From contig PARE01000059.1 in the NCBI GenBank assembly GCA_002709525.1, positions 3,490-43,542 of the forward strand: a stretch of DNA of 40,053 nt, in the 5' to 3' direction. Positions 1-40,053 of this stretch are shown here, in pieces. How positions within the stretch are numbered: position 1 is the stretch's first letter; each line of letters opens with the position of its first letter. The translations under genes were made by a program, and so were the position numbers. The notes below the pieces were generated by a model. It ran no database searches. It saw only the letters and a program-made list of their open reading frames with translations, and was not told the DNA's origin. The DNA is from Magnetovibrio sp. (GTDB lineage Bacteria; Pseudomonadota; Alphaproteobacteria; Rhodospirillales; Casp-alpha2).

Positions 1-4
1 AAGG

Positions 5-1744
5 TTAGCGGTTCGCGTCAGCGGCCGCTGCACCGTCGGCGTATTCGCAAATCACATTTAGCACTGCCTGGCGTTTCTCCACATCGAGGGCATACAGGGC
101 GCGCTCCAGCGCATCTGGCAGATCCGCGGAGTTTTTTACGCTCTCTGAAAAGCCGCCTGACGCCTCGACCACATGCTCGAACCGTGGCGACGGTTTTAAG
201 TGTGTTAACGGGGCGTCGTTGGACCGGGACGCGGCGCCGCTTGGGTACATACTCAGTGTCGCGCGTCTTACTGCGCCCCACATGGCGTTGTTGACGATGA
301 TGGTCAGAATTGGCAGGCCTAGGGCCTCGCATACGAAATGGGCTGGAGTTGGGTTGCCAAACATATAGCTTCCGTCGCCGACCACGGCTATCACGCGCCG
401 GTCCGGGTTGGCTAGCTTTAGGCCGATGCTCTCGCCAAGGCCCCATCCAAGCCCGCCCGCAGGGCTCAGGCCAAAGTGGCAACCTGGATTTGGAAAATCC
501 AAAAGGTGCATGGGAAATACCATCTCCGTCACTACAAGATCTTCCGGTCCCTTGGCCGCGTTCAGGCAATGTGCGATCCATGGTGTGGTAGATAAGGATT
601 TCATGGATGCCGCTCGGACTGCCTTCGATCTTATTTCCCTCAGGCTTGCTTGTGCGGCATTAACCATCTTGCGCCGCTCTGCCACATAGGGTGACGGACC
701 GCGCTTGGATAGGACGGCGTCCAGTCCGGCCAGTACCAGCGACGACTGGCCTGTGATTCCCAGGTGGCTCGGATAATTCCGCATGACGTAGTCGCTGAGC
801 AGCGGATCGGGGCCGATGTGCACGACGCGGGCGTCGGGGTTTGGCTTGTGCAGTTGAGGCAACCACGGGGCATCGCTATCCACAACTATGATAAGATCCG
901 CTGACTCGACGTGTGCGCCCACCTCAAAGCCGATGTGCCAGGGATGGTTGGACGGAATCGGGGAGTGGCGGGGGCGGTAGGCGATCACCGGCAAGGCGTG
1001 CCTATCCACCAGGCACGCCAAGGTGTTCGCGTCACCAGTCCTTTGACCATACCCACCACAGATGATTAATGGGCGGGCGGCATCCGTAACCCAATCCGCG
1101 AGCTGTTCCAGGGCCATTGGGTCTGGCGCTGGTGGCGCGGGTCGTACCACCTCACATAGTTTCGCTGGAGATTTAGAGGTTTCCTGGGCCAGGATTTCTC
1201 GGGGTAGGGTCACGTAGGTCGGCCCGCGCGGCTCACTAAGCGCGATGGCCATTGCTCGGTCGACCACTTGAGTGACCTGATCTGCGGTGCGTAGTTCGTA
1301 ATCCCATTTAACCGTCTCGCGGACCATGCCGCCTTGATCGAACATTTCCTGACCCCAGTGGATGAAAACGTTGCGCGCACCGACACTGTCATACTCGGTT
1401 ATTGGCGTCCTCCCCGCGAACAAAAGGATTGGTACCTTATCTCTCGACGCATTGAAGAGACCGCAAATGGCGTTCGCAGTGCCTACGTTGACGTGAAGCA
1501 TAACTGCTTGGGTTCGGCCAGTCGCGTGATAGTAGCCATGCGCCATGGCAATGGCCAGGTTCTCGTGTGGCACGGCGATTGGCGTTGGTACCGGGCGGTT
1601 GGTTTCTCGGGCACGGCAGTATCCTTCGATAATAGACGGAAAATCAGTGCCCGCATTGCCAAACAAGTAGTCGACACCGTGCGCTCCTAGACGGGCAAGG
1701 AACGCTTCGGCAGCGGTGACAGGTTCAGCAGATGTCTGAGTCAT
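5..1744 (-). CDS. Thiamine-diphosphate-requiring enzyme (acetolactate synthase / benzoylformate decarboxylase-like)
   Basis: 579-aa ORF; N-terminal VPHENLAIAMAHGYYHATGR with the ThDP-activating Glu; C-terminal VVGDGSYMFGNPTP...NNAMWGA fits the ThDP/Mg-binding region. Confidence 0.9.
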   Translation of the reverse strand: MTQTSAEPVTAAEAFLARLGAHGVDYLFGNAGTDFPSIIEGYCRARETNRPVPTPIAVPHENLAIAMAHGYYHATGRTQAVMLHVNVGTANAICGLFNASRDKVPILLFAGRTPITEYDSVGARNVFIHWGQEMFDQGGMVRETVKWDYELRTADQVTQVVDRAMAIALSEPRGPTYVTLPREILAQETSKSPAKLCEVVRPAPPAPDPMALEQLADWVTDAARPLIICGGYGQRTGDANTLACLVDRHALPVIAYRPRHSPIPSNHPWHIGFEVGAHVESADLIIVVDSDAPWLPQLHKPNPDARVVHIGPDPLLSDYVMRNYPSHLGITGQSSLVLAGLDAVLSKRGPSPYVAERRKMVNAAQASLREIRSKAVRAASMKSLSTTPWIAHCLNAAKGPEDLVVTEMVFPMHLLDFPNPGCHFGLSPAGGLGWGLGESIGLKLANPDRRVIAVVGDGSYMFGNPTPAHFVCEALGLPILTIIVNNAMWGAVRRATLSMYPSGAASRSNDAPLTHLKPSPRFEHVVEASGGFSESVKNSADLPDALERALYALDVEKRQAVLNVICEYADGAAAADANR

Positions 1745-2035
1745 GATTGACGTTCCGGCGGTGTGGTAGATCTTATTACGGTATAATTTGCGAGGGTGGT
1801 TGTCGAAAATGCGTTCCGCGGAAACGGTCCAAGGCTGCTCGCGTTTCCTTGAATTGCAGTGTCCAGCATCACGATCGTTTCCTTGGCCAAATTCTGGAAA
1901 TCCAATTGAGGGCTCGGAGCGTGTTCGTTGAAGTGAGATACCTTATTGAGATGTCTCAAAATCCATCAATACAAGAACTTTGGTTGAGGTAATGTGACTC
2001 AAAGTACCTTGTCGATGCCGCATTGCACAAAATAA

Positions 2036-2241
2036 AAAGTTGACAGGTAGGAGCATCGCGCGCAAGAGGGTGCCATTAATTGTCTTGCGATCGCGCGAGA
2101 CGCCGTCAAGACTATTTTCTGCGGCGTGGTTCCCTTAGACAATCAACAAGCAACATTCCCAACCGGCCGCGCCCGGGAAGGGAAGAATAGCCAAGAGCTA
2201 TTGGCCAAGGAAACGCCGCCGCTCTTGTCACAAGGATATAA
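2036..2241 (+). promoter_or_regulatory. Structured 5' leader region of the RhlE-type helicase gene
   Basis: TTGACA-like element near 2040; long stem TCGCGCGCAAGA (2056-2067) / TCTTGCGATCGCGCGA (2083-2098) with a 4-nt bulge; second short stem GCCAA(2190-2194)/TTGGC(2201-2205); about 200 nt without a convincing ORF. Confidence 0.45.
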
Positions 2242-3540
2242 TTGAAAATGACTGAACTCTTGTTCACGGATCTCGGCTTAGCCGAACCGGTCCAGCGTGC
2301 AGTGCAGGCGCGTAACCACATCACGCCGACGCCAATTCAGGCCCAGGCCATTCCGAAGCTCTTGAAGGGTCGCGATATGCTTGGCATCGCTCAGACTGGC
2401 ACGGGTAAAACTGCGGCCTTCGTGCTGCCCATACTGAGCCGCATTGCCCACAACCCGCCGCCGAAGAGAGGCAGGCGCCATATTCGCTCTCTGATTTTGG
2501 CGCCGACCCGCGAGTTGGCGATCCAAATTGGCGATGACGTTCAGGCCTACGCAAAGACTCAACGCCTGTTTCAGGCTGTGATTTTCGGTGGCGTTAGCCA
2601 AAAACCCCAGGCGGAGAAGCTGAAACGTGGCGTCGATTTTGTTATTGCTACGCCGGGACGCCTTTTGGACCTCATGGGTCAGGGATACTTGGATTTTAGC
2701 CATCTGGATACAGTGGTCTTTGATGAGGCTGACCGTATGCTGGATATGGGGTTCGTCCATGATGTGCGAAGAATCATTAAGGTCCTGCCGGAACGTCGGC
2801 AATCTCTGCTTTTCTCGGCGACTATGCCGGACGCTATCGCACGGCTGTCGAGGGAGTTCCTTACCGATCCCGTCCGGGTAGAAGTAACGCCCCCATCAAC
2901 GCCCTTAGACCGCATCGTTCAGACCGTGCACCATGTGGAGAAGAGTATGAAGCAGAAGCTTTTGGTGGAGATACTTGCCGATGCAACTCTTGCTAAGGTA
3001 ATCATCTTCACCCGCATGAAGCACCGAGCCAATCGGGTTGCTGAATTTCTTAAAAAGGCCGGCATCTCGGCTGCCGCCATCCATGGCAATAAATCCCAGG
3101 GCGCGCGCCAACATGCCCTAAAGGCGTTCAAGGATGGCGGCATCCGTGTTCTGGTCGCAACCGACATTGCGGCTCGCGGTATCGATATCGACGGCATTAC
3201 ACACGTGATAAATTTCGAGCTTCCCAACGAACCCGAGAGCTATGTGCACCGTATCGGAAGGACGGGCCGGGCGGGTGCGTCGGGCGCAGCGGTGGCCTTT
3301 TGCGACGCCAGCGAGCGCGCCTACCTCATGGATATTGAGAAGCTTACTCGCGTCAGGCTAACGGTGGTTGGAAACGGCGTTGTCGACATGCCGGCACGAG
3401 GCAGAGAGGCCGGTGGTTTTCCAACCAGGCCCTCTGGCGCCCCTCAGAAGAAGCGCCGGCGCGGCGGCCAGAATAACACTCGTCGCGAAGTCCGCGCCTC
3501 CGACAAAGGCAACTTCGGCCAAGTCACTGCGGTCAGCTAG
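2242..3540 (+). CDS. rhlE: DEAD-box ATP-dependent RNA helicase, RhlE-like
   Basis: Motifs AQTGTGKT, PTRELA, DEAD (VVFDEADRMLDMGF), SAT (LLFSATMP), ARGIDIDGITHVINFELP, HRIGRTGRAG; start may be TTG 2242 or ATG 2248. Confidence 0.93.
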   Translation: MKMTELLFTDLGLAEPVQRAVQARNHITPTPIQAQAIPKLLKGRDMLGIAQTGTGKTAAFVLPILSRIAHNPPPKRGRRHIRSLILAPTRELAIQIGDDVQAYAKTQRLFQAVIFGGVSQKPQAEKLKRGVDFVIATPGRLLDLMGQGYLDFSHLDTVVFDEADRMLDMGFVHDVRRIIKVLPERRQSLLFSATMPDAIARLSREFLTDPVRVEVTPPSTPLDRIVQTVHHVEKSMKQKLLVEILADATLAKVIIFTRMKHRANRVAEFLKKAGISAAAIHGNKSQGARQHALKAFKDGGIRVLVATDIAARGIDIDGITHVINFELPNEPESYVHRIGRTGRAGASGAAVAFCDASERAYLMDIEKLTRVRLTVVGNGVVDMPARGREAGGFPTRPSGAPQKKRRRGGQNNTRREVRASDKGNFGQVTAVS

Positions 3541-5149
3541 ACCGATCGGCTTTGATAAAATCTGCCGCCTTCTCAGCGATCATCATGGTCGAAGCATAGG
3601 TATTTGCAGACGGGCAAGCAGGCATAATAGAGGCGTCGGCAACACGCAGGTTCTCCATTCCGTGCACTTTCAGACTAGAGTCGACCACGGCCATGGGATC
3701 TGTGGCCGGACCCATTTTGGCAGTGCCGCAGAGGTGCCAAGATGACGTGCCCACTTGGCCGGCGTAATCCAGACATTCGTCGTCTGTCTGAACGTCATCG
3801 CCGGGCATCGTCTCCAAATCGTAGTATTGGGCCAGAGGCGCTGCGCGCAGCAATTTTCTGGCTAGGCGCATGCCTGCTAACAGCACACGTCGGTCATGTT
3901 CGGCGCTGATGTAATTAGCTTGGATCTCAGGATATTCATCTGGGTCCGTGGATCTGGCGCGGATATAGCCGACACTCTCCGGTCGGTGCGGCCAAAAACC
4001 ACAGGTCATTCCTGGATAATCGTCAAGTACGCCTACGTAACCGGCCTTAAAACTGGCTGGTGCGAACACGCCCTGCAGGTCAGGCAAATCCAGAGTTTCG
4101 TTTGACTTGGCGAAGATGTGAATGAGAGAGGGCACGATTGCCAGGATATTGGGCCGCCCGGTTGCCCATCGCGCAAGCTGGCCTATCAGGCGTGGGCCGC
4201 GCGCGAGTTCGTTGATAGTGATTGAGTTCTTCACCTTGGCCACCACGCGGACGGAAAAGTGATCCTGGAAGTTTTCGCCAACGCCCTTAAGTTCGTGCAC
4301 TAAGTTAACGCCCAGGGATGCGAGAACGTCTGCCGAACCCACGCCGGAAACCTGAAGGAGCCGAGCCGTGTTCACCGTGCCGGAGGAGACAATAAGCTCC
4401 CGTTCAGCCATCATTTGGCGGATCTGACTACCATGACGATATTCCACGCCGATGGCCTTTTTGCCCTCGAACAACAGGCGCGTTACCTGCGCATCTGTGC
4501 GCAGGTCGATGTTTCCGCGTTTCAATGCCGGTTTAAGGTATGCATTAGCGGAATTATGTCGCCGGCCCTTGTGGATAAACCGCTGGAAATAGCCGACGCC
4601 CTCTTGGAGCTTCCCGTTATAATCATCGTTGCGGGGAATACCTTCGTGCTCGACGCCGTCCATGAAGGCTTCACAGACAGGATGGAACCAGTCCATCTCG
4701 GTGATCTTGGTGGGGCCGTCGGTGCCGTGAAACTCCTGCCGACCGGGTCGACCGGCCCAGCTTTCGGATTTCTTGAAATAAGGCAATACGCTGTCGTAGT
4801 CCCAGCCCGGGTTGCCCCGTTGAGCCCAGTTGTCAAAGTCGGCGGCTTGCCCCCGGTTGTAGACCATGCCGTTGATAGCGCCGGATCCGCCCAGCACGCG
4901 GCCCTGCTGCACGCTGACGGCGCGTCCCCCGGTTCGTTCTGACGGTTCCGTCCTAAACTGCCAAGTGTAGTTTGGGTTAAAGATCATTTTGATGAAGCCG
5001 GCCGGCAGGTGAATAAGGGGATGGCGGTCTGGAGGGCCAGCCTCCAAAAGACAAATTTTTACGTTGGACAGTTCACTGAGGCGTGTTGCAATGATCGAAC
5101 CGGACGCTCCGGCCCCAACAATGACGTAGTCAAAAGTGTCATTTGTCAT
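3533..5149 (-). CDS. GMC-family FAD oxidoreductase (choline/alcohol dehydrogenase-like)
   Basis: MTNDTFDYVIVGAGASGSIIATRLSE FAD-binding N-terminus; GGSGAINGMVYNRG and C-terminal SANTYASTMMIAEKAAD motifs; the ORF runs to 5266 but ATG 5149 gives the canonical N-terminus. Confidence 0.92.
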   Translation of the reverse strand: MTNDTFDYVIVGAGASGSIIATRLSELSNVKICLLEAGPPDRHPLIHLPAGFIKMIFNPNYTWQFRTEPSERTGGRAVSVQQGRVLGGSGAINGMVYNRGQAADFDNWAQRGNPGWDYDSVLPYFKKSESWAGRPGRQEFHGTDGPTKITEMDWFHPVCEAFMDGVEHEGIPRNDDYNGKLQEGVGYFQRFIHKGRRHNSANAYLKPALKRGNIDLRTDAQVTRLLFEGKKAIGVEYRHGSQIRQMMAERELIVSSGTVNTARLLQVSGVGSADVLASLGVNLVHELKGVGENFQDHFSVRVVAKVKNSITINELARGPRLIGQLARWATGRPNILAIVPSLIHIFAKSNETLDLPDLQGVFAPASFKAGYVGVLDDYPGMTCGFWPHRPESVGYIRARSTDPDEYPEIQANYISAEHDRRVLLAGMRLARKLLRAAPLAQYYDLETMPGDDVQTDDECLDYAGQVGTSSWHLCGTAKMGPATDPMAVVDSSLKVHGMENLRVADASIMPACPSANTYASTMMIAEKAADFIKADRSS

Positions 5150-5428
5150 GTATTCTATGTTCTCTCGATGTCTGCCGTTCTCTGTAATAGCCGGTTGGTG
5201 AATTTTAGACAATTCTTGGTTTGTTTTGGTTTGCGAGTATTTTCTGCGGCTGATATTCGCGCACACAATGCAAATGAATGTCCTGGAGAGATGTTTGGAT
5301 ATGCCTTAGACGCATGGCCTGACCATCATAGCGCAGCTTGCTAAAATTGCCTTTCGTGCCCGGGGGCGATAGGTTATGTAAGGTTTTGTACCTGGGCGCC
5401 AGTAATAGTTTTGAGAAGGATGTTATAC

Positions 5429-5818
5429 ATGGCTCGAATTGCTGTTTATGAACCCGCCGGCTGCTGTTCCACCGGTGTATGTGATCCCGCCACCAGCGAC
5501 GCAATGGCGCAGTTTGCCTCCGCCATGGAAGGCCTGAACCAGCAAGGCGTGGATGTAGAACGTTTTGAGCTCTCAAGCCGCCCTGACGCTTTTGCGTCTA
5601 ATGAGGCGGTTAAGGCCGCACTGGAAAGCGACGGTGTGGATTGCCTGCCGCTGATCATGGTCGACGGTGAAATCGTGTCCAAGGGTATGTATCTGGATAA
5701 GGATGCGTTGGGTGCCAAGGTTGGTATTGAAATAGCTGCTGCTGTGCAGTCGTGTTGCGGCCCCTCTGATGTCAAGGCCGAAGCCAAGGAAGAAGAAACT
5801 AGCGCCTGCTGCAGTTAA
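5429..5818 (+). CDS. arsD: Arsenical metallochaperone ArsD
   Basis: MARIAVYEPAGCCSTGVCDP with Cys12/13/18, plus C-terminal CC pairs (SCCGPS, ACCS); adjacent to arsA. Confidence 0.93.
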   Translation: MARIAVYEPAGCCSTGVCDPATSDAMAQFASAMEGLNQQGVDVERFELSSRPDAFASNEAVKAALESDGVDCLPLIMVDGEIVSKGMYLDKDALGAKVGIEIAAAVQSCCGPSDVKAEAKEEETSACCS

Positions 5819-5829
5819 GGAAGTCTCTC

Positions 5830-7575
5830 ATGCATGTCCTCGAGCACCCGACCCCGACGCTTTTTTTTACAGGCAAGGGAGGCGTTGGTAAGACTTCGCT
5901 ATCTTGCGCCACCGCCGTAGCTCTGGCTGATCGCGGCAAAAACGTGCTGTTGGTCTCAACGGACCCGGCCTCCAACATTCATGAGGTATTCGGTCAAGAC
6001 ATAGGTACTGATCCAACGCCGATCACGGATGTCGACGGTTTGAAGGCCATGAACGTAGACCCGGAGGCCGCTGCCGAGGCTTATCGGGAACGCGTCGTCG
6101 GCCCCTACCGTGGCGTATTGCCGGATTCTGCTATCCAGAGCATCGAAGAACAGTTCGCCGGTGCCTGCACAGTTGAGATCGCCGCATTTGACGAGTTCGC
6201 GAAGTTGTTGGCTAATGAGGACGTGACCGCTGACTTCGATCATGTGGTTTTTGATACCGCGCCTACGGGGCATACTCTGCGTCTTTTGACCCTGCCCACG
6301 GCCTGGACAGGTTTCATCGAGGATGCCGCGGCTGGGACATCGTGCATCGGGCCGTTAGAAGGTATGAAGCAGCAGCGCTCGTTGTACGAGGGCGCGGTAA
6401 ATGCGCTCGCGAACAAGCATGAAACCACCCTGGTCCTGGTGACGCGGCCGGACCGGGCAGCCGTGGATGAAGCCGCGCGCACCAGTGAGGAACTGGCCGA
6501 GATAGGTATCCGTAACCAGGCATTGGCCGTGAACGGTGTGTTCAAAGCGCATGACACCAGCGACATCGTGGCCGTAGCCATGGAGCGACGTGGTGGTGCT
6601 GCGTTGAGGGAATTACCGGCAGCGTTGGCGAGCTTAAAACGGCGCGACTTGCCGTTGAAGTCTGGTCAGGTCTTGGGCGTTGCGTCGCTTCGTTCGTTGC
6701 TTGCTGACCAGGATCTAAAGCCGGTTGAATCCGTTGATATGGTAGCCCTGCCAGAGAATCTGGATGCTCTTGTTGATGACCTGGCCAAGAAGAACCATGG
6801 CGTCATCATGACTATGGGTAAAGGCGGCGTGGGCAAGACTTCGGTGGCTGCCTATGTAGCCGTAGCACTAGCGAAGCGGGGCCACAAGGTTCACCTTTCA
6901 ACGACCGATCCTGCTGCTCATGTAGCCCAGACGGTGACGGACATTCCCGACAATCTGGAAATTGGCCGCATCGATCCGGAGATTGAGGTTGAGAAATACC
7001 GCGAAGAAGTAATGTCCACCACCGGTGCGAACTTGGATGAAACTGGTCTGGCGCTATTGGAAGAGGATCTGAGCTCGCCTTGCACGGAAGAGATCGCCGT
7101 GTTCCGAGCCTTCGCCCGCACGGTGCACGAAGCCACGGATAGTATCGTCGTCATGGACACAGCGCCCACGGGTCATACCATTCTTCTTCTGGATGCGGCG
7201 GAGAGCTATCACCGTGAAGTGGGTCGCCTGACGGACGGTGTGCCGGAGGCTGTGGCAAACCTTTTGCCTCGCCTACGTGACCCGGACTTTACTCGCGTGC
7301 TGATCTGTACGGTTCCGGAAGCTACTCCCGTTCATGAAGCCGCCGATCTGCAACGTGATCTTCAGCGCGCGGGCATGGACCCGACAGCCTGGGTGATCAA
7401 TATGTCACTCGCGCCTTTAAGCGTAACGGACCCTATTTTGGTTGCGCGTAAGGGCCAGGAAGCTCGCTATATAGCGGAAGTGATTAACGATCATGCGACG
7501 CGTGCCGCTCTGGTACCATGGAGGGAAGACTCGGTCTGGGGCATGACCGACGTCACGGCTAGCGACGCGGCCTGA
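5830..7575 (+). CDS. arsA: Arsenite-stimulated ATPase ArsA, tandem two-domain form
   Basis: Two P-loops (FTGKGGVGKTS and TMGKGGVGKTS), two DTAPTGHT signature motifs, Cys at 113, 172 and 418 by my count. Confidence 0.95.
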   Translation: MHVLEHPTPTLFFTGKGGVGKTSLSCATAVALADRGKNVLLVSTDPASNIHEVFGQDIGTDPTPITDVDGLKAMNVDPEAAAEAYRERVVGPYRGVLPDSAIQSIEEQFAGACTVEIAAFDEFAKLLANEDVTADFDHVVFDTAPTGHTLRLLTLPTAWTGFIEDAAAGTSCIGPLEGMKQQRSLYEGAVNALANKHETTLVLVTRPDRAAVDEAARTSEELAEIGIRNQALAVNGVFKAHDTSDIVAVAMERRGGAALRELPAALASLKRRDLPLKSGQVLGVASLRSLLADQDLKPVESVDMVALPENLDALVDDLAKKNHGVIMTMGKGGVGKTSVAAYVAVALAKRGHKVHLSTTDPAAHVAQTVTDIPDNLEIGRIDPEIEVEKYREEVMSTTGANLDETGLALLEEDLSSPCTEEIAVFRAFARTVHEATDSIVVMDTAPTGHTILLLDAAESYHREVGRLTDGVPEAVANLLPRLRDPDFTRVLICTVPEATPVHEAADLQRDLQRAGMDPTAWVINMSLAPLSVTDPILVARKGQEARYIAEVINDHATRAALVPWREDSVWGMTDVTASDAA

Positions 7576-7626
7576 ATCTCTGGAATTTTGAGGGCAAGTC
7601 TTCACGTTAAAAGGCTACTATCTATC

Positions 7627-7644
7627 TTATAAGCATGCTTATAA
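7627..7644. promoter_or_regulatory. Perfect 18-bp palindrome, candidate MarR operator
   Basis: TTATAAGCATGCTTATAA equals its own reverse complement; lies about 57 bp upstream of the marR-family ATG; related half-site TGTAAGCATATAA just downstream. Confidence 0.55.
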
Positions 7645-7700
7645 TAATCGTGCATGTAATCGTGTAAGCATATAACTGATCGTTTCCCTTGGGATTGCGA

Positions 7701-8213
7701 ATGAGTGACAACCAATATTTTCTGGATCGCAGCCTAGGGTTTCTTCTAGGAGACGCTTCACGATTGCTGCGTAAGCGTTTTGATCGGTTGGCTCGCTCCT
7801 TCGGCATGACTAGGGCGCAATGGCGGGTCATCGCCGTGCTCCGACGCGACGAGGGCATAAACCAGACGGCCATGGCCGATATTATGGAGATCGAACCTAT
7901 TACCCTCGGTCGTCACATTGATCGGCTGGAGGAAGCGGGCTGGGTTGAGCGCCGTCCTGATCCAGATGACCGGCGTGCATGGCGCATTTTCCTTACCGAC
8001 AAGGTGCAACCGGTATTGGAGGAAATGGAAAATATTGCCATCGAGGTGCGTAACGATGCCATGGTCGATTTTTCCTCCATGGAGCGCGAGCGGTTCATCG
8101 ATGATCTGATCCGCGTGAAATCAAATTTGGCCGACGCGATTCGCCGAGACGCCCAGGAAGTCGATCGTGTCCCTGAGAAGACGTGGGCGGTGGGGGGGCG
8201 CCGCGATGGCTGA
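7701..8213 (+). CDS. MarR-family transcriptional regulator
   Basis: TRAQWRVIAVLRRDEGINQTAMADIMEIEPITLGRHIDRLEEAGWVERRPDPDDRRAWRIFLT is a winged-helix with the MarR DxRxW/wing pattern. Confidence 0.93.
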   Translation: MSDNQYFLDRSLGFLLGDASRLLRKRFDRLARSFGMTRAQWRVIAVLRRDEGINQTAMADIMEIEPITLGRHIDRLEEAGWVERRPDPDDRRAWRIFLTDKVQPVLEEMENIAIEVRNDAMVDFSSMERERFIDDLIRVKSNLADAIRRDAQEVDRVPEKTWAVGGRRDG

Positions 8214-9330
8214 GGAAGCGCCTGTCTTAGACGAGAACAAACAAGCCATAGGCTCTAGCGTCAAACGGAGCTCTCGCCGCGTCGTAGCGGTGACCCTTTT
8301 CTCCCTGGTGGGACCTGTGGCCATCGGCACCGGGGCGCTTTACATGTACGCAACCGGTGGACGCACCGTATCAACAGAAAACGCTTATGTAAAAGCAGAT
8401 AAGATCGCTATCAGTGCGGACATCTCTGGCCGAGTGGTACGGGTCAATACCACCGCGAACCAGACTGTACGCACGGGTGACGTTTTGTTCCGCTTGGATG
8501 AAGAACCCTTCCGGATCGCCAAGTATCGCGCAGAGGCCAAATTGGAGGCGGCACGCCAAACCATTGCCGCCTTGAAGGCTGAGTACCGTCAGAAAATCGC
8601 CGAACACAAATTGGCCAAAGGTGATATCGGTTACTACCAGCGCGGCGTGGATCGGCAACGCAAGTTGCACGGGAAGGGTTTTGCATCGCAGAGTAAACTG
8701 GATGACGCGGAACAAAACCTACGCGCCGCTCGGGATCGGCTAGCGACGATTACTCAGGACATCGCCCGGGTGCGGGCGCGTCTTGGTGGGCGGGTCGACA
8801 TCAACGCCGACAATCACCCAACCGTGCAGGAGGCTGTGGCCGTTCTGGATGAGGCGAACCTGAATCTTAAGCGCACCGCAGTCATTGCGCCGAGCCGCGG
8901 GATCATTACTAATTTTGGCCTGGAGGTTGGCGAGTATATCGAGGAGGGTAAGCCAATATTCTCCTTGGTCGGCACTGATAACTTTTGGGTAAGCGCCAAC
9001 TATAAGGAAACGGAGTTGACCAACGTCCGTGTTGGCCAACCTGCCAAGTTCCGGGTGGATACCTATCCAGACCGGGTGATTCAAGCAGTGGTCGCATCCA
9101 TCTCGCCAGCCACGGGGGCTGAGTTCGCGTTATTGCCGCCACAGAACGCGTCGGGTAATTGGGTCAAGGTGGTGCAACGCCTGCCGGTCCGCTTGGAGAT
9201 CGTCGACACGGGGAAAATACCTCGGCTTCATGCCGGGATGAGTGTCATCGTTGACATAGATACTGGCCACAAACGTCAGTTACCGCCATTTCTATCTAAT
9301 GCGGTTACCTGGATGAACGATCGGCTATGA
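8206..9330 (+). CDS. HlyD/EmrA-type membrane fusion protein
   Basis: Single N-terminal TM; ENAYVKADKIAISADISGRVVRVNTTANQTVRTGDVLFRLDEEPF (biotinyl-lipoyl-like domain); coiled coil; overlaps the marR end. Confidence 0.92.
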   Translation: MAEEAPVLDENKQAIGSSVKRSSRRVVAVTLFSLVGPVAIGTGALYMYATGGRTVSTENAYVKADKIAISADISGRVVRVNTTANQTVRTGDVLFRLDEEPFRIAKYRAEAKLEAARQTIAALKAEYRQKIAEHKLAKGDIGYYQRGVDRQRKLHGKGFASQSKLDDAEQNLRAARDRLATITQDIARVRARLGGRVDINADNHPTVQEAVAVLDEANLNLKRTAVIAPSRGIITNFGLEVGEYIEEGKPIFSLVGTDNFWVSANYKETELTNVRVGQPAKFRVDTYPDRVIQAVVASISPATGAEFALLPPQNASGNWVKVVQRLPVRLEIVDTGKIPRLHAGMSVIVDIDTGHKRQLPPFLSNAVTWMNDRL

Positions 9331-9422
9331 CCTCAGGGGCTGGCCTTGCCAACATCTTGTTCTGTTGCCTGTCATTGGTGTTATTCATGTCAAGCGGCGA
9401 GCCTATGCAGGCGGAATCCTAA
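9327..9422 (+). CDS. Hypothetical 31-aa hydrophobic micro-ORF translationally coupled to hlyD
   Basis: ATGA overlap with the hlyD stop; reads MTSGAGLANILFCCLSLVLFMSSGEPMQAES*; a single hydrophobic segment. Confidence 0.3.
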   Translation: MTSGAGLANILFCCLSLVLFMSSGEPMQAES

Positions 9423-9446
9423 GCCCAAAGAAGGAGACAAGAACTT

Positions 9447-10508
9447 GTGAAAATTCTCATCCTACCCGGTGACGGCATCGGCCCCGAGATAACTGCGGTG
9501 ACCCGTTCCGCTTTGGAAGTCTTGGACCGAAGGTTCGCGTTGGGCCTGGAATTTGTAGAGCGGGACATCGGCATGGCCGCTATTGAAAAGGGCCTTGATC
9601 CCATGCCTGATGCTATTATGGAGGAGGTTCGTACCACACCTTTCACCATGCTGGGTCCTGTTTCTACGATGGAGTATCCATCCGAAGTCCAGCATCTACC
9701 TAGTCCTTCATCTCTAATTCGCGACAATCTTGATCTGTTCGCAAATATCCGGCCCAGTCGCACCCGATCTGGCGTGCCATCCGTCGCAAAGCAAATGGAT
9801 TTGGTCATCGTTCGAGAAAATACCGAGGGTTTCTATGCGGTCCGCACTATGTTCGAAGGTAAGGGTGAATTTATGCCGACGCCGGATCTAGCTATGTCCC
9901 TTCGAAAGATTACGGTTCAGGGGTCGCGTCGTATTGCGAAGGTGGCTTTTGACTTGGCCCAGACGCGCCGTAAAAAAGTGACCGTTGTCCACAAGGGCAA
10001 TGTGCTTCGCGTCACTGACGGCCTGTTTCTTCGCGAGGTCCGTTCTGTTGCCGAGGACTATCCCGATGTGGAGACGGAAGAGATCATCGTCGATGCCATG
10101 GCGGCACTGCTGATACGTCGGCCTGAGAGTTTTGATGTATTGGTGACCACAAATCTGTTTGGCGACATACTCTCCGATGAGGCCGCTGAGTTGTCCGGCG
10201 GTCTAGGCCTTGGCGGTTCCATCAACGCGAGCCACGACCATGCCGTCGCGCAGGCCGCTCACGGTTCCGCACCAGACATCGCGGGTCAGAACAAAGCCAA
10301 CCCCACGGCACTGGTGATCTCCGCACAGATGTTGTTAAAGTGGCATGCAAACAGGTCTGGGAACAACCAACTGGCGCACGCGGCGGCACATTTGGAAGCC
10401 GCATTGGACGACGTCTTGGCGGATCCGAGCAACCACACGATGGATATGGAGGGTAGCGCCAGGACGGATGAATTTGGAGAGGTTTTGGCGCGCGCGGTCG
10501 ATCAGTAA
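9447..10508 (+). CDS. Isocitrate/isopropylmalate dehydrogenase-family NAD(P)-dependent enzyme (substrate unassigned)
   Basis: ILPGDGIGPEI start, VIVRENTEGFYA, NLFGDILSDEAAELSGGLGLGGSIN, AAHGSAPDIAGQNKANPTA motifs. Confidence 0.9.
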   Translation: MKILILPGDGIGPEITAVTRSALEVLDRRFALGLEFVERDIGMAAIEKGLDPMPDAIMEEVRTTPFTMLGPVSTMEYPSEVQHLPSPSSLIRDNLDLFANIRPSRTRSGVPSVAKQMDLVIVRENTEGFYAVRTMFEGKGEFMPTPDLAMSLRKITVQGSRRIAKVAFDLAQTRRKKVTVVHKGNVLRVTDGLFLREVRSVAEDYPDVETEEIIVDAMAALLIRRPESFDVLVTTNLFGDILSDEAAELSGGLGLGGSINASHDHAVAQAAHGSAPDIAGQNKANPTALVISAQMLLKWHANRSGNNQLAHAAAHLEAALDDVLADPSNHTMDMEGSARTDEFGEVLARAVDQ

Positions 10509-10616
10509 AAATCACAGCGATGTTTTTGCCTTTCGTCCTTGGCGACGATAGGGTGCGCTCAATTCGAAGAAAGCCTCAGGCTATCATTACCAATTAAGAC
10601 CGCAGGGATACGTGGA

Positions 10617-11816
10617 ATGCCGACTTTTAATACCCGCCAGCGCGGGTGGAATTTCCTCCAGACACCCGGACCGACGAACATCCCGAATAGGGTGTTGAGT
10701 GCTATGAATCAGCCGGCTGTAGAATTCTTGGGACCGGAATTCATAGATTTTGCGCAGGGACTATTCGATGATCTCAAGCCCTTGTTTGGGACTACAGGTG
10801 ACATGATTATCTACGCTGCCAACGGTCATGGAAGTTGGGAAGCGGCGCTAACCAATACTTTGGAGATCGGCGAAAAGGTCTTGATCCCTGAAACGGGCCG
10901 TTTCGCGCTTAGTTGGGGCGACTTCGCTGGTAAACTTGGTATCGAATGTGAAGTCGTGGAGAATGATTGGCGCAAGGCCGTTGATCCCAATGCTATCGAG
11001 GAACGGCTCCGAGCCGATACCGATCACGAGATCAAGGCAATCTTACTGGTCCATACGGACACAGGAACGGGAATAACTTCTGACGTAGCTGGGGTCCGCG
11101 CTGCCATCGATGCGGTCGGACATCCTGCATTGCTCATGTGCGACACCATCGCGTCTTTGGTCACTTGTCCTTACGAGATGGATGCTTGGGGCGTAGATGT
11201 GACCATCAGCGCTGGTCAGAAAGGGTTTATGCTGCCGCCTGGTTTGGGCTTCAACGCGGTGAGCCAAAAGGCGCGCGAAGTGGCCAAGACCTGTCATAGA
11301 CCTGGTAATTACTGGGATTGGTCGGAGCGTCTGGACTCGGAGGAGTTCTATTTGTCCTTCTGTGGAACTGCGCCAGAGCACATGATGTTTGGCTTGCGCG
11401 CTGCCATTGACATGATCAACGAGGAAGGCTTGGAAAACGTGTTCAATCGGCACTTTCGCTTATCGCGGGCTGTGCATGCGGCGGTGGATAAATGGGCCGA
11501 GGGCGGTGCGCTACAAAATAACGCGATCAATCCCAAAGACCGATCGAACTCGGTGACCACAATTTTGCTTGATGAAGCTTATGACCCAATCGACGTACGC
11601 GATATCTGCCGGGAACGCTACAATTTGGCGCTGGGCAACGGTATGGGCAAGATCGGGGACGAGTCCTTCCGCATTGGCCATATGGGAGATCTAAACGAAA
11701 CCATGATATTTGGCACCTTGGGTGCCGTTGAGGCCGGGTTGAAGGGCCTTCAGATCCCCCATGGCGAAGGCGCGGTGAACGCGGCTATAGAAAGCCTGTT
11801 GGAATCTAATGACTGA
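10617..11816 (+). CDS. Serine--glyoxylate aminotransferase (class V aminotransferase)
   Basis: TPGPTNIPNRVLSAMNQP, AANGHGSWEAALTNTLE, SAGQKGFMLPPGLGFNAVS (PLP Lys) motifs; ATG 10617 preferred over 10539. Confidence 0.92.
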   Translation: MPTFNTRQRGWNFLQTPGPTNIPNRVLSAMNQPAVEFLGPEFIDFAQGLFDDLKPLFGTTGDMIIYAANGHGSWEAALTNTLEIGEKVLIPETGRFALSWGDFAGKLGIECEVVENDWRKAVDPNAIEERLRADTDHEIKAILLVHTDTGTGITSDVAGVRAAIDAVGHPALLMCDTIASLVTCPYEMDAWGVDVTISAGQKGFMLPPGLGFNAVSQKAREVAKTCHRPGNYWDWSERLDSEEFYLSFCGTAPEHMMFGLRAAIDMINEEGLENVFNRHFRLSRAVHAAVDKWAEGGALQNNAINPKDRSNSVTTILLDEAYDPIDVRDICRERYNLALGNGMGKIGDESFRIGHMGDLNETMIFGTLGAVEAGLKGLQIPHGEGAVNAAIESLLESND

Positions 11817-11910
11817 TCTATGTCGGGATGCTATCTCCGGCGGCCGATCCGATTTCCCAAGCCGGTCCTACTGTCTAATTCAACTTTTTGATAACTTTAA
11901 TGAGATGTTC

Positions 11911-13161
11911 TTAGCTAGAGGCTCTCGGCCTGTGAGCCTCGAAATCATGGCGTTCTAGTATCCAGGAGGTGGCAAACCCAAACATCAGGCCCCAAAATGG
12001 TGAACCGATGTTGAATAGCGAGATGTCGGACACCGTGAACATGAAGGCAATCAAGCCGCCCATGGCGAAATCGCCACGAAAGGCGGCCGTAAAGGCTCCC
12101 CGGAGCACGTTCAATAGAGCAATGCCAGCCAGTGTTGCGAGAAATTCTATTGGCGTCGCCAGCATCAGCGAGGTGAAGAACGGCGCGAATAAACCGAACA
12201 ATATGGCGCCAATACAGGCGATCAAGGCCGCTGTGTATTGTCCTTCGCGGGCTGTTCCGCCGCCTGACAAAATGGCATTCAAGGGTCCGGTGAGGCAGGT
12301 TGACACGGTTCCCACCGTTGCTGTAACTAAGGAACCGATCCCGCATACGAACGTGATCGTGTTAATGGGAGGTCGATGACCCGCGACCGTGAGCACAGTA
12401 ATCCCCTGGCTATTCTGCGCCGCAAGAACTGTGATCATCAAGGGCACTACCAACTCCAATATCGCCTGCCAAGAAAACGCCGGTACCTGGAAAACAGGCG
12501 TTGCCAACATTAACGACATTTCTGCCATGTCCGGACCGTCACCGAAGCTTGCAACGCAAAGAGCACCTATGGCAATAGCGACGATCAAAGGTGGAACGCG
12601 ATTGTTGATAGCGGGTATGGCTGTCGTGGCAAAGAAGGCCGCTGTCATGGAGATGGCGATCACCGGCGCGGTGGTAAAGGCCTTGATCCAATCCAGGCCA
12701 AACTGCAGGAAAACCCCCGCCACCATGCCCATGACAATGGGTAAGGGAATGGCATCCATGATCCGTCGGACCCATCCGGACAGGCCGAGGATTAACATCG
12801 CTGCGCCCGCCGCGTAGTACGCGCCTAGGACTTCCGCAAAGCTCATGTGTTCCAGCGCTGGACCGACCAGAACGATACCCGGTATCGACCAAAGGAATAC
12901 GAGAGGCTGACGATAGATACAGCACATGATCAAACTGATTAATCCGTTGATGAAGAACGCGCCAAATAACCACGATGCCAATTCGCCATGTGCCAAGCCG
13001 GCTTGATTGCCGACGGCCAGCATGATTGCGGTCGGGCCGGATACGGCAAAGATACATCCGACTAGGCCGACAGTGACCTGGTCGGTTGTGGTGTCACGCG
13101 CCACTCCTGTTGCGGAAGTTCGCGGTTGCGGGGGCCGCTCCGAGTTAAAGGCTTGGAACAC
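11911..13161 (-). CDS. benE: Benzoate/H+ symporter BenE-family transporter
   Basis: 416-aa polytopic protein; GLVGCIFAVSGPTAIMLAVGNQAGL and NSQGITVLTVAGHRPPINTIT typical of BenE. Confidence 0.9.
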   Translation of the reverse strand: MFQAFNSERPPQPRTSATGVARDTTTDQVTVGLVGCIFAVSGPTAIMLAVGNQAGLAHGELASWLFGAFFINGLISLIMCCIYRQPLVFLWSIPGIVLVGPALEHMSFAEVLGAYYAAGAAMLILGLSGWVRRIMDAIPLPIVMGMVAGVFLQFGLDWIKAFTTAPVIAISMTAAFFATTAIPAINNRVPPLIVAIAIGALCVASFGDGPDMAEMSLMLATPVFQVPAFSWQAILELVVPLMITVLAAQNSQGITVLTVAGHRPPINTITFVCGIGSLVTATVGTVSTCLTGPLNAILSGGGTAREGQYTAALIACIGAILFGLFAPFFTSLMLATPIEFLATLAGIALLNVLRGAFTAAFRGDFAMGGLIAFMFTVSDISLFNIGSPFWGLMFGFATSWILERHDFEAHRPRASS

Positions 13162-13170
13162 GATGATCTC

Positions 13171-14928
13171 CTACCCACCGCCCAGTTTGCGCCAGGTTTG
13201 GGAGCGGCCAAAAGGCCCGTTGATGCCCGAAGCGGCGTGAATGGGTGTCGCTGCAACAGCGATCAATCCGACTTTCGCCAGCCACCCGAGGGTTAGATAG
13301 AACGGGGTTATTTTCTCCTGCGTCATGTCTTTGACGACGTCGCCGGCCGACATGGCTCCGGCATTGATGATCTGCTTCAGCAAGTCCGCCGTGTCCGCCT
13401 CATCCAGCAATACCGCCGATAAGGGTGTGGCAATGTCGGATCGATAGAGAGCTTGAAATATTGCTTTATCGAATGGGCCATCGGCTGAAATCGTCGCGGC
13501 GGCGTCCAGCAGGCCCGTGGCATGGGCGAGAAAAGGCCTGAACGGATCTGGCGCAAGAGGGAACGGTGCCTTATTAGGCGATGGTGGAACACTCTCTTTT
13601 GCGTGGGCGCGTATGTCGGCGAGTTCGGTCCAGAGTTCCTGATGTGCGCGAGCAACATGGCGCCAGTCGTAGACGTCGGCGGCTCGCTTTTGGCCTGCAG
13701 CTCCAAGGCGTGCACGAAGGTCATCGTCCTCGATCAATCTGCTTATCGCTAGGGCCGCCGCCGGGACCTCCACGGCCGTGCTTTGGGATATGGCTGCGGT
13801 GAAAACTGGGGAGGGCACGAACCCCGTATCGTATAGGAACGCCATCTCCGCGCCCGCGCCGGGAGCTGGTTGGGAACTTGGTACAGTAAAACCCTCGACG
13901 CCATCGCGAACACTTTCGCGGTAGCCGTCATAGTGGCTGATCACCAATGGAAGGCCCGCGGCCATAGCCTCGATGGGCGTCAAGCCGAATGATTCCTGAA
14001 TATTGTCAGACAAGGAAATGAAAATGTCCGCCGCTGCCCAGACCTTATCATAAAGATCGTCTCTACTGCCGTCGATGAAGTGATGTTTGACGTTGGGGGC
14101 AAAGTCTTGGGCGGCTTGCTTGAAGGCGTTCTCGACCTCGGTGTTGGTGGCTTGGCCGGCCTGGATAAGATGCAGCTGGACCCCCGTATTGGCAGCCGCA
14201 GCTTCGGCTGCCAGATACATTGGCACGGGGTTGGCTTTCTCAACATGGTTCAGCCGACCGGCATACAGAAGTGCGATGTCGCTGTCCTTGATGTCCATTG
14301 CCTCGCGGAGGGTTAAGCGGGAATCGCTGTCGTTCGTCCTCGCCGCCATCTCGGCGCTGTCGACACCAAGCGGGATCACCGGAAGTTGACACGGGAGTTG
14401 GACGTCATGCTCGAACCGCGCACCCAGATAATCTGCCCAGTCGGCCAACAGGCGTTCAACCACGCCCTTCACACATTTTGAAGTGCAGACCAGGGCGTCC
14501 CAAGGTTGGACCGGGGCGACCATTAAATTGCCGATTACCTGCATAGCCTTGGTTTCTGACACCGTATGCGTGATCCCACAGATAGAGAAATCACGCTGAT
14601 CGAAGTGCCTCCGCCGCCAGGCTAGGTCGCCTAAGTCCGGGCCGGGCCGGAATACTGTACCCAGCTGTTTCAGGTGCGCGGTCGTCACGGGCAGAAAAGC
14701 CGCAGTCTGGTCCGCCCTCGCGCCGGAGTCGACGGCAAAGCGCTGGAATTTCTCAAACACATCAGCCGAGTCAGCGTAGATAAAGAAACGGTCGGTGCCG
14801 CCGTGCTTGATGAAACCGCGCAGAAATCCGCCCGTGGCGGATTGGCGTCCTACTATGCCGTCTCCCGAGGTTTGGTAGTTTTCGGGATTGTAATAAAAAG
14901 CGGCGTTGGGCGCGGATGGGCCCGCCAC
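13171..14928 (-). CDS. GT-B-fold glycosyltransferase (family 4/1-like) with an extra C-terminal domain of about 140 aa
   Basis: SFGLTPIEAMAAGLPLVISHYDGYRESVRDGVEGF donor-binding motif; likely GTG start at 14928, 1 nt after the crotonase stop; the ORF track's 39-aa N-terminal extension overlaps the crotonase CDS. Confidence 0.85.
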   Translation of the reverse strand: MAGPSAPNAAFYYNPENYQTSGDGIVGRQSATGGFLRGFIKHGGTDRFFIYADSADVFEKFQRFAVDSGARADQTAAFLPVTTAHLKQLGTVFRPGPDLGDLAWRRRHFDQRDFSICGITHTVSETKAMQVIGNLMVAPVQPWDALVCTSKCVKGVVERLLADWADYLGARFEHDVQLPCQLPVIPLGVDSAEMAARTNDSDSRLTLREAMDIKDSDIALLYAGRLNHVEKANPVPMYLAAEAAAANTGVQLHLIQAGQATNTEVENAFKQAAQDFAPNVKHHFIDGSRDDLYDKVWAAADIFISLSDNIQESFGLTPIEAMAAGLPLVISHYDGYRESVRDGVEGFTVPSSQPAPGAGAEMAFLYDTGFVPSPVFTAAISQSTAVEVPAAALAISRLIEDDDLRARLGAAGQKRAADVYDWRHVARAHQELWTELADIRAHAKESVPPSPNKAPFPLAPDPFRPFLAHATGLLDAAATISADGPFDKAIFQALYRSDIATPLSAVLLDEADTADLLKQIINAGAMSAGDVVKDMTQEKITPFYLTLGWLAKVGLIAVAATPIHAASGINGPFGRSQTWRKLGGG

Positions 14929-14929
14929 T

Positions 14930-15721
14930 TTACTTGCCTTTGAACTGGGGCTTGCGTTTCTCCATAAACGCCTTGCGACCCTCCTGGTAATCGGCACTGT
15001 TGAAGCAGTCGTCGACAACTCGCGCCATGCGGGCTTCGTCGCCACCGTCGGACTTAATCAACTCGTCGATGACCACCTTGGCCGCATAAATGGTCAGGGG
15101 CGCGTTCCGCGCGATGGTTTGGGCATAGTCATTGACGTAGGTGTTCAGTATGGCGCGCGGTACAATACGGTTTATTAGACCCATTTCCAGCGCTTCGGTT
15201 GGGTTAAACTGACGTGCTGTGTAAAAGATTTCCTTGGCGAACGAGGGGCCAACTACATCCACAAGCCGAGTCAGGCCATCGGCACGGTAGCCCAGGCCTA
15301 GTTTTGCCGCTGGCACGGCGTAGGTAGAAACATCGTTGGCGATCCGCAAATCGCAGCACAAGGCCAGACCGACGCCGCCACCGATGCAGAACCCTTCGAT
15401 CTTAGCAATCGTCGGCTTACTGCAGTTGGCAAGTCGGTCGGACGCGGCCTTCACCGTATTGTTATAAATTTCCACCGCATCTTCGCTGGAGCGGTTCTTC
15501 TCGAACTGAGAGATATCAGCGCCGGCGCAGAAGGCCTTGCCGCCGCGGCCCGATACGACGACCACGCGTACCGCGTCGTCTGCTTCAAAGTCATCTAGTA
15601 CTTTAGGGATCCCTTGCCACATATCAAAGGTCATGGCGTTTCGCTTGGCTTGGTTGTCGAGCTGGATAAAGCCTATTCCATTATCCCTCGAAACGATCAA
15701 TTGATCGGTGATATCACTCAT
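14930..15721 (-). CDS. Enoyl-CoA hydratase/isomerase (crotonase) family protein
   Basis: GGKAFCAGADISQF, KIEGFCIGGGVGLALCCDLRIA, AKLGLGY motifs; ATG 15721 (MSDITDQ) preferred over 15751. Confidence 0.94.
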   Translation of the reverse strand: MSDITDQLIVSRDNGIGFIQLDNQAKRNAMTFDMWQGIPKVLDDFEADDAVRVVVVSGRGGKAFCAGADISQFEKNRSSEDAVEIYNNTVKAASDRLANCSKPTIAKIEGFCIGGGVGLALCCDLRIANDVSTYAVPAAKLGLGYRADGLTRLVDVVGPSFAKEIFYTARQFNPTEALEMGLINRIVPRAILNTYVNDYAQTIARNAPLTIYAAKVVIDELIKSDGGDEARMARVVDDCFNSADYQEGRKAFMEKRKPQFKGK

Positions 15722-15845
15722 GGCATTCCCCTTTTGGCAAACTCGAGACATTTTACGGCCCCCTGCCTTGGAGACAACGCAAAAGCAACGACTTTGAAGC
15801 TCCGTCGGTCTTGCCGTCGGGCGAAGGTGGGCCTAGGTTTACGTT

Positions 15846-17081
15846 ATGATTGCCGCAATTGAACAGATGACCGGTCTTAACTGGAAGAGACAGGGAGCAG
15901 CCTTCTTGGTAGCCGGCGGGCATGGCGCCACACATTGGATTATGGCGACCTTCTATGTCCTCGTGCCCTTCATTCGGGAGGACTTGGGACTTAGCTACGC
16001 AGAGGCCGGAATATTCGCCTCCGTCTTTTTCGTTTCTTCTTTTGCCGCGAATGCGGGAAGCGGCGCGCTCGTCGATATAAGTGGACGCCGAGTTCTGTTG
16101 CAGGTTATCTCGCTGGTAATCGGCGGCGCGGCCTTGGTCGTCATGGGGCTGGCTCAGGGAAGCTGGTTGATCATCCTCTCGCTGGTCTTTATCGGCGCGA
16201 CCAATAACCTGTGGCATCCGGCCGCCATCTCCTATCTTTCTGAGCGCTTCCCGGTAAACCGCGGATATGTTCTGTCGATTCATACCTTGGGCGCGAGTTT
16301 TGGGGACATGATCGCACCGTTGGTTGCCGGTGTCTTGTTGGTGTGGACCACGTGGCAGACAACGGCGGCGGTATGTGCGGCCCCAATCTTTGCCATGGCA
16401 TTGGTACTGTATGTGTTATTGGGTGGTCGCGGGAGGCGAATGTCGACTGAGGATACGGCTGATGGCGACGCCGTCGAAGGTTTGAGTATCGGCGACTATA
16501 TCAACGGTATTCTGGGTGTGCTGCGGAATGGTGCCTTCCTGGGCATTTGTCTGATGGCGGCTTTTCGGTCGATGGCTCAGAATGGCCTCCTGTTCTTCCT
16601 ACCGTTGTTGATGTTGGATGACCTGGGTTTTGGACCGATTTTTCTGGGCGTGGCGCTGACATCCTTGCAGGTTGGCGGCATGATCGCTGGACCCGTGGCG
16701 GGAACGCTCTCGGATCGCACCGGTCGGCGGCCTATAGTCCTTGCTGGTCTGGCGACGACGACCTTGGTGATCACCGTGGTGCCAGCCATCACCGTTCCTA
16801 CACCGTTCGCGGTGCTTCTGGTCGTTCTTGGCTTCACCTTGTTCGCCGTCCGTCCCGTAGTGCACAGCTGGTCAATGGACCTAGTTCCTAGGAAGGTCGG
16901 CGGTAGCGCGATCAGTCTCTTGTTTGGGGCTCAGGCAGGATTCTCGACCCTTGTGCCGATTGTCGGCGGGCTCATCGCTGACATATGGGGCTTAGAGATG
17001 GTTTTTATGGTTTTGGCGCTTTGCATGGGCGTCGCAACGAGCGTCGCCTATGTGCTACCATCCGAAAAACGGGCATCGTAG
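15846..17081 (+). CDS. MFS transporter (fosmidomycin-resistance-like subfamily)
   Basis: 12-TM-like; GHGATHWIMATFYVLVPFIREDLGLSYAEAG, DISGRR and LSDRTGRRP loop motifs. Confidence 0.87.
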   Translation: MIAAIEQMTGLNWKRQGAAFLVAGGHGATHWIMATFYVLVPFIREDLGLSYAEAGIFASVFFVSSFAANAGSGALVDISGRRVLLQVISLVIGGAALVVMGLAQGSWLIILSLVFIGATNNLWHPAAISYLSERFPVNRGYVLSIHTLGASFGDMIAPLVAGVLLVWTTWQTTAAVCAAPIFAMALVLYVLLGGRGRRMSTEDTADGDAVEGLSIGDYINGILGVLRNGAFLGICLMAAFRSMAQNGLLFFLPLLMLDDLGFGPIFLGVALTSLQVGGMIAGPVAGTLSDRTGRRPIVLAGLATTTLVITVVPAITVPTPFAVLLVVLGFTLFAVRPVVHSWSMDLVPRKVGGSAISLLFGAQAGFSTLVPIVGGLIADIWGLEMVFMVLALCMGVATSVAYVLPSEKRAS

Positions 17082-17082
17082 G

Positions 17083-17731
17083 TCAACATTTCCGGGCCTG
17101 ATCAAACCTCCAGTTCAAAAGATCCATGCGATCTTGGCCGAAAAATGGCTCGTCTTCGAAGACCATGCATGGCACGCCCCAATGGCCTGCCGCGGTGCGC
17201 GTGTCGGTGTTGGCTTAAATAATCGCTTCCAAGCGCTCGGCCTCTGGATCAGCTTGGATCCGGAGGCTGCTGAAATTCAAACCAGTGCCCGTGGCGGCGT
17301 TTAGCAAGTGCTCGCCTTCATGCCATTTCTCGACCGTGCCGCTCCAAATCAGGCGGGTCACCGGATCCAGGAAGGTCATCCCGACTTCGGCCTCCACAGA
17401 CAATTGGGCATCGCGCGTCAACCAGCCGATGTGTGGTTGATTTTCGAGCGGTAAGGGTTCCATTGTTCGCGTGTCGAAGACCGGGGTCGGGTTTGGGTCG
17501 CCCGTTCGGCAGGCCCATATACTCGGCCAGTCGTTTTGTGTATCACTGGTGAAACGAGGGATAGTTCGGGTTCAGGCTCTTAAAGTAGCTCTTGAAGCGG
17601 ATGGCTCCTGGCCAGACGAGTTTCACGTACACGGTGACGTTAACTTGCCTGTCCAACGCCAGAATGTGATCTATCGCCAGATAACAGAAAGGGCTCCGCA
17701 TTGACCAGTAAAGATCGATCGCGTGGACCAT
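17083..17731 (-). pseudogene. Decayed 2-hydroxychromene-2-carboxylate isomerase / DsbA-like (kappa-GST) gene
   Basis: Frames join as MVHAIDLYWSMRSPFCYLAIDHILAL...WPGAIRF...NPNYPSFHQ-TGA-YTKRLAEYMGLPNGRPKPDP-frameshift-VFDTRTMEPLPLENQPHIGWLTR...LEAII-TAA-ANTDTRTAAGHWGVPCMVFEDEPFFGQDRMDLLNWRF. Confidence 0.85.
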
Positions 17732-17738
17732 GATGGAA

Positions 17739-18605
17739 TTAGTTCACGCCCATTTGTCGCAACATACCCTCGACCATAGAGCTGTCGGCGTTGGCGAGAT
17801 TGGATAGGATGGAGAAATGATTGCACTCGGGCTGCTCCAGGAACGTACAGTTGGCACCCTTGGCTTTCCAATTATCGTTGAAATCCTGTGATTGGCGACG
17901 GAACTCGTATGTCTCTGCGCCACCGACAGCGATGATCAAGTCGGTATTTGGAACAGCGGTCATGCGGACAGGGCTGTACTGAAACACATCCTCATCCGAG
18001 AAATCCAAGGTTTTCTGCATGTAGCACAATTGAATGGGAGTTAGGTCATATATGCCGCTGATAGCGCATCCACCTTTCATAAGATCGGTAGGGCCGCCAC
18101 AAAAGGTTGGCCAGTCAGTAAGAGACAACATGATCGTTAGATGTCCGCCGGCGGAATGGCCGGAAACATAGATGCGATTTGGATCCAGGTTATAGGCAGC
18201 GGCGTTGGCATGGACCCAGGCAGCGGCCGACCGACACTGTCGGACGATGTCGCTAATCCGAACATCGGGGATCAGATCATACTCAATCAGACCAAAGGCT
18301 GCGCCGGCCTCCACGAAGGGTCGCGCCAAAAAGGTCTGGTCGGTTTTTGACCGGCTCATCCAGTAGCCGCCATGGATATACAACTGTACCGGATGGGGTC
18401 CGTTACCCCTGGGCAGGATGAGGTCAATACCTTCACGCGGACTGTCCCCATACTTGAGATCGATGTGATGGTCGAACTGCGCCAAGACTTCGGAGCACAT
18501 GGGTTCCCAAGTTTCGTAGTACTTGGGGTGGCTAGGCACGTGTTCGCGATTGTTGTACTGGGCATCCAGGCCCGCCTGATCGTAGTCTCTGAAGAGAACG
18601 CTCAT
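17739..18605 (-). CDS. Alpha/beta hydrolase (kynurenine formamidase/esterase-like)
   Basis: YIHGGYW oxyanion motif, VSGHSAGGHL nucleophile elbow, C-terminal NHFSIL His. Confidence 0.9.
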   Translation of the reverse strand: MSVLFRDYDQAGLDAQYNNREHVPSHPKYYETWEPMCSEVLAQFDHHIDLKYGDSPREGIDLILPRGNGPHPVQLYIHGGYWMSRSKTDQTFLARPFVEAGAAFGLIEYDLIPDVRISDIVRQCRSAAAWVHANAAAYNLDPNRIYVSGHSAGGHLTIMLSLTDWPTFCGGPTDLMKGGCAISGIYDLTPIQLCYMQKTLDFSDEDVFQYSPVRMTAVPNTDLIIAVGGAETYEFRRQSQDFNDNWKAKGANCTFLEQPECNHFSILSNLANADSSMVEGMLRQMGVN

Positions 18606-18623
18606 TATATGAATCTCCGGATT

Positions 18624-19247
18624 TTAGCTGAGCGGCAGCATAACGTGGTTCTGATATGGAATGCGATCCGACAGGCGCGCATACCAGGCATCGACGTTAG
18701 CGAAGGCGGGCTTGTCGAAGTCCATAGCGCTCCAGCGATGAATGGCGCAGCCGACCGGAATGTCGCCGACCGAAGGGGCCGCGCCGCCAATGAAATCCAT
18801 GGACGACAAATGCGTATCGAGAATGGCCCATAGTTTCTCTGCGTCCGCAGTGGCAGCGATCACGGCATCCGGATCGCGTTTCTCTGGCGGATGACGAACA
18901 ACATTCCAGAAGATGGTTGTCATGGGTGCGTGTAGTCGGCTCGCGTACCAATCCATCCACTGTCCCGCGTGAGCCCGTCCCGCGGGGTTGTTCGGCCACC
19001 AGTTTGTATCGGAACCGAATTTGTCTGCCAGATAACGCACGACAGAATGAGATTCCCAGACGATAACATCGCCGTCTTCGAGGGTCGGCACCAGTCCGTT
19101 TGGGTTTTTAGCCAGGTATTCCGGAGTATCGTTGAGGCCAAACTGCAGGCCCGCATCGACACGTTCATGTTCGAGCGCTAATTCGCCGATCATCCACATG
19201 GCCTTCTGGACGTTGATAGAATTAGCGCGGCCGAGTATGCGGACCAT
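18624..19247 (-). CDS. Glutathione S-transferase family protein
   Basis: MVRILGRANSINVQKAMWMIGEL...NPNGLVPTLEDGDVIVWESHSVVRYLADKF (thioredoxin fold, ES motif); ATG 19247 preferred. Confidence 0.92.
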   Translation of the reverse strand: MVRILGRANSINVQKAMWMIGELALEHERVDAGLQFGLNDTPEYLAKNPNGLVPTLEDGDVIVWESHSVVRYLADKFGSDTNWWPNNPAGRAHAGQWMDWYASRLHAPMTTIFWNVVRHPPEKRDPDAVIAATADAEKLWAILDTHLSSMDFIGGAAPSVGDIPVGCAIHRWSAMDFDKPAFANVDAWYARLSDRIPYQNHVMLPLS

Positions 19248-19509
19248 GGCGTTCTCCTTCGTTATTTTTTGTTTCGATGGCACGGTTCTTGCCCCAAGTC
19301 AGCGGGGGTGGAGACTAACAGAAATTCACATAGTGCTTACACATAATTCAGCCTCTGGGGCGATTGCTGATGTAGACTGATAGCAAGTGGAGATTTAAAC
19401 AAGAGATTGTCATTTTTAAAAAACCCTTGCACAGGGGTCGGGTGTGCTATGTGGCTGCTCTCTGGTCCGTATCTTTGAGATACTGTTCGTAGTTAAATAT
19501 CAACTAAAT

Positions 19510-19851
19510 TTAGAAGCCTTCTGACGTCTCTACAAAGATCTGGTGAACGCCGAACTTAGGTCGCGTCTTTTTCTTTTGGGTCGCGCCGCAGGCATAAAGG
19601 TGTGCCTTCACGCCTGAATAGTCTGAACAGTTTAAGGCCATATGGTCGATATGGCCACCACCGGTATCGCCCGGCGAATCCTTGCCTACCATATGGATCA
19701 CCGGCTGTTCCCTGCAGGAGAGCCAGGCCGGAGGAAAGCCCACTCCCGGCGTATAGCCATCTGTGAACCCAAGCGCCGTTTTCAGGAATTTAGAGGTTTC
19801 CTACACGTCCTTTGTCAAGATCGTGAAGTGGCGCAGCAAGTCGACGGGCAT
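19510..19851 (-). pseudogene. Decayed VOC-superfamily (glyoxalase/dioxygenase-like) gene
   Basis: MPVDLLRHFTILTKDV-TAG-ETSKFLKTALGFTDGYTPGVGFPPAWLSCREQPVIHMVGKDSPGDTGGGHIDHMALNCSDYSGVKAHL...HQIFVETSEGF*; in-frame TAG and missing C-terminal end. Confidence 0.72.
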
Positions 19852-20105
19852 GATGTATGTCTCAGAGCTTGTACCGTGAAGCTTCTGTATCGGGCACTCT
19901 CAATAAGTTTAAATCGCGCCGAAACATGTCCATTAAAACCAACGCTGCGATGGTCAGAGTTCCCTAAGAATGGGCGAGGTTTTGATGAAGCGTAAAAGCT
20001 CAGCGTAGCGCATGGGGGTGGAATCGGATCATCTCGGCCGAGGGTGAGCGCCGACGGATGCCAATGGCACGGGCGAGAGTTTTGATGATGGCCCGGAGAA
20101 TTCCC

Positions 20106-20146
20106 ATGGCGTTAGTGTTCCTCTAAAATAAAATTTCTAACGCCAT
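20106..20146. repeat. Perfect 10-bp inverted repeat ATGGCGTTAG/CTAACGCCAT with 21-nt spacer
   Basis: ATGGCGTTAG at 20106-20115 and CTAACGCCAT at 20137-20146. Confidence 0.6.
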
Positions 20147-20288
20147 TAGCTCATTTTGAACGCCTTGTAAACGAGATGTCGTGTATTTTTACGTAGCTTA
20201 TACTACATATTGTAGTTATTTGGATTCATCTGGAGGCGTTGCTGTTCTCGGTCTAGAAAGTAGCCAATTAAACATATGGAGAACGGAC

Positions 20289-21344
20289 ATGACAGAATGC
20301 GGACGAAGGTTGGTTTACTTCGATGAATGGATGGACCCGAGTGGACCAGAGCGCGCCCGCACATTAAGCGGCGTAGAACTCATCGAGTTGGATAGTGCTG
20401 GGTCAACAGATAAAAATTGGCAGGCTTTGTCCGGAGCCCATGGCCATCAACTTCGTCCCAGTACGGAAACGCCTGAAATCTACTATCCCCGTGGTGATTT
20501 TTTTCAGCGCTGCCCGAACCTGCTGGCCATCGGATCCGCTGGCGCTGGATATGATATGGTTAACGTCGACGACTGTACGAAAGCTGGCGTCTTGTTGTTC
20601 AATCAGACAGGGGCGAACGCGGAGTCCGTTGCCCAGCATGTACTGGCGATGATGTTGACGTTGACGAAACAGCTCATTCAATCCGACAGGGCCATGCGGT
20701 CCAGCCACCGAAATTGGACGCGCTGGGATTATTCGGGCCGGGAACTGACTGGCCGGACGCTGGGGATTGTCGGGCTCGGTAATATCGGACGCTGCGTGGC
20801 AAGGATCACTGGATCCGTGTTTCGAATGCGGGTCATTGCTTACGACCCTTATCTCGCAGACTCGGATTTCGCCAAACGCGGGGCTGATAAGTGCGACAAC
20901 TTGGAAAACTTGTTTCGCGAGGCTGATTTCGTGTCCATCAACTGCCCGCTCACGGATGAAACCCGCGGTATGATCAATCAGGATCTTTTCAACGTCATGA
21001 AAGAAACAGCCTATTTTGTGATTACCGCACGGGGTGGCATATACGACGAACTGGCCCTGGAGGATGTATTGCGGGCGGGACGGATAGCCGGCGCCGGCCT
21101 GGATGTTTTTGAGCAGGAGCCACCGGCGGCGGAACACCCGCTGTTGAAATTCGACAACGTTTTGGTTAGCCCGCACAACGCAGGCATTACCGATGACGCC
21201 AACTTGAACATGGTCACGTCGGCGCTTGAACAATGGACCGATGTTTTCGCCGGCAGACGGCCACGCAACTTAATCAACCCGTCGGCCTGGGACGCATTTC
21301 AAACCCGCTACCAATCGGTGTTCGGTTTAAATGCGGCGGAGTAG
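20289..21344 (+). CDS. D-2-hydroxyacid dehydrogenase (phosphoglycerate dehydrogenase-like)
   Basis: LTGRTLGIVGLGNIGRCVARI NAD-binding motif; NCPLTDETRGMI; GAGLDVFEQEPP; SPHNAG; ATG 20289. Confidence 0.92.
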   Translation: MTECGRRLVYFDEWMDPSGPERARTLSGVELIELDSAGSTDKNWQALSGAHGHQLRPSTETPEIYYPRGDFFQRCPNLLAIGSAGAGYDMVNVDDCTKAGVLLFNQTGANAESVAQHVLAMMLTLTKQLIQSDRAMRSSHRNWTRWDYSGRELTGRTLGIVGLGNIGRCVARITGSVFRMRVIAYDPYLADSDFAKRGADKCDNLENLFREADFVSINCPLTDETRGMINQDLFNVMKETAYFVITARGGIYDELALEDVLRAGRIAGAGLDVFEQEPPAAEHPLLKFDNVLVSPHNAGITDDANLNMVTSALEQWTDVFAGRRPRNLINPSAWDAFQTRYQSVFGLNAAE

Positions 21345-21409
21345 GATTATGGTCGATTTGGTCGATTGAAATAACCAACTTTACCTCTCAAACTTGAAGG
21401 CTCGCGCCA

Positions 21410-21636
21410 ATGCTGACCGACAGGAGTTTGGAAAGAAGTCACGCGACATATCTATCAGCGGCTCGGCACTCGAACGCAACGACATCTATTAGAACAAAAT
21501 CTAGTGTGACCTCCGAGTGGAAGGTTATGACCAACACAAAATCTGTTGAATTCCGAATTTGTCGGGCGGCGCGACGCTGATTTCCGAGTACACCGCTTCA
21601 AAATTTCACGCGATGGTTTACGCGATTAAAAAGTAA
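21410..21636 (+). pseudogene. Remnant of a short-chain dehydrogenase/reductase gene
   Basis: One frame reads TSEWKVMTNTKSVEFRICRAA (cf. SDR EWxxVMxxNxKSVFxCxxAA); the next frame reads SGGATLISEYTASKFHAMVYAIKK (cf. SDR YxASK); stops and an internal deletion. Confidence 0.45.
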
Positions 21637-21673
21637 AAAAGCTGGCCGAGCTAGGAGGTCGCTGCAGGCCTCG

Positions 21674-22789
21674 TCAGACAACGCCGACTTGTTCCGCTAC
21701 TTTATCGGCGATGGCTAACGATGAGGTTAGGCCAGGGCTTTCGATGCCGTATAAATTAATCAGGCCGGCTATGCCGTGTTTGGTCGGGCCCTGGATCATG
21801 AAGTCGGCGGCGTACTTGGCCTGGTCCGGTCCCCCGAGTTTTGGTCGAATGCCCACATACCCAGGTTGTAGGGCGCCGTCGCTGAGGCCCCGCCAGTAAC
21901 GGCGGATAGCGTCGTAGAAGCTATCCGCTCGGGCTGTGTCGATCTCGTAGTCCGGTTCATCCACCCAGGAGACGTCGGGGCCGAACTTGGTCTGACCTCC
22001 AAGGTCCAAGGTTGAATGGGTGCCCAAACCGCCCGGTACCGGCACAGGATAGATGAGGTGGTTGAACGGGCTTTTCCCGGTCAGGGTGAAGTAAGTCCCC
22101 TTGGCGTAAAAGAGGGGCGGGATGGTGTTTTTTGGGATGCCTGAGATAGTGTGCGCCAGGGGTTGCGCGCCGAGCCCTGCCGAATTAATCATAGTCCGGC
22201 AATGCAGCGTCATGGCGTTGGTGCCGCCGGTCTCAATTGTGATGCCGCCATTCTCGACCCGACCGCCAACAACCGGACTCATGAACGCGATCATGCCACC
22301 GTGGGCTTCCATGTCGCCTTGAAAGGCTAGCATCAGGCCGTGCGAGTCAATAATTCCGGTGGACGGTGATAGAAGCGCGCGAACAGCATGAAGATTTGGT
22401 TCTAAGTCTTGCAGTTCATCCGTGTCCACCCACGTCAGGTCGGTTACGCCGTTGGCGGCGGCCTTCTGCTTAGTGGCTTCAAGGGCGGAGATTTCCTGCT
22501 CCGTTGTGGCCACAACGAGTTTTCCAAGGCGCTTGTGGGCTACCCCGTGGCTTTCACAGTATTTATATAGATTAGTTTTGCCGGCGACGCAGCAGGTGGC
22601 CTTTAGGCTGCCTTTGGCGTAATAGATTCCGGCGTGAATTACTTCGGAATTTCTGGATGAGGTTCCCGTGCCGATATCATTGGCCGCTTCCAGGACTATT
22701 ACTTCACGCCCAGCTATGGCCAAGCGGCGCGCGATGGCTAGACCGACGACGCCGGCGCCTACTACAATGCAATCTACAGTTTCGGTCAT
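21674..22789 (-). CDS. FAD-dependent oxidoreductase of the DAO / L-2-hydroxyglutarate dehydrogenase-like family
   Basis: [61 protein letters not shown]. Confidence 0.9.
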
Positions 22790-23183
22790 GATAGGAAGAT
22801 GACGCTGTGGTCCGGAGCTGTCCAGTAGTTATCGTTTGACCTATTCGCAAAACCTATGCTCCACCTGCTAGAGTAACGTCATTGAAGCAAGATAGGCTAG
22901 AGAAAATACAATCTTGATTCTTTAATATCGTATATCTTTCTTGCGCAATTGTCCCGGGTTTGACTCGCAATCGAGCTCTTTGTGGAATACTATCTCCCGA
23001 TGGACGTTTGGCGTATTACGACGTGCCAAGTACCAGCGAAATAGTCTCACAATCGATAGCGAGGCTATGACAAAAGAAAGAGCCTCGAGTAGTTCGTGAT
23101 GACTGGTTTTTTGTCAGCTATAGACTTAGTGTCGCGTTGTTCAGCGGTGGACTTAAACTTGTCGCAATAGTGATCAGGCATGG

Positions 23184-23978
23184 ATGGAGAAAGTGATAAT
23201 GGTCTATCGCGCGCCCAAATCGTCTTTCGAGGCTCGCGCATCTGCTGAGATGAGCGAGCATCTAAGCGAACGCCCGGCGTGGTCAACACAACAGAAACTT
23301 GCGCTAACGGCTCGTATCCTCGCAGCTGATGGACATGGTTCCGGCGTCGCTGGTCAGATCACCGCGCGTGGCAAAGCCCCTGACACCATGTGGACAGCGC
23401 GGTTTGGGTTAGGGCTTGATGAAATCCGCGCCAGCGATTTTTTACTGGTCGATAACGATTTAAATGTTATTGAGGGTGCGGGTATGCCAAACCCGTCAAA
23501 CCGGTTTCATCTTTGGGTATACAGGGTGCGTCCCGATGTCATAAGTATCGTCCATACCCATCCGCCAAACGTGTCGGCGCTCTCCATGCTCGGTGTGCCG
23601 CTGATCGTGTCGCATATGGATACGGCCATGTTTTACGAGGATTGCGCGTGGCTTTCCGAGTGGCCAGGGCCGCCAATCGGGGACGAAGAAGGTGAACTGA
23701 TCTCAAACGCACTTGGTGACAAGCGCGCTATCCTCTTGGCCCACCATGGGCAATTGTCTGCGGGCAGTACCGTTGAGCAGGCGGCAATCCTTGCATATCA
23801 TTTTGAGCATGCGGCAAAAATGCAGTTGCGTGCCATGGCGGCTGGCGAGATCAAGCCATTGCCGCCGGACGCTGGTCGCCATGCCCACGACTACCGGCTC
23901 AAACCCGAACCCTTGAACGCTACTTTTGATTGCTATGCTCGAGCTGTATTGCGTGCAGGACAAGATATCTTGGATTGA
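23184..23978 (+). CDS. Class II aldolase/adducin-family protein
   Basis: GVAGQITARG, SIVHTHPPNVSALSMLGVPL (metal His pair), ILLAHHGQLSAGSTVEQA; start uncertain (23184 or 23199). Confidence 0.9.
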   Translation: MEKVIMVYRAPKSSFEARASAEMSEHLSERPAWSTQQKLALTARILAADGHGSGVAGQITARGKAPDTMWTARFGLGLDEIRASDFLLVDNDLNVIEGAGMPNPSNRFHLWVYRVRPDVISIVHTHPPNVSALSMLGVPLIVSHMDTAMFYEDCAWLSEWPGPPIGDEEGELISNALGDKRAILLAHHGQLSAGSTVEQAAILAYHFEHAAKMQLRAMAAGEIKPLPPDAGRHAHDYRLKPEPLNATFDCYARAVLRAGQDILD

Positions 23979-24179
23979 CACACGGAGGGAGGGGATCCAG
24001 CTGGAGTTTACGAATGGGTACGCTATCGCCGTGCCGAGATCATTAATCTATCAGTAGAAGTCAGTAATGCTGATCAAGAGCTCTTTTGAATTTTAGTTGT
24101 GAATCATCGCAAACTGAGAGTAATTATGCGTCCGATTTTTTGATCGTTTCTTTCTTCACTTGGATGCCTAAAAATCGTC

Positions 24180-25145
24180 GTGTGGGGAGTAGGGTCAATA
24201 AACCGCATCTTGGTTTTCATCGGTCGAAACGCCATGGTCGCCATGGTGATTGGCGTATTTATTGGGCTCTTGATACCGCCGCTCGCGACACTTATGCAGC
24301 CGTTACTGGCGCCATCGGTTTGGTTGCTGTTGGTAATCAGTCTGCTCCGGGTCAACACCCGAGAGGGGTTGGCTCACCTCAGTAAACCGAGGCGTTTGGT
24401 GCTGCTGATGTTCAGTTTTCTGGTGATCCTTCCGATCGGCATGCAGGGCCTGTTGAGCCTTACGCCGTTGCCGTCCGGCCTCATCGGCGCAATGGTTCTG
24501 ACTGCCGGATCGTCCGTATTGATCTCTACCTCGACCCTCGCGCTGCTGATGGGTTTGGATGGCGCGATGATTTTATTGATAATGCTGGGCACCACGTTGC
24601 TTATGCCCGTGACCTTGCCGATAGTGGCTTTGGGCTTGTTGGGCCTGGAGTTGGAGATGAGCTCATGGGAGCTCATGGGGCGGCTTGTATTTCTGGTGGG
24701 GTCTGCGGTCATATTGGCCACTCTTGGCCGCAGGGTTATCGGCGAGGCGCGGCTGAAGACGCAGGCTGAGGTATTGGACGGCGCGGCGGTGGTGACCCTT
24801 GTAATCTTTGCGATCGCCATTATGGACGGTCTTGCCGCGCGTTTGATGGCAGAGCCGGGGTACGTGCTATTCGTCATTGGCGTAAGCTTTATGGTCTATA
24901 CCGGATTAATAATATTAATGACGGCGACTCTGGCAACAATAGTGCCGCAATGGGGACGCAGGTTACAACTTAGCGTCGGCCTGGCCTCTGGGGCGCGAAA
25001 TCTGGGTGTAATATTGGCGGTGATGCCTGCTAACGCGGATCCGGATATGTTGTTGTATTTCGCTGCTGGGCAGTTTCCTATCTATATCATGCCGGCGGTT
25101 CTGAAGCCTATAATGTTGAGGCTGGTTGGGCGAGAGACGACATGA
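24180..25145 (+). CDS. Bile acid:sodium symporter (SBF/BART)-like membrane protein
   Basis: 321-aa polytopic protein; ASGARNLGVILAVMPANADPDMLLYFAAGQFPIYIMPAVLKP resembles the SBF C-terminal half; start uncertain. Confidence 0.65.
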   Translation: MWGVGSINRILVFIGRNAMVAMVIGVFIGLLIPPLATLMQPLLAPSVWLLLVISLLRVNTREGLAHLSKPRRLVLLMFSFLVILPIGMQGLLSLTPLPSGLIGAMVLTAGSSVLISTSTLALLMGLDGAMILLIMLGTTLLMPVTLPIVALGLLGLELEMSSWELMGRLVFLVGSAVILATLGRRVIGEARLKTQAEVLDGAAVVTLVIFAIAIMDGLAARLMAEPGYVLFVIGVSFMVYTGLIILMTATLATIVPQWGRRLQLSVGLASGARNLGVILAVMPANADPDMLLYFAAGQFPIYIMPAVLKPIMLRLVGRETT

Positions 25146-25375
25146 AGGCCCGATATTTTTAGCAGGCTTAGAATGACGCCGTATTTTCGAAGGCTTTAGT
25201 TAGAACCGACTATGAGTTCTCTGTCGTCGGGCTGCGTGGCCTCATGGCGAGGTTCCAAGAAGGTGTGAAATTGGATATGCTTAGACTAAATTTCGGCATT
25301 GACCCCCCGGCGCCGGCGATCAAACTGTCCACCGTCGGGCGTATCGGCGGGGTCTAACGGTATAGAGAGACGATC

Positions 25376-26131
25376 ATGAGCATTTGGGGGAAGGTCATAG
25401 GAGGTGTCGCGGGGTTCGCCCTGGGCGGACCTTTGGGCGCGATAATGGGTGCCGTCGCAGGCCATGCTGTGGACAAGGTCAAGGCGGAAGAATTAGGCGC
25501 GGGACCGTCGACCTTTGCGGGCCACGGCCCGGATGCCCGTCAGGTCGCATTTACTACCGCGATCATCGTACTGTCGGCGAAGATCGCAAAAGCCGATGGC
25601 CAGGTGACCGCTGACGAAATTGCTACTTTTAAACGCATCTTCCAAATTCCCGACGATGAACAGCAGATCGTGGCTAAGATTTGGGGCGAGGCAAAAAGCG
25701 ACGCCACTGGATATGAGCCCTACGCGCATCAGATTGCTAGCTTATTTGCGAACGATCCTCAGGTATTGGAGGAGCTGCTGGGTGCACTATTCCACATCGC
25801 AAAGGCCGACGGTGTCATGCACTCTGAGGAGACGAAGATGCTCGAGAACATCGCCATGATTTTCGGCTTTGACCAGCACGCCTTCGAGCGTATCAAGCAT
25901 ATCCACTTGGGCGCTGAAGGGGCGGAAGAAAATGATCCTTATGAGATTCTGGGTATTGCCCGCTCGGCCAGTGATGACGAGATCAAGGCTAAGTATCGCG
26001 CTCTGACTCGCGAGAACCACCCGGATATCCTCATGGCCAAGGGTGTGCCTCAGGAATTCATCGACCTCGCCAACGAGAAGATGGCCGTCATCAACGCCGC
26101 CTACGACAAAATCGAGAAGGAGCGGGGCTGA
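25376..26131 (+). CDS. TerB-like plus C-terminal J-domain co-chaperone (DjlA-like)
   Basis: Gly-rich membrane-type N-terminus, TerB-like AKADGQVTADEI / AKADGVMHSEE repeats, DPYEILGIARSASDDEIKAKYRALTRENHPD J-domain with HPD. Confidence 0.92.
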   Translation: MSIWGKVIGGVAGFALGGPLGAIMGAVAGHAVDKVKAEELGAGPSTFAGHGPDARQVAFTTAIIVLSAKIAKADGQVTADEIATFKRIFQIPDDEQQIVAKIWGEAKSDATGYEPYAHQIASLFANDPQVLEELLGALFHIAKADGVMHSEETKMLENIAMIFGFDQHAFERIKHIHLGAEGAEENDPYEILGIARSASDDEIKAKYRALTRENHPDILMAKGVPQEFIDLANEKMAVINAAYDKIEKERG

Positions 26132-26132
26132 A

Positions 26133-26807
26133 GTGAGCAGCCAAGTGACGGATCATCTCTCACCTAATTTTGGCTCGCGGCCCGAAGGTATCGTCATCGA
26201 TATGCTGGTGCTCCACTATACCGGGATGCCTACGGGCGCGGCAGCGCTAAGACGGTTGTGTGATCCTTCGGCGAAGGTTAGTGCCCACTACCTCATTGAG
26301 GAAGATGGTCGATTGTTTCGTTTAGTGAGAGAAGCGGAGCGGGCTTGGCACTCTGGTGTTGCATCGTGGCGGGGCGAGAGCAATATCAACGACCGCTCCA
26401 TCGGAATTGAGCTAGTCAACCCAGGACACGAGTATGGCTATCGGCCTTTCCCGGCCGTCCAGATGGCGGCGTTGATTGAGTTAGCAAGCGATATCCTGGC
26501 TCGCCATCCCATTCTATCGCGAAATGTGGTCGGGCATTCGGACGTGGCGCCGACGCGGAAGCAGGATCCAGGGGAGCTGTTCGATTGGCGTGCGCTAGCC
26601 GCAGCGGGGATCGGCGCTTGGCCGGATGAATTCGGTGACAGTTGCGGCTGCGACGCTGGCACGTTGTTGGCGGACATTGGTTATGACACGAGCGACTTTG
26701 AGCTAGCCCTAATTGCGTTCCAGCGGCGCTATCTGCCAGCGCGGGTGGATGGGCAGTTGGACGTAAATGTTCTAAACCAACTTGCCGCCGTCGCGGCCTT
26801 GAATTAG
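26133..26807 (+). CDS. N-acetylmuramoyl-L-alanine amidase (Amidase_2, AmiD-like)
   Basis: LVLHYTGMPTGAAALRRL, VSAHYLIEEDGRLFRLV, RSIGIELVNPGHEYGYRPFP, VVGHSDVAPTRKQDPGELFDW; GTG start at 26133 just after the upstream stop. Confidence 0.9.
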   Translation: MSSQVTDHLSPNFGSRPEGIVIDMLVLHYTGMPTGAAALRRLCDPSAKVSAHYLIEEDGRLFRLVREAERAWHSGVASWRGESNINDRSIGIELVNPGHEYGYRPFPAVQMAALIELASDILARHPILSRNVVGHSDVAPTRKQDPGELFDWRALAAAGIGAWPDEFGDSCGCDAGTLLADIGYDTSDFELALIAFQRRYLPARVDGQLDVNVLNQLAAVAALN

Positions 26808-26817
26808 TCTTCGCTTC

Positions 26818-27209
<392 letters not shown>

Positions 27210-27355
27210 ATCTTTCTTTTCCATTGCGAGTTGCGTGCGGATTAAACCACCGTCCAATGCCGTCGAATTGTCATCTTTCCACCGCTGGGTCGCCCTAATG
27301 CCGGTCTAAGCTTTGTCTCAAGAAATACCTTATGTACGTTCTTGGTACGCCACGG

Positions 27356-27380
27356 GTTTTCGGTTCTATCGACCGAAAAC
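27356..27380. repeat. Perfect 9-bp inverted repeat between rnpB and mraZ
   Basis: GTTTTCGGT (27356-27364), loop TCTATCG, ACCGAAAAC (27372-27380). Confidence 0.6.
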
Positions 27381-27411
27381 AGTTTGTTAACCCATAAAAT
27401 GCAACTTTAAA

Positions 27412-27456
27412 CCCGTTGACGCCCATAATAACCCATGATATCCCATTATATCCCAA
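27412..27456 (-). promoter_or_regulatory. Five direct repeats at 10-bp periodicity, candidate MraZ-binding array
   Basis: CCCGT-TGACG-CCCAT-AATAA-CCCAT-GATAT-CCCAT-TATAT-CCCAA; on the minus strand TGGGN boxes with 5-nt spacers. Confidence 0.75.
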
Positions 27457-27607
27457 ATATTATCTTGGTGATATTCGGGTCAGGTCTGTATTCGGAGATT
27501 GGCGCCGACATCATCGAGTGCGGTCTTTGGTAACGGGAGGTTAGGGGTATGCCAGCCTCCTTCACGTCAGAAGAATCTGGCGAAACGTACGTTGAATGGG
27601 GTCTCTG

Positions 27608-28081
27608 ATGGCAATGTTCGTCGGTCGCCATATAAACAAAATTGACAAGAAGGGGCGTGTATCTGTCCCGAAGTCCTTCCGCGCGGCCTTACAATCCGTC
27701 GGTAGCAATATTCTGTATCTATACCCGCTTTTCAAGGTGTCCGCCGTTGAGGCCTGTGATGAGGCATTTATGGCACGCCTTAGCGCTAGCCTTGACGACT
27801 TGGATATGTTCTCAGACGAACAAGACGATCTGGCCGCTATCGTTATGGAGAGCGCACACGCATTGAATTTTGACACGGAAGGTCGTGTCCAGTTGCCAAG
27901 AGAGATCGTGGAGCACGCTGGTATCTCGTCAGAAGCTGTCTTCGTCGGACGCGGTGCAAGGTTTCAAATTTGGACGCCGGCGGCTTATGAGGCAAATCGG
28001 GCCCAAGCCTTCGAGCGCGCTCGGGCCCGTGACGCGACACTAAGGCTGCTGCCTGACGATGATCGGGAGAGCGGTAAATGA
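27608..28081 (+). CDS. mraZ: Transcriptional regulator MraZ
   Basis: MAMFVGRHINKIDKKGRVSVPKSFRAAL, RVQLPREIVEHAGI, VFVGRGARFQIWTPAAYE; first gene of the dcw cluster. Confidence 0.95.
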   Translation: MAMFVGRHINKIDKKGRVSVPKSFRAALQSVGSNILYLYPLFKVSAVEACDEAFMARLSASLDDLDMFSDEQDDLAAIVMESAHALNFDTEGRVQLPREIVEHAGISSEAVFVGRGARFQIWTPAAYEANRAQAFERARARDATLRLLPDDDRESGK

Positions 28082-29019
28082 TCGCCACTCCGCACATTCC
28101 CGTCATGTTAGATGAGGTCATTGAGGCCTTGGCGCCCTGTTCGGGCGCTGTTTATGTCGACGGTACTTTCGGTGCTGGTGGATATTCCCGCGCACTCTTG
28201 GAAACCGCCAACTGCTCGGTCTGGGGCATCGATCGCGACCCCTTGGCCGTGAAAAATGGTGCGCGCATGGCGGCGGATTTTCCGGGCCGCCTTACCGTAC
28301 TGCAAGGTCGTTACGGAGAAATGACGGACCTACTGGCCAATGTAGGGGTCGCGCAAATCGATGGATTGGCGTTGGACATTGGGGTGTCATCGATGCAGAT
28401 CGACGATCCGTCGCGTGGGTTTTCTTTCCGCGCGGATGGCCCCTTGGACATGCGTATGGGTGACGACGGTCAGACCGCCGCCGACGTGGTCAACGAATTA
28501 GCGGAGCGCGATCTGGCCGATATCATTTATAAGTACGGTGAGGAGCGAGCTTCGCGACGGATCGCGCGGGCGATCGTCGAGCTTCGTGGACGTACCGCGA
28601 TCACACGCTCGGCGCAATTAGCGAATTTGGTGCGCGGCGTTGTCGCCAAGTCCCGAGATGGCATCGACCCCGCGACGCGAACTTTTCAGGCGCTGCGCAT
28701 CTATGTGAATGACGAACTTGCCGAATTAGACCGAGGACTGGAGGCGGCGGAGGCGCTGTTGGGGCCTTGCGGGCGTCTAGTGGTAGTGTCCTTCCATTCC
28801 CTTGAAGACCGACGCGTCAAAACCTTCCTTAAGGCCCGCAGCGGTAATGCGGCTCATCCGTCTCGGCACATGCCCGTCGACGATATTGTCGCCGGCGCTC
28901 CCACCTTCCGCTTGATCAAGCAGGGTGCCGTTAAACCTAAAGCGGCGGAAACGCGAGCTAACCCCCGGGCTCGTTCGGCGCGCCTGCGTTGGGCCGTTCG
29001 GACGAGGGTGGCGGTATGA
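28078..29019 (+). CDS. rsmH: 16S rRNA m4C1402 methyltransferase RsmH (MraW)
   Basis: HIPVMLDEVIEAL, DGTFGAGGYSRALLE, LDIGVSSMQIDDPSRGFSFRADGPLDMRM, SFHSLEDRRVKTF. Confidence 0.97.
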   Translation: MIATPHIPVMLDEVIEALAPCSGAVYVDGTFGAGGYSRALLETANCSVWGIDRDPLAVKNGARMAADFPGRLTVLQGRYGEMTDLLANVGVAQIDGLALDIGVSSMQIDDPSRGFSFRADGPLDMRMGDDGQTAADVVNELAERDLADIIYKYGEERASRRIARAIVELRGRTAITRSAQLANLVRGVVAKSRDGIDPATRTFQALRIYVNDELAELDRGLEAAEALLGPCGRLVVVSFHSLEDRRVKTFLKARSGNAAHPSRHMPVDDIVAGAPTFRLIKQGAVKPKAAETRANPRARSARLRWAVRTRVAV

Positions 29020-29366
29020 GACAGTCGACTCTCGCGCTTGTCTTAATAACCGTTGCGGTTGGTGTCGGCCTGTTCCTGATTAAATATCGGGTGCAAGGCC
29101 TCGAGGCGCAGTTGCAGACCCTAAATCGCAATATCGTTCAGGATCGCGAGCGAATTCACGTGCTGCGCGCAGAGTGGAGCCATTTCAACGAGCCCGATCG
29201 CCTTCGGGCGCTGGCCGGCAAACATCTAGATATGATACCCGTACATTCGGAACAGGTCGTTGAGCGCGGCCGCATTGAAGAGAAACTTCCTGAACGTCCC
29301 GATATTCCATTCGATCAACCGGCCGCAGAAAGCGGCGACAACGCTGGAAAGGAGTTCTGGCCATGA
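29016..29366 (+). CDS. ftsL: Cell division protein FtsL
   Basis: Small single-TM protein between rsmH and ftsI with coiled coil (LEAQLQTLNRNIVQDRERIHVLRAEWSHFNEPDRLRALA); ATGA overlap with rsmH. Confidence 0.88.
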   Translation: MRQSTLALVLITVAVGVGLFLIKYRVQGLEAQLQTLNRNIVQDRERIHVLRAEWSHFNEPDRLRALAGKHLDMIPVHSEQVVERGRIEEKLPERPDIPFDQPAAESGDNAGKEFWP

Positions 29367-31255
29367 CGATCACCGCACATAGGATCGTGGCGAAACGCCG
29401 CCATATGGAAGGTGTCCGTAAACACGCTTTGGAAACGGGGCGAAGCCGATTGCTGCTTACCGGTATGGTTTTTGCCGTGGCGTTTGCCGGGATCGCTGGA
29501 CGATTGGTTAGCCTGACTGTATTGAACGGCGGAACTGAACCTCGGGTTGCCAGCGTCTCCTCTTATGAGAGCCAAGCCACGGGTCGAGGCAATATTGTGG
29601 ATCGCAACGGCATCATCCTGGCCGCCAGCCTGCCCACCGTGTCCTTATCGGCGGATCCGACGTTGATCATCGACCATGATGAGGTCGTAGCTGGATTGAT
29701 GTCTGTGTTCCCAAACATGAGCCGAGAGGAAATTATAGTCCGATTGAACGCCAAGGGACGGTTCTCGAGACTGGCCCGCTATCTCACGCCAAAACAGCAC
29801 CAGAAGCTTATCCGTCTGGGCATTCCTGGCTTGCAATTTCATCGTGGAGAACGGCGGGTTTACCCGCATGGTCCCCTGGTTTCCCATGCTATTGGGATTA
29901 CCGATGTGGATGGCCACGGGATTACTGGTATCGAGAATTACTTCGACCAAAGTCTGCGCTCAACCGGTGCGCCGCTGCGACTGTCTGTCGACCTTCGGGT
30001 TCAGTCAGTAATGCGCGAAGAACTGATTGACGCTATGGCCGAGTTCAAGGCTACCGGCGCGACCGGTCTGGTAATGGACGTGCGCAACGGAGAGATAATT
30101 GCCATGGTATCGTTGCCTGACTTCAATCCGAACCATCCCGGGGACATGAGCGGTGAGGCGGCCTTCAACCGCGCCACCAAGGGTGTCTATGAGATGGGTT
30201 CCACTTTCAAGCTGTTTACGGCTGCGATGGCCTTGGACTCCGGAACCATTTCCATGGCCGGCGGCTATGATGCATCGAAGCCAATTCGCGTGGCGCGGTT
30301 CACCATAAAGGATTTTCACGCCAAGAACCGTTGGCTGTCAGTACCGGAGATTATTTTGCACTCGTCCAACATCGGTGCGGCTAAGATGGCCCGTGACGTG
30401 GGCGGCCCGGCACTGCGCAACTACTTGGGTAAATTCGGCATGCTGGAGCCCGTCGGATTGGAACTGCCCGAAGTGGGGGCGCCTTTGCTCCCATCCGTGT
30501 GGCGTCCCATCAACACGATGACGATGTCCTATGGCTACGGTATTTCAGTGAGCCCCATGCACGTGGTCGCCGGCGTAGCCGCTCTTGTTAACGGCGGCGT
30601 CTACAAAAGGCCGACTATTTTGAAACAGGGACGGCAAACTGTGACTGGTCAAAGGGTGATTACGCCCGAAACATCGAGCAACATGCGTAGCCTCATGCGC
30701 CTTGTCGTGAGCGAAGGCACGGGACGCAAGGCAAATATCCAGGGCTATTTGATTGGTGGCAAGACTGGTACGGCGGAAAAGACTTCAAGCCGTGGTTACT
30801 CGAAGTCGTCCAAAATGGTGTCCTTTGTCGGCGCTTTTCCAATGAACGCGCCACTATATGCGTTGCTAGTTACCGTTGATGAGCCGATTGGCAATAAGCG
30901 CACCTTCAATTACGCCACTGGTGGATGGGTGGCAGCACCTGTAGTCGGCAAAGTGGTTGATCGAATAGGGACAATGCTTGGCATTGCGCCGAACCCTGAG
31001 GCTGCGATCTCTTTGCCGGAGATCAAGTTGGCGAGAACCAAGCACACAGTACGCCCAGAGGTCCGTGAGACTAGCTGGGAAAAATCAGTAGCCCTGGCCG
31101 TAAGCGATAAAGCTGGAAGGCAAACAGCGGCGGAGGAGCGTATGGTAATAAGGACGCGCAAGGCACTTCATCGCGCGGTTTCCACCAGCGAAGCTCATCG
31201 GCCCATTGCGGAAACCTTGCGATCGACCTTGGAGAGGAAAGTTGTGGCTCGTTGA
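29363..31255 (+). CDS. ftsI: Peptidoglycan D,D-transpeptidase FtsI (PBP3)
   Basis: GSTFK, SSN, GGKTGTAEK active-site motifs; RGNIVDRNGIILA N-terminal motif. Confidence 0.97.
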   Translation: MTITAHRIVAKRRHMEGVRKHALETGRSRLLLTGMVFAVAFAGIAGRLVSLTVLNGGTEPRVASVSSYESQATGRGNIVDRNGIILAASLPTVSLSADPTLIIDHDEVVAGLMSVFPNMSREEIIVRLNAKGRFSRLARYLTPKQHQKLIRLGIPGLQFHRGERRVYPHGPLVSHAIGITDVDGHGITGIENYFDQSLRSTGAPLRLSVDLRVQSVMREELIDAMAEFKATGATGLVMDVRNGEIIAMVSLPDFNPNHPGDMSGEAAFNRATKGVYEMGSTFKLFTAAMALDSGTISMAGGYDASKPIRVARFTIKDFHAKNRWLSVPEIILHSSNIGAAKMARDVGGPALRNYLGKFGMLEPVGLELPEVGAPLLPSVWRPINTMTMSYGYGISVSPMHVVAGVAALVNGGVYKRPTILKQGRQTVTGQRVITPETSSNMRSLMRLVVSEGTGRKANIQGYLIGGKTGTAEKTSSRGYSKSSKMVSFVGAFPMNAPLYALLVTVDEPIGNKRTFNYATGGWVAAPVVGKVVDRIGTMLGIAPNPEAAISLPEIKLARTKHTVRPEVRETSWEKSVALAVSDKAGRQTAAEERMVIRTRKALHRAVSTSEAHRPIAETLRSTLERKVVAR

Positions 31256-32735
31256 GCTGATAGACGGAGATGTCGGAACGAGAATGAACGCGGCGGCTCT
31301 TGATAATATCCAAATTGCAGGCATCACATGCGACTCAAGAGAGGTGCGTGAGGGTTATCTGTTCGCAGCGATCCCCGGCACGCAGGATGACGGCCGGCTC
31401 TTCATTTCCGATGCTATCAAACGCGGTGCGGCTGCGATCTTGGCGCCGCCGGGCACTGTCATTGAGCCGCCAGATATTCCCGTCCCGATCATCATCGACG
31501 ACAACCCTCGTCGTCAGTACGCGATAATGGTGGCGCGCTTCTTTACCAATCAACCAGCCATAATCGCCTGCGTGACGGGCACCAACGGTAAGACTTCCGT
31601 AGTTTCCTTTTTGCGCCAGATCTGGGCTGCCGCTGGTTATAACGCCGCCAGCGCAGGGACTTTGGGCGTTGAACTCAGCGGCGATCTTGATGGCGATGAG
31701 CTGGTGCTTCGTCACGGCATAAAGTTGACGACGCCGGACCCCGCCAGTCTGCATCGCAGTCTTGCGGAGTTGGCTGGACACGGGATCAATCACCTGGGCC
31801 TGGAAGCTTCCAGTCACGGATTGGCGCAGTTCCGGTTAGACGGGGTTCGCGTTGCTGCCGGCGCTTTCACGAACTTAACCCACGACCACCTGGACTATCA
31901 TGGCGACGAAGTTGCCTATCTTGCGGCAAAATCACGCTTGTTTTCAGAGATCGTTGCGGATGGTGGCACGGCGGTGATTAATGCCGATATACCCGAGGCT
32001 GACGGATTGCGTGCGGTCGCTGCTGACCGAGGACTTAGGGTGATTGATTATGGGCATTACGCTACCGATTTGGTTTTGACTAATATTGTAGCGGATGGCG
32101 GTGGTCAGACCCTCGCGCTCGATATCTTTGGTCGTCGCTATGATATTCGATTGCCACTGCTTGGCACATTTCAGGCTTCTAACGCGTTGGCAGCTCTGGG
32201 GCTGGCCGTCGCGACCGGCGTGTCGGAACATACTGCGGTTAGCGCAATGGCAGAACTTGAAGGGGTACGCGGCCGGATCGAACTAGTGGCACGACATTCC
32301 AACGGCGCGGCGATCTTCGTGGATTACGCTCATACGCCGGATGCGCTTAAGAAGGTATTAGAGACATTGCGGCCGCATTTGGCCGGCGAACTGCATGTTG
32401 TGTTCGGTTGTGGCGGTGACCGTGACCCAGATAAACGTGCGGCGATGGGACGTTGTGCTGCTGCCGCTGCGGAGCACGTTATTCTCACCGATGATAACCC
32501 GCGCACTGAAAATCCAGCGGAAATCCGCAAGGCTACTCGCGTTGGCTGTCCGGACGCGCTGGAGATCGGGGACCGGGCCGAGGCTATTGCTGAGGGCATT
32601 CAGGCGTTGAAGCCAGGAGATATTCTGGTTGTTGCCGGCAAGGGCCATGAGCTTGGCCAGATCGTCGGCGACACCGTCATTCCATTCGATGATGCCGAAT
32701 TGGTGCGTCAGGTAGTCCAGGATGTGAACGGATGA
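31242..32735 (+). CDS. murE: UDP-MurNAc-L-Ala-D-Glu:meso-DAP ligase MurE
   Basis: VTGTNGKTSVVSF P-loop; DDNPRTENP (DNPR, meso-DAP specificity); likely TTG start at 31242 inside the ftsI 3' end (alternative ATG 31284). Confidence 0.94.
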   Translation: MWLVELIDGDVGTRMNAAALDNIQIAGITCDSREVREGYLFAAIPGTQDDGRLFISDAIKRGAAAILAPPGTVIEPPDIPVPIIIDDNPRRQYAIMVARFFTNQPAIIACVTGTNGKTSVVSFLRQIWAAAGYNAASAGTLGVELSGDLDGDELVLRHGIKLTTPDPASLHRSLAELAGHGINHLGLEASSHGLAQFRLDGVRVAAGAFTNLTHDHLDYHGDEVAYLAAKSRLFSEIVADGGTAVINADIPEADGLRAVAADRGLRVIDYGHYATDLVLTNIVADGGGQTLALDIFGRRYDIRLPLLGTFQASNALAALGLAVATGVSEHTAVSAMAELEGVRGRIELVARHSNGAAIFVDYAHTPDALKKVLETLRPHLAGELHVVFGCGGDRDPDKRAAMGRCAAAAAEHVILTDDNPRTENPAEIRKATRVGCPDALEIGDRAEAIAEGIQALKPGDILVVAGKGHELGQIVGDTVIPFDDAELVRQVVQDVNG

Positions 32736-34168
32736 GGGTGCCCGGCACACCCATCCTATGGACCGATCGAGACACGGTCTCCTTGGGATCGTCATCGGCG
32801 TCATGGTCGGTGACAGGCGTATCAATTGACACGCGCACTATCGTGCCGGGCGATCTTTTTATCGCCCTGCGCGGACCAAATTTCGATGGTCACCATTTCG
32901 CATCCCAAGCGGTCGAGGCGGGCGCCGCCGCGATCATGGCTATCGAGTCTGAGGCTCATGGCTTGGGCGTCGACATACCGGTACTGGCTGTGAACGATAC
33001 CAAGTACGGCCTTCAAGACTTGGCCAGGCTAGCGCGGGCCCGGACGAGCGCGCAGATCATTGGAGTTACTGGAAGTGTGGGCAAGACCGGCACCAAAGAA
33101 GCCTTGCGCTTAGCCCTGTCGGCCCAAGGGCGGACCTACGCTACGGAAGGTAATCTGAACAATCATTGGGGCTTGCCACTTAGCCTGGCGCGATTGCCCG
33201 TTGACGCAGAATTCGGCGTCTTTGAAATGGGCATGAGCGCTCCTGGCGAAATCTCTCTCTTGAGCAACATTGCCCGTCCACATGTCGCGATAATAACCAA
33301 CGTAGCCGAGGTCCATGCTGAATTCTTCGATAATGTTGAACAGATTGCGGATGCCAAGGCAGAAATCTTTGAAGGTTTGAATGACGAGGGTGTCGCCGTT
33401 GTTTACCGAGATCACACCCTATTTGAACGCTTGATAAGTCAGGCCCGTCGTCACGGTATCCAGCGAATTATAAGTTTCGGCAAAAATGAACAGGCCAAGG
33501 TTCGATTGGTGAGTTGTGATCTGGGGGAAACTGACAGCTCAGTAGAGGTGGAGATCGAGGGTCAGCATCTGCGCTATGTCGTCGGTGCTCCCGGTATGCA
33601 TCTTGTGATTAATTCTCTTGCGGTTCTCGCAGCCGTCGATGCTATCGGCATGGATGTGCCAGTTGCTACCTCTGCGCTAGGTGATATTCGGGCCACGAGA
33701 GGCCGCGGCCAGCGCCAGAATATTGTCTGGCAAGGGGGCGCCTTCGTGATGATTGACGAAAGTTACAACGCTAGCCCTGTCTCCATGGAAGCTGCCATCA
33801 GTCTGTTGGCGGGGGCGACGCCAGTGAGGGAAGGTCGCCGTATCGCGATCATGGGGGATATGCTCGAACTAGGTGCGCGGTCCAACGAACTTCATGCGGC
33901 GCTTGTTGAGCCGTTGATGGCGCGTGGTATTGACCTGGTGTTCACTGCTGGGACGCACATGGCCTCACTCTGGCGTCAATTGCCGCCGAGCATGCGCGGT
34001 GGTCATGCGGATACCGCCAAGGAGCTGGTTCCTTTAGTGACGGCGGCTGTTGGCGACGGCGACGTCGCTATGGTGAAAGGCTCGTTTAGTAGCCATATGG
34101 CAGACGTGGTCGACGCCTTGGAGGCTTTGGACAGCGGTGGGACTCGTAAACTGGTCAACGGGGAGTAG
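32732..34168 (+). CDS. murF: UDP-MurNAc-tripeptide--D-Ala-D-Ala ligase MurF
   Basis: [44 protein letters not shown]. Confidence 0.96.
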
Positions 34169-34173
34169 GCGGC

Positions 34174-35262
34174 ATGTTATTCCATATCTTAGTCCCCTTG
34201 GCGGACGATTTTGGAGCCCTCAACGTTTTTCGCTATTTGACCTTTCGCACCGGCGGCGCGGTAATCACTGCGTTGATTGTCAGCTTCCTGTTTGGGCCGG
34301 TGCTGATCGAGCTCTTGAAGTCTCGCCAACACGGTGGGCAACCAATCCGTGATGATGGGCCTGAGAGTCATCTACTTACCAAAAAGGGTACGCCTACCAT
34401 GGGTGGAATCCTAATCCTTATTGCGTTGTCCAGTGCGACGCTACTGTGGTCGGATTTGAGAAATGGGTTTGTGTGGGCAGCGCTGGGAGTCACTTTGGCG
34501 TTTGGAATGATAGGTTTCTTGGATGACTATTTGAAGGTTTCGAAGCGGGACAGCCGCGGCCTTACGAGCAAGTTAAAATTCCTCCTGCAAGTTGTAATCG
34601 CCGCCGTTGCCACATTCTGGATAATGCGCCATCTGCCGCCTGATTTGGCTACAACGCTAGCTATTCCATTCGTCAAGAATTTGCTTTTGGACCTGGGATG
34701 GATGTTCATTATTCTTGCGGTGATGGTCATGGTTGGGGCGTCCAATGCGGTCAACCTAACTGACGGACTGGATGGTTTGGCAATCGTACCGGTGATGATT
34801 GCCGCCGGCGTATTTGCCCTAATCGCATATTTGAGCGGTCATAGTGTTTTCGCCAACTACTTGCAGATTCACCATGTGACTGGGGCCGGTGAATTGGCCG
34901 TTTTCTGCGGTTCCTTGGTAGGAGCAGGTCTGGGGTTCCTGTGGTTCAACGCCCCACCGGCGAAGGTATTTATGGGTGACACAGGTTCGCTAGCGTTGGG
35001 CGGTGCTTTGGGTGCTATTAGCGTAATTACTAAACACGAGTTGGTGTTAGCTATCGTCGGCGGTTTGTTTGTGTTGGAGACCATTTCGGTAATCGTTCAG
35101 GTGATGTCCTTCAAATTAACGGGCAAACGTGTGTTCGCTATGGCGCCCCTACATCATCATTTTGAGAAGAAGGGTTGGGCGGAAAGCACCATCGTGATTC
35201 GCTTTTGGATCATCGCGACAATTCTGGCTTTGGCGGGTCTTTCGACCCTAAAACTTCGGTAG
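34174..35262 (+). CDS. mraY: Phospho-MurNAc-pentapeptide transferase MraY
   Basis: [72 protein letters not shown]. Confidence 0.98.
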
Positions 35263-35269
35263 ATAGATC

Positions 35270-36724
35270 ATGATCGACGTTTTCCCCTTTGCGGGTTTTC
35301 CAATCGCAGTATTCGGACTTGGCCGGTCTGGCATCGCCTCAGCCCTCGCATTGCAAGACAGTGATGCCGAGGTCTGGGCCTGGGATGATAACGAGGATGC
35401 TCGTGCCACTGCGGTGGCCAAAGGTGTCGGCTTGACTGATCTCTATGCCTGTGATTGGCGGGAACTGACCACTCTAATGGTCAGTCCTGGCGTGCCGTTG
35501 GATCACCCAAAGATTCATCCCATCGTCGCCAACGCCCGAGCGGCAAAATGCGAGGTCATCGGCGACATCGAGCTTCTGGTCCGGACCCAACGGTGGTGCA
35601 ATTTCATTGGCGTTACGGGCACCAATGGCAAATCCACGACTACGGCGCTGCTGGGTCACATAATGCAGGTGGCCGGACGCGAGGCTGAGGTGGGGGGGAA
35701 TCTGGGCATTCCCGTACTGACTCTGGACCCGTTGGGGGCGGAAGGTACCTATGTGCTTGAGATGTCGTCCTATCAGCTGGAATTGACGCCGTCTGCGACT
35801 TTTGACGTGGCTGTCCTGCTAAACATTAGCGCCGATCATTTGGACAGGCACGGCGGTATGGATGGCTACATCGCTGCGAAACGCATCATATTTCAGCGTC
35901 AGACAAAGCCACGCGCCGCTGTAATAGGTATGGACGACAACATCTGTCGAGGAATCTGCGATGAACTTAAAGCCACGGATGAACAGGTAGTCATTCCCGT
36001 CTCCGGGCAAGACCGCGTGCACGGTGGAGTTTATGCCATCAACGGTGTCCTCTATGATGACATGGATGGCGACGAAACGCCTGTCTGCAATCTCCGACAA
36101 AATCCATGCTTGCTGGGTTCGCACAACGGCCAAAATGCGGCGGCGGCTTACGCCGCGGCGAAGACCGCCGGCGTTGCACCGCACGCCATCATGGCTTGTC
36201 TGCAGAGCTACCCGGGACTTGTGCACCGACAGGAGGCAGTTGCCATTGTTGATGGCGTGGCCTACTTGAACGACAGCAAGGCCACTAATGATGAGGCCGC
36301 AGCCCGAGCGCTGGCTTGTTTCAACAATGTCTATTGGATCTTAGGCGGCCAGCCTAAAAAAGTCGATCTAGCCGCCTGTCTGCCGCATCTCGATAGGGTT
36401 CGCCATGCTTATCTGATCGGAGAGGCAGCCGTAGCTTTTTCTCAAATCCTGGATGGTAAGGTGCCTTTCACCCTATCCGGTAGATTAGATGCTGCGGTTA
36501 CTGCGGCTCACGAACAGGCCCGAGCGGACAAGTTGCCTCAGCCCATTGTGGTTCTGTCGCCAGCGTGCGCATCCTTCGATCAGTTTGCTAGCTTCGAGGC
36601 GCGCGGCGATGTCTTCAAGAATCTGGTGGAGGCCTTGTCCGGCGATCATCTGGACCCTTTTGAGGGACCCGGGATTTTCCCAGGCACAGCAGATGCCCAC
36701 GGCATGACGGATTCTCCGAAATGA
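35270..36724 (+). CDS. murD: UDP-MurNAc-L-Ala--D-Glu ligase MurD
   Basis: GVTGTNGKSTTTALLGHI, NISADHLDRHGGMDGYI, YLNDSKATNDEAAARAL, LSPACASFDQFASFEARG. Confidence 0.97.
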   Translation: MIDVFPFAGFPIAVFGLGRSGIASALALQDSDAEVWAWDDNEDARATAVAKGVGLTDLYACDWRELTTLMVSPGVPLDHPKIHPIVANARAAKCEVIGDIELLVRTQRWCNFIGVTGTNGKSTTTALLGHIMQVAGREAEVGGNLGIPVLTLDPLGAEGTYVLEMSSYQLELTPSATFDVAVLLNISADHLDRHGGMDGYIAAKRIIFQRQTKPRAAVIGMDDNICRGICDELKATDEQVVIPVSGQDRVHGGVYAINGVLYDDMDGDETPVCNLRQNPCLLGSHNGQNAAAAYAAAKTAGVAPHAIMACLQSYPGLVHRQEAVAIVDGVAYLNDSKATNDEAAARALACFNNVYWILGGQPKKVDLAACLPHLDRVRHAYLIGEAAVAFSQILDGKVPFTLSGRLDAAVTAAHEQARADKLPQPIVVLSPACASFDQFASFEARGDVFKNLVEALSGDHLDPFEGPGIFPGTADAHGMTDSPK

Positions 36725-37845
36725 GTGCGCTTGCCCGAACCGACACGAGCCTTGTGGGCCGTTGGTGGTGGACCGTGGACAGGTGGCTTCTGTCCTCGGT
36801 GATTGCTATCGCCATCGCGGGCGCAATCCTTGCCATGGCGGCATCGCCGCCCGTGGCGGAACGGATGGGCTTCGATACTTTCCACTTTGCCAAGCGTCAG
36901 ATTATTTTTATCGTTGTTTCAATGATTTTGATGTTCGGTGTGTCGTTCCTCGGTCCTCGCGGGGTTCGCCGCGCCGCCGCGTTAGTGACCTTTGGTGCTA
37001 TTGGCCTGATGGCCATGACATTAGTGATCGGTACCGAGATCAAGGGCGCGACCCGTTGGCTGCACATTTCTGGATTTTCCATCCAGGCCAGTGAGTTCGT
37101 GAAGCCGGGCTTCGCGGTGCTATCCGCCTGGTTATTTGCGACGCGGCGCCTAGACGATCAATTTCCTGGCTACATGCTCGTTGGTTGCTTGTACGTGTTG
37201 ATCGCAGGATTATTGCTTTTGCAACCCGATGTGGGAATGACCTTGGTGATTTCCGCAATTTGGGCCGTGCAGTTCTTCATCGCTGGGCTGCCGTGGCTTT
37301 TGGTTGCGGTGATCGCATCGCTATTTTTGGGTGGCAGCGTTGCTGCATATTTCAGCTTCGCGCATGTGCGCATCCGCGTTGATCGGTTTTTCGACCCACA
37401 GGCAGAGCAAGGTTACCAAGTGGGACGGGCCCTAGATGCTTTTCGCAACGGTGGTTGGTCTGGTCGTGGACCTGGCGAAGGCCGAGTAAAGGAAGTGCTG
37501 CCCGACGCGCACGCCGATTTCATTTTTGCGGTCGTCGGCGAGGAATTTGGATTGATTGCTTGTCTGATCATCGTCGTGCTTTTCTGTTTTGTAGTTCTTC
37601 GAGGCTTCTCTAACGCGGCCAAGGAAAACGACCTTTTCGTGCTGCTGGCCGTTGCCGGGTTGCTAACACAGTTTGCCTTGCAGGCGCTCATCAACATGGC
37701 TTCCACTGTAAATCTAATGCCGCCCAAGGGCATGACGTTGCCGCTCATATCTTATGGAGGATCGTCGACCTTAGCACTCGGTTTCGCGCTCGGCATGGTA
37801 TTGGCCCTAACCCGATATCAACCTGGCCGGGGAGGGGCGCCATGA
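36721..37845 (+). CDS. ftsW: Peptidoglycan glycosyltransferase / lipid II polymerase FtsW
   Basis: GATRWLHISGFSIQASEFVKPG, LPDAHADFIFAVVGEEFG, PLISYGGSSTLALG; ATGA overlap with murD. Confidence 0.96.
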   Translation: MSALARTDTSLVGRWWWTVDRWLLSSVIAIAIAGAILAMAASPPVAERMGFDTFHFAKRQIIFIVVSMILMFGVSFLGPRGVRRAAALVTFGAIGLMAMTLVIGTEIKGATRWLHISGFSIQASEFVKPGFAVLSAWLFATRRLDDQFPGYMLVGCLYVLIAGLLLLQPDVGMTLVISAIWAVQFFIAGLPWLLVAVIASLFLGGSVAAYFSFAHVRIRVDRFFDPQAEQGYQVGRALDAFRNGGWSGRGPGEGRVKEVLPDAHADFIFAVVGEEFGLIACLIIVVLFCFVVLRGFSNAAKENDLFVLLAVAGLLTQFALQALINMASTVNLMPPKGMTLPLISYGGSSTLALGFALGMVLALTRYQPGRGGAP

Positions 37846-38981
37846 GCGCGCCTTTGGTCATTTTGGCAACCGGTGGCACTGGCGGGCACATGTTTCCCGC
37901 AGAAGCACTGGCCGGGGTATTGGCCAAGCGCGGCTATCGGCTTGCGCTTATAACCGATCATCGTGGTGATGCCTTCAGTGGGGTCCTTGGAGATCTCGAC
38001 ACCTACCGTATCCGGGCCGGTGGCCTCGCAGGAAAAAACCTGATTTCTATGCTTTTGAGTAGTTCCGAATTAGCTATTGGGCTCATACAAGCCCGTATCT
38101 TGTTGCGTAAGTTGGCCCCTCAGATGGTGATCGGATTTGGCGGATACGCCTCAGTGCCAACCATGTTAGCGGCGGTTTTCAGTGGTTTTGCGGCGGCAAT
38201 ACATGAGCAAAACGCTGTTCTGGGTCGGGCCAACCGACTGCTGGCTTCCCGAGTAGAGAAGATCGCCACCTGCTTTGAAGTTGTCGCCGGCGTACCCAAA
38301 GACATGCATGCGAGGGTGGTGCGTACCGGCATGCCAGTGCGACCATCGGTGATCGAGTGCCGACAAACGCCTTATCCAGAATTGAGTAAGGACCTTCCGC
38401 TTAATCTGCTCGTATTTGGTGGCTCACAGGGTGCAAGAGTGTTGAGTGACGTGGTGCCCGATGCTGTCAGTCGCTTGGGGAGGGACTTGAAGCAACGGCT
38501 TCGGATCACCCAGCAATGCCGGAGCGAGGATTTGAGCCGCGTCTCCGACGCATATGCGAGTGCTGGTGTTGCGGCTGAGTTGGAAACGTTTTTTTCTGAT
38601 CTTCCGAAGAGAATTAGCGCATCACATTTGGTGATTGGGCGTTCCGGTGCGTCAACAGTCGCGGAATTGACGACTATCGGCCGACCGGCGATTCTCATCC
38701 CCTACCCCAATGCGACGGATGACCATCAGTCCGGCAATGCCCATGCCATCGACGAGGTTGGTGGCGGTTGGCTGATCAATGAGTCGGCGTTCACCGCCGA
38801 TGCGTTGGCGAAGCGACTAGACTCCTTGTTCGGCTTGCCGGCTGTCCTTCGGCGAAGCGCCGCCAATGCCCGTGCCTCCGGCAGCCCCGACGCAGCCATC
38901 GATCTGGCGAACCTCGTGAGCGACATGATGTCAAACGATGCCAACGGTAATGGTCCGGCCAGCGGAGGAGACGCGGTATGA
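37842..38981 (+). CDS. murG: UDP-GlcNAc:lipid I GlcNAc transferase MurG
   Basis: [82 protein letters not shown]. Confidence 0.97.
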
Positions 38982-40053
38982 GGCAGCTCCCCCTGGATCT
39001 TGGCATCATTCACTTCGTCGGTATTGGCGGCATCGGCATGAGTGGCATTGCAGAGGTCCTGCATACCTTGGGCTACGCCGTTCAGGGCAGTGATATTGGC
39101 AAGAGTGCAAACGTTCTCCGCTTGCGTGAAATGGGTATTTTCGTGTCCATCGGTCATATGGCGGAAAATCTTGGCGCGGCACAGGTGGTGGTCGTGTCTT
39201 CGGCGGTGAAGGCGGACAATCCCGAAGTCATGGCCGCGCGAGAAAACCTTGTTCCTGTGGTTCGGCGGGCTGAGATGCTGGCTGAATTGATGCGACTAAA
39301 ATGGTCCATCGCAGTTGGTGGTACTCACGGTAAAACGACAACCACGTCCATAATTGCGGCACTGCTGGATGCGGCAGGCATGGACCCCACTGTGATCAAC
39401 GGAGGCATAATTAACGCCTGGGGCTCAAACGCTAGGTTGGGCACGGGCAACTGGATGGTCGCCGAGGCGGATGAGTCTGATGGCACTTTTTTGAAGCTGC
39501 CGGCCACCGTCGCGGTGGTCACGAATATTGACCCTGAACATATGGAGCACTACGGCTCTTTCGATAAGCTGCGCGATGCTTTTGACGCCTTCGTCGATAA
39601 TATTCCCTTCTATGGATTCGCGGCCCTTTGCGTTGATCATCCGGAAGTGCAAGCGATGATCCCTCGGGTATATGAGCGGCGCCTGATAACATACGGGTTC
39701 AGTCCACAGGCTGACTTGCGCGGGATCAACCTACAACCGGGTCCTGGTGGCATGAAGTTCGATGTCGTGGTCACTGACCGGAAGTCTCGGGTGGAGCGGA
39801 CCATCGAGGACCTGAACCTTCCCATGGTGGGTGATCATAACACCCAAAATGCTTTAGCAGCCGTTGCCATCGCGGTGGAAATGAACCTGGATGACGAGAT
39901 TGTTCGCAAGGCGCTTGCGGGTTTCGCTGGCGTGAAACGCCGTTTTACCCAAACCGGCGAGGTAGATGGTACCGTCATCATTGACGATTACGGTCATCAT
40001 CCAGTCGAAATCTCTGCTGTGCTTCGGGCCGCCCGATCTGCTGCGCTTGGCAA
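38978..40053 (+). CDS. murC: UDP-MurNAc--L-Ala ligase MurC, 3' end truncated by the window edge
   Basis: ATGA overlap with murG; reads [29 protein letters not shown]...[18 protein letters not shown]...[29 protein letters not shown]; open to the end, so absent from the ORF track. Confidence 0.96.

Follow-up and report, generated by a model that had tools for sequence, protein, structure and literature searches.

A predicted MraZ operator interwoven with the mra/dcw core promoter in Alphaproteobacteria

Five CCCA-like boxes with an exact 10-bp period precede mraZ, the first gene of the mra/dcw operon, in the alphaproteobacterium Magnetovibrio sp. It is quite probable, in our assessment, that this array is an MraZ operator superimposed on the sigma-70 promoter of the operon, and that MraZ represses its own synthesis by covering the core promoter. 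The array recurs upstream of mraZ across the class in a single orientation, promoter motifs are woven into it, the start site that they define agrees with a published leader, and it is linked to mraZ; from these observations we infer MraZ binding, promoter occlusion, and the repressive sign.

Genomic context of the array

The analyzed window is a stretch of 40,053 nt (assembly GCA_002709525.1, contig PARE01000059.1). Features relevant to this study are as follows (coordinates, strand, description).

26819-27212, plus: rnpB, RNase P RNA class A, upstream neighbor of mraZ (Rfam)
27383-27395, plus: conserved upstream element TTTGTTAACCCAT, containing the outlying CCCAT
27391-27395, minus: outlying CCCAT, 21 bp before box 1 (20-21 bp in relatives)
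27412-27416, minus: predicted MraZ box 1, CCCGT on plus and ACGGG on minus; overlaps the first T of the -35 element
27416-27421, plus: predicted -35 element TTGACG; located in the box 1/box 2 spacer
27422-27426, minus: predicted MraZ box 2, CCCAT; within the 17-bp promoter spacer
27432-27436, minus: predicted MraZ box 3, CCCAT; the extended -10 TG begins with the T of this box
27436-27444, plus: predicted extended -10 element TGATATCCC, hexamer 27439-27444 (TATCCC), 17 bp after the -35 element
27442-27446, minus: predicted MraZ box 4, CCCAT; the second half of the -10 hexamer is formed by the CCC of this box
27451, plus: predicted transcription start of the mra/dcw operon; leader of about 160 nt
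27452-27456, minus: predicted MraZ box 5, CCCAA; at the predicted transcription start
27611-28081, plus: mraZ (Pfam PF02381, E 5.1e-16; both D-x-x-x-R motifs present, DKKGR and DTEGR)
28078-29019, plus: rsmH/mraW, second gene of the operon (Pfam)

The operon order, mraZ and rsmH to mraY, was derived from open reading frames, the names of the later genes being read from their sequences; the array is situated, as expected of an MraZ operator, upstream of mraZ as the first dcw/mra gene. Sequence relatives of the MraZ protein with solved structures are themselves MraZ proteins (1n0e, 9qlg, and others). In several relatives (L004, L007, L022), mraZ is likewise preceded by an rnpB-like 3' end, and rnpB adjoining mraZ is on record for Pelagibacter (PMC2704228). 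A metagenome-assembled genome (MAG) of the same genus (G001) contains a second, divergent MraZ gene (L024, on C175) that has no CCCA array and is possibly a contamination; an apparent second array in this MAG (C80) turned out to be the upstream region of the orthologous mraZ at a contig end.

The plus strand of the array reads aaCCCGTtgacgCCCATaataaCCCATgatatCCCATtatatCCCAAatatt, i.e., five boxes with exact 5-nt spacers in the orientation opposite to that of E. coli, and the array ends 154 bp upstream of the conserved mraZ start, the ATG at 27611. Read on the minus strand, these are direct repeats with the TGG(G) core and the 10-bp period of MraZ operators. An earlier note, made from the sequence of the window, had described the five boxes, an interleaved TTGACG, a lone sixth CCCAT, and a distance of about 150 bp to the start. 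Its box starts and spacers were exact at every coordinate, the hexamer and the sixth box are located at 27416-27421 and 27391, respectively, the distance was measured as given above, and the E. coli-like spacing that it had noticed agrees with the TGGG boxes of strain K-12, which also have 5-nt spacers. Its view of the outermost CGGG as degenerate holds in part: the CGGG is present, but in 94 aligned arrays the respective column has A in 80% and G in 19%, and hence this box is not merely degenerate.

Both simulation and counts across the genome rule out a chance origin of the array. When the intergenic region was simulated 20,000 times with a first-order Markov model, runs never exceeded two units, whereas four exact CCCA units, or five with CCCG, are observed there. 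Apart from the mraZ array, the 3.18-Mb assembly contains a single match with three or more CCCA units at 10 bp, located within mraY. This match consists of three TGGG units with a 10-bp period on the plus strand (34464-34487); about 0.4 are expected genome-wide by chance. An RNA element was also considered and rejected: with transcription predicted to start at box 5, the majority of the boxes lie outside the transcript, and Rfam gave a real score for rnpB alone.

Conservation and orientation

The array was found upstream of mraZ in all 21 close relatives whose upstream DNA was long enough (MAGs of Rhodospirillales and of other Alphaproteobacteria), beginning roughly 110-280 bp ahead of the start codon (at the surveyed loci, start codons were picked by rule). 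CCCA is always on the mraZ coding strand in these relatives, though much of the surrounding sequence differs.

Among 180 alphaproteobacterial mraZ upstream regions, which include same-genome repeats and comprise 127 distinct arrays, at least three CCCA boxes at the exact 10-bp period were found in 137 and at least two units in 165; about a quarter of these loci have fewer than three exact boxes. None of the 180 loci has three TGGG or GTGG units, i.e., the opposite orientation. Conversely, arrays of three or more GTGG units, read on the coding strand of mraZ, are present in 46 of 71 non-alpha loci (E. coli and 70 loci from further classes of the phylum), and three CCCA units in none. Coding-strand GTGG repeats were also observed in Bacillus velezensis, Paenibacillus, Subdoligranulum, Nonomuraea, and Legionella, so that the Bacillota and Actinomycetota named here share the non-alpha pattern; Burkholderia stagnalis has weaker GTG repeats, again on the coding strand. 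The CCCA orientation is seen in Sinorhizobium, Shinella, Rhizobium leguminosarum, and Tistrella.

Given the absence of coding-strand arrays from all 180 alphaproteobacterial loci vs. their presence in 46 of 71 others, with outgroups in agreement, reversed boxes are a feature of Alphaproteobacteria. The note had read the boxes on the strand opposite to mraZ, and the orientation stands, but it is a class-wide trait and not a local oddity; the alignment across the class that the note had proposed as a check finds the array kept beside orthologous mraZ, at 137 of 180 loci in one orientation. All non-alpha arrays seen have their boxes on the coding strand, and the array of the window does not. Coding-strand orientation is a common habit of known MraZ sites and not a binding requirement, the alphaproteobacterial array being a variant; from its wide distribution, the coding-strand orientation is probably ancestral. 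As the array is oriented opposite to every non-alpha operator examined, the recognition mode is not simply transferable from E. coli.

Linkage of the array to mraZ

With one mismatch allowed, the strict pattern CCCATN5CCCATGNTATCCCA occurred in 78 of 144 genomes of the class. It yielded 89 matches, 88 of them within 1 kb of mraZ and the remaining one near the end of a different contig; no match occurred in those of the 144 genomes that lack an mraZ match, and the reversed control pattern matched once across all 144. Two-mismatch matches elsewhere in the relatives were treated as chance.

For genomes in which the MraZ profile gave no match, 30 regions upstream of rsmH were inspected. One of these genomes (G095) has a partial array and an mraZ that the profile had missed. 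The array is absent from 27 of the other 29 regions and is represented by remnants in two (G172, G330). G172 (L273), with no detectable mraZ, keeps CCCATTGACGCCCAGCTATTCCCATGTTATTTT but has lost boxes 4 and 5, and its -10 element is TATTTT instead of TATCCC, while the remnant in G330 is a decayed TTGACGCTCCCAGAGGCCCATGTTAGCCC. These are single cases, and such decay is expected if the CCC of the -10 element is held by MraZ. Thus, the array is kept with mraZ and lost without it, as an MraZ operator should be. Synteny, restriction of the array to mraZ across genomes, its loss together with mraZ, and the shared 10-bp period strongly support the interpretation of the array as an MraZ operator, which was offered in the earlier note.

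A predicted sigma-70 promoter woven into the boxes

Alignment of 94 arrays on TTGA gave the consensus CCC(A/G)TTGACGCCCATnnnnTCCCATGnTATCCCAnnnnnnCCCA, in which spacer 1 is the -35 element TTGACG and spacer 3 is the extended -10 element TGnTAT, followed by the CCC of box 4, whereas spacers 2 and 4 are nearly free. Per-base conservation of CCCA is about 91-100% in boxes 2-4 and 72-85% in box 5. A test independent of this alignment was applied to the 127 distinct arrays, selected by CCCA periodicity alone: TGnTAT is present in 118, TTGAC in 111, and both in 108, counts that are not independent events since the loci, although sampled from many families of the class, are related by descent. The two elements are separated by 17 bp (87 arrays) or 18 bp (21 arrays), with no other spacing within 15-20 bp, in keeping with the 16-18 bp of sigma-70 promoters. 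Upon shuffling of the non-box bases, a mean of 0.06 arrays had both elements (maximum 2).

A generic promoter scan reported a different match, ATGATA-N17-TATTAT (27435-27463), which was rejected, as its second hexamer is outside the conserved columns; the scan skipped TTGACG/TATCCC because it required T at the last -10 position. That TTGACG could be a -35 element, as suggested in the note, is supported by its conservation, its fixed spacing to the extended -10 element, and the agreement with a published start.

With +1 set seven nucleotides after the -10 element, the predicted leader of Sinorhizobium meliloti Ak57 is 171 nt, and the S. meliloti mraZ leader in a published comparison is 170 nt (PMC5089854), which checks the method outside the organism of the window. 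Predicted leaders are 159-192 nt at ten loci of the presumed family Rhizobiaceae. Loci of the presumed Rhodobacteraceae have degenerate boxes, with predicted leaders of 246-295 nt in 7 of 13; the mraZ leader of Rhodobacter sphaeroides was mapped at 268 nt (PMC5089854). At four loci of this set (L290, L293, L296, L298), degenerate boxes of the form TTGnnn...CCCATG..ATCC are located about 280-330 bp before mraZ. An Rfam search of the presumed Rhodobacteraceae leaders yielded no matches. Since the degenerate boxes are at the expected position of the UpsM promoter, the UpsM sRNA may be controlled by MraZ.

The upstream element

The element TTTGTTAACCCAT is conserved in upstream regions L002-L019 and resembles the orphan S. 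meliloti Motif 2, TTTGTTAACCAT (PMC3616915). The element also resembles a CtrA half-site. TTAAC is found 28-29 bp before the -35 element in 26 of 111 arrays, in order-level relatives. A full CtrA site (TAA-N7-TTAAC) has two half-sites 7 nt apart, and only one TTAAC is read in 27380-27460. The element may combine a further partial box with a site for a second factor. A CtrA motif and the binding of NtrX and CenR have been reported upstream of alphaproteobacterial mraZ, and hence other regulators also act there.

Comparison with known MraZ systems

In E. coli K-12, TGGG is found at positions 392, 402, and 412 of the locus (L054), with 5-nt spacers, on the mraZ coding strand, i.e., at -43, -33, and -23 from the start and downstream of TTGACA/TAAACT. 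This Pmra operator (TGGGN-N5, three units) is like the array of the window in its TGGG core, exact 10-bp period, and position upstream of mraZ in the dcw operon. The E. coli boxes, however, are on the coding strand, downstream of the -10 element and within 20-43 bp of the start codon, whereas those of the window are on the opposite strand and overlap the -35 element, the -10 element, and the predicted start. This comparison is based on the K-12 sequence and on papers published after the original study of E. coli MraZ. E. coli MraZ is a repressor that binds upstream repeats (PMC7761207). MraZ is described as an octameric ring with AbrB-like folds, and Burkholderia cenocepacia MraZ binds its own promoter fragment in EMSA (PMC7761207). 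The B. cenocepacia site PmraBc (four 7-nt repeats with 3-nt spacers) likewise consists of 10-bp direct repeats at the mra promoter, but it is downstream of the -10 element, overlaps the start, and has a GTG motif; at the Burkholderia locus examined in this study, this motif is on the coding strand.

The Mollicute MraZ site, AAAGTG[T/G], also occurs as direct repeats upstream of mraZ and has a GTG core (PMC8475190); it differs in its flanks, and MraZ has been called an activator in mycoplasmas by one group, while Mycoplasma genitalium MraZ behaves as a repressor (PMC8475190). The R. sphaeroides UpsM/mraZ promoter shares with the window a long mraZ leader, and the presumed Rhodobacteraceae set has boxes at the expected promoter position; it differs in that these boxes are degenerate and a terminator-derived sRNA lies between, and the text searched for it contains no description of an MraZ array. 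Neither a description of an alphaproteobacterial MraZ operator nor MraZ-DNA binding data for this class were found in the open-access literature searched.

Proposed mechanism and alternatives

MraZ made from the first gene of the operon would occupy several adjacent TGGG boxes, whose 10-bp spacing offers the same DNA face to successive subunits. Bound MraZ would cover the -35 element, the spacer (boxes 2 and 3), the -10 element (CCC of box 4), and the start site (box 5), and because of this coverage it should exclude RNA polymerase. Such mutual exclusion would result in negative feedback on mraZ and the downstream division and cell-wall genes. Repression is the most likely sign of regulation, by analogy with E. 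coli and M. genitalium.

The main rival explanation is that MraZ binds the array but activates transcription, improving the use by polymerase of the poor -10 element TATCCC. The hexamer is indeed off consensus at three positions, all occupied by box 4, and an activator role of mycoplasma MraZ is cited in PMC7761207. We nevertheless consider activation unlikely, as the overlap of boxes and promoter elements on the same DNA favors exclusion, MraZ acts as a repressor in both E. coli and M. genitalium, and TTGACG with an extended TG is plausible as a promoter without an activator.

Slightly less probable still is that the array serves another conserved alphaproteobacterial regulator, e.g., CtrA, CenR, or NtrX. 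The reports on these three regulators upstream of mraZ and the conserved element TTTGTTAAC just upstream of the array are compatible with this, but the array is restricted to the vicinity of mraZ and has disappeared or decayed in genomes that lost this gene, the CtrA (TAA-N7-TTAAC) and NtrX (GCA-N9-TGC) motifs are unlike CCCA-N6, and the 10-bp period and TGG core are common to known MraZ boxes. Finally, although the -35 and -10 elements are among the best conserved parts, selection on the promoter alone, with CCCA periodicity a by-product of promoter geometry or phased DNA bending, is very improbable, since the conserved CCCA bases are mostly where a sigma-70 promoter has no need of them, CCC displaces -10 consensus bases at a cost without a binder, and the intervening spacers 2 and 4 are free.

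Returning to MraZ as the ligand and repressor, we lean, with less confidence, toward an evolutionary scenario in which the operator was re-created in reverse at the base of Alphaproteobacteria and fused with the core promoter. About 45 bp would then encode both, the -10 element being half promoter (TAT) and half repressor box (CCC), with direct promoter exclusion throughout the class instead of a downstream site. If true, the promoter pays for its own repression site and reverts to TATTTT upon the loss of MraZ.

MraZ is a very widespread regulator, yet descriptions of its action differ between species, some reporting repression and others activation. For Alphaproteobacteria, among them Sinorhizobium, a model of the cell cycle, an operator shared across the class and set in a fixed promoter geometry leads to the clear prediction of promoter exclusion, and the array provides a simple search pattern for the mra promoter. 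It also represents a natural experiment on the ways in which bases may serve a repressor site and a promoter at once and in which orientation may be reversed during evolution.
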